NCBI GenBank assembly: GCA_017656145.1 | Contig: JACDOI010000014.1 | Span: 1 to 50,799, forward strand | Direction: 5' to 3' | Length of the DNA stretch: 50,799 nt | DNA from: Bacillota bacterium | GTDB taxonomy: Bacteria > Bacillota > Limnochordia > Limnochordales > ZCTH02-B6 | Part shown: positions 1 through 50,799 of the stretch, one piece after another | Numbering within the stretch: the first letter of the stretch is position 1 | Layout: every line of letters starts with the position of its first letter | Made by a program: the position numbers and the translations under genes | Notes under the pieces: model-generated | What the model saw: the letters and a program-made list of their open reading frames with translations, nothing else | What the model was told of the DNA's origin: nothing | Database searches by the model: none

Positions 1-69
1 AGGCTAACGGACACCGAGGATCAGCTTCCTGCCCCGAAGGGCTTGACTCAGACGATGGGAAACTCTATC

Positions 70-98
70 TGGACACCAGCAGGAAAGGGTGCTATAAT
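70..98 (+). promoter_or_regulatory. sigma-A-type promoter of the tRNA-Ala gene
   Basis: TGGACA at 70-75 and a perfect TATAAT at 93-98 are separated by 17 nt. Transcription would start near 105, a few bases before the mature tRNA at 111. Bases 1-69 show no gene that I can support. Confidence 0.75.
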
Positions 99-110
99 AC
101 AAAAGCGCAT

Positions 111-186
111 GGGCCTGTAGCTCAGCTGGGAGAGCGCTGCATTCGCATTGCAGAGGTCGGCGGTTCGAGCCCGCTCAGGTCCACCA
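111..186 (+). tRNA. tRNA-Ala (anticodon CGC)
   Basis: A 76-nt cloverleaf with an encoded CCA tail at 184-186. The acceptor stem pairs GGGCCTG with CAGGTCC and contains the G3:U70 wobble that is the identity element for alanyl-tRNA synthetase. The anticodon stem CTGCA/TGCAG closes a loop TTCGCAT, giving anticodon CGC, which reads GCG, a codon used often in this G+C-rich window. The TTCGA T-loop is present. The gene stands alone between its own promoter and terminator. Confidence 0.97.
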
Positions 187-188
187 TG

Positions 189-230
189 AAAAAGCCCTCC
201 GGAAGCGGGTTTCCGGAGGGCTTGCTTTTT
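189..230. terminator. bidirectional rho-independent terminator between tRNA-Ala and the chemoreceptor gene
   Basis: A 13-bp stem (192-204 with 211-223) closes a 6-nt loop. On the plus strand it is followed by GCTTTTT. On the minus strand it ends in CTTTTTC. It can therefore stop both the tRNA transcript and the converging chemoreceptor transcript. Confidence 0.85.
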
Positions 231-295
231 GCCCGGTCATGTTTGGTGGCCGTTTTGGTGGCCAATGCCGCCGAAGGCCCGCACGGCGCAGGGAT

Positions 296-1774
296 TCACC
301 GGGAGCGATGTGCGTTCCCGGTGACCGCCTCCTGCAACTGGGCCAGCAACACCAAAATCTCCTGGGAGATGTTCACCACTTCGTCTACGTGCTGGAGCGC
401 CTCGTCGCGCCGGCCCTCGTTCCACGAGCGGACGGCTCGCCTGGCGGTCTCGTGCAGCCGCCGGTGGGGTTCCTCAAGAGCCCGAAAAGCCGGGTGGCTC
501 CCGAGCTTCGTCCGGGCGGACCCGTAGTACCAGCGGCCGAGCCGGCAACGGGTGTGATCGGCTACATCCTGCTCCTTGATGGTCTCCCGGCCCAGGCGCA
601 TGGCATGCAGGCGCTGGACCCAGAGGACATGATCGGCCTTGGCCAACTCCAGCAAATCTTCGTCGGCGAGTTCCAGCTCGAGCTGACCGGTCCTTTCCCG
701 CAATCCGGCAAGGGTGGCCTGAAGGTCGCAAACCATCACGGCTACTTCACCGGCGCTCTCCTTGATTTGATTCGTCGCCATGGCGATCTGTTCGGTACTT
801 TGGGCCGACTGCGCCACCGCCTTCGCCTGATCGTCCGACACTTGGGCAATCTCTTGAATGGGCGCCAAGCCCCGCTCAATGTGCCGGCGCATGTCGTCTA
901 AAGCGTCCTGGCTCTCGGCGGCAAGCCCCGTCCATTGGGCCATCTGGTCCGACACGCGGCGCATCGTTTCACCGACCCGGCCCGCTCCGGCTTGGAGGGC
1001 GTCTACCCGGCTTTGAACGTCCTTGACTGCATCGTTGGTCCGTTCGGCCAGCCGCCGCACCTCATCGGCCACGACGGCGAAGCCCCGGCCGTGCTGCCCG
1101 GCCCGGGCCGCCTCGATGGCCGCGTTGAGCGCCAGAAGGTTCGTTTGCTCCGCGATCTCCCGGATGAGCACCAGCACCTCCCGGATGGGATCGACGGAAC
1201 GGGCCAGCTCCCGCACGTGGCCCTGCAACGCTTCGATCGAGCGGCCCGACTCCATCATCCCGTTTAGGGCGGCGCCGATTCGCTCCATCCCTTGCTCGAC
1301 CCGTTCCAGGGCAGTCCGGGCGCCGTGCGCGGCCTGTTCCGAACTGCTCGCCACTTGGGTAACAGAGGCGGACAGCTCCTCGGACAAAGCGGCCAGCTGA
1401 TTCGTCTCATCGTCGAGCCGCCGGGCCTCGCCCGCCAGGGCCCCAGACGCCAATAGGGGACGAGAACCTTGCTCGATGGCCCGCGAAACCGCTCGTTGCA
1501 GTTCGATCAGGCGCCGGTTCCACTGTCTCACCGTCTCGGTCAAGGCCGCGCCGAGCCGTCCGGGAACTTGGGCCGCGAGTTCCGCGGCAGTCGCCAGGCG
1601 GCCTTCCCTCAAGGCGTCCAGGCAGGCGATGAACGTCTCCTCGGCGGGAGGCTTTGTCGATTCCTCGCGTATCTCAAGGGATGGATGGTCCTGGGAGGAC
1701 TGGGACGGCAAAGACGGCGGAATGTCGGATGGGGATTCGACCGGGCGGGCGGTAGCACGTTTCCACCAAATCAT
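296..1774 (-). CDS. soluble methyl-accepting chemotaxis protein with C-terminal CZB zinc-binding domain
   Basis: A 492-residue cytoplasmic chemoreceptor. No membrane segment is visible, so it is not a classical transmembrane receptor. The MCP signalling hairpin has its conserved tip ([21 protein letters not shown]) near residues 205-225, the part that contacts CheA and CheW. Residues 380-465 form a chemoreceptor zinc-binding (CZB) domain with the CxLGxWYYG motif and later histidines including PHRRLH. In related proteins such as TlpD this domain senses redox conditions or hypochlorite through a zinc-bound cysteine. The ATG at 1774 has AGGAAGGTGG upstream. No che or flagellar gene is nearby, so its partners must be elsewhere. 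A 9-bp inverted repeat (296-304 with 316-324) covers the stop codon. Confidence 0.93.
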
Positions 1775-1906
1775 GTTCGCGAGCCACCTTCCTTGGTTCG
1801 TTACCCACGAGTATACGACAGCGGTCGCTTTGGAGCTTCCTCGCGCGGGTTCCCGAAGGCGTCGGGGAGGTTCAGACTGAGCTCATTGATCCGCACACCG
1901 CCGGCG

Positions 1907-1945
1907 CGCCAAGGACCGCCAGCCATGGGCCGCGGTCCTTTGGCG
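1907..1945. other. hairpin-forming inverted repeat between the chemoreceptor and the small exported protein
   Basis: Arms 1907-1919 and 1932-1945 pair almost perfectly (13 bp with one bulge). On the plus strand the repeat is followed by ATCGTTTT. On the minus strand, the direction of the flanking genes, there is no T tract. It could be a weak terminator or an mRNA end-protecting hairpin. The role is uncertain. Confidence 0.4.
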
Positions 1946-1997
1946 ATCGTTTTGACGAGTGCCTATTCAGCTTTCGAGAGCTGACGGATCGGGTGCG

Positions 1998-2408
1998 TCA
2001 ACCGTCTTGCGGCTCCTCCTCCGGGCTCGGACACTCCCAGTGCCACGGCGCCGCACCGGGAGGCAAGCCCCGATGGAATCGCGGTCCAAGCGGTCGAAGC
2101 CAGAACCGGGACCGTTCCCGGAAATCCCGCGGGGACCTTTCGAATCGCTCCGGACGCTCGAATCGTTCCGGCCACAACTGTTGGGCGGCCGCCATCAGCT
2201 CCCGATCCAACTGGGCCAGCTCCTTGAGCAACTCCCGCCGGCGATTCATGAGTGCGTCCCACTGTTCAAGCAGCGCCGCCCGCTCATCGGCCCCGGGCTC
2301 GGCATCCGGTGGTGGCTCATCCGGCTGTGCGAGCGCGGCAACGGGGGTAAAGGCCAGAGCCAGGATGAGACCGACGGCCAGAGCCTTTCGCCATTCCAAG
2401 CTCACCAT
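1998..2408 (-). CDS. small exported protein of unknown function with an Arg/Glu-rich helical region
   Basis: I do not recognise a family. The 136-residue product starts MVSLEWRKALAVG and has a clear signal peptide, hydrophobic through LILALAFTPVAALA with an Ala-x-Ala cleavage site before QPDE. The mature part is an acidic Pro-rich linker, a helical segment (ERAALLEQWDALMNRRRELLKELAQL) likely to form a coiled coil, and a basic Arg-rich C-terminus with a short repeat (PERFERPERFERS). The ATG at 2408 has AAGGA only 3 nt away; the next codon, GTG at 2405, would give better spacing. The gene is divergent from the ABC transporter and precedes the chemoreceptor on the same strand, so co-transcription is possible. 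Confidence 0.6.
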   Translation of the reverse strand: MVSLEWRKALAVGLILALAFTPVAALAQPDEPPPDAEPGADERAALLEQWDALMNRRRELLKELAQLDRELMAAAQQLWPERFERPERFERSPRDFRERSRFWLRPLGPRFHRGLPPGAAPWHWECPSPEEEPQDG

Positions 2409-2747
2409 TATTCCTTCAGACACCTCCGGGGGCAGGTCTTCACTGGGAATGACGTCGGCATTGCCCCGGGGGTTCACCCAAGACCGAGAATCTCTGGTAA
2501 TGCCGTAGTCCGTTTTGGGTGCATCTTTCTTCTTTGAGTTTCCAGGTTTTCTTTTATACCATGAACAGGAATGAATCCGGCCGCAACGAAACACTTACCG
2601 GCGATCCAGGACGCCGAACGGCTTCGAGCGACAAGCCTTCGGGCGGATGGCGGAAGATCCCTTGTCGCCGGGAGGCTTTGGCGAACCATGAAGCCGGTCG
2701 GGAAGTCGGGGAGAGCCTGAGTTTAGGTGCAAAGGGGGATCAGAGCG
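2409..2747. other. divergent intergenic region upstream of the ABC transporter
   Basis: These 339 bp separate the exported-protein gene from the ABC transporter. A T-rich, relatively A+T-rich block lies at about 2515-2560. It contains TTGAGT (2534-2539) and TATACC (2555-2560), but the 15-nt spacing is short for a sigma-A promoter, so I call this only a weak plus-strand candidate. No convincing riboswitch, small ORF or minus-strand promoter was seen. Confidence 0.3.
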
Positions 2748-4451
2748 TTGCGAAGGTTGATGACCATTGGGCTGGCGGTATCCTTGTTGCTGGCGGCCGT
2801 CGGGCCGCTTTCGGCCCAGGATGTCGAGTGGAGCCCCAGGGGGCCCTATGTGGACGAAATTCTTTTACCGATTATCACGGACCAGGAAGCCCAGCTCATC
2901 GCCTTGCGCCGGGGTGACATCCACGTTTATCCCGGTCTTGTCAGTCCGACCCACATCGAGACGCTGGAAGCCGATCCCAACGTCGACATTACGTTGAGTC
3001 CCGGGTTTCACTTTTTCTACCTGGCGATGAACATGCGCCGGGAACCGTTGAACGACATCGTCATCCGCCGCGCGCTGGCGCACGCCATCAATCGGGAGGA
3101 GATCGTCCTCTCTCTGTTCCAAGGCTACGTCTTGCCTTTGGCCGAGTTCGTGCCCCCGGCGTCTCCGTTTTACAATCCGGACACGGATGTTGCCCAGTAC
3201 GATCCCGAGCTGGCCCGGCAAATTTTGGACGACGCGGGGTACCGGGTGGGCCCCGATGGGATCCGGATCAACCCGCGCACGGGCGAGCCGCTGCGCGAGA
3301 TGACGATCTTGACACCGACGTATGAGGTGGCGCCCACCTCGGCCCAGCTGGGGGCCATGATCGCCGAAGCGGCCCGTTCGATCGGCTTGCCCGTGCGAGC
3401 CGAACCGCTTGACTTCAACGTCATCCTTGACCGCATTCAGAACGAGAGCGACGGTGACCGGGACTTCGACATGTATGTTCTGGCCTGGGGTTTGACCCGG
3501 TTCCCGACCCATCTTTACTCGCTGTTCCACTCCAGTTTCGACGTCGACGGCGCGGAAAACACGCCCGGCTTGCGGGATCCGGAGTACGACGCGGCCGCTG
3601 AGAGGGTGTGGACGCCTCGCAATTTGGATGAAGCGATGGAAGCGGCCTACCGGGCCCAGGAGATTTTGAGCTGGCTGCAGCCGTACGTGCCGCTGTACTC
3701 CCGGCCCTACATGGACGCGTTCCGCTCGGATGTCGTCACCGGTTACGTGCCGCACCTTGGCTACGGTGCTGCCAGCAACGTGTACTTTAGCATCTGGACG
3801 CCGCTCAACATCCGGCGGGTCGACCGGGAGCGGGGCGGCACCGTCCGGTGGCTTTTGCCGGAGGAGCCGAGCAGTCTGAACGTTTTGGTGGGCACATCCG
3901 CCTATGACTTCCAGGTATTCGGCTTGGTCTACGGCCCCGGCCTCATCGCGGCGGAACCCGTCAATAACGAGGACTTCCCCTGGGAAGCGGAGCGGTGGGA
4001 AGTGGGCACCTGGATTACCCCTGAAGGCACCGAGGGCACCAAGGTGACCTATTGGCTCCGGGACGACATCACCTGGCACGACGGCGTGCCCTTCACCGCT
4101 GAGGACATCAAGTTCACGATGGACTACTTAAAGGAGCAGCGGGTGCCGAAATACCAGACCACCTGGAGCGACTACAGCCACGCCGAGGTGCACGACGATC
4201 ATACGATCACGGTGTACTTCAACACCGTCAGCTACTGGCACACCTATAACGTCGCGGGCTTCCTCGCCAAACATATCTGGGAGGACGTCGAGAAGTTCGA
4301 CGAGTTTGAGCCGTGGAACGAGCCTCACCCGACGGTGGAAGGGCTGACGAAGATGATCGGCACGGGTCCCTTCGTCTTCAAGGAGTACGTCCCGGGCGAG
4401 TACGTGCGGGTTGTCCACTACGAGGACTTCTGGGCCGGTTTGGATCGGTAA
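2748..4451 (+). CDS. ABC transporter solute-binding protein, peptide/nickel class (SBP family 5), apparently circularly permuted
   Basis: An exported ligand-binding protein for the importer encoded next. TTG at 2748 is chosen because AAAGGGGG lies 9 nt upstream; GTG at 2727 is the longer alternative. Residues 1-24 are a signal peptide ending LSA-Q, with no lipobox cysteine. The domain order is reversed relative to DppA or OppA. The mature protein begins with PYVDEILLPIITDQEAQ, then LNDIVIRRALAHAINREEIV near residue 101 and a YDPELARQILDDAG helix, all features of the C-terminal half of the family. After about residue 355 comes the normal N-terminal half: GGTVRWLLPEEPSSLN (363), WHDGVPFTAEDIKFTM (443) and GTGPFVFKEY (538). 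It stops at EDFWAGLDR, exactly where the family would continue into the segment found here at the N-terminus. Length, 567 residues, is normal for the family. The substrate cannot be read from sequence. Confidence 0.9.
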   Translation: MRRLMTIGLAVSLLLAAVGPLSAQDVEWSPRGPYVDEILLPIITDQEAQLIALRRGDIHVYPGLVSPTHIETLEADPNVDITLSPGFHFFYLAMNMRREPLNDIVIRRALAHAINREEIVLSLFQGYVLPLAEFVPPASPFYNPDTDVAQYDPELARQILDDAGYRVGPDGIRINPRTGEPLREMTILTPTYEVAPTSAQLGAMIAEAARSIGLPVRAEPLDFNVILDRIQNESDGDRDFDMYVLAWGLTRFPTHLYSLFHSSFDVDGAENTPGLRDPEYDAAAERVWTPRNLDEAMEAAYRAQEILSWLQPYVPLYSRPYMDAFRSDVVTGYVPHLGYGAASNVYFSIWTPLNIRRVDRERGGTVRWLLPEEPSSLNVLVGTSAYDFQVFGLVYGPGLIAAEPVNNEDFPWEAERWEVGTWITPEGTEGTKVTYWLRDDITWHDGVPFTAEDIKFTMDYLKEQRVPKYQTTWSDYSHAEVHDDHTITVYFNTVSYWHTYNVAGFLAKHIWEDVEKFDEFEPWNEPHPTVEGLTKMIGTGPFVFKEYVPGEYVRVVHYEDFWAGLDR

Positions 4452-4518
4452 GTCGTGAAGGAGTGCCGGGCGCCGGCGGGGCATCTCCGCTTTCGACCAC
4501 GCCCGGAAGGTCCAAGGA

Positions 4519-4550
4519 CAGGAGGCAGGCCCTGGCGGGCCTGCCTCCTG
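4519..4550 (+). other. strong intergenic hairpin between binding-protein and permease genes
   Basis: A perfect 13-bp stem (4519-4531 with 4538-4550) closes a 6-nt loop with no T tract after it. In many importer operons such a structure protects the 3' end of the binding-protein message and reduces read-through, so that binding protein is made in excess over permease. That role is inferred here. Confidence 0.6.
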
Positions 4551-4632
4551 TGCAGATGTCTCACGGGACAAGGAGAGACTCGTCACTGGAGCCGGCAGGC
4601 CTTGTGTCTTCAGCGCGAAAGGGCGATAGGCA

Positions 4633-5598
4633 ATGACGGGAACGTACTTCGTTCGCCGGGTTGGCTATGGGCTGATCACGCTGTTTGTCGTCATGACGTT
4701 CAACTTCATCATCTTCCGCATCATGCCCGGCGATCCGGTTTCGCTGATCTTGAACCCGGAGTTTTCGCCCGAGGTCCGGCAGCTGTTGCGGGAAATGTAC
4801 GGCCTCGATCAGCCGCTGCTCACCCAATACTTCCTTTACCTGAAGAGCTTGCTCGCGTTCGACTTCGGACATTCGTTCTACAGCCGTCGCCCGGTGCTGG
4901 ATGAACTGATGGCCCGCCTGCCCAACACGTTGATGCTTTTAGGAACCGCGTTTGCGCTCAATGTCGTCATCGGGGTGGCATTGGGCATCAAGATGGCCGC
5001 CCGTGCGGGGAGCAGGCTTGATACCGGTGTCACCGGCGTGTCTTTGTTCCTCAACGCGATGCCGCCGTTTTTCATCGGGTTGCTGTTGCTGTTGGCCTTC
5101 GGCTACTATTGGCCGATCTTTCCCGTCCGCGGAACAATGAGCGTTCCGCCGCCCACCGGGCAGTGGGCGATATTGCTGGATCGCATTCACCACTTGGTGC
5201 TGCCGGTGACGGCCGTAACCTTGAGCGGGTTTGGGTCGTGGTACTTGTACACCCGCAACAACGTGTTGGGAGCCCTCGGGCAAGACTTCGTGCTCACCGC
5301 CCGGGCCAAGGGGTTGACCCACCGCGAGATCCTCTACAGGCACGCGTTTCGAAGCGTTCTGCCACCCATCGTTACGTTGGTGTTTCTTTCCTTGCCCGGA
5401 GTCATTACCGGTGCGGTCATTACGGAGACGATTTTTTCGCTCTACGGCGTTGGGCGTTATTTGATCGACGCTACGCTGCAGCAAGACTACCCGGTGGTGC
5501 AAGGATGTTTTTACATCATCGCCCTGGCTGTGATCATTTGCAACTTTTTGGCGGACCTGGTCTACGGGCTGGTCGATCCGCGGATCCGGCTGAGGTGA
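4633..5598 (+). CDS. ABC transporter permease, DppB/OppB type
   Basis: A 321-residue integral membrane subunit of the peptide/nickel-class importer. It has the usual N-terminal helix followed by RIMPGDP, a long external loop, and further helices. The ATPase-contacting EAA loop, ARAKGLTHREILYRHAFRS, lies near residue 224 and matches the family consensus. ATG at 4633 follows GGGCGATAGG. The gene lies 182 bp after the binding-protein gene, across the hairpin, and 8 bp before the second permease, whose ribosome-binding site overlaps its stop codon. Confidence 0.95.
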   Translation: MTGTYFVRRVGYGLITLFVVMTFNFIIFRIMPGDPVSLILNPEFSPEVRQLLREMYGLDQPLLTQYFLYLKSLLAFDFGHSFYSRRPVLDELMARLPNTLMLLGTAFALNVVIGVALGIKMAARAGSRLDTGVTGVSLFLNAMPPFFIGLLLLLAFGYYWPIFPVRGTMSVPPPTGQWAILLDRIHHLVLPVTAVTLSGFGSWYLYTRNNVLGALGQDFVLTARAKGLTHREILYRHAFRSVLPPIVTLVFLSLPGVITGAVITETIFSLYGVGRYLIDATLQQDYPVVQGCFYIIALAVIICNFLADLVYGLVDPRIRLR

Positions 5599-5605
5599 GC
5601 ATGCT

Positions 5606-7093
5606 GTGAACGACGTCCGCAATCCCCGATCCAACCCGCCGGCCGGTCGAGGGCCTGCTCCCCTTGGCCCGTTCCGCCAAGCGGCGACCGCCCGCCGTCC
5701 CGGACCCGTCCGGGAGGTGTGGCAGGAGTTCCGGCGCTCGCCCCGGGGCATGCTCGGGCTCGGGATTTTCCTCGTGTTTCTCTTCCTGGGCCTGGCCGCG
5801 CCGTGGCTGACGCCTTACCATCCGCTGGAAGATCAGTTTCTCGCGGATCGCATGGCTCGTCCGGCGTGGATGCGGTATGTTTCCCGTTACCGCGAGGCGC
5901 CGGTCACCGTGGACCTCTTCCTGTTTGACAACTGGGCCGTCTCCGTCGAGGAAAACGTAGAGACGGAGCGAAGCGAGCAGGACGGCCAGAACGTTCTCTT
6001 GGTGCGGCCCGCGGGCCCGGGGCCGGCCCGGCTCGTTCTGGAACATCGCTTCGAGTACCGGGCAAAACCCCCGGGAACGTTTTTTGTGCAAGTGCCATAC
6101 GGGTTTTCCGGCGGCCCCGGAGCCACCGCCACCGCTGGGCTATGGCTTTCGGCGCCGGACGGTCAAGAGTATGCGCTTTGGACGTCGCGGCGGCTTGGCA
6201 ACGAGGTCCGGTGGACGACCCAGCGGATCGACTCCCGGGACATGCAGCTGAAGATGCGGCTGGGCTTTCGACCGTTCGCCAACCTGGCCTCCGAACTCTT
6301 GCGGGTGCCGGGCGAGTACCGGCTCACGCTCGAAGTGACCTTTGAAGGCGGGCGTGAGGCCGACGCCGTGTTCCGCCTGGGCGAGAGCCGCTTGCGCATT
6401 CCCGGCCAGCTCCACGGTCTGATGGGCACAGACCACTTGGGCGGGGACTTATGGTCGCAGTTCGTCTACGGCACCCGGACGTCTTTAATGATCGGGTTCG
6501 TCGTCGCCGTCATCGCGGTCGTGGTGGGAACGGTGGTCGGAATTGTCAGCGGTTACGTCGGCCGGTGGGTGGATGAGGTGTTGATGCGGCTTGTCGACGT
6601 GTTCATTTCGATCCCGTTTCTGCCCATCCTGATCGTCCTGGTGGCGGTGACGGGCAAGAGCTTGTGGAACTTGGTGCTGGTCATCGGGCTGTTTTCGTGG
6701 ATGAGCGTCGCCCGCCTCGTCCGGTCCCAGACGTTGACGTTGCGGGAGCGGGCGTTTGTTGAAGCCGCCCGGGCCGCGGGTGCCCGACCGGCGTACATCA
6801 TGGTCACCCACATCCTGCCCAACGTGCTTGGACTTGTGTTCGCGTCGCTGGTGCTGTTGGTGCCCAGCGCCATCGTGGCGGAAGCGACGTTGAGCTTTCT
6901 GGGTTTTGGCGACCCGCGGGTCCCAACCTGGGGACGGATGCTGCAAAACGCCCGGGGCTTTGGCGCCTTCGGCGAGCTGGCCTGGTGGTGGATTCTTCCC
7001 CCTGGGCTCGCCTTGACGGTGCTGGCCATGGCGTTCGTATTCATCGGCAACACCCTGGACGATATCCTGAACCGCCGGGGGAAGGAGAGGTAG
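5606..7093 (+). CDS. ABC transporter permease, DppC/OppC type, with large extracytoplasmic insertion
   Basis: The second permease is 495 residues, against roughly 280-310 for typical DppC proteins. After a proline-rich N-terminus and the first helix (about residues 48-70, ending in LTPYHPLEDQ), the family's short loop is replaced by about 175 extra residues (roughly 92-268) rich in aromatic and beta-prone stretches. The canonical fold resumes at GTDHLGGDLWSQFVYGTRTSL (274), and the EAA loop VEAARAAGARPAYIMVTHILPN lies near 386. The insert faces outside, where the binding protein docks. The start is GTG at 5606, with AGGTGAG overlapping the stop of the upstream permease. It is probably one coupled transcript with its neighbours. 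Confidence 0.94.
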   Translation: MNDVRNPRSNPPAGRGPAPLGPFRQAATARRPGPVREVWQEFRRSPRGMLGLGIFLVFLFLGLAAPWLTPYHPLEDQFLADRMARPAWMRYVSRYREAPVTVDLFLFDNWAVSVEENVETERSEQDGQNVLLVRPAGPGPARLVLEHRFEYRAKPPGTFFVQVPYGFSGGPGATATAGLWLSAPDGQEYALWTSRRLGNEVRWTTQRIDSRDMQLKMRLGFRPFANLASELLRVPGEYRLTLEVTFEGGREADAVFRLGESRLRIPGQLHGLMGTDHLGGDLWSQFVYGTRTSLMIGFVVAVIAVVVGTVVGIVSGYVGRWVDEVLMRLVDVFISIPFLPILIVLVAVTGKSLWNLVLVIGLFSWMSVARLVRSQTLTLRERAFVEAARAAGARPAYIMVTHILPNVLGLVFASLVLLVPSAIVAEATLSFLGFGDPRVPTWGRMLQNARGFGAFGELAWWWILPPGLALTVLAMAFVFIGNTLDDILNRRGKER

Positions 7094-7101
7094 GTGCCGG
7101 C

Positions 7102-8094
7102 GTGGCCGAACTGGTCGTTGACAACTTGCAGATGCATTACCGCACCCGCGAGGGCGACGTCCGGGCGGTAGACGGTGTGAGCTTTACCGTGGCGCCGGGC
7201 CGGGCCTTGGGCATCGTGGGCGAATCGGGATGCGGCAAATCCAGTCTCGGGCTCACCCTGCTCCGGTTGCTGCCGGACAACGGACGGGTCGTAGGCGGTT
7301 CGGTCCGGCTGGACGGCGACGACCTTTTGGCTATGGACGAGGAAACGTTCCGGCGCCGGGTTCGCTGGCGGCGTATTTCCATGGTGTTCCAAGGGGCCAT
7401 GGGGGCGCTGAACCCGGTGTTGACCGTCGGCGGCCAGATCACCGAAGCGATCTTGGCCCACGAGCGGGTAAGCTTGGCCGACGCGGAGCGGCGGGCCCGG
7501 GAGCTGCTTGAAATGGTCGGAATCAATCCCGTCCGGTTTGGTGATTATCCCCACCAGTTCAGCGGCGGGATGAAGCAGCGGGCTGTCATCGCCATGGCTT
7601 TGGCATGCAACCCTGAGCTGGTCATCGCCGACGAGCCGACTACGGCCCTTGACGTCATGGTGCAAGCGCAAGTGCTTGAGGCCATCGCGGGTTTGCGGCG
7701 ACAGCGGCAGCTGTCCATGATCCTGGTCAGCCACGACTTGTCGGTCATCGCCCAGATGTGCGACGAAGTGGCGGTCATGTACGCTGGCAAGATCGTCGAG
7801 TACGGGCCGGTCGAAGAAGTGTTCGTGCACCCGAAGCATCCGTACACGCAGGGGCTGACCCAAGCGTTTCCCGACATCCGGGGGGATCGGGCACCCATCG
7901 TCTCCATTCCGGGCAACCCGCCTCATCTTGCCGATCCGCCCACCGGCTGCCGGTTTCATCCCCGCTGTCCGTTGGCGGGCGAGGACTGCGCGCGGCTGGA
8001 GCCGGTGCTTGATGCAAAAGGCTCCCCCAGCCACCGGGTCGCCTGCCACCGGGTGGCGGAGGACGGCAGCGTCGCGGAGGTGAAGTTCGGATGA
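7102..8094 (+). CDS. peptide/nickel ABC transporter ATP-binding protein, DppD type
   Basis: A 330-residue ATPase. Walker A GESGCGKSS is at residues 40-48, the signature SGGMKQR near 154, Walker B LVIADEPTTALD near 173-184, and the switch histidine is in SHDLSVI. The oligopeptide-transporter C-terminal region contains CRFHPRCPLAGEDC (from about residue 283) and a later cysteine in RVACH. Some characterised OppD and DppD proteins hold a 4Fe-4S cluster with such cysteines. GTG at 7102 is chosen over longer in-frame options because the upstream extension lies inside the permease gene and GGAGAGGTAGG precedes GTG. The next gene overlaps by ATGA. Confidence 0.94.
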   Translation: MAELVVDNLQMHYRTREGDVRAVDGVSFTVAPGRALGIVGESGCGKSSLGLTLLRLLPDNGRVVGGSVRLDGDDLLAMDEETFRRRVRWRRISMVFQGAMGALNPVLTVGGQITEAILAHERVSLADAERRARELLEMVGINPVRFGDYPHQFSGGMKQRAVIAMALACNPELVIADEPTTALDVMVQAQVLEAIAGLRRQRQLSMILVSHDLSVIAQMCDEVAVMYAGKIVEYGPVEEVFVHPKHPYTQGLTQAFPDIRGDRAPIVSIPGNPPHLADPPTGCRFHPRCPLAGEDCARLEPVLDAKGSPSHRVACHRVAEDGSVAEVKFG

Positions 8095-9182
8095 CCCCGG
8101 CGGACGTCTTGCTGGAAGTACATGGGCTGGTCAAGCATTTCCCGTTGCGGCGGGGGTTGCGGCAGATCTTGCGCGGGGAACGGCCCGCGGTCCGGGCCGT
8201 GGACGGCGTCAGTTTTTCCGTCCGGCGCGGCGAGATTGTGGGCTTGGTGGGCGAGTCGGGTTCGGGCAAGACGACGACCGGGCGAGTGCTTCTTCGCCTC
8301 GAAGAGCCCACCTCGGGCGAGATCGTATTCGACGGCCAGGAGATTACCCGCCTGCCGCAGGCCGGCATGACCCGCCTGCGGCGGCGCATGCAAATCGTTT
8401 TCCAGGACCCGTACGACTCGATGAATCCGAATATGGACGTGTTTGGAATCGTTGCCGAGCCGTTGCGCATTCAGCGGCTGGCAATGGATCGACACGAGTT
8501 GGAACGGCGCGTCATCCAAGCCCTGGAAGCTGTGGAGCTGGTGCCTGCCGAGCACTTCATGCGCCGGTATCCGAAGGAACTGTCGGGCGGCCAGCGCCAG
8601 CGGGTGGCCATCGCCCGGGCACTGGTGTTGGAGCCGGACTTTCTTGTGGCCGATGAGCCTGTATCGATGCTGGATGTGTCCATCCGGGGCGGCATTTTGC
8701 GCATCTTGCACCGCCTCGTTCGGGAGCGGGGTCTTGCCCTCTTGTTCATTACCCACGACCTCGCGCTGGCCCGCCACTTTTGCGACCGGGTAGCGGTCAT
8801 GTACTTGGGGCAAGTGGTGGAATTGGCGAGCGCCGATACCCTCGTTCAGCGCCCGCACCATCCGTATACGCAGGCGCTCATGGAAGCGGTGTTGTCGACG
8901 GACCCGCGGGTAAAGCGGATCCGGGTCGGGTTGAAGGGCGAGATTCCCAATCCTGCCGATCCGCCTGCGGGTTGCCGCCTGCATCCCCGTTGCCCGCTGG
9001 CCACCGACCGCTGCAGGACGGAAGCCCCCCAGCTCATCGAGTACGAACCCGGCCACTTTGCCTCCTGCCACTACGTCGAGCGGGCTCTGGAGCGGCTCGC
9101 CGAGCCGCCGGTTGGTAAGAATAATCATAAGCAATTCTCTGAAAAAAACTTGCCGAACCCAGCCGGATCTGATAGACTCTAG
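8091..9182 (+). CDS. peptide/nickel ABC transporter ATP-binding protein, DppF type
   Basis: The partner ATPase, 363 residues, overlaps the previous gene by 4 bp (ATGA), which indicates translational coupling and heterodimer assembly. Walker [10 protein letters not shown] is at 54-62, the signature LSGGQRQR near 164, Walker [13 protein letters not shown] follows, and the C-terminal [14 protein letters not shown] plus SCHY cysteines match the DppD partner. The last ~23 residues (from VGKNNHKQF) are not part of the family. They are encoded by A-rich DNA unlike the rest of the gene, and this DNA contains the promoter of the next gene. Confidence 0.94.
9150..9178 (+). promoter_or_regulatory. predicted promoter of the cold-shock gene, inside the end of the upstream ATPase gene
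   Basis: TTGCCG (9150-9155) and TAGACT (9173-9178) are 17 nt apart in the A-rich tail of the DppF-type gene. The start near 9185 would leave a leader of about 60 nt before the cold-shock gene. Confidence 0.5.
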
Positions 9183-9247
9183 CCAGGCAGGCCGTGCCCG
9201 GGGCCCGGCCGCCGCGACTTAAGGGTATAGGAGGGCATGACGGCTGC

Positions 9248-9469
9248 ATGGAGCGCGGGAGGGTCAAGTGGTTCAGCAACGAGAAGGGATACGGGTTCAT
9301 CGAGCGGGAAGGCGGCGAGGACGTCTTTGTCCACTACAGCGCCATCCAGCAGGAGGGTTATAAGACACTGGAGCAAGGGGAAGAAGTGGAATTTGAGATC
9401 GTTCAAGGAGCGCGGGGACCGCAGGCCGCAAACGTACTGCGGCTTCAGGAGGGCGGCTCCCGATACTGA
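9248..9469 (+). CDS. CspA-family cold-shock protein
   Basis: A 73-residue single cold-shock domain that binds single-stranded RNA and DNA and acts as an RNA chaperone. RNP1 (KGYGFI, residues 13-18) and RNP2 (VFVHY, 26-30) are intact, with the usual GRVKWF start. ATG at 9248 is preceded by GGAGGG 12 nt upstream, slightly long spacing. Another ATG at 9237, closer to that site, is out of frame. A strong terminator follows 40 bp after the stop. Confidence 0.93.
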
Positions 9470-9508
9470 CTTCCTCTGGTGCGAGACGTCAAAACGTTGT
9501 CAATGATT

Positions 9509-9538
9509 AAGGCACCGCCCAACGGGCGGTGCCTTTTT
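9509..9538 (+). terminator. rho-independent terminator after the cold-shock gene
   Basis: A 12-bp G+C-rich stem (9509-9520 with 9524-9535) with an AAC loop ends in TTTTT. The nuo operon converges on it from the right. Its minus-strand T run is short (CTTAAT), so it may terminate nuo only weakly. Confidence 0.88.
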
Positions 9539-9587
9539 CGGCTTGCTCCCGAGCCGAATCCGCTCGCGCTTTCGCCCGGGATCCTCA

Positions 9588-11039
9588 TCAAAAGGCGATA
9601 GGCAAGCCGGGAACGACCTGAATCGCGTTCACGACCCGCACGAGCGCGTCGGGGAACAAGCCGAGCACCAGCGTAGCCCCAAGCCCGATGACAGTTGCCC
9701 AGCGCAAGCCCCAAGGAGCCTCCAGCGGGGAACGGTCCTCAGCCTCGGACAAGTACATCGTGCGCACGACGCCCCAGTAGTAGGGGATCGAGATAATGCC
9801 GTTGATGACCATGATCACAGCAAGCCATGGCATGCCGGCGCCGACCGCGGCCTGGAACAAGTAGAATTTGCCGAAGAACCCCGCGGTCGGGGGAATGCCG
9901 ATGAAGCTGAGCATGAATATGGTGAGAGCCAGGGCAAACAGGGGCGCGCGCTGGCCAAGCCCCCGGAAGTCCTGAATCTCATCGGCCGGTTGGTGACGAG
10001 CCAGCAAGATCACGACGGTGAACGCCCCGATGGTCGTGAACGCGTAGGCGATCAAGTAGTACAGCATAGCCGACACCGCCGCGTCCGACGCGATGGCCAG
10101 TCCGACCATGACGTAGCCTGCCTGGGCCACCGCCGAGTAGGCCAGCAGGCGTCGAATGCGGGTTTGAACGATCGCGCTGATGTTTCCGAACGTCATGGTG
10201 ATGACGGCCAGCGTCACAAACACCGCTGTCCACTCGGCCCGCAAGGAGGGAAGGCCTACCAGGAAAATGCGCAGCGCCGCTGCGAATGCCGCCGCCTCGC
10301 TGCCGGTGATCAGAAATGCGGCCACTGGGGCGGGCGCGCCGTCGTACACGTCCGGTGCCCACATGTGGAACGGCACGGCCGCCATTTTGACGCCAAGGCC
10401 GACGACAAGGAACATCATGCCGGCCAGAAGCACCGGAGTCATCCCGGTGGCGCTGGACACCGCCTGGCTCACCTCGCCGAGGTGGAGGCTGCCGGTGGCG
10501 CCGAACACGAGTGACATCCCGAACAGGATGGTGCCGCTGGAGATGGCCCCGATCAAGATGTACTTCAATGCCGCCTCGGTCGACCGGGCGTCCCGCCGCA
10601 AAAGGCCCGACAGGCTGTAGGACGCCAGGGACAGGCATTCAAGGCCGAGATAGATGGTAAGCAGGTTGAGGGAGCCCGCCATGAACATCATCCCGACCGT
10701 GGCGAGGAGCAAGAGCAGGTAAAACTCTCCCGGCGGAATGCCGCGCCGGCGGACGTAGTCGGCGGCCACCAGCACCGTGAGCCCCGCGATGACCAGGAAG
10801 ACGAGTTTGAAAAGGCGGGCAAACCCGTCTACGAGAACCGTGCCGCTCCAAATCTCGACGGCCTGGCCCCGTCCTTCCCCGATCAATAGCAGCAGTGCGG
10901 CCGCGGTCACCCCGAGGAACGCCCACACCGCCGGTGCTCGCCCAGCCTGGGGCCGCAATCCCGTCGCCAGCGCGACAACGGCTGCCAGGGTGACGATGAT
11001 CTCGGGCAGCAACAGGCCCACGTCTCCGTCCAGTGGCAT
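9588..11039 (-). CDS. nuoN: NADH-quinone oxidoreductase subunit N
   Basis: The last gene of the complex I operon encodes a 483-residue proton-pumping membrane subunit homologous to Mrp-type antiporters. Many hydrophobic helices are evident, as are conserved stretches such as KYILIGAISSG, GLGVKMAAVPFHMWAPDVYDGAP with its buried lysine and histidine, and YSAVAQAGYVMVG. ATG at 11039 follows GGAGGG, 6 bp after the stop of nuoM. Length is normal for NuoN. Confidence 0.96.
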   Translation of the reverse strand: MPLDGDVGLLLPEIIVTLAAVVALATGLRPQAGRAPAVWAFLGVTAAALLLLIGEGRGQAVEIWSGTVLVDGFARLFKLVFLVIAGLTVLVAADYVRRRGIPPGEFYLLLLLATVGMMFMAGSLNLLTIYLGLECLSLASYSLSGLLRRDARSTEAALKYILIGAISSGTILFGMSLVFGATGSLHLGEVSQAVSSATGMTPVLLAGMMFLVVGLGVKMAAVPFHMWAPDVYDGAPAPVAAFLITGSEAAAFAAALRIFLVGLPSLRAEWTAVFVTLAVITMTFGNISAIVQTRIRRLLAYSAVAQAGYVMVGLAIASDAAVSAMLYYLIAYAFTTIGAFTVVILLARHQPADEIQDFRGLGQRAPLFALALTIFMLSFIGIPPTAGFFGKFYLFQAAVGAGMPWLAVIMVINGIISIPYYWGVVRTMYLSEAEDRSPLEAPWGLRWATVIGLGATLVLGLFPDALVRVVNAIQVVPGLPIAF

Positions 11040-11045
11040 GAGTAT

Positions 11046-12509
11046 TCACATCCCTCCGAGCTTGGACGCAAGCGCCGCGACGGGCTCGTTGAACAGGCCT
11101 AGGGCGATGCCGGGCAAGACGCCCAGCAGCACCGTGAGCACCATCAAGGGCGCGGCCACCACCAGTTCCCGACCGGTAATGTCTTGGTGCGCCTCCCCGC
11201 GGGGTTCGCCCATAAGCACCCGCTGCATCATCCACAAGTGATATCCAGCGGTGATGACCAGTCCCAGGGCGCCGATGACGACCAGGGTGGTGAACACCGG
11301 GAAAGAACCGGCGAACGTGAAGAACTCGCCCGGAAAGCCCGACATGCCGGGCAATCCCAGATTGGCGAATGCGGCAAAGGCCGTGATGGACGCGGCGATA
11401 GGGATCTTGGTGAACAGCCCGCTCATCTGGTCCATCATCCGCGTATGGGTCCTGTCGTAAATGACGCTGGCCACCACGAAGAACAACAGCGGCGAGATGA
11501 TGCCGTGGGACACGTTGACGAACATCGCGCCGTTGAGCGCCATGGGCGTCATAGCAGCCACGCCCAGGATGACGAAGCCCATGTGGCTGATGGACGAGTA
11601 CGCCACCAACTTCTTCAGGTCCATCTGGGCCATGGCCGCCAGGGCCCCGTAGATGATGTTGATGATCGCCAGCACAGCCAGCACCGGGGCAAAGGCCTGC
11701 GCCGCGTCCGGGAACGTCGGCAGCATGAACCGGAAGAAGCCGTACGTCCCGGTCTTGAGCAAAATGCCCGCCAGAATCATGGATCCGCCGGTAGGCGCCT
11801 CTACGTGAGCGTCCGGCAGCCACGTGTGGAATGGGAAGATGGGCACTTTCACGGCGAAGCCGGCAAAGAACGCCAGGAAGATCCACCACTGCAGGGTGGG
11901 GGAGAGGTTAGCCCGTTCAGCCAGCACCAATACGTCGAACGTGCGCGGCTCCAGGCCCGAACCAAGGTAAAGGGCCAGAATGCCTACAAGCATGATGGCG
12001 CTGCCAAGGAGCGTATAGATGAAGAACTTGAGGCTCGCGTACTCCCGCCGGGGCCCGCCCCAGATGCCGATGATGAAGTACATGGGCACCAGGCTGACCT
12101 CGAAGAAGATGAAGAACAGGAAGTAGTCCAGAGCGGTGAATACGCCGTAGATGCCGGTCTGCAGTACCAGCATCCACAGGAAGAACTCCTTGACCCGCTC
12201 CTTGATCGTAAACGACGCGAGGATCGCGAGGGGCAGTATCAAAGCCGACACCGCGATGAGCGGGAAGCTGATCCCGTCGACTCCCAGGTGGTAGCTAATT
12301 CCCAAGCTGGGGATCCACTCGGCTCGGGTGATGAGCTGCATCCCCGGCTGGGAGAAGTCGAGCTGGCCCCACAAAACTGCCACAAGCGCCAGGGGAATAA
12401 GCGAAGCGATGAGCGCGAACACCTTGATCTCCTGCGTTCTCTCTTTCGGGAAAAACGCGAGGAGAACCGCTCCCAGTAGCGGGATGAAGACTAGGGCAGT
12501 GAGCAGCAT
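11046..12509 (-). CDS. nuoM: NADH-quinone oxidoreductase subunit M
   Basis: A 487-residue antiporter-like proton-pumping subunit. The helix carrying FEVSLVPMYFIIGIWGG holds the conserved transmembrane glutamate, and KVPIFPFHTWLPDAHVEAPT the conserved lysine and histidine of the proton channel. The gene starts at ATG 12509 with TAGGAGG overlapping the stop of nuoL. It runs straight into nuoN. Order and spacing fit a single nuo transcript. Confidence 0.96.
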   Translation of the reverse strand: MLLTALVFIPLLGAVLLAFFPKERTQEIKVFALIASLIPLALVAVLWGQLDFSQPGMQLITRAEWIPSLGISYHLGVDGISFPLIAVSALILPLAILASFTIKERVKEFFLWMLVLQTGIYGVFTALDYFLFFIFFEVSLVPMYFIIGIWGGPRREYASLKFFIYTLLGSAIMLVGILALYLGSGLEPRTFDVLVLAERANLSPTLQWWIFLAFFAGFAVKVPIFPFHTWLPDAHVEAPTGGSMILAGILLKTGTYGFFRFMLPTFPDAAQAFAPVLAVLAIINIIYGALAAMAQMDLKKLVAYSSISHMGFVILGVAAMTPMALNGAMFVNVSHGIISPLLFFVVASVIYDRTHTRMMDQMSGLFTKIPIAASITAFAAFANLGLPGMSGFPGEFFTFAGSFPVFTTLVVIGALGLVITAGYHLWMMQRVLMGEPRGEAHQDITGRELVVAAPLMVLTVLLGVLPGIALGLFNEPVAALASKLGGM

Positions 12510-12513
12510 CGCG

Positions 12514-14424
12514 TTATCCTCCTATAACCAGGATTGCCAGTCCTGCCACCAAACCTGCGAAGAGGACCAGCACATATGACTGCACCAAACCGGTCTGCGC
12601 CCGGCGGAACAGGCGGCTGCCGGCGACGAACGCTCCACCGATGCCGTTGACCGCACCGTCGACCACACCGCGGTCAAATTCATTGACGTACCTGGACACC
12701 TGGCGGGTCATCCAGGCGACGGCATTGACCACGAAGTCGATCACGTGGCGGTCGAACCATCCGGAAAGCAAGGCCAGGCCTACCATGCCCCGGACGAAGA
12801 CGGACTGATACAAGTCGTCGATGTAATACCGCCGCTTCAACAACACCCAGATGGGGTATAGGGCGCTAATGAGTTTCCGGCGCGAGAGGATGCCGTACTT
12901 GAAAATTCCCAGCGCGAAAACAAGCCCGAGTACCCATGCGCCAGTGGCGGTTCCGAACACAAAAACGTCGAACTCCGCGTGGTGCGGTTCTCCAAAGTGG
13001 ATGAACTCCGCCAAGGGGCCCGCAAAGAAGCCCGACACAGCGGCCAGCACGCCCAAAATGATCAACGGGTACGTCATTACCCGGCCGCTCTCGTGGGCAT
13101 GCTCGTACGCTTCCCGGTTCCGGGGCTCTCCGAAAAACGTCAGGTACGTGGCCCGGGTTGTGTAGAAAGCGGTCAGGGCGGCAGCCGCAATGAGCATCCA
13201 GAAGACGGCCGGGTTCACGTGGGACGCTTCGAGCAGAATTTCCTCCTTGCTCCAGAAACCCGACAAGGGAGGGATGCCGATCAACGCCCCAGCGCCGATC
13301 AGCCACGTCCAGCCGGTTACGGGAAGCTTTCGGAACAGTCCCCCCATCTCATGCATGTTCTGGGTGTGCACCGCGTGAATGACGGACCCTGATGCCAGGA
13401 ACAACAGCGCCTTGAAAAATGCGTGGGTCATCAGGTGGAAAATGGCCGCGGTGTACGCTCCGACGCCCAGCGCCGCCACCATGAACCCAAGCTGCGAAAT
13501 GGTCGAGTAGGCCAGCACCTTTTTGATGTCTTCCATGACCAGCGCCATGGTGGCCGCGAACAAGGCCGTGAACGCGCCGACCCACGCCACCACCTGCAAC
13601 GCCTCGGCGGCCGGCGCGAAGATGCCGTAGCTGCGGGCCACCAAGTACACGCCCGCGGCTACCATCGTGGCGGCGTGGATAAGAGCGCTGGCGGGCGTCG
13701 GGCCGGCCATCGCGTCGGGAAGCCATACGTGAAGCGGGAACTGGGCCGATTTGCCCACCGGGCCGATGAAGATCAGCAAGGCGATCAAGGTCAACACCGG
13801 CATCGAAATCGTTCCCGAGGCCGCGGCCGCGCTCAGCTCGTCAAAGCGGAAGGAACCGCCGGCCGCGAACGCGAGCATGATGCCGATGAACATCCCCACA
13901 TCGCCAACACGGGTCGTCAAGAACGCCTTGTTGGCGGCGTGAACGTTGGCGCGCTCCTCGAAGTAGTGGCCGATGAGCAAGTAGGAGCAAAGGCCCATCA
14001 GCTCCCAGAACACGTACATGAACAGCAGGTTGTCGGCGAGCACAAGCCCCAGCATGCTGAATGTGAACAGCGACAGAACGCCGTAGTACCGCTTGTACCG
14101 CCGGTCACCCTCCATGTAGCCCACCGAGTAGATGTGCACCATAAGACTGACGAGGGTGACGACGAAGAGCATCAGGGCGGTGAGCTGATCCACCTGGTAG
14201 CCTAAGTTCAGTTCAAGACCGCCGTGAATGGCCCAAGTGAAGCTTCGGGCTGCGCGGCCGCCCTGCATGACGTCGAACAGAACGCCGGCCGACAGCAAGA
14301 ACGCGACGCTTATGGCCCCGATGCCGACCCTGTCCCCCTGGCCCGTGGTCCGGTGACCGAACAGGGCGATGAACAATGCCGCGGCCAGCGGAAGGACGGG
14401 GATGAGCCATGCCAGTTCTACCAT
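12514..14424 (-). CDS. nuoL: NADH-quinone oxidoreductase subunit L
   Basis: The largest antiporter-like subunit of complex I, 636 residues. Characteristic segments are FWELMGLCSYLLIGHYFEE with the key glutamate, GKSAQFPLHVWLPDAMAGPTPASALIHAATMVAAGVYL (positions about 220-260), and YSTISQLGFM. The C-terminal part beyond about residue 490 is long enough to include the lateral helix that runs along the membrane arm. ATG at 14424 follows GGAAGGTGG. A 55-bp gap separates it from nuoK. Confidence 0.96.
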   Translation of the reverse strand: MVELAWLIPVLPLAAALFIALFGHRTTGQGDRVGIGAISVAFLLSAGVLFDVMQGGRAARSFTWAIHGGLELNLGYQVDQLTALMLFVVTLVSLMVHIYSVGYMEGDRRYKRYYGVLSLFTFSMLGLVLADNLLFMYVFWELMGLCSYLLIGHYFEERANVHAANKAFLTTRVGDVGMFIGIMLAFAAGGSFRFDELSAAAASGTISMPVLTLIALLIFIGPVGKSAQFPLHVWLPDAMAGPTPASALIHAATMVAAGVYLVARSYGIFAPAAEALQVVAWVGAFTALFAATMALVMEDIKKVLAYSTISQLGFMVAALGVGAYTAAIFHLMTHAFFKALLFLASGSVIHAVHTQNMHEMGGLFRKLPVTGWTWLIGAGALIGIPPLSGFWSKEEILLEASHVNPAVFWMLIAAAALTAFYTTRATYLTFFGEPRNREAYEHAHESGRVMTYPLIILGVLAAVSGFFAGPLAEFIHFGEPHHAEFDVFVFGTATGAWVLGLVFALGIFKYGILSRRKLISALYPIWVLLKRRYYIDDLYQSVFVRGMVGLALLSGWFDRHVIDFVVNAVAWMTRQVSRYVNEFDRGVVDGAVNGIGGAFVAGSRLFRRAQTGLVQSYVLVLFAGLVAGLAILVIGG

Positions 14425-14479
14425 TGACCTGCCACCTTCCCCAGCGGGACTTTGGGCTTGTCCGGCCGTGCAAGGCGAG

Positions 14480-14788
14480 TTACCATCGCAGCAAGTTCAC
14501 CCGCTCGATGTCGATATGCTTCTCCCGGCGGGCCAGGATTAGGATGATGGCCAGCGCCAGGGCTACCTCCGCGGCGGCTACAGTCATCACAAACAGTGCG
14601 AACAACTGCCCGGCGGTCGCCGCCTGCAACGTCGAACCGAAGGCGATGAGATTAATGTTGACCGCGTTGAGCATGAGCTCCACGCACATCAGAATGCGGA
14701 TGGCGTTGCGCTGGGTCAGCGCACCGTACAGTCCCAAGGCGAATAAAATCGCGCCCAGGATGAGCGGGTAGGCCACGGGGAAGCTCAT
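14480..14788 (-). CDS. nuoK: NADH-quinone oxidoreductase subunit K
   Basis: A 102-residue, three-helix membrane subunit. The conserved glutamates involved in proton transfer sit in LMCVELMLNAVNINL and in AAAEVALALAI. Start ATG 14788 (MSFPVAYPLI) is chosen because AAGGAGG lies 12 nt upstream inside the end of nuoJ and the length then matches NuoK. A longer in-frame reading to 14878 would duplicate nuoJ coding sequence and is not believed. The nuoJ stop is immediately upstream. Confidence 0.95.
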   Translation of the reverse strand: MSFPVAYPLILGAILFALGLYGALTQRNAIRILMCVELMLNAVNINLIAFGSTLQAATAGQLFALFVMTVAAAEVALALAIILILARREKHIDIERVNLLRW

Positions 14789-14789
14789 A

Positions 14790-15335
14790 TCAGCCCTGTT
14801 CCTCCTTATGATCGTCCCGCACCGCGATGGCGATCGCGCCCACCAAGGCAACGAGCAGCAGCACCGCCGCGAGCTCAAACGGCACGACGTAGTCGGTGAA
14901 CAGGGCGCTGCCGAGGAGCCGCACCGTGTCCCCGGCCGGCGCCGCTGAAGCGTCAGGCCACGGTGCCTGGCTGTACACGAAGATCATGATGGCCGCGAAC
15001 GCCAGGGTCGCTACGATGGGCAGGATGAATCGCCGTATGATGGCCGGGCCTTTTGGGGTAGTGGGGGCGACGGGATCCCGCCCGCCCCGGACTTCCGCCG
15101 CTTCCGACAGCATGATCCCGAACAAGATGATGGTCGTCACCGCCCCGACGTAGATCAACACTTGCGCCGCGGCGAGGAATTCGGCTCCCATGGTGAGGAA
15201 CACGCCCGCCACCATCAGGAACGTAAACCCGAGCCACAGGGCGGCGTGCATGATTTTCGACGCTGTCACGACGCGAAACGCCGACACCGTCGCCAGCGCG
15301 GCAAGCGTCAAAAACGTCACGCGGCTGAGATCCAT
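14790..15335 (-). CDS. nuoJ: NADH-quinone oxidoreductase subunit J
   Basis: A 181-residue membrane subunit with five hydrophobic helices. The third contains the typical FLAAAQVLIYVGAVTTIILFGIML segment with the conserved pi-bulge region. A hydrophilic loop (EVRGGRDPVAP) and a last helix (VVPFELAAVLLLVALVGAIAIA) complete the family pattern. Its ATG shares one base with the TAA of nuoI (TAATG), so translation is probably coupled. Confidence 0.95.
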   Translation of the reverse strand: MDLSRVTFLTLAALATVSAFRVVTASKIMHAALWLGFTFLMVAGVFLTMGAEFLAAAQVLIYVGAVTTIILFGIMLSEAAEVRGGRDPVAPTTPKGPAIIRRFILPIVATLAFAAIMIFVYSQAPWPDASAAPAGDTVRLLGSALFTDYVVPFELAAVLLLVALVGAIAIAVRDDHKEEQG

Positions 15336-15847
15336 TAGCGCCGGCCACCTCCGCGGGTCTTGATGCCGAAGTTCTGCGTTTCCCGGATGTTGACAACCGG
15401 CGTCACGGCCCGGCGCCCGATCTCCGCCAGCTGCTCCTTGGTGTACACCAAGCTGGGAAGGTCGTAGGAGGCCAGCTCAAACTGGTCGGACATCGCGAGC
15501 GCGTCGAACGGGCACGCTTCGACGCACAACCCGCAGTACATGCACCACGTCGAGTCGAGATTGTAGACGTCCAGCACTTTCTTGCGGGTTTGGTTGTCCC
15601 GGTGGGCCTGGATTTCGATGCAGTTCACCGGGCACGCCTTGGCACACAGCTCGCACGAGACGCACTTGAGGTTGCCCTCATCGTCGCTGAGCAGCACGGG
15701 GATGCCCCGGTAGCCCAGCGGAACGTCGAGCTGTTCATCTGGGTACTGGATGGTGATGGCCGGCCTGAACAGGTTGCGCAACGTAACGCCCATGCCGATC
15801 AGGGCCGTCCGAATCATGGAGAAGAAATCGCGAAAGCTCCGAAACAC
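15335..15847 (-). CDS. nuoI: NADH-quinone oxidoreductase subunit I (two 4Fe-4S clusters)
   Basis: A 170-residue ferredoxin-like subunit that carries clusters N6a and N6b toward N2 in NuoB. Two complete CxxCxxCxxxCP motifs are visible, with cysteines at residues 62, 65, 68, 72 and 102, 105, 108, 112. The start is GTG at 15847 after GAGGTGG. The N-terminal helix (FFSMIRTALIGMGVTLRNLF) anchors it to the membrane arm. No NuoG, E or F exists in the operon to feed it, so the electron donor partner is open. Confidence 0.96.
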   Translation of the reverse strand: MFRSFRDFFSMIRTALIGMGVTLRNLFRPAITIQYPDEQLDVPLGYRGIPVLLSDDEGNLKCVSCELCAKACPVNCIEIQAHRDNQTRKKVLDVYNLDSTWCMYCGLCVEACPFDALAMSDQFELASYDLPSLVYTKEQLAEIGRRAVTPVVNIRETQNFGIKTRGGGRR

Positions 15848-15893
15848 CGTTGCCCACCTCGCTCGCCGCCCGGTTGCTGGCCCCGGGCCCGGT

Positions 15894-16907
15894 TCAACCG
15901 CGCAATACGACGTACAGCCCCGTCCAGCCCAAATTGATCAGGGCCAAGGGGATAAGTACGTACCAGCCGAGGTTCATCAGATGATCCACGCGGATGCGGG
16001 GGAGGGTCCACCGGATCCACATGGCCACCAGGATGAAAAAGTACGTCTTTATCAGGAACCACACAAACGGCGGGAGAACCGGGCCCGTGGGACCGCCAAA
16101 GAAGAATGTGGCCGCCAGCGCCGAGAAGGCCACCAGGTTCGCGTACTCGGCCACAAAGAACACGCCCCAGCGAAACCCGCTGTACTCGGTGTTGAACCCG
16201 GCTACCAGCTCGCTTTCGGCTTCCGGCAAGTCAAAGGGCGCTCGGTTGATCTCTGCCAGGCCCGCGGTGAAAAACACGATAAACCCAAGGATCTGCGGGA
16301 AAATGAACCAGTTGCCGATGCCGCCCTGTTGAGCGGCGACGATGTCTCCCAGGCGCAAAGAACCGGCCATCATCCCGACGGCCACGATGGAAAGCACCAG
16401 CGGCACTTCGTAACTGATGAGCTGTGCGGCGGACCGCATGGAACCCAAGAGCGACCATTTGTTGTTGGACGACCAGCCCGCCATGAGGAACGCTAGGACG
16501 CTCAATCCCGTCACGGCGCTGATGTAGATCAGGCCGATGTTGAGATCCTGCACCATCGTTTGGGGTCCGAAGGGGATGACGATCCAAAGGGCTGTCGCAG
16601 CGGCGAAAATGACGATAGGGGCGAGGATGTACACCGCGCGATCGGCTCCGCTGGGAATCACGTCCTCTTTGGACAGGAGCTTAACCGCGTCGGCCAGCGT
16701 CTGCAACAGCCCCTTAGGACCGGTGCGGGTCGGACCCAAGCGGTTTTGGATGTAGCCGGAGACTTTGCGCTCCAGGTAAATGAGCAGCAGCGCGTTCACC
16801 GCCAAAAACGCCACGACCAGCACACCTTTGATGAGCCCCATGAACGCGTTGAACGCGGGCTCTCCCAAGCCCCATTGTTGAAAGAGGCCCCACAGCCAGT
16901 CGGTCAT
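15894..16907 (-). CDS. nuoH: NADH-quinone oxidoreductase subunit H
   Basis: A 337-residue membrane subunit that forms the entrance of the quinone cavity together with NuoB and NuoD. The conserved stretches are YLERKVSGYIQNRLGPTRTG, AEINRAPFDLPEAESELVAGF with the quinone-site acidic residues, and WIRWTLPRIRVDHLMNLGW near the C-terminus. ATG follows immediately after the TAA of nuoD, with GAGGTGGATC as ribosome-binding site. Confidence 0.97.
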   Translation of the reverse strand: MTDWLWGLFQQWGLGEPAFNAFMGLIKGVLVVAFLAVNALLLIYLERKVSGYIQNRLGPTRTGPKGLLQTLADAVKLLSKEDVIPSGADRAVYILAPIVIFAAATALWIVIPFGPQTMVQDLNIGLIYISAVTGLSVLAFLMAGWSSNNKWSLLGSMRSAAQLISYEVPLVLSIVAVGMMAGSLRLGDIVAAQQGGIGNWFIFPQILGFIVFFTAGLAEINRAPFDLPEAESELVAGFNTEYSGFRWGVFFVAEYANLVAFSALAATFFFGGPTGPVLPPFVWFLIKTYFFILVAMWIRWTLPRIRVDHLMNLGWYVLIPLALINLGWTGLYVVLRG

Positions 16908-18047
16908 TTACCGATCCACCTCGCCCATGACGATGTCGATGCTGCCGATGATGGCCACCATGTCCGCCACCAGGTGCCCGACGCCCATGGGGCCCAACAA
17001 CTGGAGGTGGACGAAGCAAGGCGATCGGTAGTGGCAGCGGTACGGCGTGTCCGACCCGTCGCCGACCAGATATACGCCGACCTCGCCGCGAGGCGACTCA
17101 ATGCGGGTGTACACATCGCCGTTGAGCTTCATGCGCCGGGGTACGTCGCCCTGCCACGGCCCACCGGGGATGTCCCGCAGCGCTTGGCGCACGATGCGCA
17201 TGGATTCGTAGAACTCCTGCATGCGCACGACATACCGGGAGTAGACGTCGCCGTCTTCGCCCACGGGGATGCCGAACTCGAATCGATCGTAGACCGAGTA
17301 GGGATGGGCTTTGCGCAGGTCGTGGGGCACTCCGGAACCGCGCAACACCGGTCCACTCGCGCCCCAGGCGATGGCCTGTTCGGCGGTGATGACCCCGATG
17401 CCCTTGGTGCGCGTCTCGAAAATCCGGTTGCCCGTCAGCAAGTCGTGGTATTCCCGGAGTTTCTCCTCAAGTTGCTTCAGGAACCGGTGGACATCGTCCG
17501 CGAACCCATCGTACAGGTCGTTGCGAACTCCGCCGACCCGCAAGTAGTTGTACAGCATGCGGGCTCCGGTGAGTTTCTGGAAGATGTCCAGCAAGTACTC
17601 CCGTTCCCGCCAGGCGTACAGGAAGGCAGTGGTCGCCCCCAGGTCCAGAGCGAACGCACCGAACCAGATCAGGTGACTCGCGATGCGCTGCAGCTCTCCG
17701 ACGATGACGCGGATGTACTCAGCCCGTTCGGGAACTTCTACGCCCAGCAACTTCTCGGCAGCCATGACGTACGCCCACTCGCTCGTGATGGCCGCGAGAT
17801 AGTCGGTCCGGTCGGTGTAAGGGATAACCATCGTTACCGAACGGCGCTCCGCGATCTTTTCGAAGCAGCGATGGAGATAGCCCACGTCCGCGTCGGCGTC
17901 GAGAATGCGCTCCCCGTCCACCTTGAGCATGACCCGCAACACCCCGTGGGTGCTGGGGTGCTGGGGTCCCATGTTCACGAACAATTCGTGTACGGCCGGC
18001 TTCGCCGTCTCCTGCGGGGGCGTGCCGGTCACAGCGGTTTCAGCCAA
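16908..18047 (-). CDS. nuoD: NADH-quinone oxidoreductase subunit D
   Basis: The 49-kDa-type subunit, 379 residues, related to the large subunit of NiFe hydrogenases but without metal-binding cysteines. It forms the quinone-binding pocket with NuoB. Conserved stretches include NMGPQHPSTHGVLR near the N-terminus with the quinone-site histidine, GYLHRCFEKIAE, and PRGEVGVYLVGDG. TTG at 18047 is the likely start because GGGAG lies 9 nt before it and it precedes the conserved region by about 25 residues. Confidence 0.96.
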   Translation of the reverse strand: MAETAVTGTPPQETAKPAVHELFVNMGPQHPSTHGVLRVMLKVDGERILDADADVGYLHRCFEKIAERRSVTMVIPYTDRTDYLAAITSEWAYVMAAEKLLGVEVPERAEYIRVIVGELQRIASHLIWFGAFALDLGATTAFLYAWREREYLLDIFQKLTGARMLYNYLRVGGVRNDLYDGFADDVHRFLKQLEEKLREYHDLLTGNRIFETRTKGIGVITAEQAIAWGASGPVLRGSGVPHDLRKAHPYSVYDRFEFGIPVGEDGDVYSRYVVRMQEFYESMRIVRQALRDIPGGPWQGDVPRRMKLNGDVYTRIESPRGEVGVYLVGDGSDTPYRCHYRSPCFVHLQLLGPMGVGHLVADMVAIIGSIDIVMGEVDR

Positions 18048-18095
18048 ACCCGTTCACTCCCATCGGCCGTTTCCAAGGCCTGGCGAGCACCCGCG

Positions 18096-18605
18096 TCAGC
18101 GGACGACCCGGGGCCGCGGCGGCCGGCGATCGACGTAGTCCTTGCGCAGGGGATGCCCGACCCAGTCTTCCCGCAACAGGATGCGGCGCAGATTGGGATG
18201 CCCGTCGAATACGATGCCCATCAGGTCGAAGGCTTCCCTCTCATGGAAGTCCGCCGTCGGCCAGACCTCGACGACGCTGGGCACCCGGGGGTTGTCCCGG
18301 GGCACGTCGATCTTGACGACGAGTTGCCGGTTTCCTTTGGCGTCGATTCCCATGGACACCAGGTGGTAGACGACCTGGAAGCCTTTTTCCTGGTAATCGA
18401 CGGCGGTGATGGAAGACAAGTAATCAAAACTCAGCCCCGGATGCTCTTTCAGATACCGAAAGAACTCCGGGGACTGGTCGACAGGGATATGGACTTCCAG
18501 CCAGCCGTCCGTTCTAAAGGCCACGTTCGCTTGCGGATAGCGTTCCTGAACCGCCTTGGCTACTGGCTGCAGGCTTTCAGGCATCTCGGCCACTGGCTCG
18601 CTCAC
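18096..18605 (-). CDS. nuoC: NADH-quinone oxidoreductase subunit C
   Basis: The 30-kDa-type peripheral subunit, 169 residues. The family block HEREAFDLMGIVFDGHPNLRR followed by LREDWVGHPLRKDY is intact near the C-terminus. NuoC and NuoD are separate here, unlike the fused NuoCD of E. coli. The start is GTG at 18605, just after the nuoB stop, with GAGAGGGTG as the ribosome-binding site. Confidence 0.96.
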   Translation of the reverse strand: MSEPVAEMPESLQPVAKAVQERYPQANVAFRTDGWLEVHIPVDQSPEFFRYLKEHPGLSFDYLSSITAVDYQEKGFQVVYHLVSMGIDAKGNRQLVVKIDVPRDNPRVPSVVEVWPTADFHEREAFDLMGIVFDGHPNLRRILLREDWVGHPLRKDYVDRRPPRPRVVR

Positions 18606-18611
18606 GCCCGG

Positions 18612-19106
18612 TCACCCTCTCGCCGGTTGCGGGATCTCGATGCCTTCCCGCATGATCTTGTCTTGCAGCAACAGGACCCCGTGCATCAGCGCCTCAGGCC
18701 GGGGCGGGCAACCGGGAACGTAGACGTCCACCGGCACGACTTTATCGACGCCGTCCACGATGTTGTACTCGCCGTGGTACGGCCCGCCGTTGACTGCGCA
18801 ACCGCCCATGGCCAGCACCCACCGGGGCTCTGCCATCTGGTCATAGAGCACCTTGATCCGGTCCGCCATCTTTTCGTTGACGGTCCCCGGCACAATCATG
18901 AGATCGGATTGGCGGGGGGAGGCCCGAAAGATCATGCCGAACCGGTCGAAGTCGTAGCGAGAAGCCCCTGTAGCCATCATTTCAATCGCGCAGCAGGCGA
19001 TGCCGAAGAGCATGTACCACAGGGATGACTTGCGGCTCCAATTGACAAGCCGGCGCAGGCGGGTGGTGATGACGCCAGGCACGGCCTCGTGACTGATCAG
19101 ACCCAC
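18612..19106 (-). CDS. nuoB: NADH-quinone oxidoreductase subunit B (cluster N2)
   Basis: Carries the terminal 4Fe-4S cluster N2, which reduces quinone. Ligands are visible as the tandem CysCys at residues 38-39 ([11 protein letters not shown]), Cys103 (MGGCAVNGG) and Cys133 (VPGCPPRP). I place the start at GTG 19106 because AAGGGGG sits 7 nt upstream. This gives 164 residues and a 10-nt overlap with nuoA. TTG at 19127 would add seven residues. The protein sits at the junction of peripheral and membrane arms. Confidence 0.95.
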
Positions 19107-19453
19107 CGCAGGACCCCCTTCTTCCAAGCGTATACCAGGCCGTCGACGAGCATCACCAAGAAGATAACCATCAGCACGAAAGCGTACAGGCCCAGATCCC
19201 GCAAGACCACCGACCAGGGGAACAAAAAGACGACCTCGACGTCGAACACGACGAACAGCAGGGCGAAGATGTAGTACCGGATGTTGAATGGAACCTGGCC
19301 TTCGCCGACGGGGACTTCACCGCATTCGTAGGGAGTAAGTTTCTCCGGATACGGGTTGTGGGGGCGCAACAGCCGGCCGAGGGCCATATTCAAGACGACA
19401 AAGCCGGCGCCTACTAGAAGAAAGATGAGAACATCGGTATATGCCTGAAGCAC
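19097..19453 (-). CDS. nuoA: NADH-quinone oxidoreductase subunit A
   Basis: The first gene of the complex I operon encodes a 118-residue membrane subunit with three helices. The loop [13 protein letters not shown] contains the conserved cysteine that lies near the quinone site, and [18 protein letters not shown] carries the conserved acidic residues of the second helix. GTG at 19453 is preferred to the ATG at 19477 because GGAGGG lies exactly 7 nt upstream of it. Transcription should start near 19559. Confidence 0.94.
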
Positions 19454-19557
19454 GTCCGCTCCCTCCCCGCGCGGCATTAGCTCCCGCGTTCACAAACTGC
19501 GACCGAACTACCCCATCACTGCGGCGGGGACGCGGCGCGCCTTTCGCGGCCCGCTTC

Positions 19558-19584
19558 CACCGGCCATTATACGGTTGGCCGGTG
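19558..19584. promoter_or_regulatory. perfect 9-bp inverted repeat over the nuo -10 region (candidate operator)
   Basis: CACCGGCCA (19558-19566) and TGGCCGGTG (19576-19584) are perfect inverted copies separated by 9 nt. The dyad spans the -10 hexamer, part of the spacer and the expected transcription start of nuo. A DNA-binding regulator bound here would block the promoter; the regulator is unknown. It could also act as an mRNA leader element only in part, because the start point lies within it. Confidence 0.5.
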
Positions 19585-19595
19585 CGGCATGTCAA
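19566..19595 (-). promoter_or_regulatory. sigma-A-type promoter of the nuo operon
   Basis: On the minus strand TTGACA (19595-19590) and TATAAT (19571-19566) are both perfect and separated by 18 nt. The leader to nuoA would be about 105 nt. This is the strongest predicted promoter in the window. Confidence 0.85.
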
Positions 19596-19635
19596 GGCAG
19601 AGGCCGCAACAGCGCATCGAGTCGCAGTTGCGCGC

Positions 19636-20514
19636 TCAGTTCGCCGGCAGGAGCATGGGCAGCGCCTGGGGCTTGAGTTCAAAGGTAGCGGGTAAGTGAC
19701 CGATAAGCTCTCCGTCGGCCTGGATGGCCAATTCGGCCGGGCCGTCTACCGTCACCGAGCGGGCCCGGGCGTAGGTCACCTTCGGGTGGCGCAGATGAGC
19801 GCCGGTAAACACCCTCGGCAGGGTCAACAGCGTGTCGATCTTTCCCATGTCGCCGACGATGCAGACGTCGAAGCGGCCGTCCTGGAAGTCGGCTTCCGGG
19901 CAAATCATCATGCCGCCCGCGTAGTATCGGCCGTTGCCGACGGCCAAAAGCAAGCTGGTCACCTCGTGAGTCACGCCATCGAGCGCGATGGTGAACCGGG
20001 CGTTTTCGTACGAGAACAGCGTCTGGAAAACGGCAATGACGTACGGAATCGCGCCTCCCCGCCGGACTCCGTACCGGTTCACCCGGGCGGCCACCTGCGC
20101 GTCGAAACCGGCTCCGGCCACGTTACAGAACAAGCGCCCGTTCACCGCCCCGACGTCCACCCGGCGCACGCGGCCCGCCATCACCACGTCCAGCGCGGCC
20201 AGGGGCGAGCGGGGCAATCCGGCCGTGCGAGGGAAATCCACGCCGGTGCCAAGAGGGATGAATCCCACGGGTGTGTCGCCCGCGCCGACGCCGTTCACCA
20301 CCTCATTGAAGGTGCCGTCGCCGCCGACGGCCACCACTGCAGTAAAGCCGTCCCTCGCGGCTTTTTGGGCGAGGACGGACCCGTGTCCCGGGCCTTCGGT
20401 GAAAAACGCCTGCCACTCGACCCGGCGCTCCTTGAGCACAGCTTCCAACACGGACCATCCCTTGCGGGCCCGCCCGGCGCCCGCCACCGGGTTGACGATA
20501 AACGCCAGCCGCAC
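19636..20514 (-). CDS. diacylglycerol/lipid kinase family protein
   Basis: A 292-residue enzyme of the DagK/YegS lipid kinase family, which transfers phosphate from ATP to diacylglycerol or a related lipid. The VNPVAGAGRA nucleotide-binding segment is near the N-terminus. GGDGTFNEVVNG lies near residue 70, and LGTGVDFPRTAGLP takes the place of the usual GTxNDFAR motif. GTG at 20514 (MRLAFIVNPV) is chosen because GGGAGA lies upstream and the 32-residue upstream extension is low-complexity. The stop is 41 bp before the nuo -35 element, so the two can be transcribed separately. Confidence 0.88.
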   Translation of the reverse strand: MRLAFIVNPVAGAGRARKGWSVLEAVLKERRVEWQAFFTEGPGHGSVLAQKAARDGFTAVVAVGGDGTFNEVVNGVGAGDTPVGFIPLGTGVDFPRTAGLPRSPLAALDVVMAGRVRRVDVGAVNGRLFCNVAGAGFDAQVAARVNRYGVRRGGAIPYVIAVFQTLFSYENARFTIALDGVTHEVTSLLLAVGNGRYYAGGMMICPEADFQDGRFDVCIVGDMGKIDTLLTLPRVFTGAHLRHPKVTYARARSVTVDGPAELAIQADGELIGHLPATFELKPQALPMLLPAN

Positions 20515-20817
20515 CGGCTGCTCTCCCTTCCTGGGCAAACTTCCCGGGCAGGCCGCCGCAAGCAACCGTTGCCTGCGGCATGCCTGGCCGCAAAACCTTC
20601 GGCTCGGCACATTCCACGCGCGCGCCGCCCTTTCCTCCGCTGCGCCGCCAAGGCTTCAGCGGCCAGGGTTTCCAGCGTTTCCGAAGCGATTCGAGCATCG
20701 CAATATGTTATAATTTGCGCTGCGTTCCCCCGGCTGCCGTATGATTCGGGGCTGGGACTCAGCGGACCGTCATGAGGGTCCGGGTTGGCGGCCTTGCCCG
20801 AGGAAAGGGGAGCGAGC
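20515..20817. other. divergent intergenic region between the lipid kinase and the FtsH-like operon
   Basis: This region holds an A+T-rich core at about 20699-20719 with the plus-strand promoter described separately. No convincing minus-strand promoter for the kinase, RNA gene or small ORF was found. Confidence 0.4.
20699..20719 (+). promoter_or_regulatory. extended -10 promoter with overlapping dyad upstream of the FtsH-like operon
   Basis: TATAAT at 20709-20714 is preceded by TGT, making an extended -10. No good -35 hexamer lies at the right distance. The inverted half sites CGCAA (20699-20703) and TTGCG (20715-20719) flank the -10 symmetrically (11-nt spacing), so a regulator could bind here. 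The start near 20721 leaves a leader of about 97 nt. Confidence 0.5.
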
Positions 20818-21381
20818 GTGACGTTTCGCGGCTATCGGATTCATATCATTGCGGCGGCCTTCGCCGTATGTCTAGTTCTGGGGCTGGGAGTCCAGAGGGT
20901 TGTCCACAGCTACTGGGTGATGGAGCCCATGATGCGGGATTTCCGCGCCCTCCCGGGCGTGTCCGGCGTCTCTCTGGAGTCGAGGGGAGATCGCGCGGAT
21001 GTGGTCCTCGTTGTGGAAACGATTCAGGAAGTGAACGATCCGTCCCGGTTGCGGTCCCGGGCAGAATCGGTAGCTCAGGCGCACCTTGGAACCCGGTTCG
21101 GCCGGGTTGTGTTTCGGGACCGCCGTACAGGGGCGCTGACCGAAGCGTACCACCGGCTCCACCTGCTTGTGCATGAGGCAGCGGTCACCGGACGGTTGAC
21201 CGCCATGGCCGGCCAGATGGACCGGATGGCCCCGGACCTGGGGCTCGACGACTGGCGGCTGTTCGTCGATGAGCGATTCATCTACGTGTACCTCGCCGCT
21301 GGGGACGGGCACCTGTATGAGTTGGTCCCGTGGACCCGGGCAGCTGCGGGAGAGGGCGAAGGAGGTGCCGGAACATCGTGA
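20818..21381 (+). CDS. single-pass membrane protein of unknown function, coupled to an FtsH-like protease
   Basis: Family not recognised. The 187-residue product has one N-terminal membrane segment (about residues 8-28, IHIIAAAFAVCLVLGLGVQRVV) and about 155 residues predicted outside the cytoplasm. GTG at 20818 is preceded by GAGGAAAGGGGAG. Its stop overlaps the GTG of the next gene (GTGA), so the two proteins are probably made in step and may work together. The size and topology resemble the extracytoplasmic N-terminal part that its neighbour lacks. That the pair forms a two-piece FtsH is my inference. Most of the domain alternates charged and beta-prone stretches, with no cysteine pair or known catalytic motif. 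Confidence 0.75.
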   Translation: MTFRGYRIHIIAAAFAVCLVLGLGVQRVVHSYWVMEPMMRDFRALPGVSGVSLESRGDRADVVLVVETIQEVNDPSRLRSRAESVAQAHLGTRFGRVVFRDRRTGALTEAYHRLHLLVHEAAVTGRLTAMAGQMDRMAPDLGLDDWRLFVDERFIYVYLAAGDGHLYELVPWTRAAAGEGEGGAGTS

Positions 21382-22889
21382 AGGAGGTTCTCGTCGGGCT
21401 GGCGGCAGCCGTGGTCGTGCTGCTTGCCGCCAACGGGGTGGCCGTGACCCCGTTTCTCCTGCTCGGTCTTATCGCCGGGATGGTGTGGATGCTCGCGGAA
21501 GGGCGCAGCGCCGGCTGGCGATTCGAGGTAGTGGAAGCGCCCGCCCCGGGGAGCGGTCATGCCCCGGTGACGTTTGACGACGTCGGCGGGCAGGAAGTGC
21601 CCAAGCGGGAGCTCATGGAAGCGCTGGAATTCGTCCGGAAAGCCGAGAAGGTCGCGAGGCTGGGCATCCGGCCGCTTAAGGGGATCTTGCTGGCCGGACC
21701 TCCGGGAACCGGCAAGACGTTGATGGCCAAAGCCGCGGCCCACTACACCGATTCGGTCTTTTTGTCCGTTTCTGGGTCTCAATTCGTTGAGATGTACGCC
21801 GGAATCGGTGCCCAGCGAGTCCGAAAGCTGTTCCGGGACGCCCGGGAGCTAGCCCGCCGCCAGGGCAAGGACAGCGCGATGATCTTCATCGACGAAATCG
21901 AAGTGCTGGGAGGACGCAGGGGACAGCACGCCGGCCATGTGGAGTACGATCAGACGTTGAACCAGCTATTGGTCGAGATGGACGGGCTAACACAGAGCGA
22001 TCCCGTGCGCGTTCTCGTCATTGGTGCCACGAACCGGGCGGATCTGCTGGATCCGGCGCTTTTACGGCCCGGGCGCTTCGACCGGATTGTCCAGGTCGAC
22101 CTGCCCGACCGGGAGGGGCGCCTTCATATCCTGAAAATCCACGCTCGGGGAAAGCCCCTGGCCGACGATGTCGATCTGGAGGCCGTAGCCCGGGACACGT
22201 TCGGATTTTCCGGCGCGCACCTGGAAAACCTGCTCAACGAGGCGGCCATCTTGGCCATGCGGGCGGGGCGCGAGCGGATAGGCGCTCAGGAGATCCGGGA
22301 TGCCATCGACAAAGTCATGATGGGGGAACGGCTGGACCGAAAGCCTCGGCGGGAAGAGCTGTGGAGGGTTTCTTGCCACGAGATGGGCCACGCCCTGGTC
22401 GCGGAACTGGTACGCCCGGGCGCGGTCGCCTCGGTGACCGTCACTTCCCGGGGCCGGGCTCTCGGCTATATGCGGCAAACGCCGGTCGACGATCAATACC
22501 TCTACACCAGGGATGAGCTGCTCGGCCAGGTGGCCGTCTGCCTCGGGGGTGCGGTGGCCGAGGAGATCGTCTTCGGCGGCCGCAGCACAGGCTCGGCCGC
22601 TGACTTCGAACAGGCCGCGCAGCTGGCGGAGCGCATCGTGCACGCGGGGCTCTCCAATCTCGGCATCGTGCACCGGGAGCGGTTGTCACCCGCGGCTTTG
22701 CATGAGGAGATCCAGCGCATCCTTCGACAGGAGGAGCAACGGGTCCGGGAACTGCTCTCGGACCGGCAGACCGTGTTGAAGGAGCTGGCCCGGAAGCTCT
22801 TGGAAGACGAAGTCGTGCCGGGCGACGAGCTCCGGGACCGGCTCAGCCGGAGCGGGTTCGAGCCGGCGTCGCTGGCGGCGGGTTCTTGA
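21378..22889 (+). CDS. FtsH-like AAA+ zinc metalloprotease, short form without extracytoplasmic domain
   Basis: An ATP-driven membrane protease, 503 residues against about 600-650 for classical FtsH. Residues 1-40 form a tight hydrophobic hairpin (VGLAAAVVVLLAANG, then FLLLGLIAGMVWML) with almost no external loop. Then follow Walker A GPPGTGKT (near 108), the pore loop SQFVEMYAGIGAQRVR, Walker B MIFIDEIE (168), the second region of homology with the arginine finger (NRADLLDPALLRPGRFDR), the zinc site HEMGH (334-338) and the third ligand Asp409 in STGSAADFEQA. All catalytic parts are therefore intact. GTG at 21378 has GGAGGTG upstream inside the preceding gene. Its 3' end overlaps the convergent lgt by 47 bp. 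Confidence 0.92.
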   Translation: MKEVLVGLAAAVVVLLAANGVAVTPFLLLGLIAGMVWMLAEGRSAGWRFEVVEAPAPGSGHAPVTFDDVGGQEVPKRELMEALEFVRKAEKVARLGIRPLKGILLAGPPGTGKTLMAKAAAHYTDSVFLSVSGSQFVEMYAGIGAQRVRKLFRDARELARRQGKDSAMIFIDEIEVLGGRRGQHAGHVEYDQTLNQLLVEMDGLTQSDPVRVLVIGATNRADLLDPALLRPGRFDRIVQVDLPDREGRLHILKIHARGKPLADDVDLEAVARDTFGFSGAHLENLLNEAAILAMRAGRERIGAQEIRDAIDKVMMGERLDRKPRREELWRVSCHEMGHALVAELVRPGAVASVTVTSRGRALGYMRQTPVDDQYLYTRDELLGQVAVCLGGAVAEEIVFGGRSTGSAADFEQAAQLAERIVHAGLSNLGIVHRERLSPAALHEEIQRILRQEEQRVRELLSDRQTVLKELARKLLEDEVVPGDELRDRLSRSGFEPASLAAGS

Positions 22890-23745
22890 GAGGGCGGCCG
22901 CTGCGGAAGGGGAGCCAGAGGAGGCACAGGGCCACAAGCCCCAGGCTCACCAGCTGTGCCAGAGTCAAACCTAGCGCCGCGGGAACGCCGATGCGGAAAA
23001 ACTCGACCCAGAATCGGCCGGCGGAGTAGGCCGCAACGTAGAGAAACAAGACGTCGCCCTCCCGCGCCGCGGGACGCCGCCGGTACCACAGGATCAGTCC
23101 GAAGACGGCCAAATTCCACAGCGATTCGTACAGGAACGTGGGATGGAAGAACGACTCGTCGGCCCACTGGGGCGGTCGGAACTCGGGCGCGACATACATT
23201 TTCCACGGGACATCCGTTGGATAACCGAACAGCTCCTGGTTGAAAAAGTTTCCCCATCGGCCGATGGCCTGCCCGAGGGGAAGGGCGGGAAACACAACGT
23301 CCGCGAAGGTCAGGAACGGTGTGCGGATGCGCCGGGCAAACACCGCCGTCGCGGCGAGGCCTCCGGCGATTACGCCGTGCATGGAAAGGCCGCCTTCCCA
23401 CACCGCGACTATGCGCAACGGTTCGGCCAAGTACGCGCTTAGGTTTTGGACGACGTACGCCAGCCGGGCGCCGGCAAACCCGCTTGCGCCCGCCAGGAGG
23501 GCAAAGTCGTACAGCCGTTCCGGATCGATTCCCTTGCGCCGGGCTTCCGCCGCGGCGACGCGGAAGCCGGGAATGAACGACATCGCGATGAGGAATCCGT
23601 ACCACCGCACCTGCACCGGCCCCACCCGAAGCAGAACCGGGTCAATGGACCGCTGGCCGAGAAAGTACGGCCGGCACCAAACAACCAGCGCGAAAGCCAG
23701 CACTCCGCTTGCTGCGGCATACATCCAGAAGCGGTTGCGAGAAAT
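22843..23745 (-). CDS. lgt: prolipoprotein diacylglyceryl transferase
   Basis: Transfers diacylglycerol from phosphatidylglycerol to the lipobox cysteine of prolipoproteins, in the cytoplasmic membrane. Family motifs are IDPVLLRVGPVQVRWYGFLIA, a GGLSMHGVIAGG segment, and the Lgt signature GRWGNFFNQELFG near residue 162. The start is unusual. An excellent ribosome-binding site, GGGAGGTG, ends 9 nt before ATT at 23745, and the first ATG is 30 nt from it at 23724. I list the ATT start, which gives 300 residues. Upstream in-frame extension to 23829 is possible. An extra N-terminal hydrophobic segment (MYAAASGVLAFALVVWC) precedes the canonical first helix. The 3' end overlaps the convergent FtsH-like gene. 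Confidence 0.9.
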   Translation of the reverse strand: MSRNRFWMYAAASGVLAFALVVWCRPYFLGQRSIDPVLLRVGPVQVRWYGFLIAMSFIPGFRVAAAEARRKGIDPERLYDFALLAGASGFAGARLAYVVQNLSAYLAEPLRIVAVWEGGLSMHGVIAGGLAATAVFARRIRTPFLTFADVVFPALPLGQAIGRWGNFFNQELFGYPTDVPWKMYVAPEFRPPQWADESFFHPTFLYESLWNLAVFGLILWYRRRPAAREGDVLFLYVAAYSAGRFWVEFFRIGVPAALGLTLAQLVSLGLVALCLLWLPFRSGRPLKNPPPATPARTRSG

Positions 23746-23759
23746 CGCTTGGCACCTCC
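23745..23759 (-). promoter_or_regulatory. ribosome-binding site pointing to an ATT start for lgt
   Basis: On the minus strand GGGAGGTG (core at 23759-23755) is followed after 9 nt by ATT at 23745. No ATG, GTG or TTG lies within normal reach. ATT is a rare but real start codon, known best from infC. Confidence 0.45.
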
Positions 23760-23847
23760 CACCGTCAAGCGGCCCGGACAAGGCCCGCACGCCGGCCCGG
23801 CCTTCCGCGGGCGTCGCTTGCGGGAACACATTCGGCCCAAAGGCAAG

Positions 23848-23876
23848 TTCCCCTTGTCCGCCGCATCAGGTATCAT
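23848..23876 (+). promoter_or_regulatory. candidate promoter of the cinA-thpR-recA-recX operon
   Basis: TATCAT at 23871-23876 is a good -10. The matching -35 position (23848-23853) reads TTCCCC, which is poor. The same TATCAT followed by a (G)GTTCAGT block appears at the lysA promoter. Transcription would begin near 23883, supporting the GTG start at 23924. Confidence 0.4.
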
Positions 23877-23923
23877 GTTCAGTGTCGGAACGGGCCAAAT
23901 CCGGCGCTGCGGGGGTGGACGGC

Positions 23924-25231
23924 GTGAGATCGAAGCGCAGAATCAACGGATTTCAACCCGGTGTGCGGGCCGAACTGGTGATGATCGGCACAGAAATGCT
24001 GCTCGGCGAAATCATCGACACCAACGCGGCCCGCATCGCGGAGCGGCTGGCCGGTGCCGGCATTCACGTGTATTTCAAGACCACGGTGGGTGACAACTGG
24101 ACGCGCATCGCGGCAGCCCTGAGCCAGGCGCTGACCCGGGCCGACGTGGTGATCACAAGCGGCGGGCTTGGTCCGACCGACGACGACCTGACTCGGGAAG
24201 TGGTCGCGGCAGTGCTTGGTCGGCGTCTGGTCGAACACCCGGAGGCCATGCGGCAGGTCGAGGCGTGGTTCCAGCGGCAAAACCGCCCCATGTCGCCGTC
24301 CAACCGCAAGCAAGCCCTGGTGCCTGAAGGGTCCGAGATCATTCCCAACCGGCGGGGGACCGCCCCCGGCATCATTGCCCGGCGAGGGGAGCAGGCAGTC
24401 ATTTGCCTGCCCGGCGTTCCCCATGAGCTTGAGGCGATGATGGACGAAACCGTCCTGCCGTTCCTTGTGCGCAACTTCAGCCCGTCGGGCCGGCTATGGT
24501 CGAGGGTGCTGAAGTTTTACGGCATCGGCGAGTCGGCTCTCGCAGAGCTCCTGCAGGACCTTTTGACCATGGACAACCCAACGGTGGCGACGTACGCGGG
24601 CAACGGTGAGGTTCGGGTTCGGATCACCGCGCGGGCGGCGGATGAGGTCGGGGCCAGGGAGCTGCTCGAACCGGTCGAGCGGGACATCCGCAACCGGGCG
24701 GGGGAATTTCTGTACGGGACCGGTGACGACACGCTGGAATCCGCGGCCGGGCGGGCGCTGAAGGCCGCCGGGTGGACGCTGGCGGTGGCCGAGTCGTGTA
24801 CCGGGGGTCTTATCGGTTCCCGCATCACGTCGGTGCCGGGCAGCTCCGACTACTTTGCCGGCGGGGCCGTTGCCTACAGCAACCGAGCCAAGGTCGACCT
24901 CCTGGGCGTGCCTGCCGGCTTGTTAGATCAGTACGGCGCCGTTTCCGAACCGGTGGCCCGGGCCATGGCTGTGGGGGCGGCCCAGCGGCTCGGGGCCCAT
25001 GTCGGCTTGGCGGTGACCGGCATCGCCGGCCCTGGCGGCGGGACCGCGGACAAGCCGGTGGGACTCGTGTACATCGGGCTTGCCGTCGGCGGGGAGGCGG
25101 AAGTCCGCCGGTACCAGTTCGCCGGAGACCGGGACCGGGTGCGCTGGCTCACCTCCCAGGCGGCTCTGGATCTCGTTCGCCGGCGGGCGGAGGCAGGCGC
25201 CCAAGGCCTTGGCATTTCGCCCGGCGCTTAA
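23924..25231 (+). CDS. cinA: CinA family protein (MoCF-like domain plus nicotinamide-nucleotide amidase domain)
   Basis: A 435-residue two-domain protein. The N-terminal molybdopterin-binding-like domain begins VRAELVMIGTEMLLGEI and has SGGLGPTDDDLT near residue 80; in characterised homologues it hydrolyses ADP-ribose. The C-terminal domain (AESCTGGLIGSRIT near 289, GIAGPGGGTADKPVGLVYIG) is the PncC-type amidase acting on nicotinamide mononucleotide. Several starts are in frame. GTG 23924 fits the promoter and GGGGGTGGAC just upstream, while GTG 23963 is the shorter alternative. It lies upstream of recA, as in many Bacillota. Confidence 0.93.
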   Translation: MRSKRRINGFQPGVRAELVMIGTEMLLGEIIDTNAARIAERLAGAGIHVYFKTTVGDNWTRIAAALSQALTRADVVITSGGLGPTDDDLTREVVAAVLGRRLVEHPEAMRQVEAWFQRQNRPMSPSNRKQALVPEGSEIIPNRRGTAPGIIARRGEQAVICLPGVPHELEAMMDETVLPFLVRNFSPSGRLWSRVLKFYGIGESALAELLQDLLTMDNPTVATYAGNGEVRVRITARAADEVGARELLEPVERDIRNRAGEFLYGTGDDTLESAAGRALKAAGWTLAVAESCTGGLIGSRITSVPGSSDYFAGGAVAYSNRAKVDLLGVPAGLLDQYGAVSEPVARAMAVGAAQRLGAHVGLAVTGIAGPGGGTADKPVGLVYIGLAVGGEAEVRRYQFAGDRDRVRWLTSQAALDLVRRRAEAGAQGLGISPGA

Positions 25232-25348
25232 CCCGCCGGGGCGGGCCGCCCCGTCAGGCCTGCGGGAAGCAAAGGAAACCGGCAGCCGCCGTCGAAGTCG
25301 TACCGCGCCCGGCCGCCCGGCCGGCGCGTGCCCGGAGGGGATGGACGA

Positions 25349-25987
25349 GTGGAGCAAGCGGGCCGGGTGCGCACATTTGTTGCGGTGCCCCTCGACGAAA
25401 GAGCCCGGCAGGCCGTCGCCCGATGGCAGAACCGGCTGGCCACCCTGGATCCGGTCGTCAAGTGGGTCGAGCCGGCCAATTTGCATTTGACGTTAGCCTT
25501 TCTCGGCGATGTGGCTGCGGCTGACCTGGGCCGGGTCTCGGAAGCGGTCGCCCGCGGCGCATCGGGGTACGGCCCGTTTGTCCTCCAGTTCGGCGAATTC
25601 GGCGTTTTTCCCGGCTGGCGGGATCCGCGGGTGTTGTGGATCGGGGTTGCAGGCGGCGCCCAGATGCTGACCGAACTGGCCGCATCGGTGACCCGGGAGC
25701 TTGAGACATGCGGATTTCCCCCCGGTGGCCGGCCCTTCCGGCCTCACCTGACGGTGGGACGTTTCCGCCGCTCGCCTGATCCGGGAAACCTGAGGACGGC
25801 GACGGGGAGGCCGCCAGGCGTGCCGCCCGTCCGCGTGGAGCAAGTGAACCTCATGGCCAGCCGGCTGACTCCGCAAGGCCCGGTGTACACCTGCCTGGCA
25901 AGCACGGTCCTGCGGGAGAATGGAGGGAATGGGGATGACGACGGCGGAGAGGCAAAAGGCGCTGGAGGCGGCGCTGTTCCACATTGA
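25349..25987 (+). CDS. thpR: RNA 2',3'-cyclic phosphodiesterase (2'-5' RNA ligase family)
   Basis: A 212-residue member of the 2H phosphoesterase family. Both catalytic HxT motifs are present: LHLTLAF (His46, Thr48) and RPHLTVGRF (His133, Thr135). GTG at 25349 is chosen from GGAGGGG upstream. The C-terminal tail (from about residue 192) is a low-complexity Gly/Asp run. It arises because the frame continues 53 bp into recA and covers the recA ribosome-binding site. The gene is located between cinA and recA, as in many Bacillota. Confidence 0.92.
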
Positions 25988-26984
25988 AAAGCAGTTTGGC
26001 CGGGGTTCGATCATGCGGCTGGGCGAAGCGTCGGCCCAGCGGAACGTCGAAGTGATCCCGACCGGTTCCTTGGCTTTGGACATGGCCTTGGGGGTGGGCG
26101 GGGTGCCCCGGGGCCGGATCGTGGAGATCTACGGGCCGGAATCGTCGGGCAAGACGACGCTGGCCCTACATATCATGGCCGAGGCTCAGAAGGCCGGCGG
26201 AATGGCGGCCTTTATCGATGCCGAACACGCCCAGGATCCCAAGTACGCCCAGCAGGTCGGCGTCGACATCGACAATCTCCTGATTTCCCAACCGGACACT
26301 GCCGAGCAGGCCTTGGAGATCGCCGAGGCGTTGGTGCGCAGCGGGGCGGTCGATGTCATCGTCATTGACTCGGTCGCCGCACTAGTGCCCCGGGCGGAGA
26401 TCGAGGGGGAGATGGGCGACGCCCACGTGGGCTTGCAGGCCCGCCTCATGTCCCAGGCGTTGCGCAAACTCACCGGGGCCATCAACAAGTCGAGGACGAC
26501 GGTGGTGTTCATCAACCAAGTCCGTGAAAAGGTCGGCGTGCTGTTTGGCTCGCCGGAAGTGACGCCAGGCGGCCGGGCACTTAAGTTTTACGCGTCCATC
26601 CGGATGGAGATTCGGCGCCTGGAGTCCATCAAGCAAGGCAGCGACATTGTGGGCAACCGGACCAAGGTGAAGGTCGTCAAGAACAAGCTGGCGCCTCCTT
26701 TCCGGGAGGCAGAGTTCGATATCATGTACGGCGAAGGCATTTCCCGGGAAGGCAACATCCTGGACGTCGCGACCGGCTTCGGCGTCATCACCCGGACGGG
26801 CACCTGGTTTTCCTACGGCGAAGTCCGACTGGGCCAGGGTCGAGAAAACGCCAAACAGTTTCTCCGGGAGAATCCGGAAGTGGCCAGGGAGATCGAAGCG
26901 AAGGTGCGGGAGGCGGCCGGCCTGGCGGCGCCCGACAAGACGGAAACCGTCGAAAACGGGCAGGCGGCGGCGAGTGACACGTGA
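25935..26984 (+). CDS. recA: recombinase RecA
   Basis: The 349-residue strand-exchange ATPase of homologous recombination and trigger of LexA cleavage. It shows GPESSGKTT (Walker A, near residue 70), [13 protein letters not shown] with the catalytic glutamate, [12 protein letters not shown] (Walker B), [20 protein letters not shown], and loop L2 in the region [26 protein letters not shown] at 25935 has GGAGG upstream and gives the normal N-terminus [11 protein letters not shown]. It overlaps thpR by 53 bp and recX by 11 bp. I saw no SOS-box-like sequence, though the promoter probably lies before cinA. Confidence 0.98.
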
Positions 26985-27459
26985 CCCAAAGGAAGCTCGC
27001 GTCCAAGCTCGGGCATTGAGGATGCTGGCGGCCAGGCCTCGAAGCGCCGCCGAGCTCGCCAGCGCTTTGCGCCGGAAAGGCATCGAAGAACCGGTAGTGG
27101 ATCGGGTCGTCGAGTGGTGCGGCCGTCTCGGCTACGTCGACGACGACCGGTTTGCCGAGGAGTACATCCGCGGCCGCTTGGCCCGGAATCCGCAGGGGCG
27201 ACGGCGGCTTGAGCAGGAGCTCTTGGCCCGGGGCATCCCGCGGGATACGGTGAAACGGCATCTGGATCGCCTGGCTCCCCAAGAAGAGGAGGACGAGCGG
27301 TGTCTGGCCGCGGCCCGGGCGGGAGCGGTCCGCTACCGGGACTTGGCTCCGGAGGTGCGAAAGCGGCGCCTGTTGGGCTACTTGATGAGGCGGGGATTCA
27401 CGCCGGAGACAGCCTTGCGGGCCGTGGCCCAAGTTGACACCGATTTCCGTGCGGATTAA
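26974..27459 (+). CDS. recX: regulatory protein RecX
   Basis: A 161-residue, highly basic, all-helical protein that modulates RecA filament activity. Three RecX repeats are visible: [26 protein letters not shown], then [23 protein letters not shown], then [21 protein letters not shown], with the [18 protein letters not shown] linker typical of the family. The GTG start overlaps the recA stop by 11 bp, so expression is coupled to recA. A terminator follows about 45 bp downstream. Confidence 0.94.
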
Positions 27460-27505
27460 AATGGGTGTGGGTATGTAGGTCCGACAGGACAGTTCGCATC
27501 AACCT

Positions 27506-27531
27506 GGCCGAGCGCAGTCTCGGCCTTCTTT
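27506..27531 (+). terminator. rho-independent terminator after recX
   Basis: A 7-bp stem GGCCGAG/CTCGGCC (27506-27512 with 27519-27525) with a 6-nt loop is followed by TTCTTT. It separates the recA group from rny. Confidence 0.75.
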
Positions 27532-27561
27532 GCACGTGTCCGACGAGTGAAAAAGGGCTAG

Positions 27562-29133
27562 TTGGCCAGCGGGACCTTGACAATTGAGGGGGTGAGGCAG
27601 ACGCCTCAAGTTCTGCTGTACGTAGCGACGGCTGTCCTCGCGGGGCTGGCGGGGTATGCCGTGCGGAAGTTTGCGGCCGAGGCCAAAGTGCGCTCGGCCG
27701 GCGAGCAGGCCGCCTCCATTCTTGAACAGGCCCGCCGCGACGCGGAAAGCCGCGTGCGCGAAGCGTTGGTGGAAGCGAAAGAGGAGGCTGTCCGCCTGCG
27801 TCAAGAGGCGGAGCAGGAGCTCAAGGAGCGCCGCTACGAGCTGCAACGGCTGGAGCGGCGCCTGGCTCATAAAGAGGAAGGCCTGGACCGCCGCTTGAGC
27901 CAGCTGGAACGGAAGGAAGAAAGCTTGAGCCGGCAGGCGGCAGAGTTGGACCGCAGGCGCGCGGAAGTCGAGGAGCTGCTCCGGCAGCAAAGGCAGGAAC
28001 TGGAGCGGATCAGCGGTCTGAGCGCGGAGGAAGCCAGGCAGCACCTGCTCAAGAAGGTGGAGAGTGAAGTCCGCCACGACATGGCGGTGATGATTCGGGA
28101 GATCGAACAGGAGGCGAAGGAAGAGGCCGAGAAGCGGGCCCGCAACATCATCGGGCTGGCCATCCAGCGCTTTGCGGCCGACCACGCTTCTGAGGCCACC
28201 GTATCGGTGGTCACCTTGCCCAGCGACGACATGAAGGGACGGATCATCGGCCGGGAGGGCCGGAACATCCGTACCTTGGAAGCGCTGACGGGGATCGACC
28301 TGATCATCGACGATACGCCCGAGGCGGTAGTCTTGTCCGGCTTCGATCCGGTCCGGCGGGAGATCGCCCGGGTGGCGTTGGAGAAGCTCATCGCCGACGG
28401 GCGCATCCACCCAGCCCGCATCGAGGAAATGGTGGAGAAGGCCCGGCGGGAAGTGGAAGCCAACATCCGGGAGGAAGGCGAGCAGGCGTGCCTGGCCGTC
28501 GGGATTCACGGTCTGCATCCGGAACTCGTCAAGCTCCTGGGCAGGCTCAAGTACCGGTTCAGCTACGGCCAGAACGTGCTGAAGCATTCGATCGAGGTGG
28601 CTCACCTCGCCGGCATGATGGCGGCCGAGCTCGGGTGCGACGTGAAAGTGGCCCGCCGGGCTGGCCTGTTGCACGACATTGGCAAAGCGGTGGACCACGA
28701 AACCGAAGGTACCCATGTCAAAATTGGGATCGACCTGTTGCGCCGGTATCGGGAATCGCCGGACGTGATCCACGCGATGGCGTGCCATCACGGGGACTTC
28801 GAGCCCCAGTCGGTAGAAGCGATGCTCGTTACCGCGGCGGACGCGGTATCGGCTGCCCGGCCCGGTGCCCGGCGGGAAAGCTTGGGCAACTACATTAAGC
28901 GGCTGGAGCGGCTAGAGGCCATCGCCAATTCGTTTGAGGGCGTCGAAAAGTCGTACGCCATTCAGGCAGGCCGAGAGTTGCGCATCATGGTGAAACCCGA
29001 GAAGATCGACGACGATGCCGCGGTCATCATGGCCCGGGACATCGTGAAGCGTATTGAGTCGGAACTACAATACCCCGGTCAGATCAAAGTGACCGTCATC
29101 CGCGAGACGCGCGCCGTCGAGTACGCCAAGTAA
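27562..29133 (+). CDS. rny: ribonuclease Y
   Basis: The membrane-anchored endoribonuclease that initiates mRNA decay in Bacillota, 523 residues. A hydrophobic anchor lies at about residues 16-34, followed by a long Glu/Arg/Gln coiled coil to about 185. The KH RNA-binding domain ([19 protein letters not shown]) begins near 228, and the HD hydrolase domain follows, with His342 in KHSIEVAH and the catalytic His-Asp pair near 371-372 in LLHDIGK. TTG at 27562 follows AAAGGG at short spacing. GTG at 27592 is a shorter alternative. It lies downstream of recA-recX, as is common in this phylum. Confidence 0.97.
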
Positions 29134-29162
29134 AGGCGCCGCGTACCAACCGAACGACAACC

Positions 29163-29204
29163 GACCGGTCTGGCAAGCCGCAAGGCATGCTGGGCCGGTT
29201 TTTC
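29163..29204 (+). terminator. rho-independent terminator after rny
   Basis: ACCGGTCTGGCA pairs with TGCTGGGCCGGT with a few wobbles and is followed by TTTTTC at 29199-29204. It lies 30 bp past the rny stop. Confidence 0.75.
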
Positions 29205-29274
29205 ATCTCCCAGGGCAGGACTCCGCGGCCGGAACGACGAAGCTGGGCGGTGTCTTGCGGGGAGGGGGAGAATC

Positions 29275-29814
29275 GTGTCGTCGATGTCCGCCGGGAACGC
29301 TTGTCATCCCGGTGACGCCCGTCTGCTCAGCTCTATTCTCGCCCGGTATCCGGAGATCGGGTCGGTCGACTATTGTCCCCGCGCGGGCCGTTTCCGGTTT
29401 GCGTTCTTGCTTTTGGGCACCGGCCTCGATATGCCGGCGTTCGCGTCGCGCTTGCGGGACAGCTTGAAATCGTACAGCTTCGTCACCGGCTGGCCCGTGG
29501 AGCTGCTCAACATCGATTGGACCGAGGAACGGGGCATGACCTTCCTTTGGGTCGAGCGGGACGTCTCGACCTTGCGCCCCGAAGAGCTCCGGCTGTTGAC
29601 CGGCCTTGTGCGGCAGGCGTTCTCCGGCCGGCTCGTCTTGGACGAATCCGGAGACGGGATGGAATTCGACGGCCCGATGCAGGATGAGCTCATCGCCCAC
29701 ATGCTGGAAGACTTGCGGCAGGCGCGCCGCTCCCGCCCCATGGTCGGGTTTCGCCGGGCCGGCCAGGTTGTCGTGTATCCGAGGCGGGCGCTGGTTTCGG
29801 AGCCCAACCGGTGA
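29275..29814 (+). CDS. conserved-looking protein of unknown function
   Basis: I do not recognise the family. The 179-residue product is soluble, with no signal peptide or membrane segment. It seems an alpha/beta protein: SVDYCPRAGRFRFAFLLLG, a strand-rich GWPVELLNIDWTEERGMTFLWVERDV region, then helices ELRLLTGLVRQAF and QDELIAHMLEDLRQARR. GTG at 29275 has GGGGAGGGGGAG upstream. The stop overlaps the possible GTG 29811 of the dipeptidase gene, and that gene's ribosome-binding site lies at the junction, so the two are likely translated together. Codon use matches neighbours, so it is probably a real native gene. Confidence 0.7.
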   Translation: MSSMSAGNACHPGDARLLSSILARYPEIGSVDYCPRAGRFRFAFLLLGTGLDMPAFASRLRDSLKSYSFVTGWPVELLNIDWTEERGMTFLWVERDVSTLRPEELRLLTGLVRQAFSGRLVLDESGDGMEFDGPMQDELIAHMLEDLRQARRSRPMVGFRRAGQVVVYPRRALVSEPNR

Positions 29815-29831
29815 AGGAGGCTGAAAGCCCC

Positions 29832-30809
29832 GTGGTAGCCGAGGGTGCGGCGGCGTTCCATCGCCGTTGCCTTGTGGTGGATGCCCACTGCGATACGGCG
29901 CTTCGGCTGGCGGCCGGCGCATCCCTGGCGTCCCAACGGCCCGAGGGACACGTGGACCTGGACCGGCTGGCAGCCGGGGGAGTCGATGTGCAGGTGTTCG
30001 CGCTGTGGGCCGACGCCCGCGAGCGCCGCTCTGGCCTGACCGTCCGGTGCCTTGATCTCTTGGATGCCGTCTGGCGGGAGATGGAGCGGTGGTCTGACAA
30101 GCTTCACCCGATCCTCACCGCTGCCGACCTGGAGGAAGCGCAGGCCTCGGCCAAGATCGGCGTTCTGCTGTCCATTGAAGGCGGCGAGGCGCTTGAGGGA
30201 AGCTTGAGCGCCCTGCGGGCGTTTTACCGATTGGGCGTTCGGGCCATGGGATTGACGTGGAACGGCCGCAATGACCTTGCGGACGGTGTGGGCGAGGCGG
30301 CCACCGGTGGCGGTCTGACGTCGTTCGGCCGCCAGGTGGTCAAGGAGATGGAGCGGCTCGGCATGGTGGTGGACGTCTCCCACTTGGCCGAGGCCGGTTT
30401 CTGGCACGTTCTGGAGATCTATCCCGGCCCCGTTATCGCATCGCATTCCAATGCCCGGGCGGTGTGCGACCATCCGCGCAATTTGACCGACCGGCAGATC
30501 CGCGCCCTGGCCGGTACCGGTGGCGTGATGGGCATCAACTTCTGCCCGGACTTCTTGCGGGCGGGGGGCGGCGCGACCCTCGACGACGTCGTTCGCCACA
30601 TCGATCACATCGTGGGGCTGGTAGGCCCCGACCACGTGGGGATCGGGTCCGATTATGACGGCATCGACTCGACGCCTGCGGGTCTGGAAGACGTTTCCCG
30701 CCTACCCGCGCTCACCGAGGCCCTCCTTCGCCGCGGCTACGGGGAAAAGGCCGTAGCCGCCATCCTCGGCGGCAATTTTGCCCGGGTTTTTCGGCAAGTT
30801 TTGCCCTAG
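29832..30809 (+). CDS. membrane dipeptidase family protein (peptidase M19)
   Basis: A zinc-dependent dipeptidase of the M19 renal-dipeptidase family, 325 residues. Metal-site signatures are VDAHCDT (His19, Asp21), the bridging glutamate in LSIEGGEAL (near 116), MVVDVSHLAEAGFW and IASHSNARAV with metal histidines, and GIGSDYDGIDSTP with the catalytic aspartate. No signal peptide, so it is cytoplasmic, unlike the anchored mammalian enzyme. GTG at 29832 is preferred because AAGGAGG ends 11 nt upstream, although GTG 29811 is in frame. Confidence 0.94.
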   Translation: MVAEGAAAFHRRCLVVDAHCDTALRLAAGASLASQRPEGHVDLDRLAAGGVDVQVFALWADARERRSGLTVRCLDLLDAVWREMERWSDKLHPILTAADLEEAQASAKIGVLLSIEGGEALEGSLSALRAFYRLGVRAMGLTWNGRNDLADGVGEAATGGGLTSFGRQVVKEMERLGMVVDVSHLAEAGFWHVLEIYPGPVIASHSNARAVCDHPRNLTDRQIRALAGTGGVMGINFCPDFLRAGGGATLDDVVRHIDHIVGLVGPDHVGIGSDYDGIDSTPAGLEDVSRLPALTEALLRRGYGEKAVAAILGGNFARVFRQVLP

Positions 30810-30898
30810 CTTCCTCGCGAGTACCGCTGACTCGCGCCAGCCATACTATCCCCGAAAGAGCATTCCGCTCCTGATTCGACGATGTGGGAGGGACGCAT

Positions 30899-31111
30899 AT
30901 GTCCGTGGTCAAGGTAGTGGAGCTGGTAGGGGAGTCGCCTCACAGCTGGCAAGATGCGGTGAAGGTCGCGGTGCGGGAAGCAGCCCGGACTATCCGCAAC
31001 ATCAGCGGCGTGGAAGTGCTCAACTGGACCGGCAACGTGGACGACCAGGGCAACATCGTCGAGTACAAGGCCGACGTCCAAATCGCGTTTATGGTCGAGG
31101 GACACGACTGA
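30899..31111 (+). CDS. dodecin family protein lacking the usual flavin-stacking tryptophan
   Basis: A 70-residue protein with the dodecin pattern: VVKVVELVGESPHSWQDAV, a helix, then RNISGVEVLNWTG and a final YKADVQIAFMV strand. Dodecins assemble into hollow dodecamers that store flavin. Classical members carry LDWFEV with a flavin-stacking tryptophan. Here that position reads ISGVEV with Gly37, and a tryptophan occurs later (Trp43), so flavin storage by the standard geometry is doubtful. ATG at 30899 has GGGAGGG 6 nt upstream. It is small, monodomain and transcribed with the following membrane protein genes. Confidence 0.88.
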   Translation: MSVVKVVELVGESPHSWQDAVKVAVREAARTIRNISGVEVLNWTGNVDDQGNIVEYKADVQIAFMVEGHD

Positions 31112-31151
31112 CGGCCGGGGTGGGTACACCAAGAGGGAGGGGGTGAGCCGC

Positions 31152-31487
31152 ATGGGGTTTGTGGGAACCATCGTGCGGTTCGTCGTGTCAGCGCTGGTGC
31201 TGATGCTGGTCGGGTTCCTGGTGCCGGGCTTTGCGCCGCTCGGTTTCCTCAATGCGTTGCTGGCCGCGGTGGTCATCGCCGCGCTGGGCTGGGTGGTCGA
31301 GGCCACCCTGGGCAGGCAGGTCTCGCCTTTTGGCCGCGGGATCGTCGGGTTTGTCATCGCAGCGCTGGTCATCTGGGCGACCCAGTTTTTTGTGCCCGGC
31401 ATGCAAGTCACGATGCTGGCGGCGCTTTTGGCAGCGCTGGTGATCGGGATTATCGATCTGTTCGTGCCGACCACCATCAGCCGGTGA
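31152..31487 (+). CDS. small membrane protein of the phage-holin-like (YvlD) family
   Basis: A 111-residue protein with four predicted membrane segments (IVRFVVSALVLMLVGFLVPG, FLNALLAAVVIAALGWVV, GIVGFVIAALVIWATQFFVPG, MLAALLAALVIGIIDLF). The two VPG-containing segments look like an internal duplication. This family is annotated as holin-like and occurs in many spore formers without phage context. No phage gene is nearby. ATG 31152 is chosen because GGGAGG is 11 nt upstream; GTG 31143 lies only 2 nt from it. Confidence 0.8.
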   Translation: MGFVGTIVRFVVSALVLMLVGFLVPGFAPLGFLNALLAAVVIAALGWVVEATLGRQVSPFGRGIVGFVIAALVIWATQFFVPGMQVTMLAALLAALVIGIIDLFVPTTISR

Positions 31488-31513
31488 CCGCTAGCGGGCC
31501 GGGAGGGACATAA

Positions 31514-32965
31514 GTGCGGCTCACCCGGGACCTGGCGGAAAATCTGGACGCCTTGAAAGAGCGGCTCGGCGTAGGGACAACCTTTGATGTTCTCGTGCGG
31601 GAGATCGAAGTCGGGGGACGGGACGCAGCCCTCGTCTTCGTGGACGGACTTGTCAACGACGAGTCAACCATCGAGGTGATGCGGTTTCTCCTGGAGCTTA
31701 AGCGGGAGGACATCGTTCCTCAGCCGGTGGAGAAGCTGGTCCGCCGAGGGATCCCGTACATCGAGGTAACCAAGGCATCGACCGTCGACGAGGTCATCGA
31801 CCAGGTTCTAGCCGGGCCGATGGCGCTTCTGCTCCACGGCCAGGACCAGGCCGTTATCCTGGACATGCGCCAGTACCCGGTGCGCTCGCTGGCCGAGCCG
31901 GACCTGGAAAAGGTTACCCGCGGCAGCCGGGAGGGCCTGGTGGAAACCGTCGTGTTCAACACGGCCTTGATCCGCCGCCGGCTGCGGGACCCGCGGTTGC
32001 GGTTCGAGATGTTTTCGGTCGGGCGAATTACCCGGTCCGACGTCGTTTTGGGGTATCTGGAAGGGGTGGCCAACCCGGAACTGGTAGCCGAGATCCGGCG
32101 CAAGCTCGACAGCACTGACATCGGCGCGCTGACCATGGGCAGCCAGAGCCTGTTGGAGCTCCTGGTAGGCCAGCGGCTCAACCCGCTGCCTTTGGCGCGG
32201 CTGACGGAACGGCCTGATGTCGTATCCGCCCACTTAATGGAAGGACACGTGGTGGTGCTAACCGATACGTCGCCCACGGCCCTGGTGCTGCCGGCTAACG
32301 TGTGGCATTTTACCCAGCACGCGGAAGAATACTTCCAAAATCCCGTGGTCGGTTCGTATTTGCGGTTGGTGCGGTTTGCGGCGATCGGCATTTCGCTGTT
32401 GCTCGGCCCCTTGTGGCTGTTGCTGGCCACAATGGACGGTAAGCCCCCGTGGCTTGCATTCATCGGGCCCCGGGACGAGCCGGCTGTCCCGCTTTGGGCC
32501 CAGTTTTTCATGCTCGAGTTCGGCCTGGACTTGATCCGGATGGCGCTCATCCATACGCCCGCAGCCCTTTCCACAGCCTTAGGCATCGTGGGTGCCATCC
32601 TGCTTGGGGAGCTCGCCACCACGGTCGGGCTGTTTGTGCCGGAAACGGTGTTGTACTCCGCCATCGGCGCCATCGGGTATTTCGCCACGCCGAGCCTTGA
32701 GTTCGCATTTGCGGTCCGGTTGTTCCGGTACTTTTTGTTTGCGCTGGTGGCCGTGTGGGGAACGGCCGGGCTGTTGGGAGGCCTTGCCATCACAGCGCTT
32801 TGGTTCGGATTTACCCGGTCCTTCCACGTTCCGTACCTTTACCCTCTTGTTCCGTTTGACGGGAAAGCCTTGGCCCGGTTGCTCTTGCGGTTTCCCATTC
32901 TGCATGTAGGGGTTCGCACTGCCCCGAAGCAACATCGCCGGGGACCGTATCCGAACCAAAGGTGA
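31514..32965 (+). CDS. spore germination protein, SpoVAF/GerA-A family
   Basis: A 483-residue membrane protein of the GerA A-subunit family. The N-terminal soluble half carries LVNDESTIEVMRFLLEL, GQDQAVILDMRQYPVRSLAEPD, RGSREGLVETVVFNTALIRRRLRDPRL and GRITRSDVVLGYLEGVANPELV. The membrane half follows from SYLRLVRFAAIGISLLLGPLWLLLA, which resembles SpoVAF more than true germinant receptors. SpoVAF lies in the inner membrane of the spore, where it amplifies germinant-receptor signalling. GTG at 31514 follows GGGAGGGAC. No GerB or GerC partner and no other spoVA gene is adjacent, which agrees with a SpoVAF-type role or an orphan paralogue. Confidence 0.88.
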   Translation: MRLTRDLAENLDALKERLGVGTTFDVLVREIEVGGRDAALVFVDGLVNDESTIEVMRFLLELKREDIVPQPVEKLVRRGIPYIEVTKASTVDEVIDQVLAGPMALLLHGQDQAVILDMRQYPVRSLAEPDLEKVTRGSREGLVETVVFNTALIRRRLRDPRLRFEMFSVGRITRSDVVLGYLEGVANPELVAEIRRKLDSTDIGALTMGSQSLLELLVGQRLNPLPLARLTERPDVVSAHLMEGHVVVLTDTSPTALVLPANVWHFTQHAEEYFQNPVVGSYLRLVRFAAIGISLLLGPLWLLLATMDGKPPWLAFIGPRDEPAVPLWAQFFMLEFGLDLIRMALIHTPAALSTALGIVGAILLGELATTVGLFVPETVLYSAIGAIGYFATPSLEFAFAVRLFRYFLFALVAVWGTAGLLGGLAITALWFGFTRSFHVPYLYPLVPFDGKALARLLLRFPILHVGVRTAPKQHRRGPYPNQR

Positions 32966-33013
32966 TCCAGGCCGAAGGTTTCGCTGGGCTCGTCCATGGG
33001 GGCCAGAGTTCGC

Positions 33014-33043
33014 TTCACCCGCGCCCTGCGCCTGTGATATCAT
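33014..33043 (+). promoter_or_regulatory. predicted promoter of lysA
   Basis: TTCACC (33014-33019) and TATCAT (33038-33043) are 18 nt apart, and TGA directly before the -10 makes it an extended -10. The ATG at 33042 lies inside the -10 hexamer, so it cannot be the start. Transcription begins near 33050 and the next in-frame start is GTG 33081. Confidence 0.6.
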
Positions 33044-33080
33044 GGTTCAGTACGAGCGTGGGAGCGAGGAGCTGAGCGAG

Positions 33081-34424
33081 GTGCCCTTCCGGGACGTAGA
33101 CGTCAACGAGCAAGGCCACATGATCATCGGGGGCTGCGACGCGGTGGAGCTCGCCCGAACGTACGGCACGCCCCTTTACGTTCTGGACGAAGACCGGGTG
33201 CGCCAGGCTTGCCGGGCGTATCGGGACGCGTTTTCGCGCTACTATCCCCGGGGCTTGGCGGTGTACGCGGGGAAGGCGCTGTTGACCACGGGCGTGTGCC
33301 GCATCGTCGCGCAGGAAGGGATGGGCCTGGACGTTGTGTCCGGCGGCGAGCTGTACACGGCCCTGGCGGCGGGCTTTCCTCCGGATCGCATCTACTTTCA
33401 CGGCAACAACAAGTCGGTGGACGAACTCCGGCTCGCGCTGAGCGAAGGTGTGGGGCGCATCGTCGTTGACAACCTGGGTGAACTCGAACTGCTGGAAGCT
33501 CTTGCCCGCGAGCAAGGACGCACGGCGGACATTCTGTTGCGGATTACTCCAGGGGTCGAAGCCCATACCCACACCTACATCCGCACCGGCCAACTGGATT
33601 CCAAGTTTGGCATTCCCATCGCCGGCGGGCAAGGCCTGGCCGCTGCCCGGAGGGCTGCCGAGTCGGCTCGCCTGCGGTTGGTTGGTTACCACTGCCACAT
33701 CGGCTCTCAAATTTTCGATCTGTCATCTTACGAGGCTGCGATCGTGTTGATGATGGAGTTTCTCGCAGAAGCCCAGCGGGCCACGGGCGTCGCCGCGAAA
33801 GAACTGGACCTGGGCGGCGGCCTTGGGATTCGGTACACCGCCGAGGATCGGCCTCCAACCCCGGAGGAACTTGTCCGCCGGATCGCGGACGTAGTCCGCC
33901 AGGAAGCGGCTCGCCACGGGATCGCCGCACCCGCGCTGGCGCTTGAGCCGGGCCGCTCCATTGTCGGCGAAGCCGGGGTGACCTTGTATACCATCGGCTT
34001 TGTCAAGCGCATCCCCGGCGTGCGCACGTACGCAGCGGTGGACGGCGGCATGGCCGACAATCCCCGGGTTGCTCTGTATCAAGCCCGCTACGAGGCAGTA
34101 GTGGCCAACAAGGCCAATCAGCCCCGGCTGGAGACCGTGACCATCGCGGGCAAATCGTGCGAGTCCGGTGATGTGCTCATCCGCGATCTTGAAGTTCCGC
34201 CTCTGGAGAGCGGCGACGTGCTGGCGGTTTTGAGCACCGGCGCGTACAATTACTCAATGGCCAGCAATTACAACCGGTTCCCGCGGCCGGCCATGGTGCT
34301 GGTCAGCCGGGGCCGACACGATCTGTTGGTGGCCCGGGAGACGTACGCCGACCTCATCCGGCACGACCGCATCCCCCGGTGGCTCGAGGAGCCGGCCGGC
34401 GAGGTGGCGGAGGCGGCCGGGTGA
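33081..34424 (+). CDS. lysA: diaminopimelate decarboxylase
   Basis: A PLP enzyme that converts meso-diaminopimelate to lysine, 447 residues. The PLP lysine is Lys65 in VYAGKALL. GLDVVSGGELYTAL, YHCHIGSQIFD and LDLGGGLGIRY (phosphate binding), and the late GKSCESGDVL and STGAYNYSMASNYNRFPRP blocks (the partner-subunit active-site cysteine) all match family III decarboxylases. GTG 33081 is set by the promoter position and AGGAG 9 nt upstream. Confidence 0.96.
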   Translation: MPFRDVDVNEQGHMIIGGCDAVELARTYGTPLYVLDEDRVRQACRAYRDAFSRYYPRGLAVYAGKALLTTGVCRIVAQEGMGLDVVSGGELYTALAAGFPPDRIYFHGNNKSVDELRLALSEGVGRIVVDNLGELELLEALAREQGRTADILLRITPGVEAHTHTYIRTGQLDSKFGIPIAGGQGLAAARRAAESARLRLVGYHCHIGSQIFDLSSYEAAIVLMMEFLAEAQRATGVAAKELDLGGGLGIRYTAEDRPPTPEELVRRIADVVRQEAARHGIAAPALALEPGRSIVGEAGVTLYTIGFVKRIPGVRTYAAVDGGMADNPRVALYQARYEAVVANKANQPRLETVTIAGKSCESGDVLIRDLEVPPLESGDVLAVLSTGAYNYSMASNYNRFPRPAMVLVSRGRHDLLVARETYADLIRHDRIPRWLEEPAGEVAEAAG

Positions 34425-34443
34425 ACGGGAGGGGCTGTCGCGA

Positions 34444-35055
34444 TTGTTTTGGAGCTTGGACATGTGGATCTTGCGGGCCGCGGCCGTCCTTTTGGTGCTG
34501 GCCATTCACGAGTACGCCCACGCGGTGGTGGCCGTGCGGCTTGGTGATCCGCGCCCGAAATTCGACGGCCGCCTCACGTTGAATCCTCTTGCGCACCTCG
34601 ATCCGGTAGGCACGCTCATGTTGCTTCTTTTTGGGTTCGGCTGGTCCAAACCGGTGATGGTGGATCCGAACCGGTTTGCCAACCCCCGCCGGGGGCTTAT
34701 GTGGGTGGCGTTGGCCGGCCCGCTGGCGAATCTCGCGCTGGCCGTCGCCCTCAACCGGCTGGACGGTTGGATCGTTCCAAGGCTGCCGTGGAACGCGGCC
34801 TTGGCCACCGGCCGATTTTTGGATATTGTCGTCAGCCTGAACATTTGGCTTGCGGTGTTCAACCTGTTGCCGCTGCCGCCGTTGGATGGCTCGAAGGTCT
34901 TGGCCGGTCTGTTGCCCCGCCGGTACGCGTACCGGCTGGCAAGCCTGGAGACGTATGGTGTCGTCATCCTTCTTTTGCTTATCTCATCCGGCATGGCGGG
35001 GCGGATCTTGCGGCCTGCCTATCAGGCAGTGGCCCAGCTGGTGCTAGGGGTCTGA
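34444..35055 (+). CDS. site-2 protease family protein (peptidase M50, rhomboid-like membrane metalloprotease)
   Basis: An intramembrane zinc protease of the small M50 type, 203 residues, with about five hydrophobic segments. HEYAH (His22, Glu23, His26) supplies the zinc ligands and catalytic base. LLPLPPLDGSKV near residues 143-152 supplies the third ligand, aspartate. No PDZ or CBS domain. The start TTG at 34444 has GGGAGGGG 9 nt upstream. ATG at 34462 would remove six residues. The gene lies just before scpAB, an arrangement common in Bacillota. The substrate is unknown. Confidence 0.93.
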   Translation: MFWSLDMWILRAAAVLLVLAIHEYAHAVVAVRLGDPRPKFDGRLTLNPLAHLDPVGTLMLLLFGFGWSKPVMVDPNRFANPRRGLMWVALAGPLANLALAVALNRLDGWIVPRLPWNAALATGRFLDIVVSLNIWLAVFNLLPLPPLDGSKVLAGLLPRRYAYRLASLETYGVVILLLLISSGMAGRILRPAYQAVAQLVLGV

Positions 35056-35061
35056 CCCCGC

Positions 35062-35862
35062 GTGTACCGGGTCCGCCTGGATGTATTCGAAGGACCGCTC
35101 GATCTGCTCCTGCACCTCATCGAAGAGCGCCAGCTCGACATCTGGCAAGTGTCCATGGCCGAGGTCGCCCGCCAGTACCTGGACGTCTTGGCCGGCTTGC
35201 CCGCGGACGAGCTGGAGCAGGCCGGAGAGTTTCTCGTGCTGGCAGCCGTGCTCGTCCGCCTAAAAGCGCGCCACCTCCTGCCCAAGCCTACCCAAGAGGC
35301 GGCCGAGGAGGAAGCCGAAGACGAGGCCGCCCTGGAGGAGGCGCTCAAAGCCCGTCTTGCCGAATACCGGCGGTACAAGGAAGCGGCGGAAGTCTTGGCT
35401 GAACTGGCCGCGGCCCGGGAACTGCACCGGTTGCGTCCGGCACCGACTCATCCGGCGCCGCACGGTGAGGTTGCCCGCGAAGCAAGCGGCGGCTCCGGGA
35501 CCCCGCCTCAGGCTCCGCCCGGCCTCAACCTGGAAACGATTTTGGCCGCTTGGAGACGGATGCGCTTGCCGGAGCCGGGCTTGCCGCCGCCTCCACCGGC
35601 GAGAAAGGTCAATCTGCGCCGGGCTATGGGTCGGTTGCTGATGCTGGTCCGCCGCTTCGGCGGCCGGATCCGGTTCGGACATCTGTTGCGCAGGGCGTCC
35701 CGGTGGGAATGGATCGAGGCTTTCCTGGCCTTGCTGGAATTGGTGCGGCTGGGCCGCGTGCGGGTGTACCAGCCGGAACCCCTTGCCGACCTGGACATCG
35801 AGGGACCTTTGGAAAGGACGTCGTCCGGTGGAGCAGACCGTGATTCCGGAAACCCTCGTTGA
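35062..35862 (+). CDS. scpA: segregation and condensation protein A
   Basis: The kleisin subunit of the SMC-ScpAB condensin, 266 residues. The N-terminal SMC-neck-binding block is YRVRLDVFEGPLDLLLHLIEERQLDIWQVSMAEVARQYL, followed by LVLAAVLVRLKARHLLP. The middle is an acidic helical stretch and a proline-rich linker, and the C-terminal winged helix ends in WEWIEAFLALLELVRLGRVRVYQ. GTG at 35062 lies 6 bp after the preceding gene. The 3' end overlaps scpB by 35 bp. Confidence 0.95.
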   Translation: MYRVRLDVFEGPLDLLLHLIEERQLDIWQVSMAEVARQYLDVLAGLPADELEQAGEFLVLAAVLVRLKARHLLPKPTQEAAEEEAEDEAALEEALKARLAEYRRYKEAAEVLAELAAARELHRLRPAPTHPAPHGEVAREASGGSGTPPQAPPGLNLETILAAWRRMRLPEPGLPPPPPARKVNLRRAMGRLLMLVRRFGGRIRFGHLLRRASRWEWIEAFLALLELVRLGRVRVYQPEPLADLDIEGPLERTSSGGADRDSGNPR

Positions 35863-36397
35863 ACTGGTAGCGGCGCTGGAAGCCATTTTGTTTGTCAGCC
35901 ACGAACCGCTCTCCTTAGAGGACCTGGCCCGCATCACCGGATGGGACGAAGAGCGGGTGCGGAACGCTCTTGAACTGCTCGACGCGCGCATGAAAGAGGC
36001 CGATCGGGGATTGTGCCTGCTGTGGGCTGCAGGCGGCGTTCAATTGGCGACAAAGGCCCGGTTTGCCGCGGTCGTGGCCGCGGTGGAGAAGACGAAGCCG
36101 CCGGCTCCGCTTTCCCGGGCACAGCTTGAGACGCTGGCCATCGTCGCGTACCGGCAGCCGGTCACCCGGGCGGAGATCGAGCACGTGCGGGGCGTTCGGT
36201 CCGAATCGGCCCTTCAGGCGCTTTTGGAACGGGGACTGGTGGAGGAGGCGGGACGGGCCGACGGTCCCGGGCGGCCCATCCTGTACCGAACGACCAACTT
36301 GTTTCTGCAGTGGTGCGGCCTCAACTCGCTTGAGGACTTGCCGCCCTTGCCCGAAGCGGAATCGCCGCATAGTTTGCCCGGCACCGGGTCAGATTAA
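35828..36397 (+). CDS. scpB: segregation and condensation protein B
   Basis: A 189-residue, two-winged-helix partner of ScpA. Typical stretches are LVAALEAILFVSHEPLSLEDLARITG near the N-terminus and LSRAQLETLAIVAYRQPVTRAEIEHVRGVRS, then LLERGLVEEAGR, PGRPILYRTTNLFLQWCGLNSLEDLPPL at the C-terminus. GTG at 35828 is chosen because GGAAAGGAC lies upstream and the longer frame would lie further inside scpA. Confidence 0.95.
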   Translation: MEQTVIPETLVELVAALEAILFVSHEPLSLEDLARITGWDEERVRNALELLDARMKEADRGLCLLWAAGGVQLATKARFAAVVAAVEKTKPPAPLSRAQLETLAIVAYRQPVTRAEIEHVRGVRSESALQALLERGLVEEAGRADGPGRPILYRTTNLFLQWCGLNSLEDLPPLPEAESPHSLPGTGSD

Positions 36398-36452
36398 CGC
36401 TGAAAGCCCGGTGCGGGGGCCGCCTGGCCCCGGCGCAAAGGAGAACTCAACG

Positions 36453-36872
36453 GTGAACGAACATCATCCCATCGAGGGTTTGATGCAGACCGCGATGGAG
36501 AGCTTGAAGGCGATGGTGGACGTCAATACCATCCTCGGCGATCCGGTGGAGACGCCCGACGGGAGCGTTGTCGTGCCCGTGTCCCGGGTGACGTTCGGCT
36601 TTGCGGCAGGAGGAACCGAATTCGAGGGCGAACACCGCCGGGAAGGAAGCGGGTTTCCCTTTGGCGGCGGCAGCGGCGCCGGCATTTCCCTCCAGCCTGT
36701 CGCGTTCCTGGTCGTGGGTCAAGGTCAGGTCCGGTTGTTGCCGATTGACAACAACGTGCTCCTCGACCGGCTCATCGACATCGCGCCCCGGGTTATGGAT
36801 CAGCTTCAGGGCATGTTCCGGAGCGGCAACGGGCAAAAGGCGGCCGCCCACGCCCCAGGGTCCGCATCGTGA
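36453..36872 (+). CDS. gerW: GerW family sporulation protein (YtfJ)
   Basis: A 139-residue protein of the YtfJ/GerW family. IEGLMQTAMESLKAMVDVNTILGDPV and GSVVVPVSRVTFGFAAGG, then a Gly-rich GSGFPFGGGSGAGISLQPVAFLVV and QGQVRLLPIDN, match the family order. In Bacillus subtilis GerW is needed for normal germination with some nutrients. GTG at 36453 has AAAGGAG upstream. The scpB-ytfJ-pseudouridine synthase order is common in spore-forming Bacillota and supports the call. Confidence 0.92.
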   Translation: MNEHHPIEGLMQTAMESLKAMVDVNTILGDPVETPDGSVVVPVSRVTFGFAAGGTEFEGEHRREGSGFPFGGGSGAGISLQPVAFLVVGQGQVRLLPIDNNVLLDRLIDIAPRVMDQLQGMFRSGNGQKAAAHAPGSAS

Positions 36873-36878
36873 GGTGGA

Positions 36879-37610
36879 TTGCCCCTGGCCGCCGAGCGGC
36901 TGCAAAAGTTTCTGGCACGCGCCGGCATCGGTTCCCGGCGGGCTTGCGAGCAATTGATCAGTCAGGGTCGGGTTCGAGTAAACGGGCGGCTTGTCACCGA
37001 ACAAGGGCTTCGTGTGGATCCTGAGCGGGACAAAGTTCAGGTAGACGGCCGCGTCGTTAAGCCGTCGGGCCGGTTTCAGTACATCATGCTCAACAAGCCC
37101 GCGGGATACGTGACCACCGTCCGGGATCCTCAAGGCCGGCCCACGGTCATGCATCTGCTTCCGGAACGCCCGCGCGTGTTTCCCGTGGGACGGCTCGATC
37201 GCGACACGGAAGGCTTGCTCCTGTTGACCAACGACGGGGAGCTGGCCTACCGGCTTGCCCACCCTCGCTTTCAAGTGGAAAAGAGATACCGCGCCCTGGT
37301 GCGCGGAGAAGTCGGGCCGGAGGCGGTGCGCCGGCTGGAAAACGGGGTTGTGCTGGATGACGGGCCGACAGCGCCGTGCCGCGTGCGGGTCATCCGGCGG
37401 GAACCGGAGCGGACGCTGCTCGAGTTGCGTTTGCGGGAAGGCCGCAAGCGGCAGGTGCGCCGGATGTGCGAGGCCGTCGGGCACCCCGTAGTGGCACTGA
37501 TGAGAATCGCCGTGGGACCGGTCCTGCTCGGCCGGCTGCCCAAAGGCGCCTGGCGGCCGCTAACCCCGGAGGAGATCGCGGCGTTGCGGGGAGCTACCGG
37601 GCTCGATTAG
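36879..37610 (+). CDS. rluB: pseudouridine synthase, RsuA/RluB family
   Basis: A 243-residue rRNA pseudouridine synthase. The N-terminal S4 RNA-binding domain reads ERLQKFLARAGIGSRRACEQLISQGRVRVNG. The catalytic motif GRLDRDTEGLLLLTNDG has the nucleophile Asp107, and LREGRKRQVRRMCEAVGHPVVAL is the conserved late block. RluB (23S rRNA) is more likely than RsuA from the scpB neighbourhood, but I cannot separate them firmly. The start is unclear: GAGGTGG ends only 1 nt before TTG 36879, while a CTG at 36885 would have ideal spacing. Confidence 0.92.
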   Translation: MPLAAERLQKFLARAGIGSRRACEQLISQGRVRVNGRLVTEQGLRVDPERDKVQVDGRVVKPSGRFQYIMLNKPAGYVTTVRDPQGRPTVMHLLPERPRVFPVGRLDRDTEGLLLLTNDGELAYRLAHPRFQVEKRYRALVRGEVGPEAVRRLENGVVLDDGPTAPCRVRVIRREPERTLLELRLREGRKRQVRRMCEAVGHPVVALMRIAVGPVLLGRLPKGAWRPLTPEEIAALRGATGLD

Positions 37611-37621
37611 CTCCTAAACCG

Positions 37622-37651
37622 TTTACAATGTCCTCTGCTGCGTGCTAAAAT
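37622..37651 (+). promoter_or_regulatory. sigma-A-type promoter of the hutP-like/aromatic gene group
   Basis: TTTACA (37622-37627) and TAAAAT (37646-37651) are 18 nt apart. The start near 37658 excludes the ATG at 37650 and leaves about 30 nt to GTG 37689. Confidence 0.75.
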
Positions 37652-37688
37652 GACACCAATCTGCAGGCAGGACGGAAGGACGGCAGGT

Positions 37689-38237
37689 GTGGCAGACATT
37701 TCGAGTTCGCAACTCCCCATCAGCGGCGGGGTGCCCGGCGCGCCGTACGGGACGGAAGCCCCGCGGGCCCGGGCGTTGCCGGGAGGCGGAACGCCGGTGA
37801 AAGATGCCGTTGCCCGCGGTAACTCCGCAAGCCGGGAGGTGGCCCGGGCTGCTTTGCGGATGGCGCTCAGCGCCGACCACGCCGAGGAGCGCCATGAGCA
37901 ACGGGCGCTTTTGGCCCGCGGCATCCGGGCGACGGCCGTCGATTTCGGCGGGGACTTTACCGGCTCGGTCCGGCGGGTCATTGAGCGGGCGGTTGTGGCA
38001 GCCAAGCGGGAAGGCGTCATTGCCGCCACCCACGCCGAGGAGGGCGCGGTCGCCGGCGCAGCGCACGAGGCTTTGGTGCAAGCGGGCCACAAGGCCGCGG
38101 GCCTGAGCGTCGGCGGCAAAGTTGGCGTGGCCCGCCGAGACGATCACATCGCGGTGGCCATTTTTCTCGGCATCGGCCTGCTGCACCTGGACGAGGTAGC
38201 GGTGGGACTTGCCCACCGGGCTGTGTCCCCTCTCTGA
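37689..38237 (+). CDS. HutP family protein
   Basis: A 182-residue protein whose last ~135 residues match the HutP family: [68 protein letters not shown], and [24 protein letters not shown]. HutP of Bacillus subtilis is an RNA-binding antiterminator activated by histidine and a metal. Most homologues in this phylum are uncharacterised. The histidines in the [14 protein letters not shown] block could be metal ligands. GTG 37689 fits the promoter. GTG 37797, with GGGAGG 10 nt upstream, would drop a low-complexity N-terminus and give 146 residues, close to B. subtilis HutP. No hut genes are near; it precedes aromatic amino-acid genes. Confidence 0.85.
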
Positions 38238-38269
38238 CGTCCGCCTTGCGACGCGAAAGGGTGATGGAT

Positions 38270-39817
38270 ATGCCTGAGGCTGTCGTTCGCGGCGTGCGGG
38301 GAGCCACGACCGCCGACGCGAACACGCCGGAAGCCATCGGAGAGGCCACGCGGGAACTGGTGCAGGCGATCATCGATGAGAACCGGTTGAACCCGCAGGA
38401 CATCGCGAGCATCATCTTCACCGTCAGCAACGACCTGAATGCGCAATTCCCGGCCCTGGCCGCCCGCGAATTGGGTTTGCACCAGGTTCCGCTCCTGTGC
38501 GCCCGGGAGATCGACGTGCCAAGCAGCCAGCCTCGCTGCATCCGCGTTTTGATGCATGTGAACACGACGCTCCGCCAGGACGAAATACGCCACGTCTACT
38601 TGCGAGAGGCCCGTAGCTTGCGACCGGATTTGCCAGAGGTTTCCTTTGGGGCGACAAGCGCGGGTACGGCTGACCGCCGCCGGGCCCCTGTTCCTCGGCC
38701 GGCCACAGCCTGCATTGAACCCTACGTGCCCGGCAAATCGGCCGAGGAAGCCCGGCAGGAATTGGGGCTTGCGAGCGTCATCAAACTGGCTTCCAATGAA
38801 AACCCCCTCGGTCCGTCTCCTCATGCCCTGAAAGCCCTGGCTGGATGCTTGCACGAGCTTCACCGCTATCCCGACGGCCGGGCCGCCGCGCTCCGAAAGG
38901 CGCTGAGCGAGAAATACGGCCTGCCGGCGGATCACTTTCTTGTGGCCAACGGGTCGGACGGGATTCTCAAGCTGTTGGCCGAGGCGTATCTGGAGCCCGG
39001 CGATGAGGTAGTCGTCGGGCAGCCGTCGTTCAGCCAGTATTCGTTCGCGGCCCGGCTGATGGGGGCAAGGGAGGTCGTGGTGCCTTTAGTGGACATGCGG
39101 CACGACTTGCCGGCCATGGCGGCAGCCATCGGACCTCGAACGAAAATTGTCTTTCTTTGCAATCCGCACAATCCTACCGGAACCGTCGTCAGCCGCGACG
39201 AGGTCGAGCGGTTCCTGGAACAAGTGCCGCCCCACGTGCTCGTCGTTTTGGATGAGGCGTACGCGGAGTACGTCGAAGACCCCGGCGCCGCCAACGGGAT
39301 GGCGTGGGTCGAGCAGTCCGACCGATCGGTCGTTGTGGTGCGCACGTTCTCCAAGATCTATGGCCTGGCGGGCTTGCGGGTTGGATATGCGGCAGCTTCT
39401 CCGAACATCATCGAGACCCTCTCCCGGGTTCAGGAGCCATTCCAGGTCAATGCTCTGGCCCAGGTGGCGGCCGCGGCCGCCCTCCGGGACCAGGAACACG
39501 TTGAGCGGAGCCGGCGGATCAATCAGGAGGGCAAGCAGTACTTCTACCGCCGCCTCCGGGAGCTGGGGCTGGAATACGTGCCGACCGAAGCCAATTTCGT
39601 GTTGATTGACACGGGTCAGGACAGCCGGGACGTCTTTGAGCAACTGCTCAGGCGCGGGGTCATCGTCCGGCCGGGTGCTCCGTTCGGCCTTACCCGGCAC
39701 GTGCGGGTGACCATCGGCACAGAAGAGCAAAACCAGCGGTTCTTTGCTGCGCTGGAGGAGGTGCTGGGCTGTCGGGAACCGGATCGCGCGCTGGGCCGCC
39801 CGGGTGTAGCCGGCTGA
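38270..39817 (+). CDS. fusion of AroH-type chorismate mutase and HisC-type aminotransferase
   Basis: One uninterrupted 515-residue frame holds two enzymes. Residues 1-121 are a complete AroH-class chorismate mutase, with equivalents of the Bacillus active-site residues at Arg10 (RGVRGATT), Cys77 and Glu80 (PLLCARE), Arg92 (CIRVLM) and Tyr110 (IRHVYL). After a linker of about 25 residues, residues 147-515 are a class I/II PLP aminotransferase of the histidinol-phosphate type: [36 protein letters not shown], and [15 protein letters not shown] with PLP Lys362. HisC-like enzymes often also accept prephenate, phenylpyruvate or hydroxyphenylpyruvate, so the fusion may join consecutive or neighbouring steps of tyrosine and phenylalanine synthesis. 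ATG 38270 is chosen from AAAGG 9 nt upstream. Confidence 0.93.
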
Positions 39818-39919
39818 CGCGGCCGGCCATAGACATCCCGGATGAGTGGCACGCGGCTCGGACCTGGCGGCCGTAGGCGGATGCGGGGTTCTCGAGGAGA
39901 CGGAAGGAGGAGTCCGGCG

Positions 39920-40948
39920 ATGATTGTGGTAATGCGCAAGGGGACGACACCCGAGGAAGTTCAGCGGGTGATGGATCGCCTGCGGGAGTACGGTTTCGCC
40001 GTCCACCTGTCCGAAGGGGTGGAGCGGACCGTCATCGGTGCGATCGGCGACAAAAAGCCGGAGCGGGTTCAGCAGATTGAAGCCATGGACGGCGTCGACA
40101 AGATCGTCCACATCCTCCATCCCTTTAAGCTGGCGGGGCGGGAGTTCAAGCCGGAACCGTCTACGGTGCCCGTCGGCTCTGTGACCGTCGGCGGCCAAAC
40201 CTTGACCGTCATCGCAGGACCGTGTGCCGTCGAAAGTGAAGAACAAATACTGACCGTGGCCAAGGCGGTGCGGGACGCGGGCGCCACCATGCTGCGGGGT
40301 GGGGCCTTCAAGCCGCGCACATCCCCATACTCGTTCCAAGGGCTCGCGGAGGAAGGGCTCAAGCTTTTGGCGTTAGCCCGGGAACGGACGGGCTTGCCGG
40401 TCGTCACCGAGGTCATGCAGCCGGGCGATGTCGACCTGGTCAGCGGGTATGCCGACGTGTTGCAAATCGGTGCCCGAAACATGCAGAACTTCCCTCTGCT
40501 GCGGGAGGTGGGCCGGACCCGCAAGCCGGTGCTTTTGAAGCGGGGGCTGGCGGCTACTATCGAGGAGTGGCTCATGGCGGCGGAGTACGTCATTAGCGCG
40601 GGGAATCCGAACGTCATTTTGTGCGAGCGGGGAATCCGGACGTTCGAGACCGCGACCCGCAACACCCTGGATCTGAATGCGGTGCCAGTGGTCAAGCAAT
40701 TGAGCCACTTGCCCATCATCGTCGATCCGTCCCATGGGACCGGCAAATGGTCGTACGTCATCCCCATGGCCCGGGCAGCGGTTGCGGCCGGAGCCGACGG
40801 GCTCATCGTAGAAGTTCACCCGAACCCGGAGGAAGCGGCGTCCGACGGGGCCCAGTCACTGAAGCCCGAAAAGTTTCGGGAGCTCATGCGGGAGGTGGGT
40901 GCCATCGCGGCCGTGCTGGGACGCCAGCTTGCGCCGGCGGTGGCGTGA
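39920..40948 (+). CDS. aroF: 3-deoxy-7-phosphoheptulonate synthase (DAHP synthase, type I-beta)
   Basis: The first enzyme of the shikimate pathway, condensing PEP and erythrose 4-phosphate. It has 342 residues: an N-terminal ferredoxin-like regulatory domain ([20 protein letters not shown], residues 1-70) and a TIM barrel with [47 protein letters not shown] and VDPSHGTGK. The ferredoxin-like domain in homologues such as the Thermotoga enzyme mediates inhibition by tyrosine and phenylalanine. ATG 39920 has GGAAGGAGG upstream. tyrA follows after 1 bp. Confidence 0.96.
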
Positions 40949-40949
40949 C

Positions 40950-42050
40950 ATGCCGGGCCTGCGGGTGACCATCGTCGGCTTAGGGCTGATGGGCGGTTCC
41001 ATGGGAATGGCGCTGCGGCGGGCTCCCGGAATCGCCCGGATCGTGGGCGTCGCCCGCCGGCCCGAAACGGCGGCCGAGGCGGTGGCCGTCGGAGCGGCTG
41101 ACGAGGCCACAGCCGACCTGCAGGAGGGCGTGGCCGGAGCCGACGTGGTCGTTTTCGCTACGCCTGTGCGAACGATCCCCGGCCTCGTTTCCGAGTGCCG
41201 GCCGGCGCTTCGCCCGGGGACCGTGGTGACCGACGTGGGAAGCACCAAGGCGGAGCTGTGCCGGCAAATTCCGCCGCTGTTGCCGCCAGGCGTCGAATTC
41301 GTGGGCGGTCACCCCATGGCCGGGTCCGAACAGACGGGCTTGACCGCCGCCGATCCGTACCTGTATCAAAACGCGATATACGTCATCACGCCTCCTGATC
41401 CGAAGCAGCAGGGGCTCGAGCGGGTCAAGCAGCTCGCGCAGGCGGTCGGCGCGCAGCCCATCGTCCTTTCCCCAGAACAGCACGACCGGACGGTGGCTGC
41501 GGTCAGCCACTTGCCCCACCTGGTAGCGACGGCGCTGGTGTGCGCGGCTGCAGAGGCGATGAAGGACCAACCCGAGCTTCTGGCGCTGGCTGCTGGAGGG
41601 TTTCGCGATACGACCCGGGTAGCGTCAGGAGATCCCGTCATGTGGCGGGACATTTGTCTTACCAACCGGGGCCCCATACTCGAAATGATCGATCAGTTTC
41701 TCTCAGCCTTGCAGCACGTCCGAACGGCCATAGAGGCGGGCGACGGCCGGGGGCTCGTCTTCCATATGGAGCAAGCGCGGGAAGTGCGCCGCCAGCTGCC
41801 CCGGCACCGCAAAGGGATTGCTGGTCCCATGTGGGAGCTGGTAGTCCAGCTGGCCGATCGGCCGGGGGCCATCGCTGAGGTTTCCAGCTGCATTGCGGAA
41901 AAGGGAATCAATATAAAGGACATCGAAATTCTGCGGGTGCGCGAGGGCGAAGGCGGAACGCTGCGTCTGGGCTTCGCGTCGGAGCAGGACGTGCAGCGGG
42001 CCATGGCCCAGCTAGTATCGCGTGGATTTGCCGCGCGCCGCCGGGGATAG
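40950..42050 (+). CDS. tyrA: prephenate dehydrogenase with C-terminal ACT domain
   Basis: Oxidises prephenate to 4-hydroxyphenylpyruvate with NAD(P), 366 residues. The N-terminal Rossmann motif GLGLMGGSMG is at residues 8-17; VVFATPVRTIP, DVGSTKAELC, GGHPMAGSEQTG, HDRTVAAVSHLPHLVATAL and GGFRDTTRVA follow in family order. From about residue 295, WELVVQLADRPGAIAEVSSCIAEKGINI is an ACT domain, the usual site of tyrosine feedback inhibition. ATG 40950 follows the aroF stop by 1 bp with only a weak ribosome-binding site, so it depends on coupling. Confidence 0.95.
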   Translation: MPGLRVTIVGLGLMGGSMGMALRRAPGIARIVGVARRPETAAEAVAVGAADEATADLQEGVAGADVVVFATPVRTIPGLVSECRPALRPGTVVTDVGSTKAELCRQIPPLLPPGVEFVGGHPMAGSEQTGLTAADPYLYQNAIYVITPPDPKQQGLERVKQLAQAVGAQPIVLSPEQHDRTVAAVSHLPHLVATALVCAAAEAMKDQPELLALAAGGFRDTTRVASGDPVMWRDICLTNRGPILEMIDQFLSALQHVRTAIEAGDGRGLVFHMEQAREVRRQLPRHRKGIAGPMWELVVQLADRPGAIAEVSSCIAEKGINIKDIEILRVREGEGGTLRLGFASEQDVQRAMAQLVSRGFAARRRG

Positions 42051-42063
42051 GGGAAGCGTTGCG

Positions 42064-42753
42064 TTGAAGGAACAGCTTGTGATCGCGATCGACGGCCCCG
42101 CGGGTGCGGGCAAGAGCACGGTCGCCCGGCAGGTGGCCGAGCGGCTTGGGTACATGTACGTGGACACGGGGGCCATGTACCGGGCTATGGCGCTGGCGAT
42201 GCTCAGGGCCCGGGTGCCGCTGGAGGATCCGGCGGCGGTGGAGCGATGCGCCGCCGAGGTGCCATTTGAGGTAGACGTTTCCTCGGGAATTACCCGCGTG
42301 TTTTTGCAGGGAGAAGATGTCACCGGGCAAATCCGGACACCGGAAGTGTCCCGGATCGTGTCGGCCGTGGCGGCAGTCCCGGGAGTGCGGCGCCGGCTGG
42401 TGAAGCTGCAGCGACGACTGGCCGAGCGCGGGGGCATCGTCATGGACGGGCGCGACATCGGCACCGTAGTGCTTCCCGGCGCGGATGTCAAGATATTTCT
42501 GACCGCGTCGTTAGAAGAGCGGGCCCGGCGTCGCTGGCGCGAATGGTGGCAGGCGGGCCGGACCGACGACATGGAGGACGTCCGGCGGAGCCTAGAGGAG
42601 CGGGACCGGCTGGACTCGGCCCGGGATGAGTCGCCGCTGCGGGTGGCACCGGACGCGGTGGTTATCGATACGACCGGCGAGAGCATCGAACGGGTGGTGG
42701 CCAGAATTCTTCGCATCTGCCGAGGGAGGCTGGACCGGTGCTCTACCGAGTGA
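42064..42753 (+). CDS. cmk: cytidylate kinase
   Basis: Phosphorylates CMP and dCMP, 229 residues. P-loop GPAGAGKST lies at residues 11-19, then YMYVDTGAMYRA, VSRIVSAVAAVPGVR, GIVMDGRDIGTVVLPGADVKIFLTASLEERARRRWRE and RDRLDSARDESPLRVAPDAVVID. TTG 42064 is chosen because AGGGGAAG lies 7 nt upstream. In many Bacillota the gene aroA lies between tyrA and cmk; it is absent here. Confidence 0.95.
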   Translation: MKEQLVIAIDGPAGAGKSTVARQVAERLGYMYVDTGAMYRAMALAMLRARVPLEDPAAVERCAAEVPFEVDVSSGITRVFLQGEDVTGQIRTPEVSRIVSAVAAVPGVRRRLVKLQRRLAERGGIVMDGRDIGTVVLPGADVKIFLTASLEERARRRWREWWQAGRTDDMEDVRRSLEERDRLDSARDESPLRVAPDAVVIDTTGESIERVVARILRICRGRLDRCSTE

Positions 42754-43412
42754 GCAGGCAGCTTTTGCGGGCCATCATCCCGCTGTATTTCGGCTGGAAA
42801 TGCGAGGGGCTTCACCACCTCCCGAACATGGGTCCCGCGATTGTTGTGAGCAATCATGTGAGCTACCTGGATCCGATTCTGATCGGAGCCGCCTTGCCTC
42901 GTCCCGTCCATTTCATGGCCAAGGAAGAGTTGTTCCGCTATCCGGTTTTGCGCTGGCTTTTGCCGAAGGTGCATGCGTTTCCCGTGCGCCGGGGACGCCC
43001 CGATCGCCAGGCGATTCGCCGCGCCCTTGACATTCTGGAGTCCGGCCAGGTGGTGGGGATTTTCCCCGAGGGCACTCGCAGCGCCTCGGGCGAACTGCAG
43101 GACGTGCACGGGGGAGCTGCCATGCTGGCGCTGAAGTCGGGCGCGTCAGTCGTCCCCATGGTGTTGGTCGGCGTCGAAAGCGCGCTGGCGGGCGGCCGGA
43201 AAATTCCCCGGCGGGCGCCCATCGTCGTGCGCATCGGGCCTCCCTTTAAGCTTTTGCCATCCGGACAGTGGGACCGGGAGGAGCTTTCCCGGGCTTCTCA
43301 GGCGATTCGCACCGCCCTGAAGAACCTTCTGCCGACGTCCCGGGCGGGGAAGGAGACTAATAAGGGGTTTTGGGGGCGGAAAACCTATTCTTCCGAAGGC
43401 AAAAAGGCATAA
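42738..43412 (+). CDS. plsC: 1-acyl-sn-glycerol-3-phosphate acyltransferase (PlsC family)
   Basis: A phospholipid-synthesis acyltransferase, 224 residues, associated with the membrane by its hydrophobic N-terminus. The catalytic NHxxxxD motif is SNHVSYLD (His40, Asp45), and the acceptor-binding FPEGTRS lies near residue 110. GTG at 42738 overlaps cmk by 16 bp, with GGGAGG upstream. The last 25 residues are basic and not conserved. The common cmk-plsC-ispH-rpsA arrangement is kept except that ispH is missing. Confidence 0.93.
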   Translation: MLYRVSRQLLRAIIPLYFGWKCEGLHHLPNMGPAIVVSNHVSYLDPILIGAALPRPVHFMAKEELFRYPVLRWLLPKVHAFPVRRGRPDRQAIRRALDILESGQVVGIFPEGTRSASGELQDVHGGAAMLALKSGASVVPMVLVGVESALAGGRKIPRRAPIVVRIGPPFKLLPSGQWDREELSRASQAIRTALKNLLPTSRAGKETNKGFWGRKTYSSEGKKA

Positions 43413-43538
43413 GATCGCGGACAAGACGGGCAAACGGGCCCAACTTTCAGCAGGGATCCGATCACGGCGGCTCGAAGTACCTGGAATGTTTCAGTCTGTT
43501 TGGCCGATGTGGGCTGCGGGCAGGGGGATGGAAAGACA

Positions 43539-44798
43539 ATGAACAGTTATCAAGAAGATATGGAACGCATGGAAGGGGCGCAGGCGCCGGACAGCGGCGC
43601 GGCGGAGCCGGGGGTTGAGGACGCGGTCAGCGAGCAGTATGACGAAACGCTGAAACCTCTCACCCCCGGACAAATTGTCGAGGGGCGGGTAGTCCACGTC
43701 GGTCAGGACGAAGTCCTGGTGGACGTCGGGTATAAGTCCGAAGGGCGCATTCCCATCAATCACTTGGGATTGCGTCCTGGTCAGACCCCGGATGATGTGG
43801 TGGCGGTCGATGACCGCATCGCCGTTGAAGTGTTGCGGGTCGACGAGGGCGAGGGTACCGTCGTATTGTCCCGGAAGAAGGCCGAGGAGCGTCGCGCCTG
43901 GCAAGAGCTGACCGCCAAGTACGAGGCGGGGGAACCGGTGGAGGCGGAAGTCACCGCCCGGGTGAAGGGTGGCCTTCTGGTCGATTTGGGCGTGCGGGCG
44001 TTCGTGCCGGCTTCCCATGTGGACCGGGCGTTCGTCGATGATCTGGAGCAGTACATCGGGCAGCGGTTGCGCTTTCGGATTATCGAATTGGATCGGCAGC
44101 GCCGCAACGTGGTGTTGTCCCGCAAGGAGCTTTTGGAGGAGGAACTGGCCCGGGCAAAGGAGGAGGCGTTCAACCGTTTACAGGAGGGCCAGGTGGTCCG
44201 GGGAGTAGTGCGGCGGCTGACCGACTTCGGCGCCTTCGTCGACATCGGCGGAGGGGTCGAAGGCTTGCTGCACGTGTCGGAGATCGCTTGGAGCCGCGTG
44301 CGGCGTCCCCATGACGTGCTGCAAGAGGGCCAGGAGATCGATGTCAAGATTCTCGGCATCGATCGGGAGAGGGAGCGCATCTCCTTGAGCCTCAAGGAAA
44401 CGATGCCCGATCCGTGGACCACAGTGACCCAGCGGTACTCAGTGGGCCAAGTCGTGGAAGGCGAGGTCACCCGGGTAGTCGACTTCGGTGCCTTCGTGAA
44501 GCTGGAGGACGGCATTGAGGGATTGGTTCACATTTCACAACTGGCCGACCGGCGGGTAGAGAATCCGAGCGAGGTCGTACAGCCGGGCCAAAAGGTGAAG
44601 GTGAAGATCGTCAACCTCGATCCGGATGCCCGCCGCATCGGGCTAAGCATCCGCGCGGCGTTGCCCAAGGAATCGAAACCGAGGGAAACGGACCGGCTTT
44701 CCTACAGCGATCCCGGCCCCGAAGGCGTGACCATCGGCGACATGGTGGAGAACCTCGGGGAATTGCTGGAGGAGGCGGAACGGCGCGGCGGGGAATGA
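43539..44798 (+). CDS. rpsA: 30S ribosomal protein S1 (four S1 domains)
   Basis: A 419-residue S1-type RNA-binding protein. Four OB-fold S1 repeats begin near residues 37 (PGQIVEGRVVHVGQDEVLVDVGYKSEG), 131 (EPVEAEVTARVKGGLLVDLGVRAFVP), 216 (EGQVVRGVVRRLTDFGAFVDIGGGVEGLLHVSEI) and 302 (GQVVEGEVTRVVDFGAFVKLEDGIEGLVHISQL). An acidic unstructured N-terminus precedes them. Gram-positive S1 proteins usually have four domains rather than six. ATG 43539 has GGGGGATGGAAAG upstream. The 126 bp after plsC show no gene. Confidence 0.94.
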   Translation: MNSYQEDMERMEGAQAPDSGAAEPGVEDAVSEQYDETLKPLTPGQIVEGRVVHVGQDEVLVDVGYKSEGRIPINHLGLRPGQTPDDVVAVDDRIAVEVLRVDEGEGTVVLSRKKAEERRAWQELTAKYEAGEPVEAEVTARVKGGLLVDLGVRAFVPASHVDRAFVDDLEQYIGQRLRFRIIELDRQRRNVVLSRKELLEEELARAKEEAFNRLQEGQVVRGVVRRLTDFGAFVDIGGGVEGLLHVSEIAWSRVRRPHDVLQEGQEIDVKILGIDRERERISLSLKETMPDPWTTVTQRYSVGQVVEGEVTRVVDFGAFVKLEDGIEGLVHISQLADRRVENPSEVVQPGQKVKVKIVNLDPDARRIGLSIRAALPKESKPRETDRLSYSDPGPEGVTIGDMVENLGELLEEAERRGGE

Positions 44799-44861
44799 TG
44801 CCGCGCGCTCTTAGCCTTCACCCGGTGGGCCGACGCTCACCGGATTGACCATCGAGCAGGA

Positions 44862-44884
44862 GGGGGCGGCTAGCCCCCGTTTCC
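44862..44884 (+). terminator. weak candidate terminator after rpsA
   Basis: GGGGGC (44862-44867) pairs with GCCCCC (44873-44878) over a 5-nt loop, followed by GTTTCC. A second small hairpin, CCGGTG/CACCGG, lies at 44822-44843. The T tract is poor. The remaining bases to 45011 show nothing else. Confidence 0.35.
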
Positions 44885-45011
44885 TCACACCACCGGACCT
44901 GGGGGCTCCGCATCCGGCGGTTCGCCGAAGCTGGCGAATTCCGGTTTCCAGGGCGGAAGAATAACCCAGAAGGGGCAGGGGCACGCTAGGCGGCGAAAGG
45001 AGAGACCGCCC

Positions 45012-45716
45012 GTGCCCTTAGGCATCATCGTGCTACTGCTCGTGGCCGCGCTGGTGTTTTTCGGCGCCGCGCAGCGGGTGCTGGACCGGATGCGGCTGAC
45101 GGACTCCCAGGCCCTCCTCATCCTCGGTCTCATCATCGCCGGCAGCTTCTTCGACGTCCCCGTAAGCCGCGGTCCCGGGGCCGTGACGGTCAACGTGGGC
45201 GGGGCGGTAGTCCCGGTTGCCGTGGCCATCTATCTGCTGGCCCGGGCGGAAACGGCATGGGAACGCATCAGGGCGAGCCTTGCCGCCTTGGCCACCGGGG
45301 CAGCCGTATGGGCCCTGGCCCAACTGACCGATTTCGGGCCCCACGGCGGCCGGTCGCCGTTGCTCGATCCGCTGTGGTTGTTTTCCCTGGTAGGCGGAGT
45401 CGTCGCCTACGCGCTCGGCCGTTCCCGGCGGGCTGCGTTCGTCGCTGGGACGCTGGGACTCATCGTGTTCCAGTTGCTGGAGTTTTGGATCGACGGGCCA
45501 GCCCCCGGCCGGGCCACGTCGGTGGCCATCGGTGGCGGCGGGTTTTTCGATGCGGTCGTGCTCGCCGGCGTCGTCTCGTCGGGCTTGGCGGAAGTGGTAG
45601 GCGAAGTGCGGGAGCGGGTGAGCGGGGGTCCCGCCTCTGAGCGGCCCAAGGCTCTCCAACAGTCCCTGGAAGGACCGGGCGATGAGCGCGAGGACGGGGG
45701 TGGGACCCATGCTTGA
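45012..45716 (+). CDS. DUF1614 family membrane protein
   Basis: A 234-residue membrane protein of unknown function with about six hydrophobic segments. The N-terminus (PLGIIVLLLVAALVFFGAAQRVLDRMRLTDSQALLILG) fits the DUF1614 family, found in Bacillota spore formers. A glycine-rich segment AIGGGGFFDAVVLAGVVSSGLAEVV precedes a hydrophilic tail. GTG at 45012 follows AAAGGAGAG. The 3' end overlaps the spoIIP start by 35 bp, so the two are likely co-expressed. A sporulation role is suggested only by location. Confidence 0.85.
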   Translation: MPLGIIVLLLVAALVFFGAAQRVLDRMRLTDSQALLILGLIIAGSFFDVPVSRGPGAVTVNVGGAVVPVAVAIYLLARAETAWERIRASLAALATGAAVWALAQLTDFGPHGGRSPLLDPLWLFSLVGGVVAYALGRSRRAAFVAGTLGLIVFQLLEFWIDGPAPGRATSVAIGGGGFFDAVVLAGVVSSGLAEVVGEVRERVSGGPASERPKALQQSLEGPGDEREDGGGTHA

Positions 45717-46905
45717 TGCCCGATCGATGGGACGCTTGCTCGCCTGGGCATGGCTTGTGGTGCTCGCGTGGGCGCCTCCTGCCGCGGGCGGGACGGAACC
45801 TCCGGGCCTGGAACCCGCTGGCCACAACAGCCGCGACGGATACTTCACATGGATCGACCAGGACGGGCGGACCATTACCCGCACTGGCATCGCGCCCGCG
45901 CCGGGCGATACGTATATCACCGAAGACAATCGCCTGTTCGAAGCGGTCGATGTTGAGGACGACGGCACCGTTTGGGCCGAGTTCGTGGAAGAGGTGGAAC
46001 TGCCTCAAACGACGGCGGTTGTTCCGGAAAGCGGGTGGAACGGCCTCGCGGCCGTGTTGGGTGCTTTTGGATACGGCCGCACCGGGGCGGCTGCGCCGGT
46101 CCGGGACGGCGATGGGAACCGGGGACGCATCGGCATCTACCACAGCCACAATGCCGAGTCCTACATTCCCGATTCCGGAGATGAGTTTGAGGAGCCCGAC
46201 GGGGCCATTCTCGACGTGGGGCGGGCGCTCGCAGAGGCCCTTGAGGAACAAGGCTACGAGGTCATCTGGTCCGACAACAATCACCTTCCCCACGACGGCG
46301 GCGCGTACCAGCGCTCCCGTGCGACCGTCCGGCAACTGATTGAGCAGGGTGCGGTGGCGCTGATCGACGTGCACCGGGACGCGATTCCCGCTGAAGAGTA
46401 CCGGACCGAGGTGAACGGGCAGAACATGACCAAGGTCCGCCTTGTGGTTGGCCGGCAAAACCCAAACCGCGAGGCCAATTTGGAGCTGGCGAAACGGATC
46501 AAGGCCATCGGGGACGAGCAGTACCCCGGACTGATCAAAGGGATCTTCAATGCCCGGGGCAACTACAACCAGGACATCGGGCCCCGGACAATCCTGATGG
46601 AGTTCGGCACGCACGAAACGAGTCTAGAAGAGGCCGTCCGGGCAAGCCAGCTTGTGGCTGAGATCTACCCCGCGGCCGCGGGGCTGGCGCCGGGAACCGG
46701 AAGGACCGCGGGGCGCCAAATCGGCGGCAGCGCGGCCCGAACGGCCGTGTGGGTAGTTGTCATCGCGGCCGCCGCTGTGTTCGGATACTTGTGGATCAAC
46801 GAGGGCACCCCTCAGGCGGCATGGGCGAGGCTGCGGCGATTCTTCCGGCGGGAATCCGGCGCTTTAGGACCGGTTCGCGACGGGAACCGGTCCGATGAGG
46901 GCTGA
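45682..46905 (+). CDS. spoIIP: stage II sporulation protein P, peptidoglycan hydrolase, with C-terminal membrane anchor
   Basis: Part of the SpoIID-SpoIIM-SpoIIP machine that degrades septal peptidoglycan for engulfment. The product has 407 residues. The SpoIIP catalytic domain shows IGIYHSHNAESYIP near residue 153 with the zinc histidines, LDVGRALAEALEEQGYEVIWS, ALIDVHRDAIP, and RTILMEFGTHETSLEEA with the catalytic glutamate. The N-terminus has a signal-like hydrophobic stretch (GRLLAWAWLVVLAWAPP). A second segment near residues 352-372 (AVWVVVIAAAAVFGYLWI) plus a basic tail suggests C-terminal anchoring. ATG 45682 has GGAAGGA upstream; ATG 45709 is nearly as good. Confidence 0.92.
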   Translation: MSARTGVGPMLDARSMGRLLAWAWLVVLAWAPPAAGGTEPPGLEPAGHNSRDGYFTWIDQDGRTITRTGIAPAPGDTYITEDNRLFEAVDVEDDGTVWAEFVEEVELPQTTAVVPESGWNGLAAVLGAFGYGRTGAAAPVRDGDGNRGRIGIYHSHNAESYIPDSGDEFEEPDGAILDVGRALAEALEEQGYEVIWSDNNHLPHDGGAYQRSRATVRQLIEQGAVALIDVHRDAIPAEEYRTEVNGQNMTKVRLVVGRQNPNREANLELAKRIKAIGDEQYPGLIKGIFNARGNYNQDIGPRTILMEFGTHETSLEEAVRASQLVAEIYPAAAGLAPGTGRTAGRQIGGSAARTAVWVVVIAAAAVFGYLWINEGTPQAAWARLRRFFRRESGALGPVRDGNRSDEG

Positions 46906-46923
46906 AAGGAGCGACGCCGAGGC

Positions 46924-47868
46924 GTGGAGACCGTAACGCCCGTCGCGGTGGGCGCGATCATGGGCACTCTCGCCCGGCTCTTGCTGTTGCGCCGGGATTA
47001 CCGCCAATTTCCCAGCTATCCCCAAGGATATACGATTCACCTTTCCTTAGGGTTCATCGCGGCAGCTCTGGGGGCCATCGCGCCGCCCGCCATCATCCAA
47101 GGCGATCTGGCTGCCGCTTCGTTCCTGGCGCTGGCTGCCACGCAGTTCCGGGAAGTCCGTTCGGTGGAGCGGGAGACGCTCCGCAATGTGGAAAACACCG
47201 AGCTCGTTCCCAGGGGCACCGCGTACATCGAAGGCATCGCCCGGGTGTTTGAAGCCCGCAATTACTTGGCCATGTTGACCGGCCTGGCGGCGAGTATGGC
47301 TTCCACGGCCGTATCCGAGCAAGGCTTGTTGTGGTCCGCCGGTGCGGGCGCGGCCGCGGGGCTTTTGATCGGCATAGCCCTCTATCGCGCGATGGGCGGC
47401 CGGCGCGTCGGCGACATCGCGGTGGTGAAGCCGGCGGCCATCGAGTTTGACGGACCGCTGCTCACCGTGGCCGGCGTCACCATCATGAACGTAGGGCTGG
47501 ACTCGGCGCGCCGGCGATATATGGACGAGGGGCTGGCGGTCGTCATTGAGCCCAAGGACGCCAATGCCCGGGCGACGTTGGCCAACCTGGGCCAGCGGCA
47601 AGCGATTGCCCACGAGGTAGCGACGGTCTTGGGGATCAAGCTCGAAGTGGACGAGCGGGAATTTACGCCCATAGCCCGGCAAAATCCGGATACCGGCGAG
47701 GTGGTCATGGCCATCGTCCCGCTGCTGAACGACGAACGGGCCCTGGTCCGGGCGGTGGAGTACGTCCCGGTCCTCGAGGGTACCGTGCGCAAGCCCGTGC
47801 AGTCAGGCCTTTGGCCCCCGGACTTGGCGTCCCTAGAACGGGCTACTGGGCAGGTGTCCCGGCGATGA
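46924..47868 (+). CDS. YIEGIA domain-containing membrane protein
   Basis: A 314-residue protein of the YIEGIA family, named for the motif that is present here literally at residues 101-106. The N-terminal half has about five hydrophobic segments, and the C-terminal half, from about residue 165, is soluble. Members occur in spore-forming Bacillota near spoIIP and der, as here; the molecular function is unknown to me. GTG at 46924 follows AAAGGAG at rather long spacing. The next small gene overlaps it by ATGA, which fits a two-subunit complex. Confidence 0.9.
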   Translation: METVTPVAVGAIMGTLARLLLLRRDYRQFPSYPQGYTIHLSLGFIAAALGAIAPPAIIQGDLAAASFLALAATQFREVRSVERETLRNVENTELVPRGTAYIEGIARVFEARNYLAMLTGLAASMASTAVSEQGLLWSAGAGAAAGLLIGIALYRAMGGRRVGDIAVVKPAAIEFDGPLLTVAGVTIMNVGLDSARRRYMDEGLAVVIEPKDANARATLANLGQRQAIAHEVATVLGIKLEVDEREFTPIARQNPDTGEVVMAIVPLLNDERALVRAVEYVPVLEGTVRKPVQSGLWPPDLASLERATGQVSRR

Positions 47869-48053
47869 GCCCGGAAGGCAGCCGCATCCTGGCCGTGATC
47901 ACGACCCGAGAGGGCGTTGTCGGCGGCGGGGTGCCGGTGTTTCTCGTCGCCAGCGAAAAGGAGCGGGACCAGGTGTCTGTACTGCTTTCCCGCATCTTGC
48001 AGGCTGTCGTTCACGACCTGCAAAACGGCGTCTACGTCATCGTCCGCCACTGA
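47865..48053 (+). CDS. small capping subunit for the YIEGIA protein
   Basis: A 62-residue soluble protein (MSPEGSRILAVITTREG..., ending in HDLQNGVYVIVRH). It overlaps the YIEGIA gene by 4 bp (ATGA), and its size and position match the family annotated as capping complex subunit for YIEGIA. The function is not established. Codon use matches its neighbours. Confidence 0.85.
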   Translation: MSPEGSRILAVITTREGVVGGGVPVFLVASEKERDQVSVLLSRILQAVVHDLQNGVYVIVRH

Positions 48054-48139
48054 CATTCGAACCTTCGCCCGCCGGCGGCGTTCACACCTTGGGCCCCAGA
48101 AAGGAAGGCACTGGAGGTGGCCGGCCGGAGGTGCCGCGC

Positions 48140-48637
48140 GTGGCCAAAACAGGACCGGTGCGGGTCATTTACACCTGTTACGGGGGTACCCATTCCTCGC
48201 CGGTAGCCGCGGCCATTCATCTGGGGCACTTGCCGCGCCGGCGGATTCCCACCGCCGGGCAAATTATGGCCGTCCCCTTGTATGACAAGATAGACGGAAA
48301 ATCCCGCGGAGAGCTGTTTTTGGCCGGAAAAGACCGCCTGGGCAACGAAGTGTACGTCCTCGGGCGAGGCCGGGAAAGCGCCTCTACTGTCGCCCGGCTG
48401 ATCGAGGGCGGGCTAAAGTTGGCGGGGGCGGACGTATCATGGGTCTTAGCTGACACCTTGCCGTGCGTCAACGGTTTGATGCGGCTTGGAGGGTTTCTGA
48501 GTCGCAACGTGGGCTTGGTGACCGTCGGCAGGCCCGCGGTTTTGTTGGGCACGCGGCTGGCGTACCCGCGGCTGGTGCGCCTGGTTGAGGACGTGGAGCG
48601 CCGGATCCAGGCAGGCTTTGCCGGCCCGGTCATCTGA
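48140..48637 (+). CDS. DUF3189 family protein
   Basis: A 165-residue protein of unknown function found in spore-forming Bacillota. VRVIYTCYGGTHSSPVAAAIHLGHLP near the N-terminus is the family hallmark: a Cys-Tyr-Gly-Gly-Thr-His-Ser turn that resembles a phosphate- or metal-binding loop. RRIPTAGQIMAVPLYDK and GNEVYVLGRG follow. GTG 48140 is set by GGAGGTG 6 nt upstream, and the longer frame would start in non-conserved sequence. It lies between the YIEGIA pair and der, the usual place. Confidence 0.88.
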   Translation: MAKTGPVRVIYTCYGGTHSSPVAAAIHLGHLPRRRIPTAGQIMAVPLYDKIDGKSRGELFLAGKDRLGNEVYVLGRGRESASTVARLIEGGLKLAGADVSWVLADTLPCVNGLMRLGGFLSRNVGLVTVGRPAVLLGTRLAYPRLVRLVEDVERRIQAGFAGPVI

Positions 48638-48662
48638 TCGGCCACCCCGTGTCCCAGCTCGT

Positions 48663-48691
48663 TTGACTTGGTTGCCAGCGGGTGGTATAAC
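48663..48691 (+). promoter_or_regulatory. sigma-A-type promoter of der-plsY
   Basis: TTGACT (48663-48668) and TATAAC (48686-48691) are 17 nt apart. The start near 48698 leaves about 28 nt before GTG 48726. The promoter lies just past the DUF3189 stop. Confidence 0.75.
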
Positions 48692-48725
48692 GGAGGGCGG
48701 ATGTACGCTGCGAGGGGTCGATCCT

Positions 48726-50051
48726 GTGGAACGGTTGCCGGTCGTGGCCCTGGTCGGCCGGCCGAACGTAGGCAAGTCTGCCCTGTTTAACCGGTTGGTG
48801 GGCCAGCGCATCGCGATCGTCGACGACGTGCCCGGGGTGACCCGGGACCGCCTCTACGGCCGCTCCCAGTGGCGGGGGCGCTCCTTTACCCTTATCGACA
48901 CGGGCGGCATCGACCCGCAAGACCGCGAAGACCTGGCCGTTCAAAGCCGGAGGCAGGCAGAGATCGCGCTGGCCGAGGCGGACCTCGTCGTCCTGGTGGT
49001 GGACGGGCAAGCGGGCCTGCATCCCCTGGATGAAGAGGTGGCCCGGCTGTTGCGCCCGCAAGGGAAACCGGTTCTGGTGGCGGTCAATAAGGTGGACGAT
49101 CCCGGCTCGGGGGCGCCTTTGACATACGAGTTTTACCGGCTCGGGCTGGGCGATCCGGTGGCGGTTTCGGCCGCGCACGGGCGAAACACGGGCGAACTGT
49201 TGGAGCGGATCATCGCCCAGCTGCCCGATAGCTCGCCACCCGAGGGCGGGCTTGAACCGATTCGCGTGGCAGTCATCGGCCGGCCCAACGTCGGTAAGTC
49301 GTCGCTGGTCAACGCCCTTATCGGCGAACCCCGATCCATTGTCAGTCCGGTCCCGGGCACAACCCGGGACGTGGTGGACACGCGGATCGTGCGGGACGGG
49401 ACACCGTTCGTTCTGCTTGACACCGCGGGATTGCGGCGCCGATCGCGGATCACGTCGGATGTCGAGCGCTACAGCGTCACCCGGGCGGTGGCAGCCGTCG
49501 AGCGATGCGACGTCGCGGCAGTTGTCCTGGACGCAACCGCCGGCATCGCCGAGCAGGACAAGCGCATCGCGGGACTTGCCCACGAGGCCGGGAAAGGTGT
49601 CGTGCTGGTCGTCAACAAGTGGGACGCGGTCGAAAAGACCGCTGACACGATGGTCGCCCGCGAGCGGCTCATCCGGCGGGAGCTCGCCTTCGCTCACTAC
49701 GCACCTGTTGTGTTTGTGTCGGCCAAGACCGGCCAGCGGGTGAACCAGATACTGGAGTTGATCGAAATCGTGGCAAACAACGCGGCCCTTCGAGTGCCTA
49801 CCGGCAAGTTGAATGAAGTTCTCCAGGAAGCAATGGTGCTCAAGCCTCCGCCCGCCCGCAAAGGCGTGCAGCCCAAGATCTATTACGGGGTTCAGGCCGG
49901 GGTTAAACCGCCGGAGTTCATCTTCTTTTGCAGCCACCCTCGGCACTTGCATCATTCCTACTTGCGGTATGTGGAAAACCGGTTGCGGAGCGCCTTCGGA
50001 TTTACCGGCACGCCCGTCCGTTTCCGCCTGCGGGAGCGCCATCACCGATGA
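48726..50051 (+). CDS. der: ribosome biogenesis GTPase Der (EngA)
   Basis: An essential tandem GTPase in 50S subunit assembly, 441 residues. The first G domain has GRPNVGKS at 11-18 and DTGG and NKVD motifs. The second has GRPNVGKSS near 185, DTAGLRRRS and NKWD. The C-terminal KH-like domain (KIYYGVQAGVKPPEFIFFCSHP, YLRYVENRLRSAFGFTGTPVRF) is complete. GTG 48726 has GAGGGG 8 nt upstream and follows the promoter. Confidence 0.97.
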   Translation: MERLPVVALVGRPNVGKSALFNRLVGQRIAIVDDVPGVTRDRLYGRSQWRGRSFTLIDTGGIDPQDREDLAVQSRRQAEIALAEADLVVLVVDGQAGLHPLDEEVARLLRPQGKPVLVAVNKVDDPGSGAPLTYEFYRLGLGDPVAVSAAHGRNTGELLERIIAQLPDSSPPEGGLEPIRVAVIGRPNVGKSSLVNALIGEPRSIVSPVPGTTRDVVDTRIVRDGTPFVLLDTAGLRRRSRITSDVERYSVTRAVAAVERCDVAAVVLDATAGIAEQDKRIAGLAHEAGKGVVLVVNKWDAVEKTADTMVARERLIRRELAFAHYAPVVFVSAKTGQRVNQILELIEIVANNAALRVPTGKLNEVLQEAMVLKPPPARKGVQPKIYYGVQAGVKPPEFIFFCSHPRHLHHSYLRYVENRLRSAFGFTGTPVRFRLRERHHR

Positions 50052-50674
50052 CCGCGGGCGTTTTGCTGTTGTGGGCCGCCTGTTACGTGCTCGGGTCGAT
50101 CCCATTCGGGTTTTTGGCAGGCCGGGTCCTGGCCAACGTCGATATCCGAGCCCACGGCAGCGGCAACATCGGTGCCACCAACGTGTTGCGAACTCTCGGA
50201 AAAGGCCCCGCCGCTTTCGTGCTCGTCCTGGACGCGGCCAAAGGATGGGTGGGCGTGTGGGCGGCATCCTCTCTTGGCATGGGCGAAGGGCCCGTCGCCG
50301 GCGCCGCGGTGGCAGCGGTGGCCGGCCACAATTGGCCGGTGTTTCTCGGCTTTCGCGGTGGCCGGGGGATGGCGACAGGCCTTGGAGCGGTCATTGGCCT
50401 TTCGCCTTCGGCCGCGGTCCTGTTGGTACTCGTTTGGCTTGTGCTGGTGGTCCTCACCAGGTACGTATCCGTCGGTTCCATCGCCGCCTCGGCGCTTTTG
50501 CCCGCGAGCCTTGCTGTGCTCGGTGAACCAGCGGCGTATATCGTAGCCGGCGCCATCATCGGCTTATGGGGCGTCTGGCGTCACCGGCCCAACATCCGCC
50601 GGCTGTTGTCCGGCGTTGAACATCGGCTGGGCGAGCGGACTGGTTTGGGCCCGCCGTCCAGCCGTGCCGGGTGA
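50048..50674 (+). CDS. plsY: glycerol-3-phosphate acyltransferase PlsY
   Basis: A membrane acyltransferase that uses acyl-phosphate to make lysophosphatidic acid, 208 residues with about seven hydrophobic segments. The three family motifs are GSIPFGFLAGR with GSGNIGATN (residues 36-44), GHNWPVFLGFRGGRGMATGLG, and GLWGVWRHRPNIRRLLSGVEHRLG. The ATG overlaps the der stop (ATGA). The der-plsY pair is standard in Bacillota. The C-terminal tail ends just before a low-quality stretch, but the frame is complete. Confidence 0.96.
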   Translation: MTAGVLLLWAACYVLGSIPFGFLAGRVLANVDIRAHGSGNIGATNVLRTLGKGPAAFVLVLDAAKGWVGVWAASSLGMGEGPVAGAAVAAVAGHNWPVFLGFRGGRGMATGLGAVIGLSPSAAVLLVLVWLVLVVLTRYVSVGSIAASALLPASLAVLGEPAAYIVAGAIIGLWGVWRHRPNIRRLLSGVEHRLGERTGLGPPSSRAG

Positions 50675-50799
50675 ACCAGCACCCAGGTCGCGGGGGGGCC
50701 CGCGCGGGGCCCCCCCCCCCCCCCCCCCCCGCAATTGCGGGGGTATTAACCACCCCGCCCGCAGAAACATTTTATGGGCACCGGCCAGGGCCCGCCTCC
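50675..50799. other. contig-end region with 21-C homopolymer and inverted repeat
   Basis: 50710-50730 is an unbroken run of 21 C, preceded by G-rich and C-rich runs and followed by GCAATTGCGGGGG, which pairs back on the run. No gene is seen. The downstream gene that usually follows plsY is not recognisable. This probably reflects unreliable sequence at an assembly end rather than biology. Confidence 0.6.

Follow-up and report, generated by a model that had tools for sequence, protein, structure and literature searches.

A natural circular permutation in a cluster C substrate-binding protein encoded with an Opp-type importer

The window, by which we mean the whole 50,799-nucleotide stretch of DNA analysed here, carries at positions 2748–4451 an open reading frame of 567 residues with TTG as its start codon. 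Its product scored 240.8 bits against the Pfam family SBP_bac_5, well above the curated cut-off of 32.4, and the only other Pfam match with an E value of up to 1 was a 17-residue match to DUF1421 (E 0.12). The best NCBIfam model for the protein was Opp4A, with a score far under its curated cut-off. The gene is followed by genes for two permeases and two oligo_HPY ATPases (Table 1), a combination that identifies an importer operon of the Opp/Dpp/App type and is conserved in relatives; for the OppC-type permease the best NCBIfam model was Opp4C, its score likewise far under the curated cut-off. A strong hairpin separates the substrate-binding protein (SBP) gene from oppB, and hairpins of similar strength were found at the equivalent place in five relatives. 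Hairpins between SBP and permease genes commonly cause more of the binding protein than of the permease to be made. Upstream, on the opposite strand, positions 296–1774 read as a methyl-accepting-chemotaxis-like gene. In four related loci (L061, L062, L101 and L106), the operon adjoins an open frame of ~1030–1165 aa starting with an HLHVHS motif, which by eye resembles PHP/DNA polymerase III alpha.

Table 1 Features of the SBP gene and the downstream importer genes in the window.
Feature	Position	Strand	Basis
Shine-Dalgarno-like AAAGGGGGA	2731..2739	+	8 nt 5' of TTG; sequence
Signal peptide LRRLMTIGLAVSLLLAAVGPLSA (cleavage before QD), signal-peptidase-I type, without lipobox Cys	2748..2816	+	sequence
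Residues 28–355, usual C-terminal half of a cluster C SBP	2829..3812	+	Pfam profile 141–353; AppA 211–451
Linker RRVDRER, residues 356–362, joining old C-terminus to old N-terminus	3813..3833	+	permuted-family alignment
Residues 363–567, usual N-terminal part	3834..4448	+	Pfam profile 5–144; AppA 86–210
GC-rich stem-loop, 15-bp stem, between SBP gene and oppB	4518..4551	+	-39.1 kcal/mol, z -4.85
OppB-type permease, 321 aa, ordinary TM1–TM2 loop	4633..5598	+	Pfam BPD_transp_1 5.2e-41
OppC-type permease, 495 aa	5606..7093	+	OppC_N 34–81, BPD_transp_1 308–491
Predicted extracytoplasmic OppC insert, residues 82–264, between TM1 and TM2	5849..6397	+	loop-length comparison
OppD-type ATPase	7102..8094	+	ABC_tran, oligo_HPY
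OppF-type ATPase	8091..9182	+	ABC_tran, oligo_HPY

The initial annotation, made from the sequence of the window, had proposed that the SBP is circularly permuted, with a normal length and a breakpoint at one continuous point of DppA/OppA. We compared the order of its segments with the family profile and with solved structures. Residues 28–254 aligned with positions 141–353 of the SBP_bac_5 profile, and the C-terminal part, scanned alone, aligned through its residues 51–203 with positions 5–144. The canonical segment order of the family is thus reversed, the C-terminal half standing before the N-terminal half, and the protein is a permuted variant instead of a standard member. Against AppA (1xoc), residues 437–564 matched 86–210 and residues 32–281 matched 211–451; because these AppA stretches abut exactly, the breakpoint lies between AppA 210 and 211. 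The comparison with DppA (1dpp) agreed on this breakpoint, with residues 398–563 matching 35–206 and residues 28–168 matching 205–343. We then rotated the protein in silico by placing residues 356–567 ahead of 25–355. The rotated protein gave a single continuous SBP_bac_5 match (59–442 on profile 7–353; 255 bits versus 240.8 unrotated), and BLAST against canonical relatives returned colinear matches (182 bits versus 169 for the best unrotated piece). Since the halves are complementary and match different parts of the family model, they reflect a circular permutation and not a duplication. The data from these comparisons bore out the proposed permutation and its breakpoint, and the length is also normal, in the same class as that of AppA and DppA/OppA. 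The cluster C paralogues in the source genome had the canonical order wherever both halves were reported. When a profile of the permuted family was searched against the PDB, the matches were separate or partial stretches in canonical order, and no solved structure with the permuted order was seen among them. Judged by its sequence, the product of 2748–4451 is a cluster C (SBP_bac_5) binding protein in which the canonical C-terminal half comes first and the N-terminal half second.

We further explored the distribution of the permuted protein in genomes from the class and the phylum of the source organism. It was present in 19 of 73 genomes of the class, in two of which it is cut at a contig end, and in 26 of 398 genomes in an even sample of the phylum. 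The two samples, which share five genomes, together gave 40 genomes from ~27 genera and 11 families (our own count), at 42–80% identity. Across 41 aligned permuted sequences, the junction and linker were short throughout and more than 80 residues were invariant. The aligned homologues also carry hydrophobic AxA-type leaders immediately ahead of the ..GP.VDEI.. segment; the leader of one homologue (L117) is atypical. In two draft genomes the gene is broken at residue 281 by contig ends (the ends of L072 and L074 and the start of L073), perhaps owing to near-identical copies. The source assembly is itself a 116-contig draft, and an assembly or rearrangement artefact in the contig, or a decaying gene, might account for the swapped order. 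However, the same order recurs in all 40 genomes, at identities down to 42%, in open frames that carry signal peptides and stand in conserved operons; this excludes a local assembly error and leaves the explanation with next to no probability. A scan of viral contigs for further homologues found none. A scan of genome contigs matched L050 only; since the scan used peptides taken unchanged from the window protein as patterns, it gives no measure of rarity. Matches were found in 2467 plasmid records; each of the 15 listed was assembled from two or three pieces, and none of these 15 contained a single colinear full-length piece.

Phylogenetic analysis was performed with the permuted sequences rotated back. 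Forty of them fell into one clade with support of 100/100, in a tree for which the program warned of long branches, and their sister group consisted of long canonical SBPs (support for the pair, 100/98). The OppB tree was split in the same way. Identity between the permuted and canonical families is only ~28%, so the fine alignment is uncertain. These trees suggest that the permutation arose once, at an ancient date, in the ancestor of the operon. Most simply, it would have proceeded by tandem duplication, followed by fusion and then trimming. Tandem pairs of permuted SBP genes precede oppB in three genomes (L103, L105 and L110). In G313 (L105), the permuted operon is immediately preceded by a canonical one with an SBP from the sister group, and in G290, G183 and G216 it directly follows canonical opp genes. 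The upstream canonical opp genes of L105, L107, L108 and L114 are on the same strand as the permuted operon. The tandem genes and upstream canonical operons fit, without proving, an origin of this kind; no duplicated or fused intermediate gene was found among the genomes sampled.

The order SBP–oppB–oppC–oppD–oppF was retained in every locus with enough flank. The permuted protein is accordingly placed to serve the type I ABC importer whose genes come next, in which OppB and OppC would form the channel and OppD and OppF the ATPases. In two genomes, G007 (96% complete) and G225 (85% complete), SBP_bac_5 matched nothing but the two halves of the permuted gene. With no other SBP_bac_5 protein in G007, the permuted one very probably serves the importer there by itself. 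Its leader and the genome content of the source organism point to a soluble location: the protein would leave the cytoplasm through Sec, probably lose its leader to signal peptidase I, and be free in a diderm periplasm. The Omp85 proteins encoded in the source genome make a diderm envelope probable, and in such an organism the lack of a lipobox is nothing unusual. We also considered a relocation of the lipid anchor as a reason for the permutation and rejected it, because, of 13 canonical paralogues read in the source genome, most likewise have no obvious lipobox (by eye), L011 being one that has it.

In DppA, R383 and D436 grip the two ends of the bound dipeptide (PMC12136057). The alignment of the family profile places R383 on the invariant Thr189 and D436 on a gap; these charged residues are not conserved, which makes the ligand class uncertain. 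The Asp is likewise missing in the alignment from AppA, which gave the best PDB match and binds oligopeptides; an oligopeptide is also the probable ligand here. A less favoured but still sizeable possibility is a non-peptide ligand such as an oligosaccharide, metal chelate or opine, with an operon that is Opp-like by descent only. The loss of both DppA residues (PMC12136057), the binding of sugars, nickel and opines by other cluster C members in the PDB, and the strong conservation of the family-specific motif TPTYEVAPTSAELG would all suit such a ligand. The AppA match, with the same Asp missing, argues instead for a peptide, as do the NCBIfam best matches Opp4A for the SBP and Opp4C for OppC; in addition, inspection of the neighbourhoods by eye revealed no recurring sugar-catabolic cluster beside the operon. 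The lost DppA residues, together with the chemotaxis-like gene on the opposite strand upstream, could also indicate a sensor or other periplasmic protein that stands beside the Opp operon and has lost its role in transport. Such a role seems very improbable, given that the permuted SBP is always the first gene of a full oppBCDF set, that OppB forms the same clade, that G007 has no other SBP_bac_5 protein, and that no chemotaxis gene was seen by eye next to the operon in any other neighbourhood listed. Taken together, the data make it highly likely that the gene encodes a genuine and functional, naturally permuted cluster C binding protein of an Opp/App-type importer.

We next considered the consequences of the permutation for the fold, where our statements on fold, hinge and docking are drawn from homology. 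In cluster C structures, domain I is built from three segments, domain II is inserted in domain I, and domain III completes the protein; in AliD, domain I comprises residues 29–63, 191–296 and 583–617 (PMC11192437). In oligopeptide-binding proteins, the two chain ends are neighbours within domain I (PMC10924461). By correspondence with these structures, residues 28–355 hold the rest of domain I, domain III and a return to domain I, and residues 363–567 hold the start of domain I, domain II and a return to domain I, ending in the new C-terminus DFWAGLDR. The cut therefore appears to fall in the second of the three domain I segments, after the canonical chain has returned from domain II and before it leaves for domain III. 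Opening the chain within domain I and sealing the old ends would keep both domain I–III crossovers. The initial annotation had held that the hinge connectivity would be rewired; with the cut inside domain I, the published domain boundaries lead us to expect that both crossovers persist, and this claim is left unsupported. The protein would thus adopt a normal two-lobe, three-domain fold that retains both crossover strands and differs in its chain ends alone, a short linker sealing the old ends and the new ends opening in a domain I loop, and the ligand would be captured by the usual Venus-flytrap closure. An AlphaFold2 model built from two sequences only (the window protein and L050) reached a pLDDT of 40.6 and a pTM of 0.27 and was set aside.

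The OppC-type permease has ordinary membrane parts, with ~183 extra residues between TM1 (centre ~59) and TM2 (centre ~305). The TM1–TM2 segment spanned 155–249 residues in all 31 permuted systems with a readable OppC; in complete canonical OppCs it was 8–9 residues in most, 33 in one and 76–77 in two. A search with the insert matched 18 genomes of the class, 17 of which have the permuted SBP; in the other, G041, the permuted gene was undetected. Outside the closest relatives, identity to the window was typically ~25% in the insert versus 65% in the core, indicating faster evolution of the insert, which matched nothing in Pfam or the PDB. In a model of the pneumococcal Ami importer, the corresponding loop of AmiD (residues 64–99) contacts lobe 2 of the binding protein; the large extracellular domains of that permease belong to AmiC (PMC11192437). 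The extra OppC domain is predicted to face the binding protein, and it accompanies the permutation in the sampled systems. One explanation is that the permutation alters opening dynamics or docking and that the OppC domain supplies a compensating contact, as the insert in 31/31 permuted systems and the modelled contact of the AmiD counterpart with lobe 2 (PMC11192437) would allow. We consider this unlikely: both traits changed on one branch, so their association counts as a single event; the new chain ends are part of lobe 1 and not of lobe 2; and the crossovers look unchanged. It is similarly doubtful that the permutation of the SBP and the placing of the main docking domain on OppC instead of OppB mark a distinct Opp branch in which the interface was re-engineered in one change.

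Circular permutation is widely used in engineering binding-protein biosensors. Natural permutation is rare in ABC SBPs: in open-licence PMC papers we found one described family, TpMglB-2 of cluster B, and none for cluster C, which does not prove priority. The permutation reported here appears old, conserved and widespread within the large peptide/nickel family, and in at least one genome it concerns the only protein of this kind. It offers a natural experiment for finding out which connections of the chain flytrap closure and docking depend on, and sensors with new termini could be built on this natural scaffold. It also cautions that, where family annotation relies on two partial domain matches, a reordered fold may go unnoticed.

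The precedent closest to this case comes from cluster B: TpMglB-2 (Tp0684) of Treponema pallidum, assigned to cluster Bc / type Ic, is likewise a naturally permuted ABC SBP, has its permutation in common with a homologue family, and was shown to keep its binding function (PMC4990184). The window protein matches SBP_bac_5 and lies outside cluster Bc / type Ic. TpMglB-2 has a cluster B sugar fold, arose by an unrelated event and is a lipoprotein, whereas the protein described here belongs to cluster C and has no lipid anchor. The permutation of TpMglB-2 adds a fourth hinge crossover (PMC4990184); none is expected to have been added here. With AppA of Bacillus subtilis (1xoc) and DppA/OppA, the permuted system shares all family segments, the length class and the oppBCDF partners, but its halves are swapped at AppA 210/211 with a short linker fusing the old termini, and compared with DppA the R383/D436 ligand pair is not conserved. 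The closest canonical sister group, the long SBPs L036–L042 from relatives without the permuted system, shares the gene order but has the canonical order of halves, in open frames of 621–755 aa. In these sister operons OppB is enlarged (open frames of 416–494 aa) and OppC is ordinary (329–351 aa); several of the sister canonical operons (L120–L126) have a second OppD–OppF pair. The pneumococcal Ami importer (AmiACDEF) is also of the Opp type with an enlarged extracellular permease domain facing the binding protein; there the large domain belongs to AmiC, on the OppB side, with AmiD limited to a coil of 36 residues (PMC11192437), whereas the large domain of the permuted system is on OppC, in the same TM1–TM2 loop as the AmiD coil.
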